Shown here: positions 1 through 64,000 of the stretch, piece by piece
How the letters are laid out: the number at the start of each line of letters is the position of its first letter
How positions within the stretch are numbered: position 1 is the first letter of the stretch
From: Brevibacillus sedimenti
Lineage (GTDB): Bacteria; Bacillota; Bacilli; Brevibacillales; Brevibacillaceae
DNA length: 64,000 nucleotides
Assembly (NCBI RefSeq): GCF_020923495.1
Contig: NZ_CP064048.1
Coordinates: 1,877,501 to 1,941,500, forward strand
Reading direction: 5' to 3'
Program-made: the position numbers and the translations under genes
Notes under the pieces: model-generated
Told to the model about the DNA's origin: nothing
The model's database searches: none
The model's input: only the letters and a program-made list of their open reading frames with translations

Positions 1-1198
<1,198 letters not shown>

Positions 1199-1257
1199 AC
1201 TCCAATGATCCTTTGCACCATGCATATCCAGTTTTGAAGGCGCGAAGTCTTCAACGT

Positions 1258-1333
1258 TCCTCGGTAGCTCAGTCGGTAGAGCAATCGGCTGTTAACCGAT
1301 TGGTCGGGGGTTCGAGTCCCTCCCGAGGAGCCA
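1258..1333 (+). tRNA. tRNA-Asn (GTT)
   Basis: 76-nt cloverleaf with a 7-bp acceptor stem (TCCTCGG/CCGAGGA), anticodon loop CTGTTAA and encoded CCA. It is the first tRNA of the cluster, about 60 nt after the 23S gene. Confidence 0.97.
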
Positions 1334-1340
1334 TTATCCC

Positions 1341-1433
1341 GGATGGATGTCCGAGAGGCCGAAGGAGCACGATTGGAAATCGTGTAGGCGGGGATAACTC
1401 GTCTCGTGGGTTCAAATCCCACTCCATCCGCCA
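1341..1433 (+). tRNA. tRNA-Ser (GGA)
   Basis: 93 nt with the long variable arm typical of serine tRNA. The anticodon loop TGGAAAT gives GGA, the acceptor stem is GGATGGA/TCCATCC, and CCA is encoded. Confidence 0.97.
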
Positions 1434-1437
1434 TCAT

Positions 1438-1514
1438 GGCCCGTTGGTGAAGAGGTTTAACACAGCAGCCTTTCACGCTGTCATTCAGGGGTTCGAATCC
1501 CCTACGGGTCACCA
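1438..1514 (+). tRNA. tRNA-Glu (TTC)
   Basis: 77 nt. The anticodon loop CTTTCAC reads TTC, the acceptor stem is GGCCCGT/ACGGGTC with one G-T pair, and CCA is encoded. It starts 4 nt after tRNA-Ser. Confidence 0.96.
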
Positions 1515-1586
1515 TCTAAATGAAGTGGACCCTGCAAAGCAAACGTGATATGCTTAATAGCATACAGCGGCTTTGCGGGGTGACGT

Positions 1587-1662
1587 GGAGGCTTAGCTCA
1601 GCTGGGAGAGCATCTGCCTTACAAGCAGAGGGTCGGCGGTTCGATCCCGTCAGCCTCCACCA
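1587..1662 (+). tRNA. tRNA-Val (TAC)
   Basis: 76 nt with acceptor stem GGAGGCT/AGCCTCC, anticodon loop CTTACAA and encoded CCA. Confidence 0.97.
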
Positions 1663-1683
1663 TTACAGTAGAATTGTTATCGT

Positions 1684-1760
<77 letters not shown>

Positions 1761-1765
1761 AATCT

Positions 1766-1842
1766 GGAGCTGTGGTGAAGCTGGAGTTCACGCCGGTCTG
1801 TCACACCGGAGGTCGCGGGTTCGAGTCCCGTCAGCTCCGCCA
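1766..1842 (+). tRNA. tRNA-Asp (GTC)
   Basis: 77 nt with acceptor stem GGAGCTG/CAGCTCC, anticodon loop CTGTCAC and encoded CCA. Confidence 0.97.
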
Positions 1843-1857
1843 TTTTCGTTAAGCGAT

Positions 1858-1933
<76 letters not shown>

Positions 1934-1938
1934 TATAC

Positions 1939-2012
1939 AGGGGCATAGTTTAACGGTAGAACGAAGGTCTCCAAAACCTTTGGTGTGGGTTCGATTCCTA
2001 CTGCCCCTGCCA
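1939..2012 (+). tRNA. tRNA-Trp (CCA)
   Basis: 74 nt with acceptor stem AGGGGCA/TGCCCCT, anticodon loop CTCCAAA and encoded CCA. Confidence 0.97.
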
Positions 2013-2018
2013 TTGCGT

Positions 2019-2095
2019 GGCGGTCGTGGCGAAGTGGCTAACGCATCGGATTGTGGCTCCGACATTCGTGGGTTCGATTCCCATCGATCGCCCCA
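2019..2095 (+). tRNA. tRNA-His (GTG)
   Basis: 77 nt. The anticodon loop TTGTGGC reads GTG. The gene encodes the extra 5' G(-1) opposite C73, the histidine identity element; the acceptor stem is GCGGTCG/CGATCGC and CCA is encoded. Confidence 0.96.
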
Positions 2096-2110
2096 TTTTT
2101 AATCTCATAT

Positions 2111-2185
2111 TGGGGCATAGCCAAGCGGTAAGGCAACGGACTTTGACTCCGTCATTCCTAGGTTCGAATCCTAGTGCCCCAGCCA
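2111..2185 (+). tRNA. tRNA-Gln (TTG)
   Basis: 75 nt with acceptor stem TGGGGCA/TGCCCCA, anticodon loop CTTTGAC and encoded CCA. Confidence 0.97.
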
Positions 2186-2190
2186 TTTAT

Positions 2191-2266
2191 GCGGACGTAG
2201 CTCAATTGGTAGAGCGTCGCCTTGCCAAGGCGAAGGTCGCGGGTTCGAGACCCGTCGTCCGCTCCA
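2191..2266 (+). tRNA. tRNA-Gly (GCC)
   Basis: 76 nt with acceptor stem GCGGACG/CGTCCGC, anticodon loop TTGCCAA and encoded CCA. Confidence 0.97.
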
Positions 2267-2334
2267 TTTGTCTCCTCGATAGGCTTTGGGCGGAACATGG
2301 TCAGCCCATGCCGAATATAAATAAAACAGAACAT

Positions 2335-2409
2335 GGAGGCATAGCCAAGTGGTAAGGCACGGGTCTGCAAAACCCTTATTCCCCGGTTCGAATCCGGGTG
2401 CCTCCTCCA
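2335..2409 (+). tRNA. tRNA-Cys (GCA)
   Basis: 75 nt with acceptor stem GGAGGCA/TGCCTCC, anticodon loop CTGCAAA and encoded CCA. Confidence 0.97.
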
Positions 2410-2416
2410 TAAACGT

Positions 2417-2499
2417 GCCGGTATGGCGGAATTGGCAGACGCGCGCGACTCAAAATCGTGAGGGAAACCGTGGGGGTTCAAGTCCCTCTACCGGCACCA
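2417..2499 (+). tRNA. tRNA-Leu (CAA)
   Basis: 83 nt with a long variable arm. The anticodon loop CTCAAAA reads CAA, the acceptor stem is GCCGGTA/TACCGGC and CCA is encoded. It is the last tRNA before the operon terminator. Confidence 0.97.
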
Positions 2500-2513
2500 T
2501 TACATAACGAAAC

Positions 2514-2551
2514 AGCTCTTAAGATGCGAACCGTATCTTAAGAGCTTTTTT
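2514..2551 (+). terminator. Terminator of the rRNA-tRNA operon
   Basis: A 12-bp perfect stem (AGCTCTTAAGAT/ATCTTAAGAGCT) with a 9-nt loop is followed by six Ts, 15 nt after tRNA-Leu. Confidence 0.93.
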
Positions 2552-2589
2552 GCGTGCAGCTGAAATGGAACCGTACAAAGCGCGATTTT

Positions 2590-2632
2590 TGTGATTCGCG
2601 TCACATTGCCGAATGTCCGACAGCGGTAAACT
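2590..2632 (+). promoter_or_regulatory. Fnr-box promoter of the RIC gene
   Basis: The perfect Crp/Fnr palindrome TGTGATTCGCGTCACA is at 2590-2605. A -10-like hexamer TAAACT follows at 2627-2632, its first base 29.5 bp from the box centre. That fits a class II activated promoter with the box near -41.5 and the start near 2639, giving a leader of about 39 nt. Confidence 0.85.
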
Positions 2633-2677
2633 GTTAGACAGAAGCATCGCCATTACATTAGACGAGGAGGCCGGAAC

Positions 2678-3379
2678 ATGGGTCAGACATTCAACGGTTC
2701 CGAAACGATCGGTGACATTGTAGCCGGTTTTCCCGGCGCCAGCAATTTGTTGAGGGAATATCAGATCGATTTTTGTTGCGGCGGCAGCCGCACGTTATCC
2801 GCGGTGCTGGAGCAGCAACAGATTGACAAGAGCGCGTTTCTTGCACGTTTGAATCAAATGTTTCAGCAGGCACAGGAGAAACGGGGGCAGGATACAGACT
2901 GGCGGGAGGCGAGCCTATCCGATTTGATCGACCATATCGTGCAAACCCATCATGCCTATTTGCTCAAAGAACTGCCGCTGCTCAGTGAATTTACTACCAA
3001 AATCCTTCGGGTGCACGGTCAGCTGCATCCGGAGTTGGCCCAACTTCACAAACTGTTCCATCAAATGAAGATGGAGCTGGAGCAGCACCTGATCACGGAA
3101 GAGGAAATGGTCTTTCCACTGATTCGTAAAGCTGAACAAACAGGCGCTGAAACAGACATCTCAAAGGCGGCACATACAATTGAGGAGTTGGAAGCCGACC
3201 ACAGCGCTGTGGGCACACTGTTAAAAGAAATGAGGGCGGTCACGCAAGATTATCGGCTGCCTGAAGGGGCATGCCGGACGTATACCCTGACATTTCAGAA
3301 GCTCGAAGAACTGGAATCGGATTTGTTCGAACACATACACCTGGAAAACAATGTGTTATTTCCGCGTGTAAAACGGTAA
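2678..3379 (+). CDS. scdA: RIC-family iron-sulphur cluster repair di-iron protein
   Basis: A cytoplasmic di-iron protein that repairs iron-sulphur clusters damaged by nitric oxide or oxidants (ScdA/YtfE family). The N-terminal ScdA domain holds the signature FCCGGSR near residues 32-38. The rest is hemerythrin-like, with spaced metal-binding motifs such as QTHHAY, LEQHLITEEE, DHSAV and FEHIHLENN. At 233 residues it is full length. It starts at ATG 2678 behind GAGGAGG. The upstream Fnr box and the nitrate/NO genes downstream suggest it is made in anaerobic nitrogen-oxide metabolism. The next gene, ywiC, starts 58 nt after its stop. Function is assigned from the family; the Fnr link is inference. 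Confidence 0.93.
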   Translation: MGQTFNGSETIGDIVAGFPGASNLLREYQIDFCCGGSRTLSAVLEQQQIDKSAFLARLNQMFQQAQEKRGQDTDWREASLSDLIDHIVQTHHAYLLKELPLLSEFTTKILRVHGQLHPELAQLHKLFHQMKMELEQHLITEEEMVFPLIRKAEQTGAETDISKAAHTIEELEADHSAVGTLLKEMRAVTQDYRLPEGACRTYTLTFQKLEELESDLFEHIHLENNVLFPRVKR

Positions 3380-3437
3380 GATTGCAGATATGGAGGAAAA
3401 CGTTTGACAAGGCCCAGTGAACCTGGAGGGGGATCGG

Positions 3438-4160
3438 ATGAAAAAGGGATATATACCCAACCAACATGGGGCCTGGGCGATGCTGCTTATTCCGTTTTTA
3501 TTCGGCATGTTCGCGGCAAAGCCCGTTTGGCTGCATGTGCTGCTTTTTCTCGGCTGGTTTCTCGCCTACTTGTTCTCGTACGCTTTTCTGCAGTGGCTGC
3601 GGACGAAAAAGACCACGATCTACCGGAGACCGATGCAGGTATATGGCAGTTTGCTGATTCCAATCGGTTTCCTGCTGCTCGTATTGGACCCGGCACTGGC
3701 GCGGTTGGTTCCGTTTTTCATCCCGTTGTTTCTCGTCAATTGTTATTACGCCAGGCGCAATCAGGAAAGGGCCCTTCTCAACGACCTGGCCGCTGTCGTA
3801 CAGTTCAGCCTGATGGTGTTTGTTGCGTATCAGGCGGGGGGAGGAACCGATTGGAGGCTTGCGGCTGAGCTGTTCGGATTCAGCATCCTGTATTTTACGG
3901 GAACGGTTTTTTACGTAAAGACGATGATTCGGGAAAAGCACAATGCGATGTATTACAGATTCTCTGTCATGTACCATCTTGCTCTACTCGTCGCAGGGGC
4001 GTTATGGTTCCCTCCCGGGTTGTTGGTGCCGCTGGCCGTTTTGGCTGTTCGGGCCGTCTGGTCACCGCACACGAAACTATCCGTCAAACAGACGGGCATA
4101 CTTGAGATTGCCTATTCCGTGCTGATTGCCGGTACAGTGTTGGTCGTGTATGTGGCATAA
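3438..4160 (+). CDS. ywiC: YwiC-like membrane protein
   Basis: An integral membrane protein of about 240 residues with roughly seven or eight hydrophobic helices, matching the YwiC-like family. The diagnostic N-terminus is YIPNQHGAWAMLLIPF. The function is not established. In B. subtilis ywiC sits next to fnr and narGHJI, and the same neighbourhood is kept here. I chose ATG 3438 because GGAGGGGG lies just upstream at 3425-3432; the in-frame upstream codon at 3417 has no comparable site. It is probably co-transcribed with the RIC gene from the Fnr-box promoter. Family assignment is firm and the biochemical role is unknown. Confidence 0.85.
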   Translation: MKKGYIPNQHGAWAMLLIPFLFGMFAAKPVWLHVLLFLGWFLAYLFSYAFLQWLRTKKTTIYRRPMQVYGSLLIPIGFLLLVLDPALARLVPFFIPLFLVNCYYARRNQERALLNDLAAVVQFSLMVFVAYQAGGGTDWRLAAELFGFSILYFTGTVFYVKTMIREKHNAMYYRFSVMYHLALLVAGALWFPPGLLVPLAVLAVRAVWSPHTKLSVKQTGILEIAYSVLIAGTVLVVYVA

Positions 4161-4306
4161 AATGAGCCTTTCCTATGCGCAGGGCTGTTGTGGGGGGCCG
4201 GAATCGTGCCGCATATCTGCACCAGTTGCCAACCAGACTAAATCCTGCATGGATACGGTTTTGAGCGTTTCAAATGTGCACATAAAAAACGAAAGGAGCA
4301 TCTTGT

Positions 4307-4864
4307 ATGGAACAAATGCCTCATCATTGTGGCCACATGATGTCGGAAGGCCGAGCCCAGGTAGCACTGTGCGAACCGCTTGCCCAACTGAAACGCGAGC
4401 ACGGACCGCTTCGGGAACAAATGGATGCGTTTGCCCGGGAGGCGGCTGAAATCGGCGCGGATCAGGAAACAACGGACTGGACCGCTCAGCTTGCAGCGCT
4501 GAAACAAAAAGTGGAAGCCTTTGTGAGAGAACTCGACCCTCATTCGGAACGGGAAGAAGGTGCGCTCTTTCCCCTCATGGCAAAATATATTGGCAGACAG
4601 ATGGGGCCAATCGCCGTGATGGAATATGAACACGAGTTGGCCAAACAAAACTTGAAGAAATTCCTGGAGGCCGTGGAACAGTTGGAGGGGACGGCGGATG
4701 CCGGACGGGCGAAAGAGATTGCTTCCTATGCGCTTCAGGCCCATGCCGTCTTAACCGATCATTTCATGAAAGAAGAAAACGTGCTGTTTCCCATGGCGGA
4801 AAACATGTTGAACGCGGAAGAAAAAGCAGAACTCAGCCGTGCGGTTTGCCGTGATTCCATTTGA
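4307..4864 (+). CDS. Hemerythrin HHE-domain protein
   Basis: A predicted soluble protein of 185 residues with a helical hemerythrin-like domain that probably binds a di-iron centre. Visible metal-ligand-type motifs are LKREHGPL, LDPHSEREEGALFP, MEYEHELA and LTDHFMKEENVLFP, in the order expected for an HHE domain. A short His/Cys/Met-rich N-terminus (MEQMPHHCGHMM) precedes it and is unusual. The start has a good AAAGGAG site. It is the second such protein in this block after the RIC protein, which fits a role in NO, oxygen or iron handling. No Fnr box was found in the 146 nt upstream. Confidence 0.88.
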   Translation: MEQMPHHCGHMMSEGRAQVALCEPLAQLKREHGPLREQMDAFAREAAEIGADQETTDWTAQLAALKQKVEAFVRELDPHSEREEGALFPLMAKYIGRQMGPIAVMEYEHELAKQNLKKFLEAVEQLEGTADAGRAKEIASYALQAHAVLTDHFMKEENVLFPMAENMLNAEEKAELSRAVCRDSI

Positions 4865-4938
4865 CAAAGCAGGGCAAGTGCCATCCGGGAGTGCATTCCA
4901 CATGCAGCCATAAGGAAGCCGGTTCAGCACTGTTGGTA

Positions 4939-5328
4939 TCACCCATCCGAATGTAAGCGGCGGTTCAGCCATTGCTGCAGAACAATGGCGTGGTTGTGGA
5001 CGGGATCTTTTGCGGCATAAACAAGCGTGACGTTTTTTTCAGACGCGAGTTCCCATATCCGATCGACGAGTCTGCACCGGGTCGGATCTTCTGACAATTC
5101 CAGTTCGTATCTTCGCGTAAATTCCGCAAATCGCTCCGGTTGATGACAGAACCACTTGCGCAATTCGGGACTCGGAGCGATTTCTTTCATCCATTCATCG
5201 AGGGACGCCTGCTCTTTTGAAATGCCGCGCGGCCAGAGCCGGTCGACCAGAATGCGTACGCCGTCTTCCGGAGAGGGCGGTTCGTAAATGCGTTTTAACC
5301 TTATAGTTGATCGGTTCGCTGCGTTCAT
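4939..5328 (-). CDS. DUF488 (YeaO-like) family protein
   Basis: A predicted small cytoplasmic protein of the DUF488 family. The diagnostic N-terminal string is RLKRIYEPPSPEDGVRILVD followed by RLWPRG; a conserved VYAAKDPVHNHA motif lies near the C-terminus. The biochemical role is not established. The start at 5328 gives 129 residues, normal for the family, but the ribosome binding site is weak and an upstream start is possible. It lies about 80 nt after fnr on the same strand and may be read with it. Confidence 0.8.
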   Translation of the reverse strand: MNAANRSTIRLKRIYEPPSPEDGVRILVDRLWPRGISKEQASLDEWMKEIAPSPELRKWFCHQPERFAEFTRRYELELSEDPTRCRLVDRIWELASEKNVTLVYAAKDPVHNHAIVLQQWLNRRLHSDG

Positions 5329-5408
5329 CCGGCAATCAACTCGCACACAGTCAGCATGGTCAACAGTCAGCCTTCTTTCGTGAATTGTGTTGTAAAATGG
5401 CAATGTCT

Positions 5409-6122
5409 TTAGACCCGGCAAATTTCCTTCGGGCAGTTTTCACACTGGCACGTATCACGCAGGTAATCCAAGTCCTGGATGACAATATGCCCATCTTCGT
5501 AAGAAATGACACCCGCTTTTTTCAAATCCCCGAGGATGCGGTTCACGCTTTCCCGTGTTGTGCCGATCATATCCGCCAACTCCGAGTTGGTCAACTTATT
5601 GGAAATGAGGATGCGCCCGCCTTGTTCGATTCCATATGTATTCCCCAAACGAATAAGCAGCGAACACAGAATTCCCAGTTTGCCGGACAACATCAAATCG
5701 CGCAATTTGGATTGCGTCAACCGATTCATCAGTCCGATCCACTTCATGAACTCTACGGCCAGATCGCCATGCTGCAGCAGCAACGCTTCCAAGTCTTGTT
5801 GCTGGATGATTCCGACGTCGGCATCCTCAAGAATTTCCGCGCCAAAAAAATGAACAGATTCGCGAAAAGGGTCCACTTGGCCGAAGAGATCTCCTGCCTG
5901 ATGCGTGTAAATGACCAAGTGTTTGCCGTCATCAGTCGCTTTGGTAATGCGCACCCTTCCTTTATGGAGAAAGTACAGTTTGTCCGCCGGGTCCCCTTCC
6001 CAAAATAAATGCGATCCCGCAGGAAAATGGTTGTCGCACATGATTTCCTTCAGTTTGGCAAAATTCCCCTCTGAAAAGCAGGACGTATTCCGAATGCTCC
6101 CTGCGAGATCCGCTTTTATCAT
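5409..6122 (-). CDS. fnr: Anaerobic regulator Fnr, Bacillus type
   Basis: An oxygen-sensing transcription activator of the Crp/Fnr superfamily. The N-terminal half is a cyclic-nucleotide-binding-like beta-barrel, followed by a dimer helix and a helix-turn-helix with the recognition segment GTTRESVNRILGDL near residues 187-200. The C-terminus has the cluster CQCENCPKEIC; cysteines 227, 230 and 235 match the 4Fe-4S ligands known in B. subtilis Fnr, and Asp142 is next to the expected fourth ligand. The length, 237 residues, also matches. I chose ATG 6122 because AGGAGGG sits just upstream; earlier in-frame codons lie upstream of the predicted transcription start near 6288. It is divergent from the LpdD-like gene and is probably autoregulated through the box at 6322. 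Confidence 0.95.
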   Translation of the reverse strand: MIKADLAGSIRNTSCFSEGNFAKLKEIMCDNHFPAGSHLFWEGDPADKLYFLHKGRVRITKATDDGKHLVIYTHQAGDLFGQVDPFRESVHFFGAEILEDADVGIIQQQDLEALLLQHGDLAVEFMKWIGLMNRLTQSKLRDLMLSGKLGILCSLLIRLGNTYGIEQGGRILISNKLTNSELADMIGTTRESVNRILGDLKKAGVISYEDGHIVIQDLDYLRDTCQCENCPKEICRV

Positions 6123-6294
6123 CGGTGGTTCCCTCCTGTTTCGATAATCCCGATTCACCATATATAAACGGAGCCGCATGTGGTGTGAACAGCATAACAC
6201 GAAAGGACATAGCAAGACCACATGATGAGGAAATTTCGTCCAAAATACCCAACTCAGTATTCCCCCGTACGTGCTGGTTTGCTTTACGTTTTTC

Positions 6295-6402
6295 ATCATA
6301 AAAAAAGGGAGGTGCCGCTATTGTGATCTTGGTCACATATCTGCAACCTTTTTTCAGCGTGTGACCAAGATCATTCGTGATGCGGAACTGCGGTGTTATT
6401 AT
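6295..6402. promoter_or_regulatory. Mirrored divergent Fnr-box promoters
   Basis: Two Fnr boxes face each other. Box 1, TGTGATCTTGGTCACA at 6322-6337, is perfect and serves fnr on the minus strand, whose -10 is TATGAT (6300-6295). Box 2, TGTGACCAAGATCATT at 6360-6375, is a good match and serves the plus-strand gene, whose -10 is TATTAT (6397-6402). In both cases the -10 starts 29.5 bp from the box centre. The two boxes are inverted copies over 14 bp, 38 bp centre to centre. Confidence 0.85.
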
Positions 6403-6451
6403 GATGAGTGCAGGACAGGTCAGGACTGAAAGAGAAGAGGCGTCGAGCTTT

Positions 6452-6802
6452 ATGGATAAATCAATTCATTTTGAGACGGTAGAGATTCGCCCGTTCATGA
6501 TGGGAAGGGACGTGGTCTTCCTGGTTACCGGGGGGACGGCCCACATCGGGGCGTCAGCAACAGCATACGTCACCAATGATCAGGACGTACAAGTTGAGAT
6601 GTTGGCTCTGCCCGGCCATCGGGAAGGACCGCTCGCTGCCGAACTGGCAGAGACGGCATGCCGCACACTTGGCCGCACCGTCGCTGTATTGGCGGGGATC
6701 CATCTGGGTCAACCGTCCCGCCAGGACATTGAAACAGTCGTTGCCGAAGCGAAAAGAAAAATGAGCCAGATGCTTGATCAATGGAACAACGGGCAGAAAT
6801 GA
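6452..6802 (+). CDS. LpdD-like (prenylated-flavin chaperone-like) domain protein
   Basis: A protein of about 116 residues. FLVTGGTAHIGASATAYV and VLAGIHLGQPSRQDIE resemble the conserved TGGT-HIG and AGIH-Q segments of LpdD, the small subunit of gallate decarboxylase that acts as a prenylated-FMN chaperone. No UbiD or UbiX gene is visible nearby. The gene sits between fnr and narGHJI, the position held by arfM (ywiD) in B. subtilis, so it may be the arfM counterpart; I could not test this. I chose ATG 6452 because it follows the predicted start of transcription (about 6409) and an AGAAGAGG site; the ATGs near 6377 lie upstream of it. Expression is probably Fnr-dependent through box 2. Confidence 0.65.
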   Translation: MDKSIHFETVEIRPFMMGRDVVFLVTGGTAHIGASATAYVTNDQDVQVEMLALPGHREGPLAAELAETACRTLGRTVAVLAGIHLGQPSRQDIETVVAEAKRKMSQMLDQWNNGQK

Positions 6803-6961
6803 GGCATGAAAATGACGGCGCATACGCCAACCGCCCGGTGTATGCCGCAAATCGGCGGATGAACGTAGCTGGGGAAAAAGCGGACTTCTTCGTACGGAGG
6901 AGTCCGCTTTTTGTCGATTTTTTGAAACCTGGTGTTTATCGGGCGTCCAACGCGGTGATAT

Positions 6962-7004
6962 TGTGATTTTTTTCACATGAAAAGTGAACATGGAATGCTA
7001 CATT
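6962..7004 (+). promoter_or_regulatory. Fnr-box promoter of narGHJI
   Basis: A perfect box TGTGATTTTTTTCACA at 6962-6977 is followed by an extended -10 (TGC then TACATT at 6999-7004), with the first -10 base 29.5 bp from the box centre. The predicted start of transcription is near 7011, leaving a leader of about 50 nt. Confidence 0.88.
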
Positions 7005-7061
7005 GAGAAGCAACGGGATGAACAAAGCATAGCGCCGCACCTACAACAAGGGAGGTATATC

Positions 7062-10000
7062 ATGGGCAAGAAAACGCCATTGTTTCAGAAACTGAGATAC
7101 TTCTCCAAACGGGAACAATATTCCGAAGGCTGGAGTGAAATGTCCCCCGAGAACCGGGACTGGGAAGATATGTACCGCAGGCGGTGGCAGCACGACAAGG
7201 TCGTACGTTCGACCCATGGCGTGAATTGCACCGGTTCCTGCAGCTGGCAAATATTCGTCAAAGACTGCATTGTCACGTGGGAAACGCAACATACGGACTA
7301 TCCCTCGACCGGTCCGGACATGCCGGATTTTGAACCGCGCGGATGTCCGAGGGGAGCCAGCTTCTCCTGGTATTTGTACAGCCCGCTGCGCGTCAAGTAC
7401 CCCTACATACGAGGCGCGCTCCTCGACTTGTGGAAACAAGCGAAAAACAAAGAGAAAGACCCGGTGCGGGCATGGGCCAGCATTGTGGAAGATCCAAAGA
7501 AGGCGAAGCGCTATAAATCGGCCCGCGGAAAAGGCGGGTTTGTCCGCGTCTCCTGGGATGAGGTGACGGAAATCATCTCGGCGTCGATGATCCATACGAT
7601 CAAAAAGTACGGACCGGATCGGATCATCGGGTTTTCGCCGATTCCGGCGATGTCCATGGTCAGCTATGCGGCTGGCTCCCGCTTCCTTTCGCTCATAGGT
7701 GCACCGCTGCTCAGCTTCTACGACTGGTACGCCGATTTGCCGCCGGCATCGCCGCAAATTTGGGGAGATCAGACGGATGTTCCGGAAAGCAGCGATTGGT
7801 TCAATTCCGGCTATATTCTCGTATGGGGGTCCAATCTGCCGATGACCCGGACGCCGGACGCCCATTTTCTTGCTGAGGCCCGCTATCGCGGCACGAAAGT
7901 CGTCTCCATCAGTCCCGATTATGCGGAGTTCGTCAAATTGGCCGATACGTGGATGTCGGTCAAGCCCGGGACGGACGGTGCGCTCGCCATGGCGATGGGG
8001 CACGTGATCCTGAAGGAATTTTATGTCGAGAATCAGACTGATTATTTTCTGCAGTATGCCAAACAATATACGGATTTCCCCAACCTGGTGCTGCTTACGG
8101 AAAACAACGGCGCGTATACGGCCGACCGTTTCCTGCTGGCGGAGGACCTGGGAGCTGCGGGAAACAACGTTCAATGGAAAACGGTGGTGTACGACGACAA
8201 CAGCGGGTCTTTCGCCGTTCCCAACGGCAGCCTCGGTTTCCGCTGGGGCGAAGAGGGCCGATGGAATTTACGCATGGAAGACGCGAACGGAACCGCGATC
8301 GACCCGCGCATTTCCCTGCTGGGTGTCCATGATGAAGTGCTGACGATTCAGCTCCCGTATTTTGACGACGACGGCCGGCACGTGATGGAGCGAGCCGTAC
8401 CGGTCAAGCGAATTGAACAGGGCGGCAAAACGCTGTTCGTGACGTCCGTCTGCGACCTCGTGCTGGCCAAGTACGGGATCGACCGGAACCTGGGGGACTC
8501 GTGCCCGAAGAGCTACGATGACGACCAACCGTTCACGCCGGCCTGGCAGGAGAAAATTACGGGCGTGGACCGCCATACTGTCGTGCAAATCGCCCGCGAG
8601 TTTGCGCAAAACGCGGTGGAGACGAAGGGACGGTCGATGATTATTTTGGGCGCCGGGATTAACCATTGGTACAATTCCGACGTCATCTACCGGGCGATTA
8701 TCAACCTCGTGCTGATGACCGGCTGTCAGGGCGTCAACGGCGGTGGCTGGGCGCACTACGTCGGCCAGGAGAAGCTGCGCCCCGCGGAAGGCTGGCAGAC
8801 GATCGCCTTTGCCAGGGACTGGTCCTTGCCGCCGCGTCTGCAAAACGGGACGTCCTTTTTCTACTTCGCGACCGACCAATGGCGCTATGAAGATACTCAG
8901 ATCGAGAGTCTGGTGTCACCGCTGGCGGGGAAAGCCAGATACGAGCACAGCGCCGACTATAACGTGCTGGCAGTAAGGCTTGGTTGGCTGCCATCCTATC
9001 CCCAGTTCAGCCGCAATTCGCTGGAACTGTACCGGGATGCAGAGCGAGCGGGTGCCCGCACCAGGGAAGAGATCGCCGCTTATGTCGCCGAACAGCTGAA
9101 AAATCGAACCTTGAAGTTTTCCATCGAGAATCCGGATGACCCGGCTAATTTTCCGCGTGTCCTGTTTGTATGGAGAGCCAACCTGATTTCCAGTTCCGGC
9201 AAAGGGCACGAATATTTTCTCAAACATTTGCTGGGCACCTCAAACGGGCTGCTGAACGAGGACAACATCGGGCTGCGTCCCCAGGAAATCGAGTGGAAGG
9301 AGAATGCGCCGGAAGGCAAACTGGATTTGCTCGTCAACCTTGATTTCCGGATGGCTGGCACGGCGCTGTATTCGGACATCGTGCTGCCTGCCGCGACCTG
9401 GTATGAGAAGAGCGATTTGAGCAGCACCGACATGCATCCGTTTATTCATCCGTTCAATCCGGCCGTGTCCCCCCAATGGGAATCGCGTTCGGACTGGGAG
9501 ACGTTCAAGGAACTGGCGCGCGCTTTTTCGACGATGGCCGCCCGGCAGTTCGACGGGCCGCAAAACGATATCGTCACCACGCCGCTCCTTCACGATTCGC
9601 CGGATGAACTGGCGCAGCCGTACGGGCTCGTGCGTGATTGGAGCAAGGGACAATGCGAGCCGGTTCCGGGGAAAACGATGCCGCACGTTCACGTCGTCGA
9701 GCGGGATTATGCGTCCGTGTACGAAAAAATGATCTCCCTCGGCCCGCTGGTAGAAAACAAACCGTTTGGCATAAAAGGCATTGTCTGGTCCGCGTCGGAC
9801 GAATACGACCGATTAAAGCGCGTGCTTGGCGTCCGGAGAGGAAACGGGGTTGCGACGGGATGTCCCGATTTGAGTACGGACCGGAATGTGGCCGAGGCCA
9901 TTCTCACGCTTTCTTCGACCGCAAACGGAAAAATGGCGGTCAAGGCATGGGAAGCGCTGGAGAAGAAAACGGCGCTGCACCTGAAAGATTTGGCGGAAGA

Positions 10001-10745
10001 ACGGGAGGAAGAATGTTTCACGTTTGAGGAGATCACCGCAAGGCCGAAAACGGTCATCACCTCCCCCGCGTTCAGCGGTTCGGAAAAAGGCGGACGCCGC
10101 TATTCGCCGTTCACCACCAATGTGGAGCGGCTTATTCCGTGGCGAACGTTAACCGGGAGACAGCAGTTTTACATCGACCATGAAATGCTGCGCGAATTCG
10201 GCGAGACATTGGCGACATTCAAGCCGACCCTCAAACATGCGCCGTTTCATCCAAACAGCAAGCGGCCGGTCAAGGACGGCAAGGAAATTGTCCTGAACTA
10301 CCTGACGCCGCATAACAAATGGTCTGTTCACAGCATGTACTACGACGCGCTGCCGATGCTGACGCTGTTCCGCGGGGGGCCGACGATCTGGTTGAACCAC
10401 GAGGATGCGACCGAAACGCAGATCGCCGACAACGACTGGATCGAATGCTTCAACCGCAACGGCGTCGTCGTGGCCCGCGCCGTCGTGACACATCGCATTC
10501 CACGCGGGATGGCGTTCATGTACCATGCTCAGGACCGCCATATCCACGTTCCGGGAACGCCGATTACAGAGACCCGCGGCGGTACGCACAACAGCCCGAC
10601 CCGCGTCCATGTCAAGCCGACGCATATGATCGGCGGTTACGCCCAACTCAGTTACGGGTTCAACTATTACGGACCAACAGGCAACCAACGGGATTTGAAC
10701 GTCATCATCCGGAAATTGCAGGAGGTGGATTGGCTTGAACATTAA
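7062..10745 (+). CDS. narG: Respiratory nitrate reductase alpha subunit
   Basis: The catalytic molybdenum subunit of the membrane-bound quinol-nitrate oxidoreductase, reducing nitrate to nitrite on the cytoplasmic side. It is 1227 residues, normal for NarG. Near the N-terminus HGVNCTGSCSW (His52, Cys56, Cys60) and the later EPRGCPRGASFSW provide the FS0 4Fe-4S ligands. DQTDVPESSDWFNS near residue 239 holds the Asp that binds molybdenum. The C-terminus has the molybdopterin-binding HNSPTRVHVKPTHMIGGY. I chose ATG 7062, behind GGGAGG and downstream of the predicted transcription start; an earlier in-frame ATG at 6984 lies upstream of that start. It overlaps narH by 11 nt. Confidence 0.97.
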   Translation: MGKKTPLFQKLRYFSKREQYSEGWSEMSPENRDWEDMYRRRWQHDKVVRSTHGVNCTGSCSWQIFVKDCIVTWETQHTDYPSTGPDMPDFEPRGCPRGASFSWYLYSPLRVKYPYIRGALLDLWKQAKNKEKDPVRAWASIVEDPKKAKRYKSARGKGGFVRVSWDEVTEIISASMIHTIKKYGPDRIIGFSPIPAMSMVSYAAGSRFLSLIGAPLLSFYDWYADLPPASPQIWGDQTDVPESSDWFNSGYILVWGSNLPMTRTPDAHFLAEARYRGTKVVSISPDYAEFVKLADTWMSVKPGTDGALAMAMGHVILKEFYVENQTDYFLQYAKQYTDFPNLVLLTENNGAYTADRFLLAEDLGAAGNNVQWKTVVYDDNSGSFAVPNGSLGFRWGEEGRWNLRMEDANGTAIDPRISLLGVHDEVLTIQLPYFDDDGRHVMERAVPVKRIEQGGKTLFVTSVCDLVLAKYGIDRNLGDSCPKSYDDDQPFTPAWQEKITGVDRHTVVQIAREFAQNAVETKGRSMIILGAGINHWYNSDVIYRAIINLVLMTGCQGVNGGGWAHYVGQEKLRPAEGWQTIAFARDWSLPPRLQNGTSFFYFATDQWRYEDTQIESLVSPLAGKARYEHSADYNVLAVRLGWLPSYPQFSRNSLELYRDAERAGARTREEIAAYVAEQLKNRTLKFSIENPDDPANFPRVLFVWRANLISSSGKGHEYFLKHLLGTSNGLLNEDNIGLRPQEIEWKENAPEGKLDLLVNLDFRMAGTALYSDIVLPAATWYEKSDLSSTDMHPFIHPFNPAVSPQWESRSDWETFKELARAFSTMAARQFDGPQNDIVTTPLLHDSPDELAQPYGLVRDWSKGQCEPVPGKTMPHVHVVERDYASVYEKMISLGPLVENKPFGIKGIVWSASDEYDRLKRVLGVRRGNGVATGCPDLSTDRNVAEAILTLSSTANGKMAVKAWEALEKKTALHLKDLAEEREEECFTFEEITARPKTVITSPAFSGSEKGGRRYSPFTTNVERLIPWRTLTGRQQFYIDHEMLREFGETLATFKPTLKHAPFHPNSKRPVKDGKEIVLNYLTPHNKWSVHSMYYDALPMLTLFRGGPTIWLNHEDATETQIADNDWIECFNRNGVVVARAVVTHRIPRGMAFMYHAQDRHIHVPGTPITETRGGTHNSPTRVHVKPTHMIGGYAQLSYGFNYYGPTGNQRDLNVIIRKLQEVDWLEH

Positions 10746-12204
10746 AGCGCAGGTCGGCATGGTGATGAATCTGGACAAATGCATCGGCTGCCACACGTGC
10801 AGCGTCACGTGCAAAAACACGTGGACAAACCGCTCCGGGGCAGAATACATGTACTGGAACAACGTGGAGACGAAGCCGGGCATCGGATATCCCAAACAGT
10901 GGGAAGATCAGGAACGGTACAACGGCGGATGGGAATTGAAGAACGGCAAGCTGGAACTGAAATCGGGAACACGGGCAGCGCGACTGCTGAACATTTTTCA
11001 CAACCCCGACCAGCCGACCCTGGACGACTATTTCGAGCCGTGGACCTATGATTACGAAAAATTGACCGCCAGTCCCGAACAAAAGCATCAACCGGTGGCC
11101 AGGGCGAAATCGAAAGTGACCGTGAAATATATGGATTTGACATGGGGACCAAACTGGGAGGATGACCTGGCCGGAGTGAATGAGACAGGACGAGAGGACC
11201 CAAATCTGCGGGGGATCGAGGAATCGATCCTCATGGAGTTCGAGCAGGTGTTCATGATGTACCTGCCGCGAATCTGCGAGCACTGCATCAATCCGGCCTG
11301 CGTCTCGTCCTGCCCGTCCGGGGCGATGTACAAGCGGGAGGAGGACGGCATCGTTCTCGTCGACCAGAATGCCTGCAGAGCGTGGCGGTTCTGCGTATCG
11401 AGCTGCCCGTACAAAAAGGTGTACTTCAACTGGCAGACGAACAAGGCGGAAAAATGCACGCTGTGCTTCCCGCGGATTGAGGCCGGGATGCCGACGATCT
11501 GCTCGGAAACCTGCGTCGGCCGCATCCGCTATCTCGGCTTGATGTTCTACGACGCGGACAAAGTGAAGGAAGCCGCGTCGGTGGCGGATGAAAAAAATCT
11601 CTACAAATCCCAGTTGGGCATTTTCCTCGATCCGCACGACCCGGATGTGATCAGGGAAGCGCGGAGGGCAGGCATCCCGGAAGATTGGATTTTGGCGGCG
11701 CAAAGATCGCCGATCTATAAAATGGTCATGGACTGGGGCATCGCACTGCCGCTGCACCCGGAATACCGGACGCTGCCGATGGTGTGGTACGTGCCGCCGC
11801 TCAGCCCGATCATGAACCGAATCGAAGGGATAGGAAGCGAACGCGATCCATACGATATTTTTCCGGCGATCGACGGGATGCGGATTCCGCTTGAATATTT
11901 GGCCAACCTGCTCACTGCAGGTGACGTCGAGGTGATTCGAAACGTTTTGCGCAAGATGGCGGTGATGCGCATGTATATGCGGAACCAGCAGACCCAGAGA
12001 GCGACTGATCCGGCACTGCTGAGCGAAATCGGGATGGATGAGCAGACCGTCGAGGATATGTATCGTCTGCTGGCAATCGCCAAGTACGATGACCGTTTTG
12101 TCATCCCGCCGGCGCATCGCGAACAGGTGGCCGATCTGTTCCATGAGCAGGGCGGATGCGGACTGAGTTTTGCTGGCGGTCCCGGCTCGTGCGGCGTATT
12201 TTGA
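10735..12204 (+). CDS. narH: Respiratory nitrate reductase beta subunit
   Basis: The iron-sulphur electron-transfer subunit of NarGHI, 489 residues. Four cysteine groups are visible: CIGCHTCSVTCKNTW near residues 16-30, CEHCINPACVSSCPSGAMY, CRAWRFCVSSCPYKKVYFNW (where a Trp replaces a ligand, as in the 3Fe-4S site of E. coli NarH), and CTLCFPRIEAG. It carries electrons from NarI haems to NarG. Translation starts at TTG 10735 behind GGAGGTG, inside the end of narG, indicating translational coupling. Confidence 0.97.
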   Translation: MNIKAQVGMVMNLDKCIGCHTCSVTCKNTWTNRSGAEYMYWNNVETKPGIGYPKQWEDQERYNGGWELKNGKLELKSGTRAARLLNIFHNPDQPTLDDYFEPWTYDYEKLTASPEQKHQPVARAKSKVTVKYMDLTWGPNWEDDLAGVNETGREDPNLRGIEESILMEFEQVFMMYLPRICEHCINPACVSSCPSGAMYKREEDGIVLVDQNACRAWRFCVSSCPYKKVYFNWQTNKAEKCTLCFPRIEAGMPTICSETCVGRIRYLGLMFYDADKVKEAASVADEKNLYKSQLGIFLDPHDPDVIREARRAGIPEDWILAAQRSPIYKMVMDWGIALPLHPEYRTLPMVWYVPPLSPIMNRIEGIGSERDPYDIFPAIDGMRIPLEYLANLLTAGDVEVIRNVLRKMAVMRMYMRNQQTQRATDPALLSEIGMDEQTVEDMYRLLAIAKYDDRFVIPPAHREQVADLFHEQGGCGLSFAGGPGSCGVF

Positions 12205-12229
12205 TTTGATTGGAGAGGAGACGGCTCGT

Positions 12230-12802
12230 ATGGATATCGGAACATCACAGCGCGTGTGCGGCCTGCTGTCGCGGCTGCTGGAGTATCCGAGCAGCGAGTG
12301 GCGGCAGCATCTGCCTGCGGCCCGCGAGATGGCGGCAGAGATCGCGGCTGCCGACGCGGAGGCGGCCAGACACATCGAAGCATTCCTGAATGCAGCCGAA
12401 TCGGCAGGCGAGATCGCATGGCAGGAGCAATATGTGCGCACCTTTGATTTCGGCAGAACGACGAATTTGTATCTGACGTATGAGCAGCACGGAGAGGAAC
12501 GGGAGCGGGGCGCGGCGCTGCTGGCATGGAAGCGCCGCTACGCCGAAGCCGGCTTCATCCTGGAGGACGGCGAGCTGGCTGATTACTTGCCGCTTGTACT
12601 GGAGTTTGCGGCATCGGCATCCTGGTCGGCGGCGCAGGAGGTGCTGGCCTGGAGCCGGCCTGCGCTGCACTCGATCCGGCTTTCGCTGGCAGAAGCGGGG
12701 AGTCCGTATACAGGACTGTTTGAGCTGCTGCTGCAGATTGTCCCCGAGGCGCCTGCGGAGCTTGCAGCGGAACCGACGCTGACAGGGAGGGGAGACAATT
12801 GA
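12230..12802 (+). CDS. narJ: Nitrate reductase assembly chaperone
   Basis: A cytoplasmic chaperone needed for molybdenum cofactor insertion into NarG and for complex assembly; it is not part of the final enzyme. Its 190 residues and helical, acidic sequence fit the NarJ/TorD-like family, with conserved segments LLEYPSSEW and QEQYVRTFDFGRTTNLYLTY. I chose ATG 12230 behind GGAGAGGAG rather than the track start inside narH. It sits between narH and narI as expected, and its TGA stop overlaps the TTG start of narI. Confidence 0.93.
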   Translation: MDIGTSQRVCGLLSRLLEYPSSEWRQHLPAAREMAAEIAAADAEAARHIEAFLNAAESAGEIAWQEQYVRTFDFGRTTNLYLTYEQHGEERERGAALLAWKRRYAEAGFILEDGELADYLPLVLEFAASASWSAAQEVLAWSRPALHSIRLSLAEAGSPYTGLFELLLQIVPEAPAELAAEPTLTGRGDN

Positions 12803-13512
12803 GCAAGATGGAGCTGTTCGTATGGGGTGTCTTGCCCTATATCATTGCGGCGATCTTTATCACGGCGATCATCTGGCGTTATGTGACGGATCCGTTCGGC
12901 TGGACATCCAAGTCCAGCGAGGTGCTGGAGAAGCGGATTCTGCGATGGGGCAGCCTGTTTTTCCATTATGGCCTCATCGCCGTGTTCTGCGGCCACATCG
13001 CCGGATTGCTCGTTCCCGTCTCCGTGTACCGCTCTTTGGGGATCAGCGACGAGGCGTATCACCTGGTTGCGATCGTCGGCGGCTTGCCGGCGGGCATCAT
13101 TACGTTCATCGGCGTGCTGATCCTGCTGTACCGCCGGTTCGCCGTCGCCCGCATCCGGCTGACGAGCAGCGCCGGCGACAAGATCGCGCTCGTGGTGCTG
13201 GCGATCGTCATTCTCAGCGGCCTCGCGGCAACGGCGGCAAATGCGGTAAGCCACTCCGGCTTTGATTACCGGACGACGATCAATCCATGGCTGCGCGGCT
13301 TGTTCGTCTTCCAGCCGGACCCCGAACTGATGCGGACGGTGCCGCTTGGCTTCAAGATTCATATTTTGACCACGTTTGTGCTCTATCTCGTCATGCCGTT
13401 CACGCGCCTTGTACATGTGTTCAGCTTGCCGCTCGGGTATTTGCGGCGCAGCTACGTGCTGTATCGGCGCAGAGGTGAAGCGGGGGCCGAAGCCGCGCTT
13501 TATGACCGGTAG
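12799..13512 (+). CDS. narI: Respiratory nitrate reductase gamma subunit (cytochrome b)
   Basis: The membrane anchor and dihaem cytochrome b subunit that oxidises quinol and passes electrons to NarH. It is 237 residues with five hydrophobic helices, typical of NarI. Histidines suited to bind haem occur in FFHYGLIAVFCGHIAGL and in PFTRLVHVFSLPLGYL. It starts at TTG 12799 with a GGGAGGGGAG site, overlapping narJ by 4 nt, and is followed after 23 nt by the transporter gene. Confidence 0.95.
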   Translation: MSKMELFVWGVLPYIIAAIFITAIIWRYVTDPFGWTSKSSEVLEKRILRWGSLFFHYGLIAVFCGHIAGLLVPVSVYRSLGISDEAYHLVAIVGGLPAGIITFIGVLILLYRRFAVARIRLTSSAGDKIALVVLAIVILSGLAATAANAVSHSGFDYRTTINPWLRGLFVFQPDPELMRTVPLGFKIHILTTFVLYLVMPFTRLVHVFSLPLGYLRRSYVLYRRRGEAGAEAALYDR

Positions 13513-13535
13513 AACAGGAAGGAGGCCATGGAAAG

Positions 13536-15056
13536 ATGGGGAGCAAGGGAGCTTATCAACTGCCGCTGCAGACGATCAGCCTCGTCGTTGGTTTCATGGT
13601 GTGGGTGATTTTGTCGTCACTGATGCCTTTCATTAAGGAAGAAATCGCATTGACCAGCGCCCAGCTGGCCTGGGTGACGGCTATACCGGTCTTGTTCGGG
13701 TCAGTCCTGCGCATTCCCGTCGGGTACTGGACGAACCGTTATGGGGCCCGCAAGCTGTTCATGATCAGCTTCGTGCTGCTGCTCGCCCCCGTGTACTGGA
13801 TCAGCCGGGCTGATTCGTTTGCCGACCTCGTCATTGGCGGCATCCTGCTCGGGATCGGCGGCGCGGTGTTCTCGGTTGGTGTCACCTCGCTGCCCAAATA
13901 CTTTCCCAAGGAACGGCACGGCTTCGTCAACGGCATCTACGGCATCGGCAATCTGGGAACGGCGATCTCGTCGTTTGGCGCACCGGTCGTCGCCAGCTAT
14001 ATTGGCTGGTCCAACACGGTGATGAGCTACGGTATTCTGCTGCTGGCAATGGCTGGCCTCAACTTCGTGCTTGGCGACCGGCAGGAGACGCCGGTCAAGA
14101 CGCCGCTTGGCCAGCAGATCAAGGATGTCTCGCGCAATGAGAAGCTGTGGCTGCTCTGCCTGTTCTATTTCTTAACGTTCGGTTCGTTTGTCGCTTTTAC
14201 CGTGTATTTGCCCAACTTTTTGGTGAGCCATTTTCAATTGACCAAAGTCGATGCGGGGATGAGGACAGCCGGATTTATCGTGCTGGCGACGGCGATGAGG
14301 CCGGTAGGGGGCTGGCTTGGTGACCGGTTCAATCCGTTCAAAATTCTCATGCTCGTCTTTGCCGGGATGACGGTGGCCGCCGTGCTGCTGTCGTTCTCGC
14401 CGTCGATGCATTTGTATACGGTCGGCTGCCTGACCGTGGCGTTGTGCGCGGGCATTGGCAACGGCACGATTTTCAAGCTGGTGCCGCTCTATTTCACCAA
14501 GCAGGCCGGGATCGCCAACGGGATGATCTCGGCGATGGGCGGGCTGGGAGGCTTTTTCCCGCCGCTGATCTTGACGACGCTGTACAGCATGACGGGGCAT
14601 TATGCCATCGGGTTTATGGCGCTTTCGCAGGTGGCGCTGGCCAGTCTGATTCTGGTGATCTGGCTGTTTTATCAGGAAAAGCTGCACCTGGCGGCCAACA
14701 TTCTGGAGAACACAGTGGAAGCGATTGTGGTGACCGATACTGACGGCATCATTCGTTCCGTCAATCCGGCGTTTACGGCTGTAACCGGCTACAGCGCGGA
14801 GGAAGCGATCGGGCGGAAGCCGAGCATCCTGAAATCGGGCAAGCAGGACAAAAGCTTCTACGAGGCGTTGTGGCGCTCCTTGCGGGAGAAAGGACACTGG
14901 CAGGGGCAAATTTGGAACAAGCGCAAAAACGGAGAGATCTATCTGGAGTGGCTGACCATCTCGGCCATCCGAAACGACGCCGGCGAAGTCAAATACTACG
15001 CGGGCATGTTCAGCGACATCGGCAAGGCAGGCGAACCGACCGGCAACACAGGATAG
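13536..15056 (+). CDS. narK: NarK-type nitrate/nitrite transporter fused to a PAS domain
   Basis: A major-facilitator nitrate/nitrite transporter of about 380 residues with 12 predicted helices, joined to a C-terminal cytoplasmic PAS/PAC sensor domain at about residues 386-500. Transporter motifs include RIPVGYWTNRYGARKL and the NNP-type GNGTIFKLVPLYF. The PAS part is clear from ENTVEAIVVTDTDGIIRSVN, PAFTAVTGYSAEEAIGRKP and the PAC-like EVKYYAGMFSDI. The protein ends about 11 residues after the PAC, so there is no output domain. NarK proteins are normally 390-430 residues; this one is 506. It follows narI by 23 nt in the operon and starts behind AAGGAGG. The PAS could tune transport to redox, flavin or nitrate, which is inference. 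Confidence 0.9.
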   Translation: MGSKGAYQLPLQTISLVVGFMVWVILSSLMPFIKEEIALTSAQLAWVTAIPVLFGSVLRIPVGYWTNRYGARKLFMISFVLLLAPVYWISRADSFADLVIGGILLGIGGAVFSVGVTSLPKYFPKERHGFVNGIYGIGNLGTAISSFGAPVVASYIGWSNTVMSYGILLLAMAGLNFVLGDRQETPVKTPLGQQIKDVSRNEKLWLLCLFYFLTFGSFVAFTVYLPNFLVSHFQLTKVDAGMRTAGFIVLATAMRPVGGWLGDRFNPFKILMLVFAGMTVAAVLLSFSPSMHLYTVGCLTVALCAGIGNGTIFKLVPLYFTKQAGIANGMISAMGGLGGFFPPLILTTLYSMTGHYAIGFMALSQVALASLILVIWLFYQEKLHLAANILENTVEAIVVTDTDGIIRSVNPAFTAVTGYSAEEAIGRKPSILKSGKQDKSFYEALWRSLREKGHWQGQIWNKRKNGEIYLEWLTISAIRNDAGEVKYYAGMFSDIGKAGEPTGNTG

Positions 15057-15108
15057 ACCCGCGGTTCGGTGGATCACTGTGCAGGCCTTTCACCCCGTCT
15101 TCAGTCTG

Positions 15109-15140
15109 AAGCCCCGAAACCATCGCGTTTCGGGGCTTTT
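15109..15140 (+). terminator. Terminator after narGHJIK
   Basis: A 9-bp stem GCCCCGAAA/TTTCGGGGC with an 8-nt loop and TTTT. It closes the nar operon and lies just past the end of the convergent crp-type gene. Confidence 0.9.
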
Positions 15141-15171
15141 CTGGTCCTGGGCGGCCAGGAGCGTCTGGAGG

Positions 15172-15867
15172 CTACTTCAGCTCTTTTTGCCGCTTCAGCG
15201 CCTCCAGGTCCATAATTACGATGCGATTGCGCTCGAACTTCAACAGCGATTCCTTGCTGAACTGATTCAGCAGCCGATTGACGCTTTCCCGGGTGGTGCC
15301 GATCGAGCTGGCAATCTCCTGGTGAGTCATCGGCAGGTTGATCGTAATGCTGTTTCCGTTTACTTCTCCATGCTGTTCTGCGAGCTTCAGCAGGAATGAC
15401 AGCACACGATGTTTGACGTGCTGTCCGGACAGCGATTGCAGCTTTTCTTGCAGTTCCACGATTTTATCCCCCATGACGCGCATCATCTTGACGGCAATCG
15501 ATGGAGTGTTCAGCATCAAGCGTTCGAACAAACGGACGGGAATCGCCACCAGATGCGTATCAATGATCGCTTCCGCCGTCGCCGGGTACGGATTCTGATT
15601 GAAAAAGCCGGTGTGCGGAAACATGTCCACAGGTTTTAACAATGAGACAATTTGCTCGTGCCCGTTTTCGTCCGTTTTAAAGGTTTTTACCAATCCTTCT
15701 TGGATAAAGTAGACGGCTTCCTTCTCGCTTCCTTCCGAAAAAATGACGGACTTTTTGGGAATAAAGCGGGATATCGCGATTTCTGCTACCCGTTCCATTT
15801 CTTGATCGCTCAGATCATGGAACATGGGGACCTGCCTGAGAAACGCGGACATCACTTGCTTTTGCAT
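15172..15867 (-). CDS. Crp/Fnr-family transcription regulator
   Basis: A 231-residue regulator with an N-terminal cyclic-nucleotide-binding-like domain and a C-terminal winged helix with the recognition helix IGTTRESVNRLLNQF. It has no cysteine cluster, so it does not sense oxygen through an iron-sulphur centre as the nearby Fnr does. Its recognition helix shares TTRESVNR with Fnr, so it may read similar TGTGA-type boxes. The position between the nar operon and the NO reductase operon suggests an NO or nitrogen-oxide responsive role like Dnr/NnrR, but that is inference. ATG 15867 follows GGAGG. A possible promoter (GGGACA, 18 bp, TATAGA) lies at 15965-15936. Confidence 0.85.
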   Translation of the reverse strand: MQKQVMSAFLRQVPMFHDLSDQEMERVAEIAISRFIPKKSVIFSEGSEKEAVYFIQEGLVKTFKTDENGHEQIVSLLKPVDMFPHTGFFNQNPYPATAEAIIDTHLVAIPVRLFERLMLNTPSIAVKMMRVMGDKIVELQEKLQSLSGQHVKHRVLSFLLKLAEQHGEVNGNSITINLPMTHQEIASSIGTTRESVNRLLNQFSKESLLKFERNRIVIMDLEALKRQKELK

Positions 15868-15911
15868 CGCATTCTTTCCTCCATCAGCGTTGTATTTCGG
15901 GCAGTAACACT

Positions 15912-15937
15912 CGCCTTATTCCGCACCCGCCTTATTC
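15912..15937 (-). repeat. Direct repeat downstream of the crp-type promoter
   Basis: The 10-mer GAATAAGGCG (minus strand) occurs twice with a 16-bp period, at 15937-15928 and 15921-15912, right after the predicted -10 (15941-15936). It could be an operator; no protein is assigned. Confidence 0.5.
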
Positions 15938-16090
15938 TATATTTTACCTGAAATGGGGATGTCCCGACCTAAAGGCACCCTGCAGAATTCTACAGAATCA
16001 TGAACGTTTGCCGCCGGATATTTCGTCACCAGCGGCCGGATTCAAGCCGTTTGTTGCAAACTGTGAAAAAGTGTTGAACAGTTCGGGAGA

Positions 16091-16133
16091 TGTGATGGGC
16101 CTCACGTTTCGGCGTTTTATTTTGCCTTAGGAT
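16091..16133 (+). promoter_or_regulatory. Fnr-box promoter of the radical SAM-norB operon
   Basis: TGTGATGGGCCTCACG at 16091-16106 matches the Fnr box at 9 of 10 arm positions. The hexamer TAGGAT at 16128-16133 starts 29.5 bp from the box centre, the same spacing as the other Fnr-box promoters here. The second Crp-type regulator could also use this box. Confidence 0.8.
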
Positions 16134-16173
16134 AAAACTGTCGCCGGCGTATTTTGGGAAGAGGAGGGAGTGT

Positions 16174-17256
16174 ATGTTGCCTCCAGGGAAAGAAAGGGAT
16201 TATCACGAGAATCCGTTTATCGTCATCTGGGAAGTGACCCGCGCCTGCGCGTTGAAATGCCTGCACTGCAGGGCGGAAGCACAGTATAAAGCGGATCCGC
16301 GGCAGCTTACCTTCGAGGAAGGGATCAAGTTGATCGACGACATTGCCGAGATGGACAGTCCGCTCGTTGTGTTTACGGGCGGTGATCCGTTAATGCGTCC
16401 CGATCTGTTCGATCTCGCCCGATACGCCATCCAGGAAAAGAAGCTGTCCGTTTCGATGACGCCGAGCGCTACGCCAAAAGTGACGCGGGAGGCGATACGG
16501 AAAGCAAAGGAAGTGGGATTGTCGCGTTGGGCTTTCAGCCTGGACGGCTCGTGTGCGGACATTCACGATCACTTTCGCGGAACAAAGGGTTCCTACGAAC
16601 GCACTATGAGGGGCATTCACTATTTAAAGGAACTGAACATTCCGATTCAGGTGAACACCACCGTGTCAACGTATAACCTGCACGATCTTGAGGCCATTGC
16701 AGAAAAAGTCAGGGACATGGATGCCGTGCTGTGGAGCGTCTTTTTCCTCGTGCCGACGGGGCGCGGGATGATACAAGACATGATCACGCCGGAACAGCAC
16801 GAAGAGGTGATGAAATGGCTCGTGCACGTTCAACAAAGGATGCCGTACGGGGTGAAAACGACGGAAGCACCCCATTACCGGAGGGTGTTATTGCAGGAAA
16901 CCGGCCGTCTCGGCATGGTTGCGGCCGAGGCCGGGACAAAACGGAAAGATGTGCTCGGCCGCGCCCCGAAAGGCGTGAATGACGGCGACGGCTTTGTGTT
17001 TATCAGCCATATCGGAGAGGTGTATCCAAGCGGATTTCTTCCGTTGGTATGCGGTAATGTCAGGGAACGTCCGCTCGCCGATATTTACCGGCATTCACCG
17101 ATCATGAAGCAATTGCGCGACAAGTCGCTGTTAAAAGGGAAATGCGGCGTTTGCGAGTTTAAACAAGTTTGCGGCGGTTCGAGGGCCCGGGCCTATGCAG
17201 TCACCGGGGATTATTTGGCCAGCGACCCGTATTGCGCCTACGTGCCAAAAGGGTAG
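16174..17256 (+). CDS. Radical SAM/SPASM protein, NirJ/AhbC/AhbD-like
   Basis: A radical S-adenosylmethionine enzyme of 360 residues. The radical SAM cluster motif is CALKCLHC near residues 26-33, preceded by IVIWEVTRA, and a GGDPLMRPDL segment follows. The C-terminal SPASM region has CGNV, CGVCEFKQVCGGSRARAY and a final CAY, giving ligands for auxiliary clusters. Relatives include haem d1 or haem biosynthesis enzymes (NirJ, AhbC, AhbD) and the uncharacterised TIGR04053-type group; I cannot decide between them. The Fnr-type promoter and the NO reductase gene 41 nt downstream suggest a role in making a cofactor for anaerobic nitrogen-oxide respiration. Confidence 0.8.
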   Translation: MLPPGKERDYHENPFIVIWEVTRACALKCLHCRAEAQYKADPRQLTFEEGIKLIDDIAEMDSPLVVFTGGDPLMRPDLFDLARYAIQEKKLSVSMTPSATPKVTREAIRKAKEVGLSRWAFSLDGSCADIHDHFRGTKGSYERTMRGIHYLKELNIPIQVNTTVSTYNLHDLEAIAEKVRDMDAVLWSVFFLVPTGRGMIQDMITPEQHEEVMKWLVHVQQRMPYGVKTTEAPHYRRVLLQETGRLGMVAAEAGTKRKDVLGRAPKGVNDGDGFVFISHIGEVYPSGFLPLVCGNVRERPLADIYRHSPIMKQLRDKSLLKGKCGVCEFKQVCGGSRARAYAVTGDYLASDPYCAYVPKG

Positions 17257-17297
17257 GATGCCTGTGAGCAAGACACGTGTGATGGAGGTGAATGAAC

Positions 17298-19583
17298 ATG
17301 CAATATAAAAAACTGTGGATTGTACTTGCGCTCGTGTTTGCCGCGTCTTTTGCGGTCCTTCTGTATTACGGCGGGGAAATTTATCAGGAGATGCCGCCTG
17401 TTCCGGACCGTGTCGTGACGAATACCGGAAAAGTCGTATTCACCGGAGACGATATCCGCGAAGGGCAAAACATATGGCAGCGCATGGGCGGCCAGGAGGT
17501 CGGCAGCATATGGGGACACGGGTCTTATGTGGCTCCGGACTGGACGGCGGACTGGCTGCATCGCGAACTGACGTGGATTCTCGACAAATGGGCGAACGAC
17601 AGGTACCAAACGGATTACAGCAAGCTCTCCGATGTGCAGCAGGCGGAATTGAAAACATTGTTGAAACAGGAAATACGGACAAATACCTATCATCGCGAAA
17701 CAAATGAAATCGTTGTTTCCGAAACGAGAGCGGAGGCGATCCGGGAGGTAAGCGCTTATTACGACAAAGTATTCGGCGACGACCCGGAGATGGCCAAATA
17801 CCGCAAGCAAATCGCCATACCCCCCAATACGGTCGCCAGCGCTGAAGACCGCGCGAAACTGTCGGCGTTCTTCTTCTGGACGTCCTGGTCTGCGTCCACC
17901 AACCGCGAAGGGATGGACATCACCTACACGAACAACTGGCCGGGCGAGCCGTTGATCGACAATGTGCCGACGCGCTCTTCGCTGATTTGGTCGATCGTGA
18001 GCGTGATTTTGCTGATCGCCGGCGTGGGCGCATTGGCCTGGTATTTTGCGGTATTGCGAGGAAAAGAAGGGCATTCAGAAGCGACGGCTCCCGAAAAAGA
18101 CCCGCTCATCGCGATTCAGCCGACACCGTCCATGAAAGCGACGTACAAATATTTCGGGGTCGTGACCGCACTGATCGTCGTGCAGGTGGGATTGGGCATC
18201 ATTACTGCGCATTACGCGGTGGAAGGCGACGGCTTGTACGGCATTCCCCTCGCCGATTGGCTGCCTTACTCCGTCACGCGGACATGGCACCAGCAGCTGG
18301 CAGTCTTCTGGATTGCGACGGCGTGGCTTGCGACCGGTCTGTACATCGGGCCGGCGATGTCCGGATACGAACCGAAATACCAGCGTCTCGGCGTCAACTT
18401 TTTGTTCTTCTGTTTGTTGGTGATTGTCGTTGGCTCCATGGCCGGGGAATGGGCGGCCGTCAAAGGATATATCAGCAATCTGACCCACAATTTTTACTTC
18501 GGGCACCAGGGCTACGAATATGTCGATCTGGGAAGGGCATGGCAAATTTTCCTGACGGTCGGGTTGTTCCTGTGGTTTTATCTAATGGCGCGCTCGATTT
18601 GGCCGGCGCTGAAGAAAAAGAGTGAAAACCGCCATTTGCTGACCTTGTTTCTGCTTGCGTCGGTCGCCATTCCGGTGTTTTACATTCCCGGTTTGATGTG
18701 GGGACAACACACGCATCTGTCGATATCGACGTACTGGCGCTGGTGGATCGTCCACCTTTGGGTGGAAGGCTTTTTCGAGGTGTTCGCCGCGGTCGTCATT
18801 GCCTTCCTCTTCTTGCGGATGGGATTGGTTCGAGCGGCAACAACGACTGCATCTGTTCTCTTCTCGACGATCATCTTTCTCTTTGGGGGAATTATCGGCA
18901 CGTTCCACCATCTGTATTTTTCCGGCACACCGGTAGGGGTATTGGCGTTTGGCGCAGTGTTCAGCGCTCTGGAAGTCGTTCCACTGCTGCTGATCGGCTT
19001 TGAAGCGTATGAAAATGTGAAGCACGGGAGAGCGAAGCCGTGGGTGGAGCGGTACAAATGGCCAATTGCCTTTTTTGTCGCCGTTTCGTTCTGGAACCTG
19101 CTGGGCGCCGGCATCTTCGGCTTCCTGATCAATCCGCCGATCGCCCTGTACTACATGCAGGGGCTGAATACGACACCGCTGCACGGCCATTCGGCGTTTT
19201 TCGGGGTGTACGGGATGCTCGGCATCGGGCTGATGCTGTTTTGCCTGCGCGGGTTGACCGGACAAAGACCATGGAAGACCAAATTGCTCCGCTTTTCGTT
19301 CTGGTCGCTAAACATCGGACTGCTCCTCATGGGCGTAACGAGCCTGCTGCCGGTGGGCATCCTGCAAACGCTGGCCAGCATGGAACACGGTATGTGGTAC
19401 GCGCGTTCGGCTGAATTTCTGCAGCAAAATGTCATTCAAAACCTGGTGTGGTTCCGAGCCGTGGGCGATACGATATTCGCCTTGGGGATCGTCGGTCTGG
19501 CCTGGTTTGTCATCGGTTTGAAGACGGGAAAATCGTTCGTGTCTGATACGACTCACGCCGCTCAAAACAACATGCATATATAG
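17298..19583 (+). CDS. norB: Quinol-dependent nitric oxide reductase (qNor)
   Basis: A single-subunit membrane enzyme reducing NO to N2O with quinol electrons. It is about 761 residues, the qNor length, with an N-terminal helix, an extracytoplasmic cytochrome-c-like domain lacking a CxxCH haem site, and a 12-helix haem-copper-oxidase-like core. Core motifs are TRTWHQQLAVFWIA (haem ligand), WVEGFFEVFAA (active-site Glu), GTFHHLYFSG (non-haem iron His pair) and HGHSAFFGVYGMLG. I chose ATG 17298, 9 nt after GGAGG; an in-frame ATG at 17292 is the alternative. No nitrite reductase is seen in the window, so NO may come from elsewhere in the genome or from outside. Confidence 0.94.
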   Translation: MQYKKLWIVLALVFAASFAVLLYYGGEIYQEMPPVPDRVVTNTGKVVFTGDDIREGQNIWQRMGGQEVGSIWGHGSYVAPDWTADWLHRELTWILDKWANDRYQTDYSKLSDVQQAELKTLLKQEIRTNTYHRETNEIVVSETRAEAIREVSAYYDKVFGDDPEMAKYRKQIAIPPNTVASAEDRAKLSAFFFWTSWSASTNREGMDITYTNNWPGEPLIDNVPTRSSLIWSIVSVILLIAGVGALAWYFAVLRGKEGHSEATAPEKDPLIAIQPTPSMKATYKYFGVVTALIVVQVGLGIITAHYAVEGDGLYGIPLADWLPYSVTRTWHQQLAVFWIATAWLATGLYIGPAMSGYEPKYQRLGVNFLFFCLLVIVVGSMAGEWAAVKGYISNLTHNFYFGHQGYEYVDLGRAWQIFLTVGLFLWFYLMARSIWPALKKKSENRHLLTLFLLASVAIPVFYIPGLMWGQHTHLSISTYWRWWIVHLWVEGFFEVFAAVVIAFLFLRMGLVRAATTTASVLFSTIIFLFGGIIGTFHHLYFSGTPVGVLAFGAVFSALEVVPLLLIGFEAYENVKHGRAKPWVERYKWPIAFFVAVSFWNLLGAGIFGFLINPPIALYYMQGLNTTPLHGHSAFFGVYGMLGIGLMLFCLRGLTGQRPWKTKLLRFSFWSLNIGLLLMGVTSLLPVGILQTLASMEHGMWYARSAEFLQQNVIQNLVWFRAVGDTIFALGIVGLAWFVIGLKTGKSFVSDTTHAAQNNMHI

Positions 19584-19591
19584 CGAAACCG

Positions 19592-19627
19592 ACTGGACGC
19601 GGCGGAATGGATAGCCGCCGGTCCAGT
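19592..19627 (+). other. Stem-loop between norB and moeA
   Basis: An outer stem ACTGGAC/GTCCAGT and an inner stem GGCGG/CCGCC form a strong hairpin, but no T-run follows. It may attenuate or process the transcript rather than fully end it. Confidence 0.55.
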
Positions 19628-19657
19628 TCTGCGGTATGACACGATATGGAGGAGAAG

Positions 19658-20932
19658 ATGAAGATCGAGCAAAAACAACGGCAAGACCGGTTTCGCAGAC
19701 ATGCCGTACAGGTAAAGGAAGCACAGAAGATGATCGAGCCGTATATTGCTCCTCTGGATACAGAATTGGTTTGTCTTGAACAGGCTTACGGCAGGTATTT
19801 GGCGGAAGACATCGCTGCGGCACACCCGCTGCCGCATTTCCGCCGGTCCGGCATGGACGGATTTTCCGTTCGCACGGACGACATCCGGGACGCCTCATCT
19901 GAAAAGCCCGTTTGTCTGAAGGTGATCGAAAACGTTCCATGCGGTTTTGTTCCGCAAAAACGCTTGGAGCCGGGAACGGCTGCCAGGACGATGACCGGAG
20001 CGATGGTGTCAGAGGGGGCAGATGCGGTAATCCGGTTGGAAATGACGCGAGAATTTGAGATCGACGGGGAATCGTATCTTTCTGTAACGAGACCCATACA
20101 GCCGGGCGCCAATGTGTCGGAAGTCGGTTCGGAGCTGCATGAAGGAGCGGTGGTAGTAACGCGCGGACGTACCATTCGTTCCGGCGAAATGGCAATCCTG
20201 GCGGAATACGGGTATCACCAGGTGCAGGTGTTCCGCTCCCCTGTTGTCGCCATCTTTTCTACCGGTGCGGAATTGCTGCGAGTGGATGAGCCTGTACAAC
20301 CGGGAAAAATTCGCAACAGCAATGCGCACATGCTGGCGGGATTGGTCAGACAAGCGGGAGGCGTGCCTCGATGGCTCGGGCAAATCGGCGATGACGTGGA
20401 GGAAGCCCGCATAAAGATGACGGAAGCTGTAAACACCGCAGACCTCGTGATCAGCACGGGCGGCGTATCCGTGGGCGATTATGATGTGTTAGCCGACCTG
20501 TTTCTTCAGTGGGAAGGGAAAACGTTATTCAACAAAGTGGCGATGAGGCCGGGAAGCCCGACTACTGCAGGCGTTCTTGACGGCAAAATCTGCATCGCCC
20601 TGTCTGGAAATCCGGGAGCGTGCTTTGTCGGCTTTCATCTGTTTGTACGGCCGGTGCTGCTGGGAATGCAGGGGTGCGGCGAAACACAATTGCCTGAATT
20701 TGCGGCTATACTGTCGGAGACGTATGCGAAACCCGATGCGTACACGCGGTATGTGAGAGGCCGGACTGTCGTTTCCGATGACGGTCACGTGTATGTAGAA
20801 CCGGTTGGACAGGACAAATCCAGCGTCATGAGCTCGATTAAAGATTCCGATTGCCTGATTTGCATTCCTCCCGGGAAAGGTGGTGCGACAAAAGGCAGCC
20901 TGGTTACCGCCTTGCGCCTGCCGAACTGCTGA
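19658..20932 (+). CDS. moeA: Molybdopterin molybdenumtransferase MoeA
   Basis: Inserts molybdate into adenylylated molybdopterin to make the molybdenum cofactor, which NarG needs. Its 424 residues cover the three MoeA domains. RSGMDGFSVR near residue 65 is the conserved MoeA N-terminal motif. The MogA-like domain shows IFSTGAELL, PGKIRNSNAHML, STGGVSVGDYD, RPGSPTTAG and LSGNPGACFVG. I chose ATG 19658, 5 nt behind GGAGG; the ATG at 19646 contains that site within its own coding sequence. It follows norB by 74 nt, and its placement is consistent with the cofactor demand of the nar operon. Confidence 0.94.
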   Translation: MKIEQKQRQDRFRRHAVQVKEAQKMIEPYIAPLDTELVCLEQAYGRYLAEDIAAAHPLPHFRRSGMDGFSVRTDDIRDASSEKPVCLKVIENVPCGFVPQKRLEPGTAARTMTGAMVSEGADAVIRLEMTREFEIDGESYLSVTRPIQPGANVSEVGSELHEGAVVVTRGRTIRSGEMAILAEYGYHQVQVFRSPVVAIFSTGAELLRVDEPVQPGKIRNSNAHMLAGLVRQAGGVPRWLGQIGDDVEEARIKMTEAVNTADLVISTGGVSVGDYDVLADLFLQWEGKTLFNKVAMRPGSPTTAGVLDGKICIALSGNPGACFVGFHLFVRPVLLGMQGCGETQLPEFAAILSETYAKPDAYTRYVRGRTVVSDDGHVYVEPVGQDKSSVMSSIKDSDCLICIPPGKGGATKGSLVTALRLPNC

Positions 20933-20947
20933 AACAGATGGACGATC

Positions 20948-20988
20948 AAAAACGGCGGCCATCACATCCGTGATGACTCGCCGTTTTT
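20948..20988 (+). terminator. Terminator after moeA
   Basis: The outer stem AAAAACGGCG/CGCCGTTTTT and inner stem ATCAC/GTGAT give a strong hairpin ending in five Ts. It could work on both strands. Confidence 0.9.
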
Positions 20989-21449
20989 GTGCACTCAGTG
21001 CTCGCTTGCAAAAGCTGCCGCCGCTGCGTCGGCTTCGCGATGCTCGAAGCGGAAGAGAAGATGCGCGCGTATTTACGCGGCAAGACGTTGGCGTGGTTGC
21101 ATCAGGAGCTTGCTCATGTTTTGCCTGAACCTGTTCGCCAAGCGACGCGGGACTATTTTTCTGCAGGCAAACAAGCTTCCCGCAAATGAGGAGAGTGCTC
21201 CGTTTCACAACGAAGCATCGTACAGTTTCCTCGTGTATTCACATTTGTACCGAACCCGTTGGGATTACCAAATGAATCGGGCTTGTGGTAAGATGAAAAA
21301 GTCACAGGCAAGGCATGATCGACTGATGTGTTCCTACGATTATTTTTGCGAGATCGGATTTTGCACGCTGGAATCGGCGTGCTTTCTGTTTTCCTTCACA
21401 GAGCAGGTCAGTATGCCAGTGGCGGATTGACAACGAAAGGGTGTTGGGG
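20989..21449 (+). other. Leader region before the NCS2 permease
   Basis: An ORF from 21043 to 21189 could encode 48 residues (MLEAEEKMRAYLRG onward) but has no ribosome binding site and I do not call it. A TAAGAT hexamer lies near 21290. A terminator-like hairpin GCACGC/GCGTGC at 21363-21382 with a T-rich tail (TTTCTGTTTT) precedes the permease by 68 nt. This could be an attenuator, but I recognise no purine riboswitch or other known aptamer. Confidence 0.5.
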
Positions 21450-22793
21450 ATGCGTTACGGATTGCATGAACGGCCGCCTGTGGGCACAACCGTTTTGGCC
21501 TCCATGCAATGGCTGATTGTTACGGTTTCCAGCAGTGTCGCCATTCCGTTGGTGATCGGGGACGTGTACGGATTGCAGCCGGACGAAATCAGTCACTTGA
21601 TGCAGCAGACCATGTTTTTCATCGGCTTGGCCTCTTTCCTGCAGACGTGGCTGGGTCACCGCTATCCGATGATGGATGGACCTGCTGGATTGTGGTGGGG
21701 CATCTTTGTCATATTGGCACAGATTGGTGCCAGTGTGGGAATGGGGCCGCGGCTGATCGGCCAATCGTTCCAGGTGGGGTTGATTCTGGCCGGCGGCTTG
21801 TTTTTGCTGTTGGGGATGCTGGGCTGGATCGGCAAAATCCAGCGCTGGTTTACGCCGCTCGTGTCCGGTACCTACATGATGCTGTTGGCGATTTCCTTGT
21901 GCAGCAGCATTGTGACCGGCATGCTGGGGATCGGCTACCGGCACGCGCAGGAAGTGCATCCCGGCATGGCCCTGGTGTCTGTCTTGATCGTCGCGCTGGT
22001 GCTCGTCTTTCTGCGCAGCAGGCGCTTGGCCAGCTACGCCGTGCTGTTGGGGATGGCGATCGGATGGGGACTGTACGCTGTGGTGGGCTGGACGGAACCG
22101 ATCCGGCCCAGTGACGAGTGGGTGGTGCTGCCCACCCTGTTTTTCTGGGGAGAGCCCAAGTGGGATTGGGGGGTCATCCTGACCAGTCTGCTCACAGGGT
22201 TCGTCCTGCTGACCAATTTGGTCACCAGTTTGTCCGTCGTGGGCAAGGCAACCCAGTCGGAACCGACCATCCAGCAGTACAATCGGGGCGGCGTGTTTAC
22301 CGGGGTGTCTCACATCCTGTCAGGATTGGCCGGGGTTGTCGGCATGATTCCGCTGTCGTTGGCGGCGGCCGTGATCCAGACGACGGGGATGGCGGCCCGA
22401 TTGCCGTTCATGGCCGCGATGGCGGGGATGATGGTGATTGGCATGCTGCCAGCTGTCTCCCAGTTCCTGGCCGCCTTGCCGACGCCGGTCGCCTACGCCG
22501 GCATGTTTATCGCCTATACGCAGTTGCTTGGATTTGGCATCAAAGACCTGGCGTCAATCCGATTGGATGACCGGGCCATCACGATCGGCGGCAGTTCGCT
22601 CTTGGTGGGGATCGGCGTCATGTTTGTGCCGGCTTCGGCGTGGCAGCACCTTCCCCCGCTGGTGAGCTTTCTGTTTGGCAACGGGCTTTTGCTCGGCGTC
22701 GTGGTATGTCTGCTGTTGGAACACGTGGTATTTCCCCGGCCGGCGGATTCGGAGCCGGCGACAGAATTGCAAAAAGACGGCCGCTCTGCGTGA
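21450..22793 (+). CDS. NCS2-family nucleobase (uracil/xanthine-type) permease
   Basis: A membrane transporter of 447 residues with about 12-14 hydrophobic helices, of the nucleobase-cation symporter 2 family. Family features are the N-terminal SMQWLIVTVSSSVAIPLVIG, DGPAGLWWG, and the substrate-domain TSLSVVGKATQSEP. It is closer in style to the YwdJ/UraA-like branch than to PbuX, but substrate cannot be read from the sequence. I chose ATG 21450 with AAAGGGTG upstream; a GTG at 21441 is also in frame. The upstream hairpin suggests transcription attenuation. It ends in a terminator shared with the convergent B3/B4 gene. Confidence 0.85.
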   Translation: MRYGLHERPPVGTTVLASMQWLIVTVSSSVAIPLVIGDVYGLQPDEISHLMQQTMFFIGLASFLQTWLGHRYPMMDGPAGLWWGIFVILAQIGASVGMGPRLIGQSFQVGLILAGGLFLLLGMLGWIGKIQRWFTPLVSGTYMMLLAISLCSSIVTGMLGIGYRHAQEVHPGMALVSVLIVALVLVFLRSRRLASYAVLLGMAIGWGLYAVVGWTEPIRPSDEWVVLPTLFFWGEPKWDWGVILTSLLTGFVLLTNLVTSLSVVGKATQSEPTIQQYNRGGVFTGVSHILSGLAGVVGMIPLSLAAAVIQTTGMAARLPFMAAMAGMMVIGMLPAVSQFLAALPTPVAYAGMFIAYTQLLGFGIKDLASIRLDDRAITIGGSSLLVGIGVMFVPASAWQHLPPLVSFLFGNGLLLGVVVCLLLEHVVFPRPADSEPATELQKDGRSA

Positions 22794-22807
22794 CGGACCG
22801 TCTTTTT
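22771..22807. terminator. Bidirectional terminator
   Basis: Stem AAAAAGACGG/CCGTCTTTTT overlaps the last codons of the permease and faces the convergent B3/B4 gene; it has T-runs in both directions. Confidence 0.88.
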
Positions 22808-22832
22808 GTTTGGCATGTTGTCCCAGGAGAGG

Positions 22833-23504
22833 TTACGCAGTGACGAGATAGGAGAGCTGAGCCTCGCCACCGTTGATTTCCGTAAACATGCGGGCCGTCG
22901 CACCGAGTATTTCGTCCCGCTGTTTTGGCGACACGTGCTCGTGGAAAAAAATCACCTGCATCAGATTGCGGCTGTTGTCCGTGACGGACGTGCGCACCGA
23001 GTCGACGATCGGACTGCCGAATGCGCCCTGCTCATCTGCGAGCAGCAGTTTTCCCTCCATCTGCATGTCACGGCCGTTCAGCCCCTGGTAAGCGTCGGAG
23101 GCTTGTCCCAGACGGCAGACCACCGGAAAGTGCAGGTGATCTTCGTCGTAAATGCCGTACGGCAGGGCGTGCAGTACGGAGAAGAAGTTGTTGACGTCGA
23201 CCGCGCCGTTGATCCAGAAAAACGGATGACCCTGCAGCAAGCGGCGAATCAGGGCTTCCGAGGAAGGACGGTAACGGGAGGGATCGATCCCCAGTCGCTT
23301 GAAGCAGGCTCGCCATTCACGCACGCCTTCGATCTCGGCCAGTTTGGCGAGATCCCGTTCCAAACGCAGCGATTCCACGAACAGATTGATGCGCCCCTGC
23401 AGCTTTTTGGGAGAGGGGCTTACGGTCACGCCGGCGTAGTGAATGACGCCCAGCGAAAGACGCGGCAGGCGTTCAACCACTGTGGAGTCCAAGCGTACCT
23501 TCAT
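22833..23504 (-). CDS. B3/B4 tRNA-binding-domain-like protein
   Basis: A 223-residue protein with the B3/B4 fold found in the phenylalanyl-tRNA synthetase beta chain, here free-standing. Recognisable segments are RLGIDPSRYRPSSEALIRR, INGAVDVNNFFSVLHALPYG and the glycine/aspartate-rich middle. Stand-alone B3/B4 proteins are thought by similarity to handle mischarged tRNA or amino acids, but the role of this branch is not established. I chose ATG 23504 with AAGGAG upstream; the longer reading frame runs into AT-rich promoter sequence (AGTATA at 23540-23545, a minus-strand -10 TATACT). It is convergent with the permease. Confidence 0.82.
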   Translation of the reverse strand: MKVRLDSTVVERLPRLSLGVIHYAGVTVSPSPKKLQGRINLFVESLRLERDLAKLAEIEGVREWRACFKRLGIDPSRYRPSSEALIRRLLQGHPFFWINGAVDVNNFFSVLHALPYGIYDEDHLHFPVVCRLGQASDAYQGLNGRDMQMEGKLLLADEQGAFGSPIVDSVRTSVTDNSRNLMQVIFFHEHVSPKQRDEILGATARMFTEINGGEAQLSYLVTA

Positions 23505-23660
23505 CGGTGTCACTCCTTGTCTCTCAACTGTTTTTTGGTAGTATAACAAAAACGGCGATGGAAGTATATCAAAGCGGTTTTTTGCGTCAATAGCGGATGC
23601 TTTTTGTCTTTTACAGCCGTACTGCGGGGCATATTCTTGCGGGCCCGGCAGCAAAAAATT

Positions 23661-23689
23661 TTGTGGAAGCGGCTGTCCTTCGGTACAAT
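23661..23689 (+). promoter_or_regulatory. Promoter of rnhA
   Basis: -35 TTGTGG at 23661-23666, 17-bp spacer and -10 TACAAT at 23684-23689, about 30 nt upstream of the rnhA start. Confidence 0.65.
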
Positions 23690-23718
23690 AAATAGTGAAC
23701 AGGAGGGATTCCCCGACA

Positions 23719-24153
23719 ATGCGTGAAGTAACCATTTATACCGACGGTGCCTGCTCCGGCAATCCGGGACCGGGCGGCTGGGGTGCCGTGCTGATATACG
23801 GCGAGCACAAAAAGGAAATGTCCGGTGCGGAAGCCAATACGACCAACAACCGGATGGAGCTCAAGGCGGCGATCGAGGCACTGTCCGCGCTGAAGGAGCC
23901 GTGCAAGGTCACCTTGTACAGCGACAGCGCCTACCTGGTTAACTGCTTTCAGCAGGGGTGGTACAAGGGCTGGCAGCGCAACGGTTGGAAGAACAGCAAG
24001 AACCAGCCGGTGGAAAACCAGGACCTGTGGAAGGAACTGCTTCGTTTGATGGAAATACACCAGGTTCAGTACGTGAAAGTAAAAGGTCACGCGGACAACG
24101 TGTGGAACAACCGCTGTGACGAACTGGCGACGGGGGCGATCAAACAACTGTGA
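23719..24153 (+). CDS. rnhA: Ribonuclease HI
   Basis: Degrades the RNA strand of RNA-DNA hybrids. It is 144 residues, typical of bacterial RNase HI, with the full active site: the first Asp in TIYTDGACSGNPGPGGWG, Glu in NNRMELKAAIEAL, Asp in YSDSAYLVN, and the final His/Asp in VKGHADNVWNNRCDELA. The basic protrusion WYKGWQRNGWKNSKNQPV is present. ATG 23719 lies 11 nt after AGGAGGG. Its stop overlaps the GTG start of queG, so the two are translationally coupled. Confidence 0.95.
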   Translation: MREVTIYTDGACSGNPGPGGWGAVLIYGEHKKEMSGAEANTTNNRMELKAAIEALSALKEPCKVTLYSDSAYLVNCFQQGWYKGWQRNGWKNSKNQPVENQDLWKELLRLMEIHQVQYVKVKGHADNVWNNRCDELATGAIKQL

Positions 24154-25355
24154 GTGACCGGCAGTACTGGGAACAGACGAAGCAGGCGATTATTGCCTAT
24201 GCCCGCGAGTTAGGAATAGACAAGATCGGGTTTGCCAGTGCCGATCCGTTTTTGACCCTGAAAGAGCGTTTGCTGGAGCATCGGGAAAAAGGCTACGAAT
24301 CCGGGTTTGAGGAGCCAGATCTGGACAAGCGGACCGATCCTGGCCTCAGTCTGGATGGGGCGCGGTCGCTGATTGCCATCGCGCTGGCCTATCCTTCCAA
24401 GATGGATAATCCGCCCAAATCGGAACCGGGCGCGTATCGCGGCATCCTCTGCCGAGCGGCGTGGGGAACGGACTACCATCACGTCCTGCGCGAGAAATTG
24501 GACAAGCTGGCCCGGTATATCTGTGAACTGGAGCCCGGCGCCCGGGTGGAATCGATGGTGGATACGGGTGCCTTGTCCGACCGTGCCGTAGCGGAGCGGG
24601 CCGGCTTGGGATGGGTAGGCAAAAACTGCGCGCTAATTACCCCGGAGTTTGGCTCATGGGTCTACCTGGGTGAACTGATCACCAACCTGCCGCTGCCGCC
24701 GGACGAGCCGGTGGAGGAAGGGTGCGGCGATTGCAATTTGTGTGTGGAAGCCTGCCCGACAGGGGCGCTGGTCCAGGGAGGGCAGCTCAACGCCCAGAAG
24801 TGCGTAGCTTTTTTAACACAGGTAAAAGATTTCATTCCCGACCAGTACAGGGCGAAGATCGGCAACCGGCTGTACGGCTGCGACACTTGTCAGATGGTTT
24901 GCCCCAAAAACCGCGGCAAGCACTTCGCCCATCACGCGGAATTCCGGCCCGATCCGGAAGTGGCCAAGCCGCTCTTGCGTCCGCTGCTTCACATGAGCAA
25001 CAAGGAATTCAAGCAGACGTTCGGCGCTTCCTCTGCGGCATGGCGCGGAAAAAAGCCGATTCAGCGAAACGCCATTCTGGCGCTGGCCCATTTTCACGAC
25101 CGCTCCGCTGTTCCCGACCTGATCCGGCTGCTCGAAGAGGATCCCCGCCCCGTCATTCGGGGAACGGCCGCCTGGGCGTTGGGCAAGATCGGTGGCGAAG
25201 AGGCGGAAGCGGCGCTTGCGGCGGCCCGGGAGCGGGAGTCATCGCCGGAGGTGCTGGCCGAAGTGGAGAAAGGATTTGCCCTATTGCGCCAGCACGGTGC
25301 ATCCGGAGCAGCCAAATCGCACGACGTGAGGAGCGGCAAGGGGGCACACGCGTAG
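24150..25355 (+). CDS. queG: Epoxyqueuosine reductase
   Basis: Catalyses the last step of queuosine formation, reducing epoxyqueuosine in tRNA with cobalamin and two 4Fe-4S clusters. It is 401 residues. The catalytic-Asp segment is VDTGALSDRAVAERAGLGWV. Cluster ligands are in CGDCNLCVEACPTGAL and CDTCQMVCPKNRGKH. The C-terminus has HEAT-like repeats (FHDRSAVPDLIRLLEEDPRP and the next), which help bind tRNA in known QueG. The start is GTG 24150, overlapping the end of rnhA by 4 nt. Confidence 0.93.
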   Translation: MSDRQYWEQTKQAIIAYARELGIDKIGFASADPFLTLKERLLEHREKGYESGFEEPDLDKRTDPGLSLDGARSLIAIALAYPSKMDNPPKSEPGAYRGILCRAAWGTDYHHVLREKLDKLARYICELEPGARVESMVDTGALSDRAVAERAGLGWVGKNCALITPEFGSWVYLGELITNLPLPPDEPVEEGCGDCNLCVEACPTGALVQGGQLNAQKCVAFLTQVKDFIPDQYRAKIGNRLYGCDTCQMVCPKNRGKHFAHHAEFRPDPEVAKPLLRPLLHMSNKEFKQTFGASSAAWRGKKPIQRNAILALAHFHDRSAVPDLIRLLEEDPRPVIRGTAAWALGKIGGEEAEAALAAARERESSPEVLAEVEKGFALLRQHGASGAAKSHDVRSGKGAHA

Positions 25356-25393
25356 AACCATTCACATAAAAAACGGGTAGGGAGGAACGATGG

Positions 25394-25945
25394 ATGGCAC
25401 AAGTATTGGGATACACCACCATGGACTCGCCGATTGGACCGCTTTTGATTGCTTCTACGAAAAACGGACTGTGCTTCATTGAATTTGGCGACGGGGAGCA
25501 GGCTCTGTCCAGCTTGCAGCGCTGGTGCCGCAAGACCTTCATGGGCGTCCCCATCAGCCGGGACGACCAGGGAAACCAGTCTGTCCGCGAGCAGTTGGAG
25601 GAGTATTTTGCCGGTACGCGGAAGACGTTTGACATCCCGCTGGATATGTACGGCACGCCGTTTCAAAAAGCGGTCTGGACCGAACTTACCCGCATTCCCT
25701 ATGGCGAGACGCGTTCCTACAAGGAGATCGCGCTGTCCATCGGTGCAGCAAAAGCAGTCCGGGCCATCGGCGGGGCGAACAACCGCAATCCCATCCCCAT
25801 CGTCGTTCCCTGCCATCGCGTCATCGGTTCCAACGGAGCGCTCGTCGGATACGGAGGCGGGCTCTCCATCAAGGCACACCTGCTGGCGTTGGAAGGCGCA
25901 CATGCAGCGTCTCTCCATCCCGATTCACCAAAAGCTGTCCGGTAA
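25394..25945 (+). CDS. ogt: Methylated-DNA--protein-cysteine methyltransferase
   Basis: A suicidal repair protein that removes alkyl groups from O6-alkylguanine. The active-site motif IVVPCHRVIGSNGALVGYGG is intact, preceded by the DNA-binding helix-turn-helix region YGETRSYKEIALSIGAAKAV. At 183 residues it has the short N-terminal domain of the Ogt class and no Ada regulatory part. The start follows GGGAGGA. Its last codons form the 5' arm of a hairpin that is repeated 350 bp downstream. Confidence 0.93.
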   Translation: MAQVLGYTTMDSPIGPLLIASTKNGLCFIEFGDGEQALSSLQRWCRKTFMGVPISRDDQGNQSVREQLEEYFAGTRKTFDIPLDMYGTPFQKAVWTELTRIPYGETRSYKEIALSIGAAKAVRAIGGANNRNPIPIVVPCHRVIGSNGALVGYGGGLSIKAHLLALEGAHAASLHPDSPKAVR

Positions 25946-25956
25946 ACCGGGCAGCT
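25933..25956 (+). repeat. First copy of a duplicated hairpin
   Basis: AGCTGTCCGG and CCGGGCAGCT flank TAAA, forming a hairpin that includes the ogt stop codon. There is no T-run. It differs by one loop base from the copy at 26283-26306, exactly 350 bp away. Confidence 0.85.
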
Positions 25957-26282
25957 CAGCGTGTAGACAAAGTTCGCGGCGCATGGGGATCGGGCCCGCT
26001 AGCTTGACGCCCGCCCAGCACAGAAGCGGATGAAGTTCGCTCCAAAACGAGACGCGGGCAGGGGACAAACATCTGGGTGTTTCGATGAAGTGAGACTTGT
26101 GTCCCCTGTTGATTCCCGCGTCTTCGTTTTTCCGCTGAGTCGGTCGTCAAAGGAGCTCGCTTGGCCCATCCCGCCATGCGATGCACATTGTCTTCCGCTT
26201 CGGTTGATGAATAGGCAGGCCTTTCGGCCTGGAAATCATTTTTTGTGGACGCTAACTCAATGAACCGTTTGTCTTCAGTCTG
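25957..26282. other. Segment between the duplicated hairpins, with a long stem-loop
   Basis: No gene is supported here. At 26044-26130 the arms AAAACGAGACGCGGG and CCCGCGTCTTCGTTTT pair with one bulged A, and the inner GGGGACA/TGTCCCC adds seven pairs, making a long hairpin that ends in six Ts. It may be a strong terminator, a small structured RNA or the core of an inserted element. Confidence 0.55.
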
Positions 26283-26311
26283 AGCTGTCCGGTAATCCGG
26301 GCAGCTTTTTT
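26283..26311 (+). terminator. Second hairpin copy with T-run (terminator)
   Basis: AGCTGTCCGG and CCGGGCAGCT flank TAAT and are followed by five further Ts. This looks like the original terminator of ogt. Confidence 0.85.
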
Positions 26312-26432
26312 CATGCTCCCAGTCCTTCTGAACGGGCCCGAACTTTCATAAGCATCAGGGAGAGGCCGGCGCCGGAGCATGAACCCTGCTGTGAGAAAAC
26401 AGGCGCGGGCCAACGGGGAAAGGAGGAGGCGG

Positions 26433-27401
26433 ATGGAAGATTGGCTGAACTTCCTGCAGAACTACTGTAATGCGGTACAACAATGCTGGGTGGACGGCCG
26501 ATGGGAGCGCCTGCAGCCGTTGGGAGCTGTTCCCGATGCGGGGGCGCGGCAGCGGGAGCTGTGGATGCGGGAACAGGAACAGTATCTGGACAGGGGAGCG
26601 GAAATCACTGCTGTCCAGGGCGACGTGGTGCCGCTGTATTGGCTGGAGTCCAACGGGCGCGTACAAGTGGAATTTGCCTGGCACGTCCGGCAGCTGTACC
26701 GGCTGCACGGCACCGATCTTGTGAAAGAGACGCGCCGGCAGCAGCGGATGGCCGTCATCAGGCAGGGAACGGGATGGAAGCTGGATTGGATCGAGCCGAG
26801 CCCGGACGGGGAGATGAACACGGCCGTATTGAACGATTCGGATGCATGGCTGGAGATGAACGAGACTGAGGAAGGGATGCCGCTGCCATCACTCGTTCAC
26901 GGGTCAAAGGGGTACCGAGCGGATCAGGCGGTCGCCTATGCCGAGCAGTACTGGAACTCAGCCAATCCAGCATTCCCCCATTTTACCGACGACTGCACCA
27001 ATTTCATCTCGCAATGTCTCTATGCGGGCGGCATCCCGATGCTGTTTTCCCGGGAAAAAGGGCGCGGCTGGTGGATGCGGCCGGGAAAATCGGCCAGTTG
27101 GAGCTACAGTTGGGCGGTGGCGCACAGCTTGTACCTGCTGCTGAAATCGGGCGGCCCGCCGATGCGTGCCGTGCAGAAGCGGTCGCCGGAGCAGCTGGTG
27201 CCAGGAGATGTGATCTGTTACGACTTTGACGGAGACGGACGGTTCCAGCACACCACGATCGTCGTGGCCAAGGACGCCAACCACATGCCATTGGTCAACG
27301 CCCATACGACCAACAGCCGTATGCGCTACTGGAACTATCGGGATTCGACGGCCTACACTCCAAATATCCGCTACGCGTTTTTTCACATTCAGGGCATGTG
27401 A
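26433..27401 (+). CDS. Amidase-domain (Amidase_6-type) protein
   Basis: A 322-residue protein with a C-terminal putative amidase domain, a cysteine-peptidase-like fold. Signature segments are ADQAVAYAEQYWNSANPAFP, DDCTNFISQCLYAGG with the likely catalytic Cys, and SASWSYSWAVAHSLYLLL; a His is available in RFQHTTIVV. The N-terminal 160 residues are less conserved and there is no signal peptide, so its location is unclear. ATG 26433 follows AGGAGGAGG. A GC-rich hairpin without a good T-run (27408-27438) follows the gene. The substrate is unknown. Confidence 0.82.
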   Translation: MEDWLNFLQNYCNAVQQCWVDGRWERLQPLGAVPDAGARQRELWMREQEQYLDRGAEITAVQGDVVPLYWLESNGRVQVEFAWHVRQLYRLHGTDLVKETRRQQRMAVIRQGTGWKLDWIEPSPDGEMNTAVLNDSDAWLEMNETEEGMPLPSLVHGSKGYRADQAVAYAEQYWNSANPAFPHFTDDCTNFISQCLYAGGIPMLFSREKGRGWWMRPGKSASWSYSWAVAHSLYLLLKSGGPPMRAVQKRSPEQLVPGDVICYDFDGDGRFQHTTIVVAKDANHMPLVNAHTTNSRMRYWNYRDSTAYTPNIRYAFFHIQGM

Positions 27402-27577
27402 GTCAACAGAGGCGGCCTCTATGGGAGGAACCGCCTCTTGCTGTCTGGATGCAGCCAACGTGAGCGTCGGGGTGAGAGCGGGGAGGGGGGCCTGCACCTC
27501 GGAAGGTGGTCATCTCCATGGGGGATTCGGTATAATATAGGATGTTTGAAAGTTCGGTTGACAAGGAGTTTGTTGAC

Positions 27578-28048
27578 ATGCCACTGCACATTGTCCTGCA
27601 CGAGCCGCTCATTCCCGCCAACACGGGCAATATAGCCCGTTCCTGTGCGGCGACGGGGGCTCATCTGCATCTGATACATCCGCTGGGATTTTCCACGGAC
27701 GACCGCTACCTGAAACGGGCCGGCCTTGATTACTGGCACGCGGTAAAGGTTCATCACTACGACAGCTTTGAGCACTTTGTCGAGGCACAGGGAGAGAATG
27801 CCGGCACCTTTTACTTCGTGGAAACGTGGGGAGAAAAGCTGTACACGGAGGTTTCCTTCCGCGACGGCGATTACATCATCCTCGGCAAAGAGACCACTGG
27901 CCTGCCGACCGAGCTGACTGATCGGTACCGGGAACAGACGATCCGCATTCCGATGAGCGGCGCCACCCGCTCCATCAATTTGTCCAACTGCGCCGCCATC
28001 GTCCTGTTTGAAGGGCTCAGGCAGTTGGGCTTCCCCGGGCTCTCGTAA
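27578..28048 (+). CDS. trmL: tRNA (cytidine(34)-2'-O)-methyltransferase
   Basis: A SPOUT-class methyltransferase of 156 residues that modifies the wobble base of certain leucine tRNAs. The N-terminal HEPLIPANTGNIARSCAATG and the knot motifs GDYIILGKETTGLP, RIPMSGATRSINLSNCAA match TrmL/YibK. ATG 27578 follows AAGGAG by 9 nt. A TATAAT hexamer lies at 27531-27536. It is probably followed in the same transcript by the HAD gene 119 nt downstream. Confidence 0.93.
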   Translation: MPLHIVLHEPLIPANTGNIARSCAATGAHLHLIHPLGFSTDDRYLKRAGLDYWHAVKVHHYDSFEHFVEAQGENAGTFYFVETWGEKLYTEVSFRDGDYIILGKETTGLPTELTDRYREQTIRIPMSGATRSINLSNCAAIVLFEGLRQLGFPGLS

Positions 28049-28167
28049 CGGACAAGCCGAACACGACCATCTTGCTCGATGCGGTGACGAAAAGGAGGCG
28101 GACCGGACAGCAGGAAGCACATCATCGCGCCGCCCAACCGTGCGACAAGAAAAAGGAGAACGATGCG

Positions 28168-28893
28168 ATGACGGTGACCACCATTTTGTTTGACCTGGAC
28201 GGCACGCTGTTGGAGATGCAGACGGAGCCGTTTGTCAAAGGCTATCTGAAGGAGCTGGGCCGCTACGTCGGTGACCGCTATGACGCCGAAAAAATGCTCG
28301 CGCTGATCTGGGACGCGACCAAGGCGATGATTGCCAATCAGGAGCCGGACAAGACCAACGAGCAGGTGTTTGTCGAGTATTTCAGCAGACACGGCCAGTG
28401 GGACAAGGACGAACTGTGGCCGGTGTTTGACGCGTTTTACCGGGATGTTTTTCCCAAGCTTTCCCACATGACCTACCCGTCGCCGTGGGCGAAACGGATC
28501 GTGGCGGAAGCCAAGCGGCAAGGATTCCGCGTCGCCGTCGCCACCAATCCGGTCTTTCCTCGCGCCGCCATTCATCACCGGCTGGCCTGGATCGAGCTGG
28601 CGCCGCATGACTTTGAGCTGGTCACGGTGTACGAGGAATCCCACTTCACCAAGCCCAATCCCGCCTACTTCGCCGAGATTTGCCAACAGCTCGGCGTGCA
28701 GCCGACAGAATGCGTAATGGTCGGCAACCACATGCAGGAAGACATGGTTGCCGGTACGCTGGGGATGAAGACGTTTCTGGTCACCAACTGGCTGGAAGAC
28801 CGCGGCGAACCGCAGTATCCGGTCGATCAGCGGGGCACCTTGGAAGAACTCTACGCCGCCATTTCCCAACGGACAGGTGTGTTTGCCCGCTGA
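28168..28893 (+). CDS. HAD-family hydrolase
   Basis: A haloacid-dehalogenase-type phosphatase of 241 residues. Motif I is LFDLDGTLLEMQ, motif II is VAVATNP and motif IV is VMVGNHMQEDMVAG; the Lys of motif III is in TKPNPAYF. The cap between motifs I and II is helical. The substrate is unknown. ATG 28168 follows AAGGAG. It is the last gene before two closely spaced terminators. Confidence 0.85.
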   Translation: MTVTTILFDLDGTLLEMQTEPFVKGYLKELGRYVGDRYDAEKMLALIWDATKAMIANQEPDKTNEQVFVEYFSRHGQWDKDELWPVFDAFYRDVFPKLSHMTYPSPWAKRIVAEAKRQGFRVAVATNPVFPRAAIHHRLAWIELAPHDFELVTVYEESHFTKPNPAYFAEICQQLGVQPTECVMVGNHMQEDMVAGTLGMKTFLVTNWLEDRGEPQYPVDQRGTLEELYAAISQRTGVFAR

Positions 28894-28918
28894 GACGGGG
28901 AATCACACGAATACAGCC

Positions 28919-28953
28919 GACCGTCACTGTGATGCAGCGACGGTCTTTTTTTT
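28919..28953 (+). terminator. Terminator after the HAD gene
   Basis: Stem GACCGTC/GACGGTC followed by eight Ts. Confidence 0.88.
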
Positions 28954-28988
28954 GCCAAAAAACAAGCCGACACCCGCGAGTGCGAAGC

Positions 28989-29030
28989 AAAAAAAAGCAG
29001 GTTGCCCAATTCAGGCAGCCTGCTTTTTTT
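28989..29030. terminator. Bidirectional terminator
   Basis: Stem AGCAGGTTGCC/GGCAGCCTGCT with flanking A-run and T-run. It can end the convergent 30-residue gene on the minus strand. Confidence 0.88.
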
Positions 29031-29074
29031 CCTGGGAGCGATGGCAAAAGGAAAGCCGACGATTCGGCCCGGTC

Positions 29075-29167
29075 CTACAGATTCCAGGTTTTGTCCTCGT
29101 TGTATCCCGCCGTGAGAATGAAGAACAGGAAAGCGGCAAAGACCAACCCTACGATAAACGTACCCAT
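29075..29167 (-). CDS. Small membrane protein, 30 residues
   Basis: A short gene below usual length cut-offs. It encodes MGTFIVGLVFAAFLFFILTA followed by GYNEDKTWNL: one hydrophobic helix with a short polar C-terminal tail. Support for expression is good. ATG 29167 has AAAGGAG 9 nt upstream, and a sigma-A promoter lies in front: -35 TTGCAA (29231-29226), 16-bp spacer, -10 TATAAT (29209-29204). A bidirectional terminator closes it at 28989-29030. I do not recognise the family. Single-helix proteins of this size are often accessory subunits of membrane complexes, but I see no partner gene next to it. Confidence 0.75.
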   Translation of the reverse strand: MGTFIVGLVFAAFLFFILTAGYNEDKTWNL

Positions 29168-29203
29168 GTTGGACTGCTCCTTTCGTATTTCCAAACTACT
29201 CCC

Positions 29204-29231
29204 ATTATAGCGTAGCTTGCCCTGTTTGCAA
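29204..29231 (-). promoter_or_regulatory. Promoter of the 30-residue protein
   Basis: -35 TTGCAA, 16-bp spacer, perfect -10 TATAAT on the minus strand. Confidence 0.75.
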
Positions 29232-29482
29232 GAGAGTTACGCTTTGCCGTTTCTGTCATTTTCATGAATGTTTCGCCGGCTGACAGTGAACCGGGCAGGG
29301 CCAGTTTTGTCACGGGAGGGCTGAAACATGTGTTGTCATTGTGCATACACATATGAAAAGGATTGTGCATCCTGCTCCGATGGAACGGGACCATGCGCAT
29401 GCGTGGCCCCAGTCGGACATATACATGAAAGTACACTGTTGTTCGCGAAGAGAGAGGGGCTTATGAAGGAGGAGAGACGAGC
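29232..29482 (+). other. Region upstream of prkA
   Basis: No gene is seen. CATACACA at 29344-29351 resembles a sigma-E -10 element, in line with sigma-E control of prkA in B. subtilis, but I found no convincing -35 partner. Confidence 0.3.
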
Positions 29483-31381
29483 ATGGACATTTTAAAGCGC
29501 ATCGCCGAGCACAGGGCCCGTGAAGAAAAACTGATGTGGAGAGGCACATTTGCCGAATATTTGGAGATGGTACGGAAAAATCCGAAGATCGTCCAAACCG
29601 CACATGCGCGGGTCTACAACATGATTAAAGCAGCAGGAGTCGAAGAAAACGAAGACGGCACCCGCTCGTACAAGTTTTTTAGTCGGGAGATCTTCGGACT
29701 GGATCGGGCGATCGAGCGGCTGGTGGAAGAGTATTTTCACTCTGCTGCCCGCCGCCTGGATGTACGCAAACGGATTCTGCTCCTGATGGGACCCGTCAGC
29801 GGGGGGAAATCCACCATCGTGACGCTGCTGAAACGCGGATTGGAGGAGTACACCCGCACCGATGAGGGCGCTGTGTACGCGCTGGACGGCTGCCCGATGC
29901 ACGAGGAACCGCTCCACCTGATCCCTCGCGAACTGCGGCCGGAGATTGAGGAAGAACTGGGAATCAAAATTGAAGGGGAACTGACCCCGTACAACCGCAT
30001 GCGGCTGGAGACGGAATACGGCGGGCGCATTGAGGATTTTCCCGTTCGCCGTATCCTCTTTTCCGAAGCCGATCGCGTCGGCATCGGCACGTTCAGTCCG
30101 TCCGACCCGAAATCTCAGGACATCGCGGACCTGACCGGGAGTATCGACTTTTCCACGATCACCAAATACGGCTCCGAGTCGGACCCGCGGGCATACCGCT
30201 TTGACGGGGAGCTGAACAAGGCGAACCGCGGCTTGATGGAATTCCAGGAAATGCTGAAATGCGACGAAAAGTTTCTCTGGCACCTGCTCTCGCTTACCCA
30301 GGAGGGCAACTTCAAGGCCGGCCGTTTCGCCCTGATTTCCGCAGACGAACTGATTATCGCCCACACCAACGAGGCGGAGTACAAGGCGTTTATCGCCAAC
30401 AAGAAAAACGAGGCGCTGCAGTCGCGGATCATCGTCATGCCGATTCCGTACAACCTGCGCGTCAGCGACGAGGAAAAGATCTACGCCAAGCTGATCAAGC
30501 AGTCTGATCTCGGCCACGTCCATATCGCGCCGCACGCGCTCCGGGCCGCCGCCATCTTTTCCATCCTCACGCGGCTGAAGGAGTCGAAAAAACAGGGCGC
30601 TGATCTGCTGAAAAAGATGCGCCTGTACGACGGAGAGTCGGTGGAAGGATTCAAAGGCTCCGATCTGGAGGAATTGCGGAACGAATATCCGGACGAAGGG
30701 ATGTCCGGGATCGACCCGCGCTATGTGATCAACCGGATCTCCAGCGCATTGATTCGCCGGGACACGGAATGCATCAACGCGCTTGACATCCTGCGTGCGC
30801 TGAAGGACGGGTTTGACCAACACCCCTCCATCACCAAGGAACAACGTGAGAAATATCTCAACTTCATTTCCATGGCCCGCAAGGAGTACGATGAACTGGC
30901 CAAAAAGGAAGTGCAGAAAGCGTTTGTCTACAGCTACGAAGAATCGGCGAAAACGCTCATGGACAACTACCTGGACAATGTGGAAGCGTATTGCAATATG
31001 AATAAAATAAGGGACCCCGTTACCGGCGAAGAGATGGACCCGGATGAGCGCCTGATGCGCTCCATTGAGGAGCAGATCGGCATCTCAGAAAACGCCAAGC
31101 GGGCGTTCCGCGAAGAAATCCTGATTCGCATTTCGGCTTACGCACGCAAAGGGAAGCGTTTTGACTACAGCACGCACGATCGCTTGCGGGAAGCGATTGA
31201 GAAGAAGCTGTTCGCCGATTTGAAAGATGTGGTAAAAATTACCACCTCCAACAAAACACCGGACGAACACCAGTTGAAAAAAATCAACGAGGTGACCAGA
31301 CGGCTGATCGATGAACACCGCTACTGCCCTGTGTGCGCCAATGAGCTTCTCCGGTATGTCGGCAGTCTGCTGAACAGATAA
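29483..31381 (+). CDS. prkA: PrkA serine protein kinase / AAA+ protein
   Basis: A cytoplasmic protein of 632 residues with an N-terminal AAA+ core and a C-terminal kinase-like domain, linked to sporulation and stress in Bacillus. The Walker A motif is [11 protein letters not shown] near residue 103. Family segments include [40 protein letters not shown] and the near C-terminal [15 protein letters not shown]. It starts at ATG 29483 behind GGAGGAGAG. It is followed by yhbH, the usual partner. Whether it acts as a kinase, a protease or both is debated for the family. Confidence 0.95.
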
Positions 31382-31461
31382 CGTGCTCGCGGGGCACCCG
31401 GAGCTGGCTTGCCAGGGAAGCCCATTCGCCGAAGATGCGCCAGCAGGAGGGGGGAGTCTGT

Positions 31462-32622
31462 ATGGAAGATTCGTCACCGTTCGTCGTCTCCCGGGAAGAC
31501 TGGTCGCTGCACCGCAAAGGATACCAGGATCAGAACCGGCATCAGGAAAAAGTGAAGGAAGCGATCAAAAAAAACCTGCCCGATCTGGTCAGTGAGGAAA
31601 ACATCATCATGTCCAACGGGCGGGAAGTGATCAAAATCCCGATCCGTTCCCTGGATGAGTACCGGCTCCGCTTTAACTTTCACAAGGGAAAGCACGGCGG
31701 TCAGGGCAAAGGAGACAGCAAAGTGGGCGACGTCATCGCCAAAGACGGGGACGCTGCCCAGGGCCCTGGCAAGGGACAGGGAGCGGGCGATCTGCCGGGT
31801 GTCGATTATTTTGAAGCGGAGATTACTGTCGAAGAGCTGGAAGAGATGCTGTTTGCCGAGTTGGAGCTGCCCAACCTCCAGCAAAAGGACGAGGACAGGA
31901 TCATCGTGGAGGAGACGCGTTTCAACGACGTCCGCAAAAAAGGGTTGATGGGCAACATCGACAAAAGACGGACGCTGCTCGCCGCCATCCGCCGCAATGC
32001 CCTGGCCGGTTACAACGACCTGGAGTTGGGCATCAGCGACGATGACCTGCGCTTCAAGACGTGGGAGGAGATCGTCAAGCCGCATTCCAACGCCGTCATC
32101 ATCGCCATGATGGACACTTCCGGCTCGATGGGCGTGTTTGAAAAGTACATCGCCCGCAGCTTTTTCTTCTGGATGGTGCGTTTTCTTCGCACCAAGTACG
32201 AAAAGGTGGAAATGGTCTTTATCGCTCATCATACCGAAGCCAAGGAAGTGCCGGAGGAGGTCTTTTTTTCAAAAGGAGAGAGCGGCGGCACGATCTGCTC
32301 CTCCGCCTACAAGAAGGCATTGGAGATCATCGACAGCCGCTATCCTTCGTCCCAGTACAACATCTATCCCTTCCACTTCTCAGACGGCGACAATCTGACG
32401 TCCGACAACGAGCGATGCGTCAAGCTGGTCAAGGAATTGATGGAACGCTGCAACATATTTGGATATGGAGAAGTGAATCAGTACAACCGGCACTCTACCC
32501 TGATGTCCGCCTTCCGGCACATCAAAGATCCGAAGTTCATGCACTGTGTGATCCGGGAAAAGGGGGAAGTGTACAAAGCGCTCAAGACGTTTTTCGGGAA
32601 AAAGGAAGTCAGTACGGGATGA
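31462..32622 (+). CDS. yhbH: YhbH family protein (DUF444)
   Basis: A 386-residue protein with a C-terminal von Willebrand A-like domain marked by the MIDAS-type motif MMDTSGSMG near residues 217-225. The N-terminal part has a glycine-rich linker ([11 protein letters not shown]) after a short conserved head ([20 protein letters not shown]). It is the standard neighbour of prkA and is linked to spore formation or stationary-phase stress. I chose ATG 31462 behind AGGAGGGGGG; the frame is open further upstream. No spoVR gene follows, unlike in many relatives. Confidence 0.93.
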
Positions 32623-32631
32623 GTGCAGAGG

Positions 32632-32659
32632 AAACCGGACGGGTACCGTCCGGTTTTTT
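32632..32659 (+). terminator. Terminator after yhbH
   Basis: Stem AAACCGGAC/GTCCGGTTT with a 7-nt loop and six Ts in total. Confidence 0.9.
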
Positions 32660-32680
32660 GCGTCTGTTCCTCCGGTGCGG

Positions 32681-33418
32681 CTACAGTACGGCCAGCACTC
32701 CGTTCCACAGATCGATGCGGGCACGAAGCGACTGCACGGCCGTTCGTTCCGCCTCCGCCTGTTTTTCCGGGGAGTCTTCACACAAGGCGGTCAGCAGCTT
32801 TTCCGCCAGCGGGCCGTGTTCGTCCCCGTCCAGTTCGATGTGCCGCTGCAGGTAGTAGTTCAGCCGTTTGGTCGACTGGCCGTTTCGGTTCAGTTCGTCG
32901 ACCAGCACCTGAAACATGTCCGGGATGATGTCTTCCCGTCCGAAGAAGAAGGCAGCGCATACTTCGTGGGTTCCGCCGTTTTTCGCCAGGTCCAGGGTAT
33001 GGCGGACAAAGCGAAAGACGGATTCCGGAACTTCCGCGGCCTTGAGCGCTGCAAGCGGGTCTTGTCCGGCCTGCAGTTCGGCCAGAAAGCGATTGATGGG
33101 ACCGGTATCCGCGCCGCATTCGTTCATCGCTTCCACGTATAATTCGAAATGGCTGGCATAGCCGCCTTGACCGTCTTCATCGGTCTCCTCGCCCAGCACA
33201 ATCTCGTTGATAAAACGGGCGTACTGGCTGTGTCGGGACGGCATCCAGGGAACCTCCGTGCAGGTCAGGTCCCGCTGCAGCCGTTTCAACAGGCTCATAA
33301 AGTCCCATACAGCAAACACGTGGTGCTGCATGAAGATACGGACGCGCTCGGGCGTGTTGATCTCCCGGTACACGGGGTGTTTCAACAGTTCTTCGCGAAT
33401 CGTGCGGATGTTGTTCAT
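32681..33418 (-). CDS. DUF3050 protein, haem-oxygenase-like fold
   Basis: A helical protein of 245 residues of the DUF3050 family. The N-terminal FMQHHVFAVWDFMSLLKRLQ and the acid/His-rich RFINEIVLGEETDE, SHFELYVEAM and YLQRHIELDGDEHGP resemble the ligand sets of the haem-oxygenase-like di-iron oxidase superfamily. This suggests, but does not prove, a di-iron oxygenase. I chose ATG 33418 with AGGAAAGG upstream. It faces yhbH across a terminator. No substrate clue is seen. Confidence 0.8.
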   Translation of the reverse strand: MNNIRTIREELLKHPVYREINTPERVRIFMQHHVFAVWDFMSLLKRLQRDLTCTEVPWMPSRHSQYARFINEIVLGEETDEDGQGGYASHFELYVEAMNECGADTGPINRFLAELQAGQDPLAALKAAEVPESVFRFVRHTLDLAKNGGTHEVCAAFFFGREDIIPDMFQVLVDELNRNGQSTKRLNYYLQRHIELDGDEHGPLAEKLLTALCEDSPEKQAEAERTAVQSLRARIDLWNGVLAVL

Positions 33419-33812
33419 CAGCTTTGGTTCCTTTCCTTGAGCGATGGCCCCTCGCAGGGTCGTTTTTGCTATGGTACAGATTTTATTATGGCACAGACAG
33501 TTGACCGGCGTCCGTGACAGCTGTGTGTCATGTTCGGGAGGGCTGGGAAAAACCTGTCTGCCCGGCTCCAGGCGCTTTGGAAATGGGTACCGCATACACA
33601 ACGGGCCGCTCTTCCTCGGCAGCTCATGCGTTTGCGACCAATGCGACGAGGGACAAGTCTACAAAAAAACGGCCTAATAGCGAGATTTATGGAAGAGTAT
33701 GGAGAAAACGAATTGTAATGTGGGAAATATCCTCATTTTTAGTGAAAGTCGGGAAAAATCGCTGAAATCCACGGTTGCCAGGAAGTTATCATAATTTTAC
33801 CATATGAATTGT

Positions 33813-33839
33813 TAGCACTCACACCAATCGAGTGCTAAC
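33813..33839. promoter_or_regulatory. CIRCE operator (HrcA binding site)
   Basis: TTAGCACTC and GAGTGCTAA are separated by exactly 9 nt, a perfect match to the CIRCE consensus for the heat-shock repressor HrcA. No groES, groEL, dnaK or hrcA gene is near. The next gene on the plus strand starts 241 nt downstream; on the minus strand the next is about 395 nt away. No clear sigma-A promoter is visible beside it. Confidence 0.92.
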
Positions 33840-33957
33840 AGTAGTGGTGCGACAAGCGTGAAGAACACAGGCTTCAGCCGGTTCGACGCCGCACGTTACC
33901 GTTGTCTTTCCAGAACCCATACGGCACATCGCTGTTAGTTCCTGAGTGCTGTGTAAC

Positions 33958-34054
33958 AAAAAAGAAGATTGTTCATAAATGGAAATTTTTTATTTCTCAT
34001 TTTTCCAAATGAAGGTAAAAGATTTCGTTTATGTGCAAGCTTCTTTTTTATTTT
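33958..34054 (+). other. Long imperfect hairpin with U-rich tail
   Basis: Arms AAGAAG/CTTCTT, TTG/CAA, CATAAA/TTTATG and TGGAAA/TTTCCA nest in order with small internal loops, and the 3' arm runs into TTTTTTATTTTC. It reads like a terminator or the end of a short RNA that could start near the CIRCE element, just before the sugar nucleotidyltransferase gene. The rest of 33419-33957 holds no gene I can support. Confidence 0.5.
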
Positions 34055-34079
34055 CTCAAAAAAGGGAGGATGATGACTC

Positions 34080-35123
34080 GTGAAGGCATTGCTGTTGGCG
34101 GGTGGTTTGGGCACCCGGCTGAGACCGCTGACGGAAAATCTGGCAAAACCAATGGCTTTGGTGGGAAACCGCCCGTGGCTGGAGCATCTCATCGTTCACC
34201 TCAAACAGCAGGGAATCGTCGATTTTGTGATTGCCGTCAAGCATTATCCGGAAATGATTCAACGGTACTTTGGCGACGGACAGGCGTGGGGCGTCAACAT
34301 CGAATACGCCGTGGAAAAAAAACTGTTGGGCACGGCAGGGGCGATCAAAAACGCGGAAACACTGCTGAGCGACCGTTTTTTGGCGGTCAATGCGGACATC
34401 GTTCACCAGGTCTCGCTGCTCCCGCTGCTGGACTTCCACGTGAAGCACAAGGGAGGCGTCACGATCGGGCTGACCGAGGTGGATGACCCGTCGCAGTTCG
34501 GCGTGGTGGAACAGCGTGACACCGGGGAAATTATCCGCTTCGTGGAAAAGCCGGACAAGGAGTCGGCGCCGTCCAACCGGATTAACGCCGGTATCTACGT
34601 GATGGAAAAAGAGGTGCTGAAGTGGATACCGCAGGGACGGGAAGTTTCGATCGAACGGGAGACGTTCCCGCTGCTGATCGAACGGAACGTGGGGGTCTAC
34701 GGCACGTTGATCGACGGCTACTGGATGGATCTGGGGACGAAAAACCGTTACCGGCAGGTGCACTGGGACCTCTTGGACCGCAAGCTGTCCCTGCCGCTGC
34801 GAGAAAAAGAACACGGCACGGGCATCCTGATCGGGGAGGAGAGCGAGGTCGCCCAAGGCGTGCTGATCGTGCCGCCGGTGCTGATCGGCCGGCGGGTAAA
34901 AATCGGCGAGCGGAGCGTGATTGGACCGTATGCGGTGATCGGCGACGGCTGCGAACTGGGCAAGGGCGTCCGCTGCTCGGAAACGATCATGTGGAACGGC
35001 TGCAAGGTGCGTGACGCGGCCCAGTTGAAAAACTGCATCATTGGATACGGATTGGAGCTGGAAGCCAGCCACATATTGCATGAAGCGGTGATGAACCGGA
35101 CAGCGGGAGGAGGACAAGGATGA
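34080..35123 (+). CDS. Sugar-phosphate nucleotidyltransferase (mannose-1-phosphate guanylyltransferase-like)
   Basis: Makes a nucleotide-activated sugar from a sugar-1-phosphate. It is 347 residues: an N-terminal nucleotidyltransferase domain with ALLLAGGLGTRLRPLTENLAKP and EYAVEKKLLGTAGAI, and a C-terminal left-handed beta-helix (GVLIVPPVLIGRRVKIGERS). The layout matches GMPPB/ManC-like enzymes. The neighbouring phosphomannomutase and mannose-6-phosphate isomerase point to GDP-mannose, which is inference. The start is GTG 34080 behind GGGAGG. The stop overlaps the GT4 start (ATGA). Confidence 0.85.
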   Translation: MKALLLAGGLGTRLRPLTENLAKPMALVGNRPWLEHLIVHLKQQGIVDFVIAVKHYPEMIQRYFGDGQAWGVNIEYAVEKKLLGTAGAIKNAETLLSDRFLAVNADIVHQVSLLPLLDFHVKHKGGVTIGLTEVDDPSQFGVVEQRDTGEIIRFVEKPDKESAPSNRINAGIYVMEKEVLKWIPQGREVSIERETFPLLIERNVGVYGTLIDGYWMDLGTKNRYRQVHWDLLDRKLSLPLREKEHGTGILIGEESEVAQGVLIVPPVLIGRRVKIGERSVIGPYAVIGDGCELGKGVRCSETIMWNGCKVRDAAQLKNCIIGYGLELEASHILHEAVMNRTAGGGQG

Positions 35124-36316
35124 TCCAGGTGGCTTACATGAGCACGTACGTTCCGAAAAGGTGCGGACTGGCGACGTATACCCATCACCTGCGGCATTAC
35201 GTGAAACAGGCGAACCTGTGGAACGCAGCGGACCCGGTGATCGTGATGACCGACGGGGATGAACAGGAGTACGGGAACGATCAGGCGCTGTGGCCGCTTG
35301 CCAAACACGACAGGGAGGCGTATCGGGCGATGGCGCAGAGAGTGAACGCGAGCGGCGTGTCGGTCGTCTCCCTGCAGCATGAGTTTGGCATTTTTGGCGG
35401 GGAAGCAGGGGCGTATGTGCTGGACTTTGTACGCGAGCTGAAAAAACCGCTGGTCACGACCTTCCACACCGTGTTTGCCTCGCCTAAGGAACCGTACCGG
35501 TCGATTCAGCGGGAGATTGCCGAACGGAGCGATCGGATCGTCGTAATGAATCGCCGGGCCGTCGGCTATCTGCGGCAGTCGTTCGGGATTCCGGAAGCGA
35601 AAATCGCGTTTATCCCGCACGGCACCCCCGTCCCCGACCCGCAGCAGCGGGAGGCTGTTCGGCAGCGGTTGAACTGGGCGGATAAAAAAGTCGTGATGAC
35701 GTTTGGCCTGCTCAGCCGCGGAAAAGGGTTGGAACTGATTTTGGAGGCGCTGCCGCAAGCGGTCAAGGATGTCCCCAACCTGCTCTACGCGGTGGTCGGC
35801 CAAACCCATCCGGAAGTGAAGAAACGGGAAGGAGAAGCGTACCGGGAGGAGCTGATGGAGCTGATCCGGCGAAACCGCCTGGAACGCCATGTGGTGATGA
35901 TCGACCGGTACGTGGACGAAGCGGAACTGGTCCAATTTCTGACGGCGTGCGATTTGTACGTCACCCCTTACCCGGGAATGGAGCAGATCACCAGCGGCAC
36001 GCTGGCCTATGCCGTCGGGCTGGGACGTCCGGTGTTGAGCACGCCGTACAGCTATGCCCAGGATTTGCTGGAGGGCTGCGACGAGCTGCTGATTCCGTAT
36101 GGCGAGCCCGACCGGTGGGCGGAAAAAATCGCGTCGCTCTTGCGTGACGACAGCCTGAGGCGGGACTGGGAGGCAAAGATCGGCCGCGTCGGCTCCGCCA
36201 TGCACTGGCCGCAGATCGGCAAGCGCTGCGCTTCCCTGTTTGCCACCCTCTCCAAACAGCCCGGCAGCACGTTTGAACAGACGGAGGGGACACCCGTTGC
36301 GGCCCTTTCCCGTTAG
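35120..36316 (+). CDS. GT4-family glycosyltransferase
   Basis: A cytoplasmic retaining glycosyltransferase with two Rossmann-like domains, 398 residues. The N-terminal STYVPKRCGLATYTHHL resembles the PPRxCGIAT type of GT4. The C-terminal donor-binding region has TFGLLSRGKGLELILEAL and VTPYPGMEQITSGTLAYAVG, with the family Glu in the latter. Given the mannose genes around it, the donor may be GDP-mannose; the acceptor is unknown. It overlaps its neighbours by 4 nt upstream and 20 nt downstream, so all are translated together. Confidence 0.87.
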   Translation: MIQVAYMSTYVPKRCGLATYTHHLRHYVKQANLWNAADPVIVMTDGDEQEYGNDQALWPLAKHDREAYRAMAQRVNASGVSVVSLQHEFGIFGGEAGAYVLDFVRELKKPLVTTFHTVFASPKEPYRSIQREIAERSDRIVVMNRRAVGYLRQSFGIPEAKIAFIPHGTPVPDPQQREAVRQRLNWADKKVVMTFGLLSRGKGLELILEALPQAVKDVPNLLYAVVGQTHPEVKKREGEAYREELMELIRRNRLERHVVMIDRYVDEAELVQFLTACDLYVTPYPGMEQITSGTLAYAVGLGRPVLSTPYSYAQDLLEGCDELLIPYGEPDRWAEKIASLLRDDSLRRDWEAKIGRVGSAMHWPQIGKRCASLFATLSKQPGSTFEQTEGTPVAALSR

Positions 36317-37364
36317 CTTTCGACACCTGGAGAGAATGACCGATGACACCGGACTGTTGGAGCACTGTCTCGGAAACATCCCGCGCCGCCGGGAGGGCTA
36401 TACGACCGATGACAACGCCAGAGCGCTGTGGGCGTGTGCCGTTTGGCGGCAGCATGCGAACCGGACAGGCGACCGCGATCTGCTGGCGACCCTTGACCGC
36501 CTGATCGACCGCTATCTCGGGTTTCTTCTGTGGGTTCAGCAGGAGGATGGCAGCTTTCACAACAACATCGGCTACGACCGCAGGCCGGAACCGGAGAAGC
36601 CGTCCGACGACTGTCTCGGACGTGCGCTGTGGGCGTGCGCGGTCGCATCGGCGTCGCTTCCCGACAGCGGCCGGCGGTTTGTCGCCTCCCAACTGCTTGC
36701 CAAAGGGCTGCCGCGGGCGACGGCGATGAAGTTTCCGCGCGGATGGGCCTTCGCGCTGGCAGCGTGCAGCTTTTTGCTCAGGAACGGCAGCGGTTATGCA
36801 AATTCCGCCGTCTGCATGGAGCTGATCGAGCTGTTTGAAGAACGGCTGGTCCGGCTGTACCGGGAGGCGTCCGGAGAAGGTTGGCATTGGTTCGAACCGG
36901 TGATGACCTACGGAAACGGCGTGCTGCCGTGGGCGCTGTTTTCCGCCTGCCGCGTGACGAAGCGGGAGGAGACGCTGTCCATTGCCAAAGAGAGTCTCGA
37001 TTTTCTGATCGCCAGGATGACCGGACAAAACGGCGTGATTCGCCCCATCGGCAACCGGGGCTGGTGCACGCCGCAGTCCCGTAGCGACTGGGATCAGCAG
37101 CCGTTGGAAGTAATGAAACTGGCGCTCGCTTCGGCGGAAGCCCATGCGGTACTGGCTGATCCTATGTACTGGCAAACAGTGGAAAAATGCCGGGCGTGGT
37201 TTTACGGCGGCAACGATGGAGCCGTGCCGATGGCAGATGCGGCGGAAGGCAGCTGCTGCGACGGACTGACACCAAACGGAGCCAATCTGAATCGGGGAGC
37301 GGAATCGACCCTGTCCTACTTGCTGACGGAAGCGATTTATCACAATGCGGTGACTGGAGGTTGA
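36297..37364 (+). CDS. (Alpha/alpha)-barrel-type protein associated with GT4
   Basis: A predicted cytoplasmic helical protein of 355 residues. Conserved segments are FRHLERMTDDTGLLEH, GYTTDDNARALWA, DDCLGRALWACAVASASLP and the C-terminal NRGAESTLSYLLTEA; the repeated aromatic-helix pattern suggests an (alpha/alpha)6-barrel of glycosidase style. I recall similar domains fused to GT4 transferases in other bacteria. The function is not established. I chose TTG 36297 with GGAGGGG 7 nt upstream because ATG 36336 would cut into the conserved MTDDTG motif. Confidence 0.7.
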   Translation: MRPFPVSFRHLERMTDDTGLLEHCLGNIPRRREGYTTDDNARALWACAVWRQHANRTGDRDLLATLDRLIDRYLGFLLWVQQEDGSFHNNIGYDRRPEPEKPSDDCLGRALWACAVASASLPDSGRRFVASQLLAKGLPRATAMKFPRGWAFALAACSFLLRNGSGYANSAVCMELIELFEERLVRLYREASGEGWHWFEPVMTYGNGVLPWALFSACRVTKREETLSIAKESLDFLIARMTGQNGVIRPIGNRGWCTPQSRSDWDQQPLEVMKLALASAEAHAVLADPMYWQTVEKCRAWFYGGNDGAVPMADAAEGSCCDGLTPNGANLNRGAESTLSYLLTEAIYHNAVTGG

Positions 37365-37369
37365 TGCAT

Positions 37370-38791
37370 ATGGACGTTACGGCTGCACACGGCATTCACA
37401 TCCCGTCCCACGTTTTCCGGGAGTACGACATCAGGGGCAGAGCCGGGAAAGAGATTCATCCGGCGTTTGCCTGGCTCCTGGGGAGAGCGTTTGGCCGAAA
37501 GCTGAAGGCGGCCGGGCTGGACAAGGCGGTCGTGGGGAGGGATAACCGGAAATCCTCGCCGGAGCTGCAAACCGCTCTGATGGCCGGGCTACTTCGCTCG
37601 GACATCCGCGTCGTCGATATCGGTGAGGTGACGACACCGATGTTTTACTACAGCCTGGAGCATCTGGACATTCCTTCCGGGCTGATCGTGACGGCAAGCC
37701 ACAACCCCGGTGACGAGAACGGCTTTAAAATTGCCATGGACAAGACCACCATCTACGGCGAGGCGATTCAGGACCTGTACAACACCATGCGCGCGCTGCT
37801 CGCCGAGGAAGGCGTGCCGCACCAACCTTTCTCCCTACAGGAAGGAGTGGAGCGGGTGGACATCGAACAGCCCTATCTGGCGATGCTCAGGGAAAAAATT
37901 GTCCTTGGACCGCGCAAAGTGAAGGTGGTGGCGGACTGCGGCAACGGCACCCCCTCGCCGTTCGTGCCGAAAGCGCTGGTCCAGTGGGGCTGCGAAGTGG
38001 TTCCGCTCTACTGTGAATCCGATCCCAATTTCCCTCATCATCACCCCGATCCGGTCGACCCGAAAAACCTGCAGGACTTGATTCGCAAGGTGCGCGAGGA
38101 AAAAGCCGACCTCGGGGTGGCCTTCGACGGCGATGGCGACCGCCTGGGTGTCGTCGACGAGCAGGGCAATATCCTGTGGGGCGATCAGCTGATGATTTTG
38201 TTCTGGCGGGAGATCCTGCCGAAACATCCCGGATGCCAGGCGCTGGTGGAAGTAAAATGCTCGCGGGCACTGGTGGAAGAAATCGAGAAGCTGGGCGGAG
38301 TGCCCGTGTTTCACCGCACCGGCCATTCCCATATCAAAGCCTCGATGAAACGGCTGAACGTGCCGTTTACCGGTGAAATGTCCGGCCACATCTTCTTCAA
38401 GGACGAGTATTTCGGCTTTGACGACGCGCTCTACGCGGCGGGGCGGCTGCTTCGCATCTTGACCAACAGCGACAAGCCGCTGTCAGCGTTGTTTGCCGAC
38501 ATTCCCCGCTACCACGCCACGCCGGAGACGAGAGTCCCCTGCGAGGAAAGCAAAAAGCGGACCATCCTGGACAAGGTCAAACAGTATTTCCGGCCCGAGC
38601 GCGAGATTATTGACGTGGACGGCGCGAGGGTGATCTTCCCGAACGGCTGGGGACTGATCCGCGCCTCCAACACGCAGCCGATTTTGGTCCTGCGGGCGGA
38701 GGCGGAATCGGCGGAAGGGCTGGCCGAGATCAAACGGGAGATCGAGAAGTCTCTTGCGTTTGCCGATTCCGCGCTGACGGTGGACTGGTAA
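37370..38791 (+). CDS. Phosphomannomutase/phosphoglucomutase
   Basis: Interconverts hexose-6- and hexose-1-phosphate. It is 473 residues, AlgC-type. The catalytic Ser is in GLIVTASHNPGDENGFK, the metal loop is AFDGDGDRLGVVDE, the sugar-binding loop is FTGEMSGHIFFKDE, and the phosphate-binding loop is IRASNTQPILVLR. In this cluster it should supply mannose-1-phosphate to the nucleotidyltransferase, though such enzymes often accept glucose as well. ATG 37370 lies 9 nt after GGAGG; ATG 37364 is too close to that site. Confidence 0.92.
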   Translation: MDVTAAHGIHIPSHVFREYDIRGRAGKEIHPAFAWLLGRAFGRKLKAAGLDKAVVGRDNRKSSPELQTALMAGLLRSDIRVVDIGEVTTPMFYYSLEHLDIPSGLIVTASHNPGDENGFKIAMDKTTIYGEAIQDLYNTMRALLAEEGVPHQPFSLQEGVERVDIEQPYLAMLREKIVLGPRKVKVVADCGNGTPSPFVPKALVQWGCEVVPLYCESDPNFPHHHPDPVDPKNLQDLIRKVREEKADLGVAFDGDGDRLGVVDEQGNILWGDQLMILFWREILPKHPGCQALVEVKCSRALVEEIEKLGGVPVFHRTGHSHIKASMKRLNVPFTGEMSGHIFFKDEYFGFDDALYAAGRLLRILTNSDKPLSALFADIPRYHATPETRVPCEESKKRTILDKVKQYFRPEREIIDVDGARVIFPNGWGLIRASNTQPILVLRAEAESAEGLAEIKREIEKSLAFADSALTVDW

Positions 38792-38887
38792 CCTCGAAAC
38801 AGCGGACTCGTGTACCCGTACCATCTTGTCGTGATTCGCTGGTAGTGCCTGTTTGCATACTGAGATCAACCGGGGTGAGTGAGGAAA

Positions 38888-39871
38888 ATGAACGCGTATC
38901 CGTTACTGTTTTCACCGATGTATCATCAACGGATTTGGGGCGGCAATCGCCTGCGTACATTATTCGGCTATCCCATTCCCAGTGAGCAGACGGGTGAGGC
39001 GTGGGTCATATCCGATCACCCGAAAGGCAGAACCACGATCAGAAACGGCGTCTATCGCGGAAAGACGATCAGCGAACTGCTGGCGGAACAGCCCGATTGG
39101 TTTGCGCCGAAGCGTCCGGACCGCTTTCCGCTGTTGGTGAAACTGTTGGACGCCAACGACTCGTTATCCGTACAGGTACATCCCGACGACCGCTTTGCCC
39201 ATGTCCATGAGAACGGCGAACTGGGAAAGGCGGAATGCTGGTACGTCGTGCACGCCGAACCTGGAGCAGAAATCGTGTACGGCCATACCGCCAGGACGCG
39301 GGAGGAACTGGCGGAGATGGTGAAGGCCAGCCGCTGGGACGACCTGTTGGTGCGAGTCCCGGTGCGGACCGGCGACTTCTTCTACATTCCGCACGGCACG
39401 CTCCACGCGCTGGGCAAAGGCATTGTCGTCCTGGAAATTCAGCAAAACTCAGACGCCACATACCGCGCCTACGACTACGACCGCGTCGACCAGTCCGGAC
39501 GGAAGCGCGAACTGCACATCGACAAGGTGCTGCAGGTAACCAATGTGCCGAACAAGCCGGCACAGATCCGGGCAAAGACAGCAGGCAGCCGCTTCCTGCA
39601 GGTGAACCACTACCTGGACAGCCCGTTTTTCACGGTAGAAAAATGGACGCTGCACGGCTCGCGCGAAGAAGAGTCCGGGGACCGGTTCTCCCTCGTGTCC
39701 GTTCTCGCCGGATCAGCCCTGCTGGAATGGAGCGGCGGTGAGCTTACGGTGAAAAAAGGGGATCACCTGCTGTTACCGAGAACATTGGGCAGGTACAGAC
39801 TGGCGGGCGACATGGAAGCGATAGTCTCCTTCCCGCCGGGACAGGCGGCCACGCTGCGAAAAGCGGGCTGA
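38888..39871 (+). CDS. manA: Mannose-6-phosphate isomerase, class I
   Basis: A zinc enzyme that links fructose-6-phosphate to mannose-6-phosphate. It is 327 residues. Zinc-site motifs are LSVQVHPDDRFA near residue 95 and the later IPHGTLHALGKGIVVLEIQQ. Together with the mutase and nucleotidyltransferase it completes a route from fructose-6-phosphate to an activated mannose. It follows the mutase by about 95 nt and is the last gene before a terminator. ATG 38888 is preceded by GGTGAGTGAGG. Confidence 0.92.
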   Translation: MNAYPLLFSPMYHQRIWGGNRLRTLFGYPIPSEQTGEAWVISDHPKGRTTIRNGVYRGKTISELLAEQPDWFAPKRPDRFPLLVKLLDANDSLSVQVHPDDRFAHVHENGELGKAECWYVVHAEPGAEIVYGHTARTREELAEMVKASRWDDLLVRVPVRTGDFFYIPHGTLHALGKGIVVLEIQQNSDATYRAYDYDRVDQSGRKRELHIDKVLQVTNVPNKPAQIRAKTAGSRFLQVNHYLDSPFFTVEKWTLHGSREEESGDRFSLVSVLAGSALLEWSGGELTVKKGDHLLLPRTLGRYRLAGDMEAIVSFPPGQAATLRKAG

Positions 39872-39896
39872 ACGCGTCAGATGGCGCGAGCGATGC

Positions 39897-39921
39897 AAAG
39901 ACCCTGGCAAAGGGTCTTTTT
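39897..39921 (+). terminator. Terminator after manA
   Basis: Stem AAGACCC/GGGTCTT with a 7-nt loop, followed by Ts. Confidence 0.88.
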
Positions 39922-40032
39922 CATTTTTTTCTGGCAGCCCACGATATTCCCTGCGCATCTGGGTTCACTACCTCATGGGCACAACCATAAGCTGGGGTAT
40001 ACATCATCTTTACACATGTGGAGGAGATTCTC

Positions 40033-40515
40033 ATGCATGGTTATCCGATAGCTTTTCCCCGCTACTGGCCCAGGCTCGTACAGCAGCCGGGATTTAGCGA
40101 ACCGCGCGATCGGGCGCTGGCCGCCGATATCTTGCGGGCCACCCAACGTGAAGAGCGGGCCATCAATTATTTCAGCAGGCTGATAGAGCTGGCCCCCAAC
40201 GACAGCATCCGGACGGTTTTGAACATCATCCGCGACGAGCGGATCAAGCATTCCCAGCGATTCGCGACAATCTACCGGCAGTTGACCGGACGGGCGCCGC
40301 AAGTGAGGCGGGAAGAAGTGCCGGCACCGGAATCATTTGCCCGGGGATTGGAATTTGCCATCCGGGACGAGCTGGCCGCCGCCGATCTGTACCGGGACAT
40401 TGCCGATCGGGCGGTGACGCTCGCGATCAGAAGGGGGTTCACCCGAGCAGCAGAAGACGAGCTGCGGCAATCCAATGTGCTGATGAACATGCTGGCACAG
40501 TTGGGAGCGTCGTAG
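40033..40515 (+). CDS. Ferritin-like domain protein
   Basis: A helical protein of 160 residues. Repeated acid/His motifs on predicted helices, QREERAINYF, RDERIKHSQRF, IRDELAAADLY and EDELRQSNVL, resemble the carboxylate ligands of ferritin-like four-helix bundles; it may bind a di-iron centre. Such proteins are common as hypotheticals in Paenibacillaceae. ATG 40033 follows GGAGGAG; the in-frame ATG at 40018 contains that site. A GC-rich hairpin (40540-40569) without a T-run follows. Confidence 0.75.
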   Translation: MHGYPIAFPRYWPRLVQQPGFSEPRDRALAADILRATQREERAINYFSRLIELAPNDSIRTVLNIIRDERIKHSQRFATIYRQLTGRAPQVRREEVPAPESFARGLEFAIRDELAAADLYRDIADRAVTLAIRRGFTRAAEDELRQSNVLMNMLAQLGAS

Positions 40516-40539
40516 ATGGCTGGCGGAGGCCAGCTGAAA

Positions 40540-40569
40540 ACGGGCGGCCTGTCTTTGCGGGCCGCCCGT
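40540..40569 (+). terminator. GC-rich hairpin, possible terminator
   Basis: Stem ACGGGCGGCC/GGCCGCCCGT with a 10-nt loop but no T-run, between the ferritin-like gene and the response regulator. Confidence 0.5.
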
Positions 40570-40662
40570 GATCGTGTTCAGAAATTGTTGAGATCGAATG
40601 CCTATGATAATAGAATGTGCGGCTTGTGTCGGATTCGGGTTGAAAAAGCGAGGTGTGAAACT

Positions 40663-41793
40663 CTGAAAGCCGTATTGGTTGACGATGAACCTCTGGCTTT
40701 GTACCACCTGGAAACACTGCTGCGGGAATGCGGAGGTCTGGAAATCGTCGGGCGATATCAAAATCCCCGCCGCGCTTTGGATGAGCTTTCGCAGGTAAAG
40801 CCCGACGTCATCTTTCTAGATGTGGAGATGCCCGAGTTGAACGGCATCGAAACGGCGGAACAGGTGCTCAGACTCTCGCCTGAAACGGATCTTGTCTTTG
40901 TAACGGCCTATGATGAGTACGCGGTCAAGGCGTTTGAGCTCAACGCACTGGACTACGTGCTAAAACCGGTTCAGCGCGACCGCCTGATCAAAACGGTGCA
41001 GCGGCTGATTGACAGGCGGTATGAGACGCACGTCGTTTCGCTCGCAGGACAAGCCATCATGATCCGCTGCTTTCAGTCCCTGCAGATCGAGATTCCGCCG
41101 CGCGGACCGGAACCCATCCGCTGGCGGACGGCCAAAGCGCAGGAACTGTTTGCGTACCTGGTTCATCGGCGGGGCCAGCCCGTTCGCAAAGATGCGCTGC
41201 TGGAATTGTTCTGGCCGGATGCGGACCACAAAAAAGGTTTTGCCCTGCTGTACACAACCATCTACCAGATCAGAAAAACATTGAAAGAGCTCAACGTCGG
41301 CATTCACATCAGCAACTGCGACGACGGCTATCTGCTGGACATGAAACACGTCAGGGTGGATGTGGATGAATGGGAGCGCGGCATAAGGATGTGGTCCCCC
41401 GTTACGCGGGAAAGACTGTCCGAACACTTGCGCTTGCTTGAATTGTACCGCGGAGATTACCTGGACGACTACGACTACATATGGGCGGAAAGCGAGCGGC
41501 AGCGGCTGCGGACGCACTGGTTTTACCACGCGAATCATGTAGCCGGCTATCTGGAGTCTGTTGGCGAATACGCCCGAGCGCTGGCCGTCTATCACCGCAT
41601 CCAGCGCTTTCACCCGCATGTGGAAGAGACGTACGTAAAGCTGATGAAGCTGTATGACAGACTAGGCGACCGCAATGCCGTGGTGAGAGAGTACATGAAC
41701 CTGAACAGGATGTTGAGCGAAGAGTACGGCGTCGCCCCCCACAAGGCCGTTCGGGAGTGGTATCTGCGTTGGAAGAAAACGCAAAGCAGGTAG
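40663..41793 (+). CDS. Response regulator with SARP/BTAD output
   Basis: A transcription regulator of 376 residues: receiver domain (residues 1-120, acid pocket Asp7/Asp8, phosphoacceptor Asp53 in VIFLDVEMPELNG, Lys in LKPVQRD), an OmpR/SARP-type winged helix (RTAKAQELFAYLVHRRGQPV, FWPDADHKKGFALLYTTIYQ), and a bacterial transcriptional activation domain with TPR-like helices. Translation probably starts at CTG 40663: it gives the usual start MKAVLVDDEP and has GAGGTG 7 nt upstream. The in-frame ATG at 40615 has no ribosome binding site and overlaps a GATAAT/TATGAT promoter element. No sensor kinase is next to it. Confidence 0.88.
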   Translation: MKAVLVDDEPLALYHLETLLRECGGLEIVGRYQNPRRALDELSQVKPDVIFLDVEMPELNGIETAEQVLRLSPETDLVFVTAYDEYAVKAFELNALDYVLKPVQRDRLIKTVQRLIDRRYETHVVSLAGQAIMIRCFQSLQIEIPPRGPEPIRWRTAKAQELFAYLVHRRGQPVRKDALLELFWPDADHKKGFALLYTTIYQIRKTLKELNVGIHISNCDDGYLLDMKHVRVDVDEWERGIRMWSPVTRERLSEHLRLLELYRGDYLDDYDYIWAESERQRLRTHWFYHANHVAGYLESVGEYARALAVYHRIQRFHPHVEETYVKLMKLYDRLGDRNAVVREYMNLNRMLSEEYGVAPHKAVREWYLRWKKTQSR

Positions 41794-41885
41794 TCTCTTC
41801 TCGGCCCCGGATTGGCTCGAAAGTCATGTGCGTCATGTCATGCTTTGCGAGCGGCGAAATATGGTAAGAAGGAGGGAATATACTA

Positions 41886-41924
41886 GTGCGGCACCAGGAC
41901 AGAAGAAATGGGGAGTACCAGTGA
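41886..41924 (+). CDS. Putative 12-codon leader ORF
   Basis: GTG 41886 lies 9 nt after the strong site AAGGAGGG (41869-41876) and opens a 12-codon frame, MRHQDRRNGEYQ, whose TGA overlaps the GTG start of the CheY-like gene (GTGA). The CheY-like gene itself has only a weak, close site. This is the arrangement of translational coupling by a leader peptide. The peptide may have no function of its own. Confidence 0.45.
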   Translation: MRHQDRRNGEYQ

Positions 41925-42286
41925 AAACGACCATGATTGTCGATGACACGGCGTTGACCAGGGGAATCCTTCGCGACATGCTCGAATCGCTCGGGCTGAA
42001 GGTGGTGGTGGAGACGGAGTCGGGAGAGGAGGCGGTCAAACAATTTATGCTGTTCCGTCCCGACCTGGTCGCCGTGGATGTATCTACACCCGCCATGGAC
42101 GAATTGGCGGTGGTGAAAAAGATCAGGAAAATCGACGGAAAGGCCAAGATCATCGTCTGTTCAGCCGTTGTGCAGCGGGATGCCATCATGCGGACGATCG
42201 ACGCGGGCGCGTCCGACTTTCTGGCCAAACCGCTGCAGAAAGACCGGGTGGCATGGGCCATTCAACACCTCAAAGAAATCGGATAA
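41921..42286 (+). CDS. CheY-like single-domain response regulator
   Basis: A stand-alone receiver domain of 121 residues. The acid pocket is Asp8/Asp9 (VDDTALTR), the phosphoacceptor is Asp53 in LVAVDVSTPAMDE, the Thr/Ser switch is in IIVCSAVVQRD and the Lys is in FLAKPLQKD. It has no output domain, so it acts by binding a partner. I chose GTG 41921, in frame and at the family start; ATG 41861 has no site in front. It sits between the SARP regulator and the Pel operon and might connect signalling to exopolysaccharide, but this is only proximity. Confidence 0.85.
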   Translation: MKTTMIVDDTALTRGILRDMLESLGLKVVVETESGEEAVKQFMLFRPDLVAVDVSTPAMDELAVVKKIRKIDGKAKIIVCSAVVQRDAIMRTIDAGASDFLAKPLQKDRVAWAIQHLKEIG

Positions 42287-42765
42287 CAGATAGGAGAAAA
42301 GTACCGAGCAGAGCCGGCAAGCCGCGAACGGTTTCGGGAACCACGCACAAGTGATCGCCCGACAGCGAGCGGATGAAAAGCCTCCGCGCGAAAAAACTCG
42401 ATAATCATACGTGGCAAGATGGTTGATCGCCATAGTATAATAGTCCTATTCATTGGCTATGTATGGAAATTTTCCTCGTCCCGACCGCCCTGTATTCACC
42501 TCATACCTGCTTAACGCCCGTTGAAATATCAAAGCAGACCAACAGCCGGCAGACTAGGCGCATCTGCAGCGGCAGCAGTCGGAGACGAGGCGTCTGCGGC
42601 CTGCGTGAGCAGACACGACAGCACAAGCAGGAATGCAACGAATGAATCAAATGATCTAGGTTTTCGTACTTGTTCAAGGTCTTATGTCCCAAAGCGGATG
42701 GGAATTCCGAATAAAACGAACGTAATTGTCAATTGTTGTCGATTGTCTATTGGAGGTGTCTGTGC
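42287..42765 (+). other. Long leader/promoter region of the Pel operon
   Basis: No gene is supported. A promoter is plausible: -35-like TGGCAA at 42412-42417, 18-bp spacer and a perfect -10 TATAAT at 42436-42441. This would leave an untranslated leader of about 320 nt, long enough for RNA-level control, but I recognise no known riboswitch and see no clear terminator hairpin in it. Confidence 0.5.
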
Positions 42766-44940
42766 GTGAACGTTCTCGTAACGGGAGGATATGGCTTCAT
42801 CGGGTCCTCGGTGGTCGAACGTTTTCACAAAGAGGGTCATCGGGTGTACATTATCGACAACCTGTCTACGGGCAGGCGGGAACGCGTGACCGTCCCCCAC
42901 AAAGCGTACATCTACAGCGTGGATGACCGGGCCTGCGAAGAAGTATTTCGCAGCGTGGGATTCGACGTCGTGGTTCACCTGGCGGCCCATACGAGCGTCA
43001 TGGACTCACTGGAACGCCCCTGCCACGATGCGGAGGCGAACATCCTCGGGCTGCTCAACATGCTGAATTGCGCGCGGCTGCACGGCGTCAAAAAGTTTAT
43101 TTTCGCTTCGTCCGCGGCCGTCTACGGCGATACCGCCCAGCTTCCGATCCGTGAAGAGACAGCCTGCCATCCGCTGTCGCCCTACGGGATGAACAAGCGG
43201 CTGGGAGAGATGTACTGCGAGAAATGGCAGGAGTTGTACAAGCTCGATACCTTGTGCCTGCGCTTCTCCAACGTATACGGCCCCCGTCAGAGCAGCTCAG
43301 GGGAAGGGAGCGTCATTTCCGCCTTTCTGAACCAGGCACGGGAAGGCAAACCGCTGTATGTCTTTGGCGACGGAACGCAGACGCGCGATTTCATCTACGT
43401 CGACGATGTGGCCGATGCCATTTACCGCGGCGCCACGAGCAATGTGACGGGCATCTACAACGTGTCGACGGGCGTGGAAACCAGTGTGAACGAGCTGATC
43501 GAGCTGGTCCGAACGCTGGTTCCGATAAATGATGTCCAGTACCTCGACAGCAGGCCGGGCGAGATCACCCGCTCCTTGCTGGACAACAGCCGGCTGAAGC
43601 ACGACCTGGACTGGGTGCCGCTCTATTCGCTGCAGGAGGGGATTGCCAAAACCTACGAATGGATGCTGCGGCAGGAGGCGGTTGCGGCCCGTGAAGAGGC
43701 AGCACCCGCAAGAGAGACGCCCAGATGGTGGCGGATCGTCCGGCCGTATGTGGAAAACGGGCTGGCCTTTGCCGCAGTCGTCCTGCTGTCCCGCGACCAG
43801 AGCGGTCTTTTATACGAATATGGCATTGATTTTCGGCTGTTGTACATTCTGCTGATCGGGCTGCTCTACGGCTCGCGCCAGTCGTTTCTCTCCGCTGCGG
43901 CGGTGATCAGCCTGTATGTGGCCGACAACCTGGCCAACGGGCGCGCCTGGGGCTCGCTGTTGTTTGACCCGGAAACGCTGTTTGTCGCCGCAGTCTACCT
44001 GTTTTTCGGCCTGTCGGTCGGGTTTGTGCGGGACAAATACAAAAAAGAGCTGGCGTTTGCCAAAAACGAGCTGGCGGTGGAAGCGCAGCGGTATAAGCTG
44101 CTGATGGACGTGTACAAGGACACGCGCAGCGTCAAGGAGTCCCTGCAGCGACAGGTGCTGACCAACAGGGACAGCCTGGGCCGCATCCATGCGCTCGTGA
44201 CCGAACTGGAGAGCCTGGAGCCGGAACAGGTGGTCAGCGCAGCGGTGAATGTGATGGAAGACCTGATGGAGTCCAGGAAAATCTCGATCTATGCCGTATC
44301 GGCGACCGGCTACTTGCGGCTGCTGTTGCAGTCCAACGACGACGAACTGCGCGCCCCCCGTTCGCTGCACCTGAGAGACGTGCCGGAACTCTCCGAGGTC
44401 GTTACGTCGCAGCGCTTGTGGGTGAACAAAAATCTGGTGCCGGAGCTGCCGATGCTGGCAGCGCCGGTGGTTCACCAGGGAGAGACGGTCGCGCTGGTCT
44501 GCGTGCACGAGCAGGGGTTTGAACAGTTTACCCTGTACCACGAAAACCTGTTTCGGATTGCCGTAGACATGATTTCCCGCTCGCTCTCCCGTGCCTTTAT
44601 CTACGTGGCCGCCACGCGCAGCGAACGCTTCGTGGAGGAGACCCCGATTTTGCAGGAGGGAGCCTTTTTGGAAGTGTTGCGCAGCAAACAGGCGGCCAAG
44701 AAACGGTACCAGGCCGCGTACACCTTGCTGCACGTGGAAACCTCCGAAAACGGCTTCAAGGAAACGGCTGCGCGTCTTGCCCACCTGCTGCGCGACACGG
44801 ATTATATCGGGCTGTTGCGGGGACAGCTGGTGCTGCTCCTGTCCAACTCCGGGCCGGAAGAGGCCGGGGCGGCAATGGAGCGGCTGCAAAAATACGGCGT
44901 GGCAACGCGCCTGGTGAGCGAGGATACGGTCTATGCTTAA
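42766..44940 (+). CDS. Fusion of UDP-sugar epimerase and PelD-like c-di-GMP receptor
   Basis: A 724-residue protein. Residues 1 to about 310 are an extended SDR sugar-nucleotide epimerase: LVTGGYGFIGSSVVERF binds NAD and YGMNKRLGEMYC holds the catalytic Tyr/Lys. After a linker come about four membrane helices (GLAFAAVVLL to LFVAAVYLFFGLSVGFV), a coiled segment, a GAF domain (about 470-620) and a C-terminal degenerate GGDEF fold. The latter has the I-site-like RDTD at 676-679 and RGQLV where GGDEF would be, as in PelD, the c-di-GMP receptor of Pel secretion. Pseudomonas protegens PelX is a UDP-GlcNAc C4-epimerase; here a similar activity appears joined to PelD. The start is GTG 42766 behind GGAGGTG. 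It overlaps pelE by 8 nt. Confidence 0.85.
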   Translation: MNVLVTGGYGFIGSSVVERFHKEGHRVYIIDNLSTGRRERVTVPHKAYIYSVDDRACEEVFRSVGFDVVVHLAAHTSVMDSLERPCHDAEANILGLLNMLNCARLHGVKKFIFASSAAVYGDTAQLPIREETACHPLSPYGMNKRLGEMYCEKWQELYKLDTLCLRFSNVYGPRQSSSGEGSVISAFLNQAREGKPLYVFGDGTQTRDFIYVDDVADAIYRGATSNVTGIYNVSTGVETSVNELIELVRTLVPINDVQYLDSRPGEITRSLLDNSRLKHDLDWVPLYSLQEGIAKTYEWMLRQEAVAAREEAAPARETPRWWRIVRPYVENGLAFAAVVLLSRDQSGLLYEYGIDFRLLYILLIGLLYGSRQSFLSAAAVISLYVADNLANGRAWGSLLFDPETLFVAAVYLFFGLSVGFVRDKYKKELAFAKNELAVEAQRYKLLMDVYKDTRSVKESLQRQVLTNRDSLGRIHALVTELESLEPEQVVSAAVNVMEDLMESRKISIYAVSATGYLRLLLQSNDDELRAPRSLHLRDVPELSEVVTSQRLWVNKNLVPELPMLAAPVVHQGETVALVCVHEQGFEQFTLYHENLFRIAVDMISRSLSRAFIYVAATRSERFVEETPILQEGAFLEVLRSKQAAKKRYQAAYTLLHVETSENGFKETAARLAHLLRDTDYIGLLRGQLVLLLSNSGPEEAGAAMERLQKYGVATRLVSEDTVYA

Positions 44941-45823
44941 CGGAGCAATTGCGGCTTATTACGTGCTGACGGCGGTGTATCTGGTGATCCTGTTTCGCCG
45001 CCGGGAACCGATGCGCGGCGGCAGGGCAGCGCTGGCCTGCCTGCTCCCGTTTGCCGGGTTGCCGCTGGTGTTGGTCGCCAGCAGGGCGGGGGCCAAGAGT
45101 GCGTCCGCCAATCCGGACCGATTCGCCGACGTGGTGGGACTGAAGGCGGATTCGGGAGGCGTCCTGGTCAAAGTGGATCTGGAGAAGGAGACGTCGATTG
45201 TGCCGATTGAAGAGGCACTGGTGCTCAATGATCACACCACCCGCCGCCGGATCGTGATGGACGCTCTCAAGGAGGAAACGCTGGACCTCGTCAGCTACCT
45301 CGCCAAGGCCGCCCGTAACGATGACAGTGAAACCGCCCACTACGCCGTCACCGCCATTGTGGAAATGAAACGGGGGATGATGGCCGAACTGCAGCGGTGG
45401 TCGGCCGAACGGGAGCGTTCCCCTGATGATCCGACCGTGTTGGCCGGGTATGCCAACGCGTTGAAGCGGTATATCGGCAGCGGGCTGATGGATGCCGAGA
45501 TGGAGCGCACCTACCGCCTGCAGCAGGCGGATGTACTGGAGCGTTTGATCCGACGTGAGGACTGCGGGGAAGAGGCGTTTGCCGACAAGGTGGAATGCGA
45601 ACTTCTCCTGCGCCGCTACGACAGGGCAGAAGCAGCCTGCGAGCGGTTTCTCCAGGCTTATCCGCAATCGGAGATGGCTTATTACACGGCGCTGAAACTG
45701 TATTACTCGCTGCGGGCCGTCATGAAGTTTCACGAGACGCTGAACAGGCTGAAAGAATCGTCCATCACCGTGTCGTATCCGACTTTGCAGATTATCCGGT
45801 ACTGGAGCAGGGATTTCGTATGA
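44933..45823 (+). CDS. pelE: PelE-like membrane/TPR protein
   Basis: A 296-residue protein with two N-terminal hydrophobic helices (AIAAYYVLTAVYLVILF and ALACLLPFAGLPLVLVAS) and a helical, TPR-like cytoplasmic part. Size, topology and position directly after the PelD-like gene match PelE of Pel operons, which helps assemble the synthase complex at the membrane. Sequence conservation in PelE is low, so the name rests on context. It overlaps the previous gene by 8 nt and the next by 4 nt (ATGA). Confidence 0.7.
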   Translation: MLNGAIAAYYVLTAVYLVILFRRREPMRGGRAALACLLPFAGLPLVLVASRAGAKSASANPDRFADVVGLKADSGGVLVKVDLEKETSIVPIEEALVLNDHTTRRRIVMDALKEETLDLVSYLAKAARNDDSETAHYAVTAIVEMKRGMMAELQRWSAERERSPDDPTVLAGYANALKRYIGSGLMDAEMERTYRLQQADVLERLIRREDCGEEAFADKVECELLLRRYDRAEAACERFLQAYPQSEMAYYTALKLYYSLRAVMKFHETLNRLKESSITVSYPTLQIIRYWSRDFV

Positions 45824-47655
45824 TAATCAGGACAAAATCGCTCAGACGCATGATTGTGCTGCTCGTCTTCGTACTCCTGCTGACGCTGTTGATGCAGATG
45901 TCCCGTTCAACGCTGGTGATGCGCTGGAATGGGTTCAACGACGGACTTAGTGCCAAGGCCGCGGCCCGCAACGCGCTGACGCCTGCGGAGCTGGCCCGCA
46001 TCGATCAGGAACGGCTGGTCATCCTGGCAGACCCGAATGACGCGATGAGCCAAAAGGTGGCGTATCAGGCGGAACAACTCCTGATCGGGATGAAAAAGCA
46101 GTTTGAGCGGTTGCCTGTGGGAAGCGCCGTGCCTGTTCCAGCGCCCGATGGCGTGATTGTGACCGTGTCCGATTTGACGCGGCTTGCCGGATCGGAATGG
46201 CTGAACGGCTACGTGGCGCGGGGCGGCCGCGTATTGCTGGCGATCGAGCCGGACAACAACGAGGCGTTTTCCGCCATGTACCGCCGGCTGGATATCGTTG
46301 AGATCGGCACGTACGTGGATACCAGCGAGATTCACCTCCACACCAACGTGCTGCTCGGGTTTGCCGACAGCGTGTTTCGCGATCCCGGCCTGCAGAATCA
46401 CGTGCTGCGCGTCAAGCTGGGACAGCGCAGCCGCGTTCACGTCTCGGCGGGGGAACATGTGCCGCTGTTGTGGGAGGCGCCGTATGAAAAGGGAGCCTAC
46501 ATTGTGTTCAACAGCGTGCTGCTGCAGGAGAAGATCAACCGCGGACTGTTTGCGGGCGCCATCGGCGTGCTGCTGCCCGACCTGATCTATCCGGTGCTCA
46601 ACGCCAAACTGATGTTTCTCGACGACTTTCCCGCCCCGTTCCCCCAGGGAACCCATCCCATCATCGACCGGGACTACCGGATGGATTTGCCGCAATTTTT
46701 CAAGAAAGTGTGGTGGCCGGACATGATCCGGCTGGCGCGCAGGCACGATCTGAAGTACACAGGGGCGCTCATCGTCACTTACAGCGACCGGGTTACCCCG
46801 CCGTTTGACTGGGAGAACGAAGCGGACGTCTCCAGCCTGGTGATGTACGGGCGCGAACTGCTGAAGGAAGGGGGAGAAATCGGCATCCACGGCTACAACC
46901 ATCAGTCGCTGACCACCATTCCGCGGTTGTCGCGGGCGTTTGGCTACAACGTGTGGTCGAGCCAGCAGGAGATGAAGGACTCGCTTCGCTCCTTGCGGCA
47001 GTACGTCGAGTCTGTCTTTCCCCACTACCCGCTGCGTACCTACGTGCCGCCGTCCAACGCACTGGATGGTGCGGGGCGGCAGGTGCTGAAACAGGCGTTG
47101 CCCGACCTTGACAACATCTCGTCCCTCTACATCGAAGACCACCAGGATATCTCCTATGTGCAGGAATACAAACTGGCTCCCGACGGCTTGGTGGAGCTGC
47201 CGCGCGTGACGTCCGGGCACTTGATCGATGAGTACGACCGCTGGGCGATGGCCAACGCAGTCACCGCTCATGGCATCTTTTCCCACTTTGTTCACCCGGA
47301 CGACGTGATTGATGAGGAACGGGGCGGCAAAGAAAGCTGGCGCGATCTGTACACGCGCCTGGATGAGTTCCTGGAACTGGTGCAGGACAAATACGGTTGG
47401 CTGCGGCCCATGACCTCGGCAGAGGCGAGCGCTGAGGCAAGGCGTACGCTAGTGAGCCAGCCTGTGTTTGAACGGCGTCCAGATGGCCTAACCGGCTACA
47501 TCAACGGCTTTTCCGGCCCGCAGTACTTTCTGCTGCGGACCGACCGAAACATCGTGCGCACGAAGCAGTGCGAAGTGCGGCGCATCGATCAGGGCGCATT
47601 TCTGGTGCGCGCCGATCAAGAAATCTTTTCAATTGATTGGACGGATAAACCATGA
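45820..47655 (+). CDS. pelA: PelA-type polysaccharide deacetylase
   Basis: A 611-residue protein anchored by one N-terminal helix (MIVLLVFVLLLTLLMQM), with the rest predicted outside the membrane. The deacetylase region shows FLDDFPAPFPQGTHP (Asp268/Asp269), a long GGEIGIHGYNHQS (His357, His361) and SHFVHPDDVID, as expected for the PelA deacetylase domain that makes Pel cationic. The separate hydrolase domain of Pseudomonas PelA is not recognisable, in line with the deacetylase-only form known from Gram-positive Pel clusters. I chose ATG 45820, overlapping pelE by 4 nt. Confidence 0.82.
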   Translation: MIIRTKSLRRMIVLLVFVLLLTLLMQMSRSTLVMRWNGFNDGLSAKAAARNALTPAELARIDQERLVILADPNDAMSQKVAYQAEQLLIGMKKQFERLPVGSAVPVPAPDGVIVTVSDLTRLAGSEWLNGYVARGGRVLLAIEPDNNEAFSAMYRRLDIVEIGTYVDTSEIHLHTNVLLGFADSVFRDPGLQNHVLRVKLGQRSRVHVSAGEHVPLLWEAPYEKGAYIVFNSVLLQEKINRGLFAGAIGVLLPDLIYPVLNAKLMFLDDFPAPFPQGTHPIIDRDYRMDLPQFFKKVWWPDMIRLARRHDLKYTGALIVTYSDRVTPPFDWENEADVSSLVMYGRELLKEGGEIGIHGYNHQSLTTIPRLSRAFGYNVWSSQQEMKDSLRSLRQYVESVFPHYPLRTYVPPSNALDGAGRQVLKQALPDLDNISSLYIEDHQDISYVQEYKLAPDGLVELPRVTSGHLIDEYDRWAMANAVTAHGIFSHFVHPDDVIDEERGGKESWRDLYTRLDEFLELVQDKYGWLRPMTSAEASAEARRTLVSQPVFERRPDGLTGYINGFSGPQYFLLRTDRNIVRTKQCEVRRIDQGAFLVRADQEIFSIDWTDKP

Positions 47656-49103
47656 AAATTTGTATTGTTGCGGAAGGTTCCTATCCGTATGTGACCGGCG
47701 GGGTGTCCAGTTGGATTCATGACCTGATCAACTCCATGCCCCAGCACGAGTTTGTCATATTTGCCATCGGAGCGGAGGAGCGAAACAGGGGGAGATTCTC
47801 CTACCGGCCGCCCGACAATGTATGCGAGGTTCGTGAAGTGTTTCTCGACACCTTTTTGCAGGAAGAAGGCCGCTGGGGCCGCCGGATTGAACTGAGCGGC
47901 AAAGAACGGGACGCCTTGCAGGGGCTGATTGTCGGCGAGCGGGATACCGACTGGGAGACACTGTTTCAGCTGCTGTGCGGCGGGCGCTGGGATGCGTCCA
48001 CGGAATTTTTGATGAGCCAGGATTACTTTGATCTGTTGAGCGATGTGGCACGACAGCGGTACGAGCAGCTTCCGTTTCGGGAGTTGTTCTGGACGGTCCG
48101 TTCCATGCTGCTGCCGCTGATGCAGCTGCTTCGCCACCCGCTTCCCGAGGCGGACCTGTACCACGCCGTCTCGACCGGGTACGCCGGTGTCATCGCCAGT
48201 CTGGGCAAGCACCGCTACGGCCGTCCGATGCTTTTGACCGAGCACGGCATCTATTCCCGCGAGCGGGAGGAGGAGATCATCAAGGCGGACTGGGTCAAAG
48301 GGTATTTCAAAGACTTGTGGATTCGCTATTTTTACGGTCTGGCCCGCTGCGCCTACCAGTATGCCGACCAGGTGGTGACGCTGTTCAACCGAAACCGGGA
48401 GATCGAGATCGAGCTGGGCTGCCCTGAGTCAAAAATCGCGATTATCCCCAACGGCATCAAGGCGGACGAATACGTCGACCTGCCGCGAAAAACGGCGGAC
48501 GACCCGGCCGTTCACATCGGTGCCATCGTGCGAGTGGTGCCGATCAAGGACATCCGGACGATGATCCAGAGCTTCGCTGTGGTCAAGCGGGAAGTGCCGC
48601 AAGCCAGGTTTAGCATCATGGGGCCGTACGACGAGGACCCGGACTACTACCGCGAATGCGTGGAACTGGCGGAAATGCTGGGCGTGCGGGATCTCACATT
48701 CACGGGCAGCGTCGACGTCAAGACTCGCATCGGCAAGCTGGACGTGGTCGTGCTTACCAGCATCAGCGAAGGGCAGCCGCTGGCCGTTCTGGAAGCGATG
48801 GCGGCGGCCAAACCGGTCGTGGCGACCGACGTCGGAAGCTGTCGGGAACTGCTCTACGGCAGCGAGGCGGGCGGGGTGGAAGGCCGCGCCGGGCTGGTCG
48901 TGCCGGTGCTGGACGACAAAGAGATTGCCCGCGCCATCATCACCTTGTGCAATAGCGAATCGCTGCGCCGGGAAATGGGAGAAAACGGACGGCGCCGCGT
49001 CCTGTCGGCGTATACCCACGAGCAGTTCATTTCCCGTTACGAATCGCTGTACGCCTCGCTCGGAAAGGAGGAGAAGACATGGCAGGTATCGGCTTCCAGC
49101 TAA
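47652..49103 (+). CDS. pelF: PelF glycosyltransferase
   Basis: The GT4-family polymerase of Pel, predicted to use UDP-N-acetylhexosamine in the cytoplasm. It is 483 residues. The N-terminus MKICIVAEGSYPYVTGGVSS and the following WIHDLINSMPQHEFVIFAIG are hallmarks of PelF. Donor-site segments are LLTEHGIYSREREEEI, NRNREIEIELGCPESKIAII, RVVPIKDIRTMIQSFAVVK and ISEGQPLAVLEAMAAAKPVV. It overlaps pelA by 4 nt and pelG by 25 nt. Confidence 0.93.
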   Translation: MKICIVAEGSYPYVTGGVSSWIHDLINSMPQHEFVIFAIGAEERNRGRFSYRPPDNVCEVREVFLDTFLQEEGRWGRRIELSGKERDALQGLIVGERDTDWETLFQLLCGGRWDASTEFLMSQDYFDLLSDVARQRYEQLPFRELFWTVRSMLLPLMQLLRHPLPEADLYHAVSTGYAGVIASLGKHRYGRPMLLTEHGIYSREREEEIIKADWVKGYFKDLWIRYFYGLARCAYQYADQVVTLFNRNREIEIELGCPESKIAIIPNGIKADEYVDLPRKTADDPAVHIGAIVRVVPIKDIRTMIQSFAVVKREVPQARFSIMGPYDEDPDYYRECVELAEMLGVRDLTFTGSVDVKTRIGKLDVVVLTSISEGQPLAVLEAMAAAKPVVATDVGSCRELLYGSEAGGVEGRAGLVVPVLDDKEIARAIITLCNSESLRREMGENGRRRVLSAYTHEQFISRYESLYASLGKEEKTWQVSASS

Positions 49104-50494
49104 AGCGGCTGTTTGACCGTGAAGGCCTGTTTGGCCGCGTGCAGGCCATCTCGTACGCTTCGCTGGTGACGGTGGGGCCGATTCTGAGCTGTATGGCGGC
49201 GGTCGCGGCCGTCCATTGGCTGCTCGTCACAGAAATGGCGCCGTATCGGGCCCGGCTGCTGTTTCAGGCGGGAACAGCGTACGTCTTTGCCTTTTCGTTT
49301 ATCGTCGCGGCTCCGTTCTCCATGCTGTTTACCCGGCTTGCGTCCGACCAGCTCTACGATAAACGCTACGACGAACTGCTGCCGACGTTTTATAGAAGCC
49401 TGCAGCTGGCGCTGGGCAGCGCTGCGGTGCCCGCTGCGGCTTTTCTCCTGCTGGCGCCGCTGGAGCTGGCGGAGAAGCTGGTGTTGGTTGTGATGTACAT
49501 GGAGCTGATTGTCATCTGGATGGGCGTGGTGTACGTGTCGGCGATGAAAGCGTACCGCCGGATTGCCGGGGCATTTTTCGCAGGCATGCTGCTGGCGATG
49601 ATTGCGGTCTGGCTGTACGTTCGTCTGGAAGGGGAGCATCTGGCAGCGTGGGGGCTGTTTGCCGGATTGGCCGGCGGATTTTTTGTCACGGCATCGGTAC
49701 TGCTGTGGGAGATTGAGCGTTTCTTTCGCACACCCAAGCCGCTGTATCCGAATGGATTGGTCTCGTATCTGCGCCAGTATCCCTCCCTGTTGGCGATCGG
49801 CCTGTTCACCGCCTTCTCGATGTATGCGCATCAGTTTGCCCAGTGGGTGTTTCACGGCGAGTGGCTGGAGGGGACGTTTCTGCTTGCTCCGGAATACGAT
49901 GTGGCCGTCTACTACGCCGTCCTCTCCGTGCTGCCGACGCTGGTCTGGTTCGTGGTGTCGGTGGAGACGGCATTTTACCCGAAGTATCGCCAGTATTACG
50001 ACGCGATTCTTGGACAGGGAAGCATTATCGAGATCGACCGCGCCCGCCGCGAGATGGAACAGGTGCTGATCGGCGAGATGGCCAAGCTGATGGGGATTCA
50101 ACTCGTCTTTTCGCTGGTGGCTGTAGCCTGCGGCATCCTGTATCTGCCCTACATCGGTTTTACCGCCCAACAGGTGGATACCTTCAACATTTTGGTTATG
50201 TCCTTTTACACGTACATCATGACCAGTGTTTCGCTGTTGCTGTTGCTCTACTTTGATGATCGAAAGGGAGCGCTGGCGCTCTCGGCGATCTTTTTGGCGG
50301 CCAACATAGCAGCTGCCTGGGCCCTGCGCGACATCGAATACCAGGGGCTGTCCCTGTTTGCCGCCTCGTTTCCCGTCCTCATCGCCACTCTGAGCAGGCT
50401 GATATACCGGCTGCGCCGGCTGCACTACGCGACGTTCAGCGCACAGCCGCTGGCATCGCGGGAGCAAGACCGGATGCGCGGCAGGGCAGGGTGA
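49079..50494 (+). CDS. pelG: PelG membrane transporter-like protein
   Basis: A 471-residue integral membrane protein with about 12 helices, the export partner of PelF. The N-terminus MAGIGFQLKRLFDREGLFGR and the following QAISYASLVTVGPILSCM are diagnostic of PelG. It probably forms the membrane passage for the polymer with the PelD- and PelE-like proteins. The start lies inside the end of pelF behind GGAGGAG. The cotH-like gene follows after 22 nt. Confidence 0.92.
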   Translation: MAGIGFQLKRLFDREGLFGRVQAISYASLVTVGPILSCMAAVAAVHWLLVTEMAPYRARLLFQAGTAYVFAFSFIVAAPFSMLFTRLASDQLYDKRYDELLPTFYRSLQLALGSAAVPAAAFLLLAPLELAEKLVLVVMYMELIVIWMGVVYVSAMKAYRRIAGAFFAGMLLAMIAVWLYVRLEGEHLAAWGLFAGLAGGFFVTASVLLWEIERFFRTPKPLYPNGLVSYLRQYPSLLAIGLFTAFSMYAHQFAQWVFHGEWLEGTFLLAPEYDVAVYYAVLSVLPTLVWFVVSVETAFYPKYRQYYDAILGQGSIIEIDRARREMEQVLIGEMAKLMGIQLVFSLVAVACGILYLPYIGFTAQQVDTFNILVMSFYTYIMTSVSLLLLLYFDDRKGALALSAIFLAANIAAAWALRDIEYQGLSLFAASFPVLIATLSRLIYRLRRLHYATFSAQPLASREQDRMRGRAG

Positions 50495-50516
50495 CAATGG
50501 AGGAGGAAAAAATGGA

Positions 50517-52232
50517 ATGAAACAGATATGGAGAAGCGGGTGGCTGGCTGTCTTGCTGGCGATAAGCGTCGCAGCTGGCGGTTGTGCGCCGGACGCAGAT
50601 GTCAGCCAGCCGCAGGTGGAGGGGCCGGTCGTGCCGCCTGCCGTGGAGTACGCGCCCAAATTGCAGGAAAATCGGCTGGTCTACGATAAGGATCAGCCGG
50701 GAAGCGTCGTACACCTGTACATTACCGTGACGGATGACAACCTCAGCGACGAGCGGCCGATGACCTGGGCGGAGTTGAACCGCATCGCCAACGAGAACGA
50801 CAACACGGTCGAGCGAAAACTGAACGTCATCGTGCAGGAAGGGACGGATCAGGGACCACAAAAGGGGATGTTTGGTTACGGAACGAACGAGCCCAACGCT
50901 TCCATCACCCTTCGGGGCAAGTCGTCGATCAAGGCGATGCAGAAGTCGTACAAGATCAGGCTCTTTGACAATGCCGGCTACTGGCGGGATCAGCGGACCA
51001 TCAACCTGAACAAGCACGTGTACGATTTTTCCCGGCTGCGCAACAAACTGAGCTTTGACTACTTCAAGCAGCTGCCGGACATCACCAGCCTGCGCACCCA
51101 GTTCGTTCACCTGCATGTCAGGGATCTCACCAGCGGGCGGGCGCAGGCGCCGTTTGAGGATTACGGCCTGTACACCCAGATTGAACAGCCCAACAAGTCG
51201 TTTCTCCGGACGCACGGGCTGGACCCCTACGGCCATCTGTACAAGGCTACCAACTTTGAGTTTTTCCGCTATCCCGACAAGTTGAAAATGGCGGACGATC
51301 CCACGTACGACAAACAGGCTTTCGAGTCCGTCCTGGAAATCAACGGTTCCAATGACCATGCCAAACTGCTGCGCATGCTGGATGATGTGAATGACATGAC
51401 CAAGGATTTCGACGAAGTCTTTGACCGCCATTTCGACCGCGACAACTTCCTGACCTGGATGGCGGCCAACATCCTGATGGACAATGTTGACACGATGACA
51501 CAAAACTTTTTCCTCTATTCTCCGCTGAACGCGGAAAAATGGTATTTCCTCCCATGGGATTACGACGCGGCGTTTGATTTTTACGGCAGCCCGGCCGGTA
51601 ATCCCAATGAGCGCGCATTGTGGGAGCGGGGGATTCATAACTATTGGGGCAGCGTGCTGGCCAACCGGTTTTTTAAAAATCCGCAAAACGTCGAGCAGCT
51701 TGTGGCCAAAGTGCGCCAACTTCGCACCATCATCAATCCGGAAAACTCGCGGCGCATGATCGAGACGTACAAACCGGTCGTGTCCGCTTTCGTCAGACGC
51801 GAACCGGACATCCGCTACCTGCCGGGGCGGGTGGAGTTGTACGAGCAGGAGCTGGAGCGGATCATCCAAATGCCCGTGAAGAATGAGCAGGCATTCATCG
51901 CCAGCTTGCAGGCACCGATGCCGTATTATCTGGCAGATGTGGAGCAGGCGAACGGAACGCTGACGTTTCGCTGGGGGATGTCGTACGACCTGCAGGGCGA
52001 TGAGCTGACCTACCGCTTCCAGTTGGCGAAAGAGCCGTCGTTTGCCCGCCCGTTGGTGGATCGCGATGGTTTGAAGGGAACCTCGCTCGTGCTGAACGGC
52101 ATCGGCAAGGGCCGTTACTTTTGGCGAGTCACGGTGAAGGACGCGAAGGGGCACGTGATGACGGCCTTTGACAAGTTCTTTGACGAGAACGGCAACGTCT
52201 ATAACGGCGTCCGCGACTTTTACGTGAAATGA
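50517..52232 (+). CDS. CotH-family lipoprotein
   Basis: A 571-residue predicted lipoprotein: the signal peptide ends at the lipobox VAAGGC with Cys23, so it should sit on the outer face of the membrane. The CotH kinase-like region spans about residues 50-440, with LRGKSSIKAMQKSYKIRLFD, NILMDNVDTMTQNFFLYSP and KWYFLPWDYDAAFDFYGSP; CotH proteins include spore-coat protein kinases. The C-terminal 100 residues look like a beta-sandwich domain (YRFQLAKEPSFARPL). It is linked to the Pel genes by tight spacing, and CotH proteins are commonly seen with VTC and DUF4956 genes as here. The role is unknown. Confidence 0.87.
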   Translation: MKQIWRSGWLAVLLAISVAAGGCAPDADVSQPQVEGPVVPPAVEYAPKLQENRLVYDKDQPGSVVHLYITVTDDNLSDERPMTWAELNRIANENDNTVERKLNVIVQEGTDQGPQKGMFGYGTNEPNASITLRGKSSIKAMQKSYKIRLFDNAGYWRDQRTINLNKHVYDFSRLRNKLSFDYFKQLPDITSLRTQFVHLHVRDLTSGRAQAPFEDYGLYTQIEQPNKSFLRTHGLDPYGHLYKATNFEFFRYPDKLKMADDPTYDKQAFESVLEINGSNDHAKLLRMLDDVNDMTKDFDEVFDRHFDRDNFLTWMAANILMDNVDTMTQNFFLYSPLNAEKWYFLPWDYDAAFDFYGSPAGNPNERALWERGIHNYWGSVLANRFFKNPQNVEQLVAKVRQLRTIINPENSRRMIETYKPVVSAFVRREPDIRYLPGRVELYEQELERIIQMPVKNEQAFIASLQAPMPYYLADVEQANGTLTFRWGMSYDLQGDELTYRFQLAKEPSFARPLVDRDGLKGTSLVLNGIGKGRYFWRVTVKDAKGHVMTAFDKFFDENGNVYNGVRDFYVK

Positions 52233-52250
52233 CGGGAGGGGAGCCTGTGC

Positions 52251-52958
52251 GTGCATGGAAACGGAAACACGCTGCGTCATGAACTGAAGTACTATATTCA
52301 TCCGCACGATTACGTCGGGTTGCGCAACCGGCTGCGGGCGCTCCTTCCCTTGGACCGCCATTCCGTAAACGACGAAGGCTACCACATCCGCAGCCTGTAT
52401 TTTGACGACATCCGGGAGAGCGCGCTGTACGACAAGATCAGCGGTTACTTCCAGCGGAAAAAGTACCGCATCCGCATCTACAACGTCAGCGACCGGATCA
52501 TCCGGCTGGAGCGAAAAAGCAAGTGGAACGAGTACGTGCTCAAGGAATCGGCCCCGTTGACCCGCAGTCAGGTGTACCGGCTGCTGGAGGGTGACATCGA
52601 CTGGTTGGCGGACAAGGGGCAGCGCCTGTTGGCTGATTTTTACCAGGATCTCAAGGCAGGTGCGATGAGGCCGTCCGTCATCGTCGACTACATCCGGGAG
52701 GCGTATGTGGATGTTTCCACCAACACCCGGGTTACCTTTGACAAACAGCTGGCAGCCGGGCTTCATTCGTTTGACCTGTTTGACCCCAACCTGGCTACCT
52801 GGGAAGCGATCCAGGGGCCGCGGATGATCATGGAGATCAAATTCCGGCGCTTTTTGCCGGGGACGATTCGCTCGCTGGCGCAGGTGTCGGCTCACCAGCG
52901 TTCGGCGATCTCCAAGTACGTCCTGTGCAAGGAGAGGCAAAAAGTATACGACCGCTAA
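52251..52958 (+). CDS. VTC-domain protein (polyphosphate polymerase-like)
   Basis: A 235-residue protein with a VTC tunnel-fold domain, related to polyphosphate polymerases. Conserved basic and acidic segments line up with the family: LRHELKYYI, RSLYFDD, RKKYRIRIYN, KSKWNEYVLKE, VIVDYIREAYV, TRVTFDK and MIMEIKF. The start is GTG 52251 behind GGGAGGGGAG. Between cotH and DUF4956 it belongs to a recurrent trio; whether it makes polyphosphate or another phosphate-linked product is not known. Confidence 0.88.
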   Translation: MHGNGNTLRHELKYYIHPHDYVGLRNRLRALLPLDRHSVNDEGYHIRSLYFDDIRESALYDKISGYFQRKKYRIRIYNVSDRIIRLERKSKWNEYVLKESAPLTRSQVYRLLEGDIDWLADKGQRLLADFYQDLKAGAMRPSVIVDYIREAYVDVSTNTRVTFDKQLAAGLHSFDLFDPNLATWEAIQGPRMIMEIKFRRFLPGTIRSLAQVSAHQRSAISKYVLCKERQKVYDR

Positions 52959-53008
52959 CGGCGGATACGCGGTGGGATGCACTGTATGGATGGGAAAGGA
53001 AGTGCGTT

Positions 53009-53689
53009 ATGGACGAGCTGATTACGTTTCGGGATATCATCAAAAAAAGCGTGCTCAACCTCGGGGCGTTTACCAATGTATCGTGGGTGGACATGTGTCT
53101 GAGTCTTTTGGTCGCGTTTGCGGTCGGCATGTTTATCTACTACGTGTACCGCGTCTGCTACCGGGGAGTGGTATACAGCCACAATTACAACGTCACGTTC
53201 GTGCTGATGACGATTATCACCGCGCTGATTATCATGACCATCAGCACCAACATCGTGCTCTCGCTCGGCATGGTCGGAGCACTCAGCATCGTCCGGTTTC
53301 GGACGGCGGTCAAGGATCCGATGGACATCGTCTACATGTTTTGGGCTATCTCGGCGGGCATTGCCGCGGGGGCGAAGATATACTCCGTTGCCATCGTCGG
53401 TTCGCTGGTGGTGGGTCTTACGATCTGGTGGCTGACGCGGCGCAAGGAAGCCTCCTCCCCCTATCTGTTGATCCTGCATTACGAAGCGATTGCCGAAGAC
53501 GAGGTCAAGCGGCGGATTCGGAAAATGAACGCCGTGCTGAAGTCAAAGACGGTGCGCAAGGAGCTGACCGAGCTGACGGTGGAACTGCGGATTCGCGACG
53601 ACAACACCGCGTTTGTCAACGATTTCTCTGCATTGGAAGGGGTCAAGGACGTGGTGCTGGTCAGCTACAACGGCGAGTACGCCCAGTGA
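53009..53689 (+). CDS. DUF4956 membrane protein
   Basis: A 226-residue protein with about three or four N-terminal membrane helices and a soluble C-terminal domain. The conserved centre is SLGMVGALSIVRFRTAVKDP followed by MDIVYMFWAISAGIAAGA, typical of DUF4956. The C-terminus looks like a small alpha/beta domain (ELTELTVELRIRDDN). Function is unknown; it is a frequent partner of VTC proteins. ATG 53009 follows AAAGGAAG. It is the last gene of the Pel-type operon. Confidence 0.87.
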   Translation: MDELITFRDIIKKSVLNLGAFTNVSWVDMCLSLLVAFAVGMFIYYVYRVCYRGVVYSHNYNVTFVLMTIITALIIMTISTNIVLSLGMVGALSIVRFRTAVKDPMDIVYMFWAISAGIAAGAKIYSVAIVGSLVVGLTIWWLTRRKEASSPYLLILHYEAIAEDEVKRRIRKMNAVLKSKTVRKELTELTVELRIRDDNTAFVNDFSALEGVKDVVLVSYNGEYAQ

Positions 53690-53741
53690 TGATGTCCCCC
53701 TTGTTTGGGAAACCGGCCTGCGGGGAGGAAGGTAGGGCGTA

Positions 53742-53771
53742 TTGACAAACGCGGTCAACTGTTTTTATAAT
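53742..53771 (+). promoter_or_regulatory. Promoter of the T-box operon
   Basis: Perfect -35 TTGACA (53742-53747) and perfect -10 TATAAT (53766-53771) with an 18-bp spacer. Confidence 0.9.
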
Positions 53772-53777
53772 CTCTCA

Positions 53778-54121
53778 TGCTTACCTCCTTCCTTGCACCA
53801 GCGAAGGAGCCGACAGATGCATAGCATACCACGGCATTGAAGAGGAAGAGTAAGAGAGGGCGCTGACGTTCAGAGAGCCTGCCTGCAAGCTGAGAGGGGG
53901 GCCGTCATCTCTCTTTGAAGCCGCCTTGGAGCTCCTGCTTTTGAAATTGCGAGTAGAAAGCAGCGGATCAGCCCCCGTTATCGGGTGAAAGTCTGTGCAG
54001 GACTTTCCGAGTCTGCTTTTCGTGAGGAGAGCAGAAAAGCTGAGTGGTACCGCGATTCCGTCGCCTCAGCAATCGAATCTTTGGGACGAATGTTCCGGGT
54101 TCGGTTGCGGGGCGATTTTTT
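53778..54121 (+). promoter_or_regulatory. T-box leader, probably alanine-specific
   Basis: The AGTA box at 53849-53852 and the helix AAGAGAG/CTCTCTT lead to TGAA followed by the likely specifier codon GCC (Ala) at 53920-53922. The T-box core GAGTGGTACCGCG is at 54042-54054. Its antiterminator (GCTGAG/CTCAGC) competes with a strong terminator: TCGCCTC and GCAATCGAA (from 54061) pair with TTCGGTTGC and GGGGCGA, ending in six Ts at 54121. Uncharged tRNA should allow read-through into alaR-alaT. A CCG (Pro) reading one base later is less likely. Confidence 0.9.
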
Positions 54122-54174
54122 GTTGGAGTACGCGGGTTGGCCACGCGCAATTTTACAGGAATGGAGTGGAAGTA

Positions 54175-54675
54175 ATGGATCGTCAAAAGCAGCGTGAACT
54201 CTTGCGGCTGCTGGAACAGGACAGCCGCCTGACCCCGGAACAGATCGCCAGCTTGTTGGCCGAACCAGTGGATAGCGTAAAAGAGACAATCGCCCGGCTG
54301 GAAGCGGATAAAGTGATCGTCAAGTATCCCGCGCTGATCAACTGGGAGCTGGTGGAGGACCATCCGTACGTGACGGCCATGATCGATGTCAAGGTGACGC
54401 CGAAGCGGGAAGTGGGTTTTGACGAGGTGGCGGAGCGAATCTGCCGTTTCCCGGAAGTGAAGGCCGTCTACCTGATGTCCGGCGCCAGCTACGACCTGTC
54501 CGTCGTGCTGGAAGGAAAAACGATGCGGGAAGTGGCGTCGTTTGTGTCGCAAAAGCTGGCCACGCTGGATTCCGTCGTCTCGACCGCGACCCACTTTATC
54601 CTCAAGCGGTACAAACACGACGGCATTCAGTTTGAAGACAGAGACGAAGACCACAGGATGGTGGTAACCCCATGA
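54175..54675 (+). CDS. alaR: Lrp/AsnC-family regulator, AlaR-like
   Basis: A 166-residue regulator with an N-terminal helix-turn-helix (SRLTPEQIASLLAEPVDSVK) and a C-terminal Lrp-type ligand domain (VTAMIDVKVTP, VYLMSGASYDLSVVLEGKTM). It precedes an alanine-transaminase-like gene with a 4-nt overlap (ATGA), as yugG/alaR precedes yugH/alaT in B. subtilis. ATG 54175 follows GGAGTGGA and lies outside the T-box terminator; longer frames run back into the T-box. It is predicted to sense alanine or a related amino acid. Confidence 0.88.
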   Translation: MDRQKQRELLRLLEQDSRLTPEQIASLLAEPVDSVKETIARLEADKVIVKYPALINWELVEDHPYVTAMIDVKVTPKREVGFDEVAERICRFPEVKAVYLMSGASYDLSVVLEGKTMREVASFVSQKLATLDSVVSTATHFILKRYKHDGIQFEDRDEDHRMVVTP

Positions 54676-55850
54676 GTCAGCAAATCAGTGTACGTCAGCG
54701 CTTGTCCGCCACGGTCGCCTCGCTCAAGCCGTCGGGCATCCGCCGTTTCTTTGACCTGGCCGCTTCGATGGAAGGGGTCATCTCGCTCGGGGTAGGGGAA
54801 CCGGATTTCGTCACCCCGTGGCGCGTGCGGGAAGCCTGCATCGCCTCGCTGGAACGGGGCTACACGGCGTATACCTCCAATGCCGGTCTCATCGAGCTGC
54901 GCAGGGAGATTCACAAGTACCTGGAGGAGCGCTTCGCCGTCTCGTACCATCCGGAAAAAGAGATCATGATTACAGTCGGCGCCAGTGAAGCGATTGACAT
55001 CGCGCTGCGGGCCATCGTCGATCCTGGCGACGAGGTATTGGTCGTCGAGCCCTGCTATGTCTCCTACGAACCGGTCATCCGTCTGGCCGGCGGGGTGCCG
55101 GTGTTTTTGCACACGCGCGCGGAGCAGTCGTTTAAATTAACGCCTGAGGAGCTGGAGGCGCACATCACGCCGCGCACCAAGGCGATCATCTTCTGCTACC
55201 CGAACAACCCGACCGGCAGCACGATGTCGGCGGAGGAGTGGAAGCGGCTGATCCCGATCCTCGTCAAGCACGATCTGCTGGTCATCTCCGACGAGATTTA
55301 CGCGGAGCTGAGTTACGGTCAGCGGCATGAGAGCATCGCCGCCCTGCCCGGGATGAAGGAGAGGACGATCCTGATCTCCGGTTTTTCCAAAGCGTTCGCG
55401 ATGACGGGCTGGCGCCTCGGCTACGTCTGCGCGCCGGAAGATCTGCTCGGCGGCATGCTGAAGATTCACCAGTACACCATGCTGTGCGCGCCGATCATGG
55501 CGCAGATGGCCGCTCTGGAGGCGCTGCGGCATGGTCAGGCGGACATGGAGAGGATGGTGGAAAGCTACCGGCAGCGGCGCAATTTCGTCGTGCAGGGATT
55601 CAAGGAGATCGGCCTGTCCTGCCACGAGCCGGAAGGGGCGTTTTACGCGTTTCCTTCGATCGCGTCCACCGGGCTGGATGCCGGCGAGTTTGCCGAGCGG
55701 CTGCTGATGGAGGAAAAGGTGGCCGTGGTGCCGGGTGATGTGTTTGGCGACAGCGGCAGAGGCCACATCCGCTGCTCCTACGCCACTTCCCTGGATCAGC
55801 TTGGGAAGGCGCTGGAACGGATGGGGCGGTTCGTGCAGCGACTGTCGTAA
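54672..55850 (+). CDS. alaT: Aminotransferase class I/II, AlaT-like
   Basis: A PLP-dependent transaminase of 392 residues. The PLP Lys is in ILISGFSKAFAMTGWRLGY; other fold-type I features are GVGEPDFVTP, TVGASEAIDIALRA, CYPNNPTGSTMS and VISDEIYAELSYG. It matches the YugH/AlaT alanine transaminase group, converting pyruvate plus glutamate to alanine, though class I enzymes are hard to separate by eye. The alanine T-box and adjacent AlaR-like regulator support the assignment. A terminator follows. Confidence 0.87.
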   Translation: MSQQISVRQRLSATVASLKPSGIRRFFDLAASMEGVISLGVGEPDFVTPWRVREACIASLERGYTAYTSNAGLIELRREIHKYLEERFAVSYHPEKEIMITVGASEAIDIALRAIVDPGDEVLVVEPCYVSYEPVIRLAGGVPVFLHTRAEQSFKLTPEELEAHITPRTKAIIFCYPNNPTGSTMSAEEWKRLIPILVKHDLLVISDEIYAELSYGQRHESIAALPGMKERTILISGFSKAFAMTGWRLGYVCAPEDLLGGMLKIHQYTMLCAPIMAQMAALEALRHGQADMERMVESYRQRRNFVVQGFKEIGLSCHEPEGAFYAFPSIASTGLDAGEFAERLLMEEKVAVVPGDVFGDSGRGHIRCSYATSLDQLGKALERMGRFVQRLS

Positions 55851-55856
55851 AAAGGG

Positions 55857-55881
55857 AAAGGCCGGGGGTTCCCCGGCCTTT
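55857..55881. terminator. Bidirectional terminator between alaT and lysP
   Basis: An 11-bp stem AAAGGCCGGGG/CCCCGGCCTTT with a 3-nt loop. Confidence 0.85.
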
Positions 55882-55891
55882 GCTATACCGA

Positions 55892-57346
55892 TTAGTTGGA
55901 TATCGTTGATTCGTCCGTGGAGAGATCCACTTCCCGCAGCGGCACCACTTTCGTCTTTTTCACGGCTTTGTAGCCGAGCCAGACGATTAAAAACAGCGGC
56001 AGGCCGATGTACGAGACGAGAATGCCGTTCCAATCGATCGTCTCCCCGGTGAAGGCGGTGTAGTTTTGGCCGAGGATGACGAAACAGCAGACGACGAATG
56101 CGAAAATCGGGCCAAACGGGAACCACTTCGCCCGGTACGGCAGTTCGTTCAAATCGCGGCCTTGGGCTGCAAACGCTTTGCGGAAGCGGTAGTGGCTGAT
56201 TGCGATGCCCAGCCAGGCAATAAACCCGGACATCCCCGAGGCGTTGAGCAGCCAGATGTAGACAGTCCCGTCGCCAAACAGGGAGGCGAGAAACGCAAAC
56301 ATCCCGATGCTGGCAGTCAGCAGCAGCGCATTAACCGGAACGCCCCGCTTGTTTACCTTGCTGAACAGCTTGGGCGCCTTGCCTTCCTTGGCCAGCGTCC
56401 ACAGCATACGGGTGGAGGCGTACATGCCGGAGTTGCCCGCCGACAGGACGGAGGTCAGGATGACGGCGTTCATGACGGATGCGGCAAAGGCGAGTCCGGC
56501 TTTTTGGAACACCAGCGTAAACGGGCTGATCGCGATGTTCTCGATGTCGCCGTTGACCAGGTTGGGGTTGTCGTACGGGATCAACAGCCCAATCACGAAG
56601 ATCGCCAGGATGTAGAACAGCAGGATGCGCCAAAACACCTGCTTGATCGCTTTCGGCACGTTTTTGGCAGGGTTTTCGCTTTCACCCGCAGCGATCCCGA
56701 CCAGCTCCGTCCCCTGGAAGGAGAAGCCGGCGATCATGAAGACGCCGAGCATCGCCATGAAGCCGCCGTTGAACGGTGCATCGCCGACGGTAAAGTTGCG
56801 GAAGCCGACTGCTTCACCGCCCATGATGCCCAAGATCATCAGCAGGCCGATGACGATGAAGATGATTACGGTCGCTACCTTGATGAGGGAAAACCAGTAT
56901 TCCGATTCGCCGTATCCTTTTACAGACAAATAATTCAGACCAAACATAAGCGCGAGGAACAGGGCGCTCCACAAGATGGACGGCGTGTCGGGGAACCAGT
57001 ATTTCATGATCAAGGCCCCGGCTGACAGCTCGACGGCGATGGTGATGGCCCAGTTGTACCAGTAGTTCCACCCCAGCGCAAAGCCGAGGGACGGATCGAC
57101 GAACTTCGTCGCGTAGGTGGAAAATGAACCGGAGACGGGGAGAAACGCCGCCATCTCGCCCAAACTGGTCATCAGGAAGTAGACCATCAGGCTGATGGCC
57201 GCGTAGGCGACGAGTGCGCCGCCCGGACCGGCGGAGTGGATGGAGCCGCCGCTCGCCAAAAACAGCCCCGTGCCGATGGAGCCGCCAATGGCGATCATGG
57301 TCAGATGTCGGGCCTTGAGGCCCCGCTGCAGTTGATTGGATTCCAT
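55892..57346 (-). CDS. lysP: Lysine-specific permease LysP
   Basis: An APC-family amino acid transporter of 484 residues with 12 predicted helices. It resembles E. coli LysP closely: LKARHLTMIAIGGSIGTGLF, YFLMTSLGEMAAFLPVSGSF, ALGWNYWYNWAITIAVELSA, GFSFQGTELVGIAAGESENP and SAGNSGMYASTRMLW. The L-box riboswitch upstream independently supports lysine as the substrate. I chose ATG 57346 by family length, although its nearest site AAAGG is 14 nt away; ATG 57397 lies at the edge of the riboswitch terminator and has no site. Confidence 0.93.
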   Translation of the reverse strand: MESNQLQRGLKARHLTMIAIGGSIGTGLFLASGGSIHSAGPGGALVAYAAISLMVYFLMTSLGEMAAFLPVSGSFSTYATKFVDPSLGFALGWNYWYNWAITIAVELSAGALIMKYWFPDTPSILWSALFLALMFGLNYLSVKGYGESEYWFSLIKVATVIIFIVIGLLMILGIMGGEAVGFRNFTVGDAPFNGGFMAMLGVFMIAGFSFQGTELVGIAAGESENPAKNVPKAIKQVFWRILLFYILAIFVIGLLIPYDNPNLVNGDIENIAISPFTLVFQKAGLAFAASVMNAVILTSVLSAGNSGMYASTRMLWTLAKEGKAPKLFSKVNKRGVPVNALLLTASIGMFAFLASLFGDGTVYIWLLNASGMSGFIAWLGIAISHYRFRKAFAAQGRDLNELPYRAKWFPFGPIFAFVVCCFVILGQNYTAFTGETIDWNGILVSYIGLPLFLIVWLGYKAVKKTKVVPLREVDLSTDESTISN

Positions 57347-57397
57347 GAGTGCTTGCACGACCTTTCTACAAAGATAGTCAGAAGGAAGGTCGGACAT

Positions 57398-57428
57398 AAA
57401 AAATACCGCCCCAACGAACAGGGCGGTA
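57398..57428 (-). terminator. Riboswitch expression-platform terminator
   Basis: Minus-strand stem TACCGCCC/GGGCGGTA followed by a T-run, between the lysine aptamer and lysP. Confidence 0.88.
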
Positions 57429-57458
57429 CTGTTACATCCCCACCAAGCCTTCGTTGAA

Positions 57459-57636
57459 GATAGCACATCACGTTTGCCCGGCTCGCAAACGTGACAGTTC
57501 TGCCCCTTTCGAGTACAGCCCCAGCCCGTGTGCCCAGAGAATGCACAGCGGACTTCGGCGGCTTTTCCCTCCTCTGGAGTCATCGATCTTCTCTGGATCT
57601 CGTGCCAGAATCATATAAAAGCCGCGACCTCTATCC
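57459..57636 (-). promoter_or_regulatory. Lysine riboswitch (L-box)
   Basis: On the minus strand the aptamer begins GATAGAGGTCGCGG and ends with CTATC, which closes P1. Conserved L-box blocks follow in order: AGAGGTCGCGG, GAGGAGGGAAAAGCCGCCGAA, then ACGGGCTGGGGCTGT and GGCAGAACTGTCA. Lysine binding should favour the downstream terminator and switch off lysP. Confidence 0.92.
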
Positions 57637-57654
57637 CCATCGCATGTGATGAGG

Positions 57655-57683
57655 ATAATCTGTGAAGTTTTGTTACGGTTCAA
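57655..57683 (-). promoter_or_regulatory. Promoter of the L-box-lysP transcript
   Basis: -35 TTGAAC, 17-bp spacer and -10 GATTAT on the minus strand, with the start about 12 nt before the aptamer. Confidence 0.75.
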
Positions 57684-57987
57684 GTATATAGAAAATCGCG
57701 GCAAAATCAAGCACTAAAAACTGTAAGAGGTCGTTTTGCATACAAAGCGATTAGCTGAAATGATTTTTTATTGAAGAACATGCACAAGACCAGCCATGAG
57801 ATATTCATTTTTTACAAGCTTTCTGATGAAATAAAACGGCTGCCCCAACATCACAACAAAAGCAAGGTAAGCGGGGGAAGGACTCCTTCACTCAAAACTA
57901 TTTTCCGCATACCTATTTATTTACGTTTGGGACCCAGTAATTTCCTTCATTCTAGACTGACTTGTCCGAAAAATTCGATCATTTTCG
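57684..57987. other. AT-rich intergenic region
   Basis: No gene or clear signal seen. An open frame at 57771-57998 lacks a ribosome binding site and a protein-like pattern, and I do not call it. Confidence 0.6.
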
Positions 57988-58017
57988 TTGACAGTTAGAA
58001 AAGAAACTGGTTATACT
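57988..58017 (+). promoter_or_regulatory. Promoter of the ABC importer operon
   Basis: Perfect -35 TTGACA at 57988-57993 and -10 TATACT at 58012-58017 with an 18-bp spacer. It produces a leader of about 170 nt. Confidence 0.82.
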
Positions 58018-58062
58018 GGAAGAAACACTGATCGGATAGCATATTTTCCCATACGGTTAGGC

Positions 58063-58140
58063 GGAGAAACGGAGAAACCCTTACCCGTAAACACACTCCC
58101 AAAGGGGGATGTGTTTATCTACGTGAGGGTTTTTCTTTTT
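58063..58140 (+). promoter_or_regulatory. Leader antitermination site of the ABC operon (putative GlpP target)
   Basis: Two tandem copies of GGAGAAAC at 58063-58070 and 58071-58078 overlap the 5' arm of a strong terminator. The terminator pairs AACCCTTAC with GTGAGGGTT and GTAAACACA with TGTGTTTAT, ending in TTTTTCTTTTT. A protein bound to the repeats would block the terminator. A similar tandem repeat lies in the glpD leader at 63556-63571. Confidence 0.7.
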
Positions 58141-58195
58141 CCTCGGAAACTGTTTGACTATTCGATCAACAATCACAGAAAGAGGGGTCTGACAC

Positions 58196-59266
58196 ATGTT
58201 GAAAAAATGGTTGAACGTAGCAGCCACAGCCGTTTTGCTCTCCACTGTCGCCTTGGCAGGGTGCTCCTCCGGCCAGGAGGCTTCGTCCGGCAGCACACCG
58301 GCGGGAGACGGATCGGGAGGAACAAAAGAACTGGGCCCGATCGCGCTGTATTCCCCTGAGACGCCGGATATGACCAAAGAAATTGGTCTCAATTTTGAAA
58401 AGGCTTTCAAAGGGTCTTCCATCAACGTGCAGTACGCGGGGACCAACGTGCTGGTCAACCGCATGATTGCGGAAAAAGACAACCCGCAGGCGGACGTCTG
58501 GTACGGCGGCGGAGGATTCCTGCCGTTTGAAGCGGCCAAGGACAAGGACATCATCACATCGTACACGCCGGAAGCAATCAAGGATTGGCCGGAAGTGCGG
58601 GACGGCATCAAGCTCCGCGACAAGGACTGGAAGTGGATCGGCGCGGAAGTGTTCGTACTCGGCTTTGCCTACAACAGCGACCTGGTGAAGCCGGAAGAGG
58701 CGCCGAAAACCTGGGACGACCTGCTTGACCCCAAATGGAAGGGCAAAATCCAGATGCCCAACCCCGCCGCTTCCGGCACAGCCACCCTCACTGTGCTGAG
58801 TCAACTGATGGCCCGCGGCGAAGAGCAGGGCTGGGACTACTTCAAAAAATTGGTGGAACAGATGAGCGCCATGCCCGACTCCGGCTCCGCACCTTCCAAA
58901 GCAGTAGCCAAAGGGGAGGCGCACATTGCGATCGCCTTTGACTTCATGGTGTACGAAATGAAGGCCAAGGGGGAGAAAATCGATTTCATCGTGCCGGACA
59001 AGACGCCGGTCATCGTCAACCCGGTGTCGCTCGTAAAAGACGGCCCGAATCCTGATGGCGGCAAGGCGCTGATCGACTACCTGCTGTCCAAGGAAGGGCA
59101 GCAAACGCTGGCCAACTGGTACCATATCCCGATCTCCAAAGACGTGGAGTCGAAAACGCCGCTTACCCTGGAGAAAGTCATCCCGCACGCGCAGGAGCTG
59201 GACATCGACTGGGTCGTGAGCAACTACGACCGGGTGCGCAACGAGTGGCGGCAAAAATTCCAGTAA
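58196..59266 (+). CDS. ABC transporter substrate-binding lipoprotein (AfuA/phosphonate-type)
   Basis: A 356-residue periplasmic-type binding protein anchored by lipidation: the lipobox is VALAGC with Cys23. The mature part follows the AfuA/iron(III)/2-aminoethylphosphonate-type binding family, with PQADVWYGGGGFLPFEAAKD, PKTWDDLLDPKWKGKIQMPN and NYDRVRNEWRQKF. Family names cover iron, phosphonate and hexose-phosphate import, so the name alone does not fix the substrate. The HAD phosphatase and glp genes downstream, and the GlpP-like leader, favour a phosphorylated compound such as glycerol-3-phosphate or a phosphodiester. Confidence 0.87.
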   Translation: MLKKWLNVAATAVLLSTVALAGCSSGQEASSGSTPAGDGSGGTKELGPIALYSPETPDMTKEIGLNFEKAFKGSSINVQYAGTNVLVNRMIAEKDNPQADVWYGGGGFLPFEAAKDKDIITSYTPEAIKDWPEVRDGIKLRDKDWKWIGAEVFVLGFAYNSDLVKPEEAPKTWDDLLDPKWKGKIQMPNPAASGTATLTVLSQLMARGEEQGWDYFKKLVEQMSAMPDSGSAPSKAVAKGEAHIAIAFDFMVYEMKAKGEKIDFIVPDKTPVIVNPVSLVKDGPNPDGGKALIDYLLSKEGQQTLANWYHIPISKDVESKTPLTLEKVIPHAQELDIDWVVSNYDRVRNEWRQKFQ

Positions 59267-59278
59267 GGAGGCTCTTGC

Positions 59279-60409
59279 ATGGGGTCGGTTCGAATCGAGC
59301 ACTTGCACAAGCAATTCAACGGAATCACCGCTTTGGAAGACGTCAATCTGGAGATTCGCGAAGGCGAATTCTTCGCTCTGCTGGGGCCATCCGGCTGCGG
59401 CAAAACGACGACCATGCGCTGTGTGGCCGGTTTTGAAAGCCCCACCTCAGGAAAGATTTTCATCGGGGAGCGGGATGTAAGCCACGTGCCCGCCAACCAG
59501 CGGAACTGCGGCATGGTGTTTCAAAGCTACGCGCTTTTTCCCCATCTCAGCGTATTTGAAAACGTCGCCTACAGCCTGCAGGTGCGCCGCTTTTACCAGG
59601 GCGGCCTGGGCACGAAGCTGTCCGTGCTGGCCCACATGCTCAACCGCAAGCTGGGGAAAGTGGACAAGGAGATCGAACAAAAGGTGCGTGACGCCCTTGA
59701 CTTCGTCGAGCTTGGCCACCTCGCCGACCGACTGCCCGGACAGCTTTCGGGCGGCCAGCAGCAGCGCGTGGCGCTGGCCCGGGCGCTGATCATGGAGCCG
59801 GCCGTCCTGCTGATGGATGAGCCGCTGTCCAACCTGGACAAAAAGCTGCGCAACAGCATGCGCGTCACGATTCGGCGCATCCAGCAGAAAGTGGGGATCA
59901 CGACGATTTTCGTGACGCACGACCAGGAAGAAGCGATGAGCATGGCCGACCGCGTGGCGGTGATGCAGGGTGGCAAACTGGTGCAGGTGGACACGCCCAC
60001 GTCCCTGTACAGCCAGCCAGCCTCCACGTTTGTCGCCGATTTCGTCGGCTCGTCCAACATCTTTAAAGCGACGGTGAAGGAGTCCGGCGAGGCGGGCACG
60101 GTGCTGCAGCTCGTCGGCGACGGAATCATCCGCTCCGCGTTTTCGACCAACCGCAGCGAAGTGGACGTGATTATCCGGCCGGAAAGCATCCGTCTGTTCG
60201 CGGACGGGACGCAGGCGGATGCGGGAGACAATCTGCTGGAAGGCACGATCTTGATGTCCACCTATCTGGGAGCGACCATCCGCTACGACGTGCAGGTGGG
60301 GCAGCTGCAGATGGAAGTGGACAAAACCTTTGAAGCGGGCAGCCCGGTGCTGCCGGCGGGGACGAACGTGAAGCTGGCAATCGATCCGAATGTCGTGGTG
60401 ATCTTATGA
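59279..60409 (+). CDS. ABC transporter ATP-binding protein
   Basis: The ATPase subunit, 376 residues. Walker A is GPSGCGKTTTMRCVAGFESP, the signature is LSGGQQQRVALARALIMEP, Walker B is VLLMDEPLSNLDKKLR and the switch His is in FVTHDQEEAMSMADR. A C-terminal TOBE-like regulatory domain starts near residue 270 (FKATVKESGEAGTVLQL). It starts behind AAGGAGG, 12 nt after the binding protein, and overlaps the permease by 4 nt (ATGA). Confidence 0.93.
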   Translation: MGSVRIEHLHKQFNGITALEDVNLEIREGEFFALLGPSGCGKTTTMRCVAGFESPTSGKIFIGERDVSHVPANQRNCGMVFQSYALFPHLSVFENVAYSLQVRRFYQGGLGTKLSVLAHMLNRKLGKVDKEIEQKVRDALDFVELGHLADRLPGQLSGGQQQRVALARALIMEPAVLLMDEPLSNLDKKLRNSMRVTIRRIQQKVGITTIFVTHDQEEAMSMADRVAVMQGGKLVQVDTPTSLYSQPASTFVADFVGSSNIFKATVKESGEAGTVLQLVGDGIIRSAFSTNRSEVDVIIRPESIRLFADGTQADAGDNLLEGTILMSTYLGATIRYDVQVGQLQMEVDKTFEAGSPVLPAGTNVKLAIDPNVVVIL

Positions 60410-62112
60410 AACAGCGGTACTCTTTTGCCCTCAGCGGCTTTACCGTGCTGAAATGGTTGATGTATCTTTTTTTCCTCGTGTTTTTGCTGGTCCCGCTGTT
60501 TTCCATCCTGCTCGTCAGCCTGACCGGAGAGCCGGTCAACCTGTTTGGCAGCCTGACCAGTCAAAAAATATTGATGTCCACGCTGAAGAAGCTCTCCAAC
60601 CTGTCGCTGGACGCGTACTCGTCGCTGGTGGAAGGCACCGGGTACTTTGCCGCGCTGATGAACAGCCTGAAGCTGAGCACGGGGGTGGCGCTGCTGGTGA
60701 CGGTGTTGGTGCTGCCGATCGCCTACGCCTTCGCCCGCACCACCATGCCGTGGAAACCGTTCTTCGCCGCGCTCTGCACCATCCCGCTGGTGGTGCCGAC
60801 GTTCATCTCCTCCTACGCGTTTACGCTGATGTTCGGCAAGACCGGGTGGGTCAACCACATCTACCGGTCGCTGGGCGGCGAAGGCGTGCTGTTTGACGTG
60901 CAGTCGATGCTGGGAATCGTGCTGGTACAGGTCTTTTTCTTCTTTCCCTACGCGCTGTGGCCGATGGTGGCGGCGTTCAAGATCAGCGACCTGACGCTGG
61001 AGGAGGCGTCGCAAAACCTGGGGGCGAAAGGCTGGTACACCTTTTTGCGGGTGACCCTGCCGCTGGCCGTGCCGGGGATCGTCTCCAGCATGCTGTTGAT
61101 TTTTACCGTCAGCTTTTCCGATTTCGGGACGCCGATCATTCTGGCGCCCAAAGACCTGAACCTGATCGTGGTCGAAGCGTACCGCGAGATCGCCGGCTTC
61201 TACAACTGGGCGGGCTCGGCCGTCCTGACCGTCATCATGCTGCTGGTGGCCGCCTTCTTTTTCTGGTTGCAGCGGTTAGTGATCAAAGGGAAGGAGTACG
61301 GCACCATCTCGGGCAAGCCGACGCGGCAGAAGCTGAATGACCACAAAGGGGTCGTCTCCGTGCTCACCGTCTACACTTTCCTGGTGATGCTGGTGCCGCT
61401 TTTGGCAGTCGGTTCCGTCTTTCTCTCGTCGCTGGCGACCACCTGGGGGCATCACGCCCTGCCCGACGGCTACACGCTGAAGCATTATCTGACCATTTTC
61501 AGCACGTCGCATAAAAATATTGTGAACAGCCTGGTGCTGGCGGCTGGCGCGCTGGTGCTGAGCGTCGTGATTGCCACGTTTGTTTCCTACTTCGTGGTGC
61601 GGCGCGGCTCCGGCGGACTTGACTTCGTCTCGTCGATCCCGCTGATCGTGCCGGGTATTTCCCTGGGAATTGCGCTGATCCAGACGTTTAATACGGCGCC
61701 GCTGAAATTGACCGGCACCGCCCTCTTGCTGATCGTCGCCTACACGATCCGGCGGATGCCGTACATGATCCGCTCGACGATGAGCTCAATGATGGCGATC
61801 CGCAAAGACATCGAAGAAGCGGCCGTCAACCTGGGCGCCTCCAACCTGCTGGCAGCCGTTACGGTCATCGGCCCGCTGATGCTGCCGGGCATCGCGGCAG
61901 GTGCGATCCTGGTGTTCGTGACGGTAATCAAGGAGACCAGCATCTCGCTGCTGCTGGCGCCGACGGATTGGGCGCCGATGAGCCTGGCTGTGTTTCAAAA
62001 CCTGCTGCGGGGCGAGTACTACACCGCTTCAGCCATGGCGATCCTGATCATCGCCATTGTCATCGCACTGCAGTCTCTGGCAAAAAAACTGACCAAAGAC
62101 CAACTGTACTAA
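60406..62112 (+). CDS. ABC transporter permease, fused double-length
   Basis: A 568-residue permease in which two six-helix halves are joined in one chain, so a single polypeptide forms the channel. Each half has its own coupling motif: EEASQNLGAKGWYTFLRVTL near residue 200 and EEAAVNLGASNLLAAVTVIG near residue 470. The same architecture is seen in AfuB-like and putative 2-aminoethylphosphonate permeases. It follows the ATPase with a 4-nt overlap and is followed by the HAD phosphatase after 12 nt. Confidence 0.93.
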   Translation: MKQRYSFALSGFTVLKWLMYLFFLVFLLVPLFSILLVSLTGEPVNLFGSLTSQKILMSTLKKLSNLSLDAYSSLVEGTGYFAALMNSLKLSTGVALLVTVLVLPIAYAFARTTMPWKPFFAALCTIPLVVPTFISSYAFTLMFGKTGWVNHIYRSLGGEGVLFDVQSMLGIVLVQVFFFFPYALWPMVAAFKISDLTLEEASQNLGAKGWYTFLRVTLPLAVPGIVSSMLLIFTVSFSDFGTPIILAPKDLNLIVVEAYREIAGFYNWAGSAVLTVIMLLVAAFFFWLQRLVIKGKEYGTISGKPTRQKLNDHKGVVSVLTVYTFLVMLVPLLAVGSVFLSSLATTWGHHALPDGYTLKHYLTIFSTSHKNIVNSLVLAAGALVLSVVIATFVSYFVVRRGSGGLDFVSSIPLIVPGISLGIALIQTFNTAPLKLTGTALLLIVAYTIRRMPYMIRSTMSSMMAIRKDIEEAAVNLGASNLLAAVTVIGPLMLPGIAAGAILVFVTVIKETSISLLLAPTDWAPMSLAVFQNLLRGEYYTASAMAILIIAIVIALQSLAKKLTKDQLY

Positions 62113-62124
62113 GGAGAACGGACA

Positions 62125-62895
62125 ATGAGAGGGTTTATCTTTGACCTCGACGGTACGGTCTATCTGGGTGATCGGTTGATTGAGGGGGCGGCGGAGGCGA
62201 TTCGGACGCTGCGAGCGCGCGGCGACAAGGTGGTGTTCCTCTCCAACAAGCCGATCGCCACCCGCCAGTCCTACGCGGAGAAGCTGACAAACATGGGCAT
62301 CCCCACAACAGTGGACGACGTGCTCAACTCTTCGCTGATCACGGCCCGGTATCTGCAGCGGGTATTGCAGCCGGGCGAGCGGGTGCTGGTCATCGGGGAG
62401 CAGCCGATCCGTGACGAGCTGGCGGCCCATGGCATCGTCATGAGCGACGACCCGTACGATGTGCAGTACGTCGTCCTGTCGTGGGATCGGCGGTTCAGCT
62501 ACGAGACGCTGAACACGTTGTATCAGGCGGCGGTACGGGGAGCAAAGGTGATCGCCACCAACCCGGACCGGACGTGCCCGCTGGAAGACGGACAAATCCC
62601 GGACACCGGCGCGTTTATCGGCGCATTGGAAGGGGCGACGGGCAGGCCGATCGACCTCGTGGTGGGCAAACCTTCTCCGATCGCGGCGGAAGAGGCCGTC
62701 CGCCACCTGGGGTTGGACTACGCTTCCTGCTACATGGTGGGCGACCGTTTGGAAACAGACATTAAAATGGGCAACGATACCGGGATGAATTCCGTCCTCG
62801 TGCTGACCGGAATCTCCACGAGGGAGATGGCCGAGCGGAGCGAATACCGTCCGCGCTACATTTTAAATAGCATTAAAGAAATTGTGAATATTTAG
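62125..62895 (+). CDS. HAD-IIA-family phosphatase (NagD/AraL-like)
   Basis: A 256-residue phosphatase. Motif I is GFIFDLDGTVYLGD, motif II is VVFLSNKP, the motif III Lys is in VVGKPSPIAAEE and motif IV is YMVGDRLETDIKMGNDTGMN. The C2-type cap lies between motifs II and III. This group dephosphorylates small sugar phosphates, glycerol phosphates and phosphoglycolate. Being in the importer operon, it may process the imported phosphate ester. ATG 62125 follows AAGGAG. The promoter of glpP lies in its 3' end. Confidence 0.88.
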   Translation: MRGFIFDLDGTVYLGDRLIEGAAEAIRTLRARGDKVVFLSNKPIATRQSYAEKLTNMGIPTTVDDVLNSSLITARYLQRVLQPGERVLVIGEQPIRDELAAHGIVMSDDPYDVQYVVLSWDRRFSYETLNTLYQAAVRGAKVIATNPDRTCPLEDGQIPDTGAFIGALEGATGRPIDLVVGKPSPIAAEEAVRHLGLDYASCYMVGDRLETDIKMGNDTGMNSVLVLTGISTREMAERSEYRPRYILNSIKEIVNI

Positions 62896-62911
62896 AAACT
62901 GGTGGTATAAT
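62882..62911 (+). promoter_or_regulatory. Promoter of glpP
   Basis: -35 TTGTGA at 62882-62887 and a perfect -10 TATAAT at 62906-62911, 18-bp spacer. Confidence 0.7.
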
Positions 62912-62943
62912 AGGTACAACCAACCTGACCTGGAGGGTAACGG

Positions 62944-63501
62944 ATGTATCCTATTGTCGATCTAGTCGAACACCAGACCATCGCTGCGGTTCAAGCGGAA
63001 GCCGATGTGGATGACGCGATCAACAGCGACGTGAATATCGTCTTTCTGCTGACTGGCTCGATTTTCAACGTCAAGGAGCTGGTCGACCGGATCAAGCAGG
63101 CCGGCAAATGCGTCTTTTTGCACATGGAGTTCATCGAAGGCATCGCGCCCGATAAAAGCGGCGTGGCGTACGTGGCTCAATACATCGCTCCGACCGGCAT
63201 CATCTCCACCCGCAGCAACCTGATTCGGGTCGCCAAGGAGATGGGGCTGATGGCAATCCAGCGCATCTTTCTGATCGACCGCAACGCCGTGATCAAAGGC
63301 ATCAAGGTCGTGGAGCAGAGCATGCCGGACGCGGTCGAAGTGATGCCTGGGGTGATGCCGCGGGTGATCCGGGAGATGACTGACCTGACGCCGCTGCCCA
63401 TCATTGCCGGCGGACTGGTGGGCACCAAGCAGGAAATTGACGACGCGCTTGCCGCCGGGGCGCTGGCTGTATCGGTCGGCACCAAGGAACTGTGGTACTA
63501 G
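62944..63501 (+). CDS. glpP: Glycerol-3-phosphate-responsive antiterminator GlpP
   Basis: An mRNA-binding antiterminator of 185 residues that, when bound to glycerol-3-phosphate, allows read-through of leader terminators of glp genes in Bacillus. Segments typical of GlpP are NIVFLLTGSIFNVKELVDRI, FLHMEFIEGIAPDKSGVAYV, GIISTRSNLIRVAKEMGLM, EVMPGVMPRVIREM and IIAGGLVGTKQEIDDALAAG. ATG 62944 follows GGAGGG. It precedes glpD, whose leader has the predicted target. Confidence 0.94.
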   Translation: MYPIVDLVEHQTIAAVQAEADVDDAINSDVNIVFLLTGSIFNVKELVDRIKQAGKCVFLHMEFIEGIAPDKSGVAYVAQYIAPTGIISTRSNLIRVAKEMGLMAIQRIFLIDRNAVIKGIKVVEQSMPDAVEVMPGVMPRVIREMTDLTPLPIIAGGLVGTKQEIDDALAAGALAVSVGTKELWY

Positions 63502-63555
63502 CGGCGTGTTGTATCGCAAGTCTTCTTGATCATTTTTCATAAATAGGATACAGGG

Positions 63556-63630
63556 AAGAGAACAGGAGAACCCCCTTGAAAGGACAGCTTGTCTGATGAC
63601 GGCAGGCTGCACTTTTCACGGGGGTTTTTT
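63556..63630 (+). promoter_or_regulatory. glpD leader antitermination site (putative GlpP target)
   Basis: Tandem 8-mers AAGAGAAC (63556-63563) and AGGAGAAC (63564-63571) overlap the 5' arm of a terminator in which AACCCCC pairs with GGGGGTT and TGAAA with TTTCA, ending in six Ts at 63630. The arrangement mirrors that of the ABC operon leader. Confidence 0.75.
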
Positions 63631-63714
63631 CATGAAACATTGGAGCGCGTGAGAAGAACCGGCGCGGGCGAAGCAGCAGGGAGGCTTTGTTCCCGCCGGA
63701 GAGGAGGCTTTTGT

Positions 63715-64000
63715 GTGAACATGACATTTTCAGCGAGCAGCCGACTGGCTGTACTTCAGGAAATGGCAGGAGAGACGCTTGACCTGCTCGTGATCGGCGG
63801 CGGGATTACCGGTGCGGGCATCGCCCTGGACGCCAGCGTCCGCGGCATGAAGGTGGGCGTGGTGGAAAAAGCGGACTTCGGTTCGGGGACGAGCAGCCGC
63901 TCCACCAAACTGATTCACGGCGGGCTCCGGTATCTGAAGCAGGGAGAAGTGAAGCTGGTGCGGGAAGTGGGGAGAGAACGAGCCATCCTGTACAAAAACG
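63715..64000 (+). CDS. glpD: Glycerol-3-phosphate dehydrogenase, 5' part
   Basis: The N-terminal 95 codons of the FAD-dependent, membrane-associated aerobic glycerol-3-phosphate dehydrogenase, which makes dihydroxyacetone phosphate and passes electrons to quinone. The gene runs off the window. The FAD-binding motif is [19 protein letters not shown], followed by [20 protein letters not shown] and [15 protein letters not shown], all standard for GlpD. I chose GTG 63715, 7 nt after GGAGG; ATG 63721 is the alternative. It is predicted to be controlled by GlpP through the leader terminator. Confidence 0.95.

What the first reader, a model, noticed from the sequence alone, without database searches (positions are those of the whole stretch)
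33813..34079. Orphan CIRCE element followed by a structured RNA and a mannose cluster
A perfect HrcA operator stands 241 bp before a GDP-mannose-type gene cluster, with no chaperone gene nearby. Between them is a nested hairpin with a U-rich tail. Either HrcA controls a short heat-shock RNA ending near 34054, or it controls the mannose pathway with the hairpin as attenuator. Heat-induced mannosyl solutes are known in some thermophiles, which makes the second option attractive.
Basis: partly seen in the sequence, partly recalled or inferred. Interest (0 to 1): 0.7.

Follow-up and report, generated by a model that had tools for sequence, protein, structure and literature searches.

The report
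Heat-shock operator controlling a mannose operon
The switch that normally turns on protein-repair genes during heat sits, in this bacterium and in dozens of relatives from many families, in front of a set of genes that builds a mannose product, which suggests that a sugar-making pathway is an overlooked part of the bacterial heat-shock response.

Summary
Observation confirmed: a perfect CIRCE lies at 33812-33838, overlapping the predicted transcription start of an operon manC-GT4-P374-PMM-manA. It is one of only three CIRCE sites in the genome; the others precede groESL and hrcA. It is not a relic. Among 398 sampled Bacilli genomes, 55 carry the operon's marker gene P374. Counting one further genome, 43 of 56 loci have a CIRCE-like site (at most 3 of 18 mismatches) within 600 bp upstream of the operon, in 11 families and 22 genera; the 466,618 bases of those loci hold no other such site. 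Nine further loci came from a named collection. The operators differ from the chaperone type: mismatches fall in the promoter-proximal arm (65 versus 7), typically TTAGCAGCC-N9-GAGTGCTAA. The hairpin (33956-34053) is a terminator-like leader element found in 8 loci, once per genome and only before this operon; most other families lack it. Best reading: HrcA represses the operon and heat or misfolded protein derepresses it; in this lineage the hairpin probably attenuates it. The product, probably a cytoplasmic mannoside or mannan, and any thermoprotection are inferred. Nothing was tested for expression. The short-RNA option is disfavoured.

The parts
33775..33803 (+). predicted sigma-A promoter TTGCCA-17-TACCAT
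   Evidence: consensus scan; conserved in the sister species, and similar -10 boxes directly precede CIRCE in the other loci by eye
33812..33838 (+). CIRCE, HrcA operator, perfect 9-9-9
   Evidence: conserved upstream of the orthologous operon
33839..33955 (+). variable leader segment, conserved only in the sister species G022
33956..34053 (+). terminator-like leader hairpin (GAAG...CUUCUUUUUU), proposed attenuator
   Evidence: model R1 built without the window finds it at E 8.9e-12; one place per genome in 7 of 200 genomes, each at this operon
34064..34070 (+). Shine-Dalgarno GGGAGGA
   Evidence: sequence
34080..35123 (+). manC-like mannose-1-phosphate guanylyltransferase (NTP_transferase plus hexapeptide repeats)
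   Evidence: Pfam PF00483; best NCBIfam model man1P_GTase_Rv at 268 bits, below its cut-off of 440
35120..36316 (+). GT4-type glycosyltransferase
   Evidence: Pfam PF13692, PF00534, PF13439
36240..37364 (+). P374, uncharacterised (alpha/alpha)6-barrel protein (true start probably near 36312)
   Evidence: no Pfam, NCBIfam or PDB sequence hit; AlphaFold2 pLDDT 95.3; Foldseek to epimerase, GH9 and GH76 folds
37325..38791 (+). phosphomannomutase/phosphoglucomutase (start uncertain; the listed ORF begins at 37187)
   Evidence: Pfam PF02878-PF02880, PF00408
38879..39871 (+). manA, mannose-6-phosphate isomerase class I
   Evidence: TIGR00218 above cut-off

Best explanation
The site is a working HrcA operator at the promoter of a five-gene operon that turns fructose-6-phosphate into GDP-mannose (ManA, PMM, ManC) and uses it through a GT4 glycosyltransferase and a partner barrel protein (P374). 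Under non-stress conditions HrcA sits on CIRCE at the transcription start and represses. When heat or misfolded protein occupies GroEL, HrcA loses activity and the operon is induced together with groESL and hrcA-dnaK. In this lineage the transcript then meets a long A/U-rich hairpin with a U-tract just before the first gene, which most likely acts as a partial or regulated terminator; its signal is unknown. Shown: the operator, its conserved position, and the hairpin's conservation and specificity. Inferred: HrcA binding, heat induction, termination, and the product (probably a cytoplasmic mannoside or mannan).
For: One of only three CIRCE sites in the genome. A site with at most 3 of 18 mismatches lies within 600 bp upstream of the operon in 43 of 56 loci (9 perfect, 5 with one, 20 with two, 9 with three mismatches; 1 locus has four and 12 have none). 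No other such site occurs in the 466,618 bases of those loci. In the named collection 16 of 80 loci have it, all 16 among the 26 Bacillota loci; 9 of the 16 are additional to the 56. By eye the site follows the -10 box in most loci. Hairpin: found in 8 loci; model R1, built from the six loci other than window and G022, finds one place per genome in 7 of 200 genomes, each at the operon. GroEL dependence of HrcA is stated in PMC3842655 (passages).
Against: No expression or binding data. 12 of 56 loci have no site, and all 7 Cohnella loci lack it. Many sites have a degraded left arm and could bind HrcA weakly. The hairpin is A/U-rich and is absent from most other families. RNAalifold on the MAFFT alignment gives only 4 of 30 pairs with double changes and a slightly unfavourable covariation term (+1.11), partly because the 3' arm is misaligned by one or two bases. 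The standard terminator scan did not call the hairpin, since its loop and GC limits exclude it; one of six shuffles of the window leader also scored -27.9 in my own scan.
Confidence: 0.85

Rival explanations
1. HrcA controls a short stand-alone heat-shock RNA that ends at the hairpin near 34054; the mannose operon has its own regulation.
For: The hairpin ends in a U-rich stretch and is specific in position.
Against: Only CIRCE and the hairpin are conserved; the segment between them is not, apart from the sister species, and in G031 it is about 30 nt. In most families CIRCE precedes the operon without any terminator-like hairpin, so the conserved target of the operator is the operon.
Confidence: 0.06
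2. The CIRCE is a relic of a lost groESL, dnaK or htpG operon.
For: Other Brevibacillus-genus genomes have a third CIRCE at htpG, and an htpG search finds none in G000 or G022, so an operon carrying CIRCE was lost or never present in these two.
Against: Perfect or near-perfect sites before the same operon in 11 families cannot be leftovers; the leader is otherwise unalignable between families, so the site is under selection.
Confidence: 0.02
3. The half-degenerate sites (TTAGCAGCC-N9-GAGTGCTAA) are bound by another regulator, or by HrcA only weakly, so the heat link holds mainly for lineages with perfect sites such as this one.
For: Mismatches are concentrated in the left arm, 65 against 7 (46 against 7 over 34 distinct sequences), in a repeated form rather than at random.
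Against: The 9-9-9 geometry, the intact right arm and the position at the start site are kept; perfect and degenerate sites occur before orthologous operons within one family.
Confidence: 0.12
4. The hairpin is not a terminator but a stability element or a protein- or ligand-binding element of the leader, for example a processive-antitermination or riboswitch-like element.
For: Parts of the primary sequence are nearly invariant (GTTCATA, TTATG..CAA), more than a plain terminator needs.
Against: All eight copies end in CUUCUUUU-type U-tracts directly after the stem.
Confidence: 0.3

Closest known systems
CIRCE/HrcA class I heat-shock regulon (groESL, hrcA-grpE-dnaK-dnaJ)
   Same: Identical operator sequence, geometry and placement at the promoter; found in the same genome before groESL and hrcA.
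   Different: The target is a sugar-nucleotide and glycosyltransferase operon without a chaperone; many orthologous operators have a degenerate left arm; an extra leader hairpin is present in three families.
htpG as a third CIRCE target in other Brevibacillus-genus genomes
   Same: Also one extra HrcA target beside groESL and hrcA; seen in 7 of 7 loci inspected.
   Different: htpG is a chaperone; the search found no htpG in G000 or G022, the two genus members with the mannose operon.
Thermoanaerobacter GDP-mannose/GH130 beta-1,2-mannoside cluster (PMC4264767, passages read)
   Same: Mannose-1-phosphate guanylyltransferase next to a GT4 mannosyltransferase; GT4-P374 relatives in other phyla lie next to GH130.
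   Different: That paper proposes salvage of beta-1,2-mannan by GH130 phosphorylases; the window operon has no GH130 and makes mannose-6-phosphate through ManA. HrcA control is not mentioned in the passages read.
Intrinsic-terminator attenuators of Gram-positive leaders
   Same: Stem directly followed by a U-tract between promoter and first gene.
   Different: Very long, A/U-rich, with conserved internal sequence; no antiterminator or ligand known; no Rfam family reached its threshold.

Membership tests
HrcA/CIRCE regulon | operator TTAGCACTC-N9-GAGTGCTAA | tested here: met
   0 mismatches at 33812-33838
HrcA/CIRCE regulon | operator overlaps the transcription start of a vegetative promoter | tested here: inconclusive
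   promoter-like hexamers end 8 bases before CIRCE, conserved in G022; the start site was not mapped
HrcA/CIRCE regulon | hrcA gene with its own CIRCE in the genome | tested here: met
   L003: CIRCE directly before an HrcA-like ORF (identified by reading the sequence, no profile search)
HrcA/CIRCE regulon | operator conserved before orthologous targets | tested here: met
   43 of 56 loci with at most 3 mismatches
HrcA/CIRCE regulon | HrcA binding and heat-induced derepression | not testable with these tools
   needs EMSA/ChIP and RNA-seq
HrcA/CIRCE regulon | target is a chaperone operon | tested here: not met
   mannose-metabolism genes; customary rather than defining
Intrinsic terminator/attenuator | stable stem-loop followed at once by a U-tract | tested here: met
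   8 of 8 copies
Intrinsic terminator/attenuator | GC-rich stem base | tested here: not met
   stem base is GAAG/CUUC within A-U pairs; match GC 0.23
Intrinsic terminator/attenuator | competing antiterminator structure or known signal | not tested
   no alternative fold was sought systematically; none was evident in the MFE or centroid fold
Known riboswitch or structured RNA | reaches an Rfam gathering score | tested here: not met

The most novel reading that the evidence does not exclude
A previously unrecognised carbohydrate branch of the class I heat-shock response: across heat-adapted Bacillota, HrcA co-regulates chaperones and an operon that makes a cytoplasmic mannoside or (beta-)mannan through GT4 and the uncharacterised P374 family, which protects proteins or membranes during heat; a promoter-proximal, half-degenerate CIRCE sets a lower derepression threshold than for groESL, and a lineage-specific leader RNA adds a second checkpoint.
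Probability: 0.35. Interest if true: 0.85.

Novelty: new variant of a known kind. Interest (0 to 1): 0.7.

Why it matters
The HrcA regulon is taught as a chaperone regulon. A conserved non-chaperone target, kept in 11 families and 22 genera of the sampled Bacilli, would tie protein-folding stress directly to sugar metabolism and would predict a heat-induced mannose product in Geobacillus, Alicyclobacillus and thermophilic Brevibacillus. It gives a testable role for GT4-P374, a pair that also occurs in Bacteroidota, Planctomycetota and archaea (in one frame or adjacent, sometimes beside GH130) and whose P374 half has no Pfam family. The asymmetric operators offer a natural series for testing how HrcA affinity sets induction thresholds.

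Tried and rejected
MITE or mobile-repeat origin of the hairpin: rejected. It is single-copy in its own genome (all other hits E 0.03 or worse), and model R1 finds it only at this operon in 7 of 200 genomes. Known Rfam element: none at gathering score; weak hits to eukaryotic miRNA families (best E 0.0086, far below gathering) reflect a long hairpin.

Terminators as a general feature of these leaders: not supported. In my scan with 6 shuffles per leader many leaders, including Geobacillus and most Alicyclobacillus, have none, and several shuffles score as well as real ones; only the hairpin group, L254, and some Cohnella and Paenibacillus leaders look convincing by eye. In one search the scan picked a different or longer hairpin for L240 and L238 than the conserved one, because it maximises energy.

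Print errors: L252 and L260 were shown in the wrong orientation or at the wrong place; the counts come, where orientation was set by tblastn. 'Shine-Dalgarno sequestration' seen in the MFE was not pursued because the pairing partner is not conserved beyond the sister species.

Literature: searches (HrcA+CIRCE+mannose-1-phosphate, 0 papers; 2; 6; 90, 20 listed; 149, 15 listed; 4; 3; 41, 30 listed; 33, 15 listed) listed no paper whose title or abstract start names HrcA control of a mannose operon. The library is open access only, and regulon databases such as RegPrecise could not be queried, so priority is not proven. Passages were read of PMC12044746, PMC4264767, PMC9218356, PMC3842655, PMC3616900 and PMC13241884; none was read whole.

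Full report
OBSERVATION. The window holds a perfect CIRCE at 33812-33838, the only site with up to three mismatches in 64 kb, with none in 100 shuffles. The 3.93 Mb genome has exactly three such sites. The other two directly precede groES-groEL (L001) and an hrcA-like gene (L003). The third stands 241 bp before the GTG start of a manC-like gene at 34080. A TTGCCA-17-TACCAT promoter-like sequence ends 8 bases before it. Between CIRCE and gene lies a 98-nt hairpin, 33956-34053, z -8.25.

THE OPERON. Five genes in the same direction follow: manC-like NTP transferase (34080-35123), GT4 glycosyltransferase (35120-36316), a protein without any Pfam, NCBIfam or PDB sequence hit ('P374', 36240-37364), a phosphomannomutase/phosphoglucomutase (about 37325-38791) and manA (38879-39871). 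P374 is predicted with high confidence (pLDDT 95.3) as an (alpha/alpha)6 barrel; the best Foldseek matches are a putative exported protein, cellobiose 2-epimerases and other AGE-fold enzymes, and GH9 and GH76 glycosidases. In Bacteroidota and archaeal loci GT4 and P374 lie in one open frame (L152, L168, L183), and GH130, a beta-mannoside phosphorylase family, lies beside them in 3 of the 4 loci where I scanned neighbours for it (L155, L168, L183; not L152). This points to cytoplasmic mannoside or mannan chemistry, by inference.

CONSERVATION OF THE OPERATOR. The orthologous operons of relatives carried CIRCE too, so I measured this. Of 398 class-Bacilli genomes, 55 have P374 at E <= 1e-30. I used the upstream regions of all 55 plus G034 (window). 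A site with at most 3 of 18 mismatches lies within 600 bp upstream of the first operon gene in 43 of 56 loci: 9 perfect, 5 with one, 20 with two, 9 with three. One locus has four mismatches and 12 have no site. By the family and genus labels these 43 fall in 11 families and 22 genera. The 466,618 bases of the 56 loci contain no other site at this threshold. By my arithmetic, about 0.01 sites would be expected by chance in 56 x 600 positions at even base composition. An independent scan of 84,980 named species kept the best 80 of 541 loci. Sixteen of the 80 have a site with at most 3 mismatches, all just upstream of the operon, and all are among the 26 Bacillota loci. None of the other 54 loci (Bacteroidota, Planctomycetota, archaea and others) has one at up to four. 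Named hosts include Parageobacillus thermantarcticus, Geobacillus thermocatenulatus, G. proteiniphilus, Alicyclobacillus species, Thermobacillus xylanilyticus, Paenibacillus and a Sporolactobacillus. Several are thermophiles (recalled), but seven Cohnella loci and Hydrogenibacillus lack the site, so thermophily alone does not predict it.

ASYMMETRY. Over the 43 sites the left arm carries 65 mismatches and the right arm 7 (46 and 7 over 34 distinct sequences). Position 7 is G in 27 and position 8 is C in 24, giving TTAGCAGCC-N9-GAGTGCTAA. I read this as a selected or inherited weaker operator next to the promoter; its effect on HrcA is untested.

THE HAIRPIN. Copies with the same ends (AAGAAG-nn-TGTTCATA ... 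TTATG..CAA..CTTCTTTT) occur before the operon in eight loci: window, G022, G031, G027, G048, G099, G085 and G069, in three families. Each folds into one hairpin of -19.5 to -33.9 kcal/mol. A covariance model from the six copies other than window and G022 finds the window hairpin at 8.9e-12 and, in 200 genomes, one place each in 7 genomes, always at this operon; because the element is palindromic 6 of the 7 also match on the reverse strand. Covariation is modest: 4 of 30 pairs show double changes, with a slightly unfavourable covariation term, on an alignment that misplaces the 3' arm. No Rfam family fits. Most other families keep CIRCE but show no such hairpin. The hairpin is therefore a lineage-specific leader element, most likely an attenuating terminator, and is not needed for the general link.

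MECHANISM. HrcA represses at CIRCE and depends on GroEL; repression is relieved when GroEL is busy with non-native protein (PMC3842655, passages). The simplest reading is that the mannose operon is a class I heat-shock operon. Shown: operator, position, conservation. Inferred: binding, induction, termination, product and benefit.

The mannose-with-attenuator option is largely right; the short-RNA option is disfavoured; the relic idea is refuted. A detail on regulon turnover: in other genomes of the genus the third CIRCE precedes htpG (7 of 7 loci inspected). P374 was not found in any of the 20 other genus members whose rows displays. The htpG search found none in G000, G022 or G009 and found it in the other 22 genus members searched.

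NOVELTY. No paper found in the listed searches describes HrcA control of a mannose operon in its title or abstract start; the library is open access only.

Noticed in passing
L136:5650-5795, L146:5362-5572, L112:5680-5885: Two Paenibacillus loci and G035 (another genus) share a longer conserved leader RNA before the same operon, ending in CTTCTTTTTT. The G035 match is 82% identical over about 119 nt. No Rfam family reached its gathering score for L136. It looks riboswitch-like but is unexplained; in 398 genomes only G035, and a 31-nt piece in G346, matched.
   Followed up: partly
L136, L146, L133, just after CIRCE: Short ORFs with a ribosome-binding site encoding Arg-rich peptides (read by eye), possible leader peptides between CIRCE and manC.
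   Followed up: no
L141, L145, L148: Cohnella loci lack CIRCE but have a strong terminator (GACGCTTCCC...GGGGAGCGTC-T run) in the leader of the same operon.
   Followed up: partly
L252, L253 (Alicyclobacillus kakegawensis-like): A decayed manC start lies between CIRCE and the GT4 gene; operator and downstream genes remain (and for L138).
   Followed up: no
G000 and G022 genomes: The htpG search found nothing in the two genus members that carry the mannose operon, nor in G009; the other 22 genus members searched have htpG, preceded by a one-mismatch CIRCE in all 7 loci inspected.
   Followed up: partly
window 36240-37364: P374 is a widespread protein family without a Pfam or NCBIfam model, an (alpha/alpha)6 barrel that is in one open frame with GT4 in L152, L168 and L183.
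   Followed up: partly
L117, L266, L275: In family f22 a perfect CIRCE lies between manA and manC, about 305 nt before manC; in L117 and L266 it is embedded in a longer palindrome (CCTGTTATTAGCACTC...GAGTGCTAATAACAGG).
   Followed up: no
window 53828-54071 (+), 57453-57641 (-), 1258-2496 (+): A T-box leader, a lysine riboswitch, and a run of 13 tRNA genes after the large-subunit rRNA; ordinary.
   Followed up: no

Follow-up and report, generated by a model that had tools for sequence, protein, structure and literature searches.

An epimerase domain fused to the c-di-GMP receptor PelD in a pel operon of Brevibacillus sedimenti: the known Brevibacillus form, its relatives and its possible role in Pel precursor supply

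Pel is a polymer of GalN and GalNAc whose synthesis needs a UDP-GlcNAc C4-epimerase, which in P. protegens is PelX (PMC9135694). Synthesis is activated when c-di-GMP binds PelD (PMC7112168, PMC12345266). For B. cereus PelD, this binding, with a KD of 103 nM, and its requirement for biofilm formation have both been demonstrated, and mutation of the I-site residues equivalent to those discussed below abolishes binding (PMC7112168). According to Whitfield et al. (2020, PLoS Pathog; PMC7112168), the PelD of every Brevibacillus strain that they identified has an SDR domain at its N terminus, for which they predicted epimerase function, and a degenerate SDR domain occurs on the PelD of streptococci, clostridia and actinobacteria. 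In the same work S. thermophilus JIM8232, lacking the SDR part, still made a pel-dependent biofilm. A published scheme of four PelD classes, based on SDR, degenerate SDR and GGDEF, is cited in PMC12345266.

The window analyzed here, a stretch of 64,000 nucleotides of B. sedimenti DNA, carries a pel operon whose first gene encodes an SDR-PelD fusion. The operon is of the Gram-positive type, and its PelD has the form published earlier for Brevibacillus. It shares with the published protein the genus, the order SDR-TM-GAF-degenerate GGDEF, a predicted functional epimerase and the gene order pelD-E-A(DA)-F-G. We found no essential difference between the two; the window copy comes from a B. thermoruber-like species, and its nearest named relative, in Brevibacillus thermoruber 423, is 92% identical. 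By its published description, the SDR-PelD class combines an N-terminal SDR carrying the consensus catalytic residues with a degenerate GGDEF that keeps the I-site, and both are present here. The fusion had thus been described before, in this very genus, and the statement of a preliminary description of this DNA that PelD and the epimerase are separate in described Pel systems was mistaken; the novelty that it claimed falls to PMC7112168. The gene and its parts are as follows.

42766..44940, plus strand: SDR-PelD fusion gene, pelD with an N-terminal epimerase (open frame, RBS, homologues)
42766..43680, plus strand: extended-SDR UDP-hexose 4-epimerase domain, residues 1-305 (PF01370, PDB and fold matches)
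42784..42804, plus strand: NAD-binding motif GGYGFIG, residues 7-13 (G7, G8, G10 and G13 invariant in 23 fused homologues)
43111..43197, plus strand: catalytic S116, Y140 and K144 (YxxxK; Y140 and K144 invariant and S116 nearly so in 23 homologues)
43573..43575, plus strand: S270, position of the epimerase substrate-gate residue (invariant in 23 homologues, aligned to the Ser of PelX 6wjb)
43723..44040, plus strand: four predicted transmembrane helices, residues ~320-425 (hydropathy, AlphaFold)
44215..44613, plus strand: GAF domain, residues ~484-616 (weak PF01590; Foldseek PelD and GAF matches)
44656..44937, plus strand: degenerate GGDEF domain, residues ~631-724 (Foldseek matches to PelD and diguanylate cyclase 4zmu; RGQLV)
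44791..44802, plus strand: predicted c-di-GMP I-site RDTD, R676 and D679 (invariant in 23 homologues)
44881..44883, plus strand: R706, predicted as the third residue to contact c-di-GMP and corresponding to B. cereus R395 (invariant in 23 homologues)

In the open-frame listing the gene runs intact from GTG 42766 to TAA 44940 (724 aa), and its start codon is preceded by a ribosome-binding sequence (GGAGGTG) at about 8 nucleotides. The preliminary description was right about the single 724-residue frame, about its division into an SDR epimerase and a PelD that keeps a c-di-GMP I-site in an inactive GGDEF, and about the positions of RDTD (676-679) and RGQLV (685-689). The AlphaFold model shows, in order, an SDR fold, four hydrophobic helices (320-425), a long stalk helix, and GAF and GGDEF-like domains.

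The SDR half is matched by the Pfam Epimerase profile PF01370 over residues 3-233 (E=1.4e-63), and the Gly-rich NAD motif and S/YxxxK signature of extended SDR enzymes are present as GGYGFIG and S116, Y140 and K144. Its best relative in the PDB is the UDP-Glc 4-epimerase 4zrm (E=4.5e-65; TMt 0.90 in the fold comparison), and PelX (6wjb, E=5.9e-52) is among the closest solved structures. The GalE equivalog TIGR01179 scores 188.3 bits, under its curated cut-off of 262.3 bits, which makes this half a short epimerase of the TM0509/PelX type rather than a canonical GalE. P. protegens PelX (6wj9, 6wjb), a UDP-GlcNAc C4-epimerase, is likewise an extended SDR of about 310 aa, with 36% identity in the structure alignment and Ser at the position of S270, but it is free-standing whereas the window epimerase is fused. 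We take S270 to correspond to the gate position Y299 of E. coli GalE, where the residue is a tyrosine. Judged from sequence, the serine is compatible with an N-acetylated substrate, which it permits rather than proves; since the T. maritima UDP-Glc 4-epimerase has Ser there as well, the sequence would fit either GlcNAc or Glc. The SDR half is under purifying selection to a degree similar to that of the PelD half, with dN/dS values of 0.28 and 0.23, respectively, for the closest pair, and of 0.11 and 0.06-0.07 in another Brevibacillus group.

The C-terminal half was less easily recognized by profiles. The PelD half gave a weak GAF match (PF01590, residues 487-606, E=0.0015) below the Pfam cut-off. 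Sequence and profile searches of this part against the PDB returned weak chance matches and no PelD, so that a fold search was needed. With the full-length model, the best 50 matches listed were all SDR epimerases and dehydratases, and the PelD half (319-724) was consequently modelled apart (mean pLDDT 80.6, pTM 0.56). Its top six PDB matches in Foldseek were P. aeruginosa PelD crystal structures, 4etz, 4eu0, 4dn0, 4euv and 4etx leading with E-values of 8.6e-9 to 2.3e-7, which bears out the predicted PelD fold; the domains sit differently relative to one another, which keeps the global TM-scores low (0.28-0.40). P. aeruginosa PelD (4dmz, 4dn0, 4etx, 4etz, 4euv), a c-di-GMP receptor through the I-site of its degenerate GGDEF, is the best fold match but has no SDR domain and shares about 16-17% identity. 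Hydropathy, AlphaFold and Foldseek together give the arrangement that defines PelD: four transmembrane helices followed by a GAF and a degenerate GGDEF domain. The catalytic GGDEF motif is lost (RGQLV at 685-689), and the I-site RxxD and the downstream arginine are kept, R676, D679 and R706 being invariant in 23 fused homologues. The PelD of B. cereus ATCC 10987 has the same TM-GAF-degenerate GGDEF order, and its R363, D366 and R395 correspond to R676, D679 and R706; the third residue lies 30 positions past R676 here and 32 past its counterpart in B. cereus. Unlike the window protein, B. cereus PelD has no SDR, its epimerase being a separate, divergent, neighbouring galE (BCE_5588), and its core pel operon has no cotH. 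The class IV PelD of S. intermedius (PMC12345266) shares SDR-TM-GAF with the window protein, but its SDR is degenerate and its GGDEF is absent.

The fused gene is the first of an operon with overlapping frames in the order pelD-E-A(DA)-F-G-cotH. The first five are, in order, the genes of the Gram-positive pelDEADAFG operon, with pelE recognized by weak TPR matches and by a position that is conserved at every fused locus examined.

44933..45823, plus strand: pelE-like gene (weak TPR matches; overlaps the pelD stop)
45820..47655, plus strand: pelA(DA)-like gene, DUF2194 and polysaccharide deacetylase (PF09960 E=8.6e-139, PF01522)
47652..49103, plus strand: pelF, GT4 polymerase (NF038011 PelF, 380.9 bits against a cut-off of 100)
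49079..50494, plus strand: pelG, exporter (PF16933 PelG, E=6.6e-112)
50517..52232, plus strand: cotH-like kinase gene with a lipoprotein-type signal, AAGGC (PF08757 CotH, E=6.6e-61)

The CotH-like kinase is probably extracytoplasmic and tied to the pel operon; it also carries a WDYDAAFD motif. Two response-regulator genes, one with a BTAD/trans_reg_C output domain, lie just upstream (40516-42286) and are possible regulators of the operon. No match to a sigma-70-like promoter was found in the 480 bp 5' of the SDR-PelD gene, and a scan of the whole window for c-di-GMP (GEMM) riboswitches gave no hit at the gathering score. Elsewhere the window contains the end of an rRNA operon (23S to position 1200) and, directly after it, 13 clustered tRNA genes (together 1-2496), a T-box leader (53828-54071) and a lysine riboswitch (57453-57641, minus strand). 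Production of c-di-GMP is likely, since other genes of this genome encode at least five clear GGDEF domains. A canonical galE, separate from the fusion, adjoins a galT-like gene (L003, TIGR01179 454 bits), and with this gene present we rejected a role of the fused SDR as sole epimerase of the cell.

The fusion is widespread and ancient. Its PelD half was found in 18 of 40 family genomes (the order-level sample consists of the same 40). Judged by open frames of 708-774 aa, 17 of these 18 have intact fusions, and the fusion in the remaining genome, G008, is out of frame past about residue 468. The window PelD half is about 65% identical to its counterparts in other genera of the family versus 37-40% to a second Brevibacillus lineage. 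In the class sample, 48 of 400 genomes matched: the full-length, high-scoring matches were all fusions of about 700-770 aa, and lower scores went to stand-alone PelDs of about 410-490 aa, which are more distant. Both forms were present among the 13 matching genomes of 399 in the phylum sample. A search of plasmids gave no match. According to the residue table, the SDR motifs are intact in Brevibacillus, Paenibacillus, Cohnella and a few other Bacilli, and are broken in Bacilli of family f17, in clostridia-type genomes (f87, f140) and in a form without GGDEF (L078). The I-site is kept in nearly all distant homologues that have an intact GGDEF region. From these sequences, the SDR appears to decay outside Paenibacillaceae and Brevibacillus while the I-site persists. 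Some single genomes hold unusual copies. A 465-aa form (L073, genome G194) consists of the SDR and the last 120-150 or so residues of PelD, as if the membrane and GAF parts had been deleted, and may reflect either a genuine deletion or faulty assembly. Frame breaks within fused pelD occur in Cohnella xylanilytica (L018), in G008 (L074) and in G616 (L061/L076), possibly as sequencing errors or as phase-variable or decaying copies. One contig (C14 of genome G105) carries two pel loci about 0.4 Mb apart, one with a stand-alone PelD and the other with a degenerate-SDR PelD (L091, L110).

In the PelD tree, 20 stand-alone PelDs, from 17 Bacilli loci and three other genomes, make up a single branch (100/99) that includes none of the fused sequences; two further rows labelled as separate are the frame-broken fusion L018 and L078, a divergent form on a long branch. 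The simplest reading is that the state changed once between fused and stand-alone, in a direction that the unrooted tree does not set. The window sequence groups in the SDR tree with L012, L096, L098, L099 and L097, the same neighbours as in the PelD tree, which indicates that the two halves travelled together. Stand-alone epimerases adjoining pel group with canonical GalE and not with the fused SDR. The gene neighbourhoods also differ: cotH follows pelG at 30 of 33 distinct fused loci and at none of the 17 with a stand-alone PelD, one of the 33 fused loci has a separate SDR gene within the 20 kb retrieved, and a separate galE-like gene is found near pel at 7 of the 17 stand-alone loci, counts that are not phylogenetically independent and in which the stand-alone set represents two families. 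Such a pattern would be expected if the fused epimerase had replaced a neighbouring one. At one locus (L107, genome G219) a separate SDR gene (7276-8257) lies directly upstream of SDR-PelD (8279-10472) in the same direction, placing two epimerase-like domains next to each other. At four SDR-PelD loci (L103:14865-17981, L016:15361-18477, L105 and L106) pelG and cotH are one gene of about 1040 aa (about 1042 aa in L105 and L106), encoding the exporter PelG, a lipoprotein-like stretch and then the CotH kinase domain; the passages of the Pel literature consulted do not mention this fusion.

We favour, with a probability of roughly 0.7, the explanation that SDR-PelD is a membrane-tethered epimerase that makes UDP-GalNAc beside PelF, while c-di-GMP at R676, D679 and R706 activates PelF. 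It builds on the domains, the intact catalytic and cofactor residues, the operon partners and the conservation documented here by sequence and predicted structure. The resemblance of the SDR to PelX, the near absence of separate epimerases from fused loci, the purifying selection on the SDR half and the GGDEF domains elsewhere in the genome also speak for it. An NAD-dependent UDP-sugar 4-epimerase would be tethered to the membrane-bound receptor PelD and would convert UDP-GlcNAc to UDP-GalNAc next to the polymerase as a local precursor supply, and c-di-GMP would act on PelF by analogy with B. cereus and P. aeruginosa. Supply of precursor on the Pel scaffold, as the preliminary description had proposed, is a reasonable inference, and channelling of UDP-GalNAc to PelF is plausible. 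The separate galE, which could supply UDP-GalNAc, counts against this explanation. It also speaks for an SDR whose main part in the Pel complex is structural or one of dimerisation, with residual or dispensable catalysis: SDR epimerases form dimers, and dimerisation at the N terminus could fix the geometry of the PelD dimer. A structural role is also favoured by the SDRs that are kept yet catalytically broken in f17 Bacilli, clostridia-type f87 and the GGDEF-less L078, by the published degenerate SDRs of streptococci, clostridia and actinobacteria, and by the biofilm of S. thermophilus JIM8232 (PMC7112168). Since the SDR is dead in related fusions, the domain must have some further, non-catalytic use there. 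Purely structural use, however, would not need the conservation of all cofactor and catalytic residues in Brevibacillus, Paenibacillus and Cohnella, and for the window protein we consider this role unlikely.

The tether of a local epimerase would co-localise two steps and does not imply allosteric coupling between them. That c-di-GMP binding switches the epimerase allosterically, putting precursor synthesis and polymerisation at the membrane under a common gate, is suggested by the physical linkage and by the joint conservation of I-site and active site in the window clade. Yet along the chain four membrane helices and a long stalk separate the SDR from the GGDEF, and lineages with a dead SDR still conserve the I-site, which makes such control less necessary; this proposal of the preliminary description found no support and appears very improbable. 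Isolated frame breaks in the gene family (L018 and the G008 and G616 loci) might recall an artefact in which two adjacent genes were joined by a sequencing error or by chance read-through. Against this, dozens of genomes share the full-length architecture, and the intact fusions of many species have their junction at the same place. These homologues rule out that the window gene is the product of a frameshift or of misassembly, and an accidental joining of two genes is scarcely credible.

The survey matches the published picture and extends it with the apparent single change of state, the decay of the SDR against the persistence of the I-site, and the cotH and galE pattern. The published observation that some Gram-positive bacteria tether a likely Pel precursor enzyme to the c-di-GMP receptor of the Pel synthase is thereby confirmed and extended. 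The natural pairs of PelD with an active SDR, with a dead SDR, and with no SDR but a galE are suited to testing whether the tether serves catalysis or assembly.
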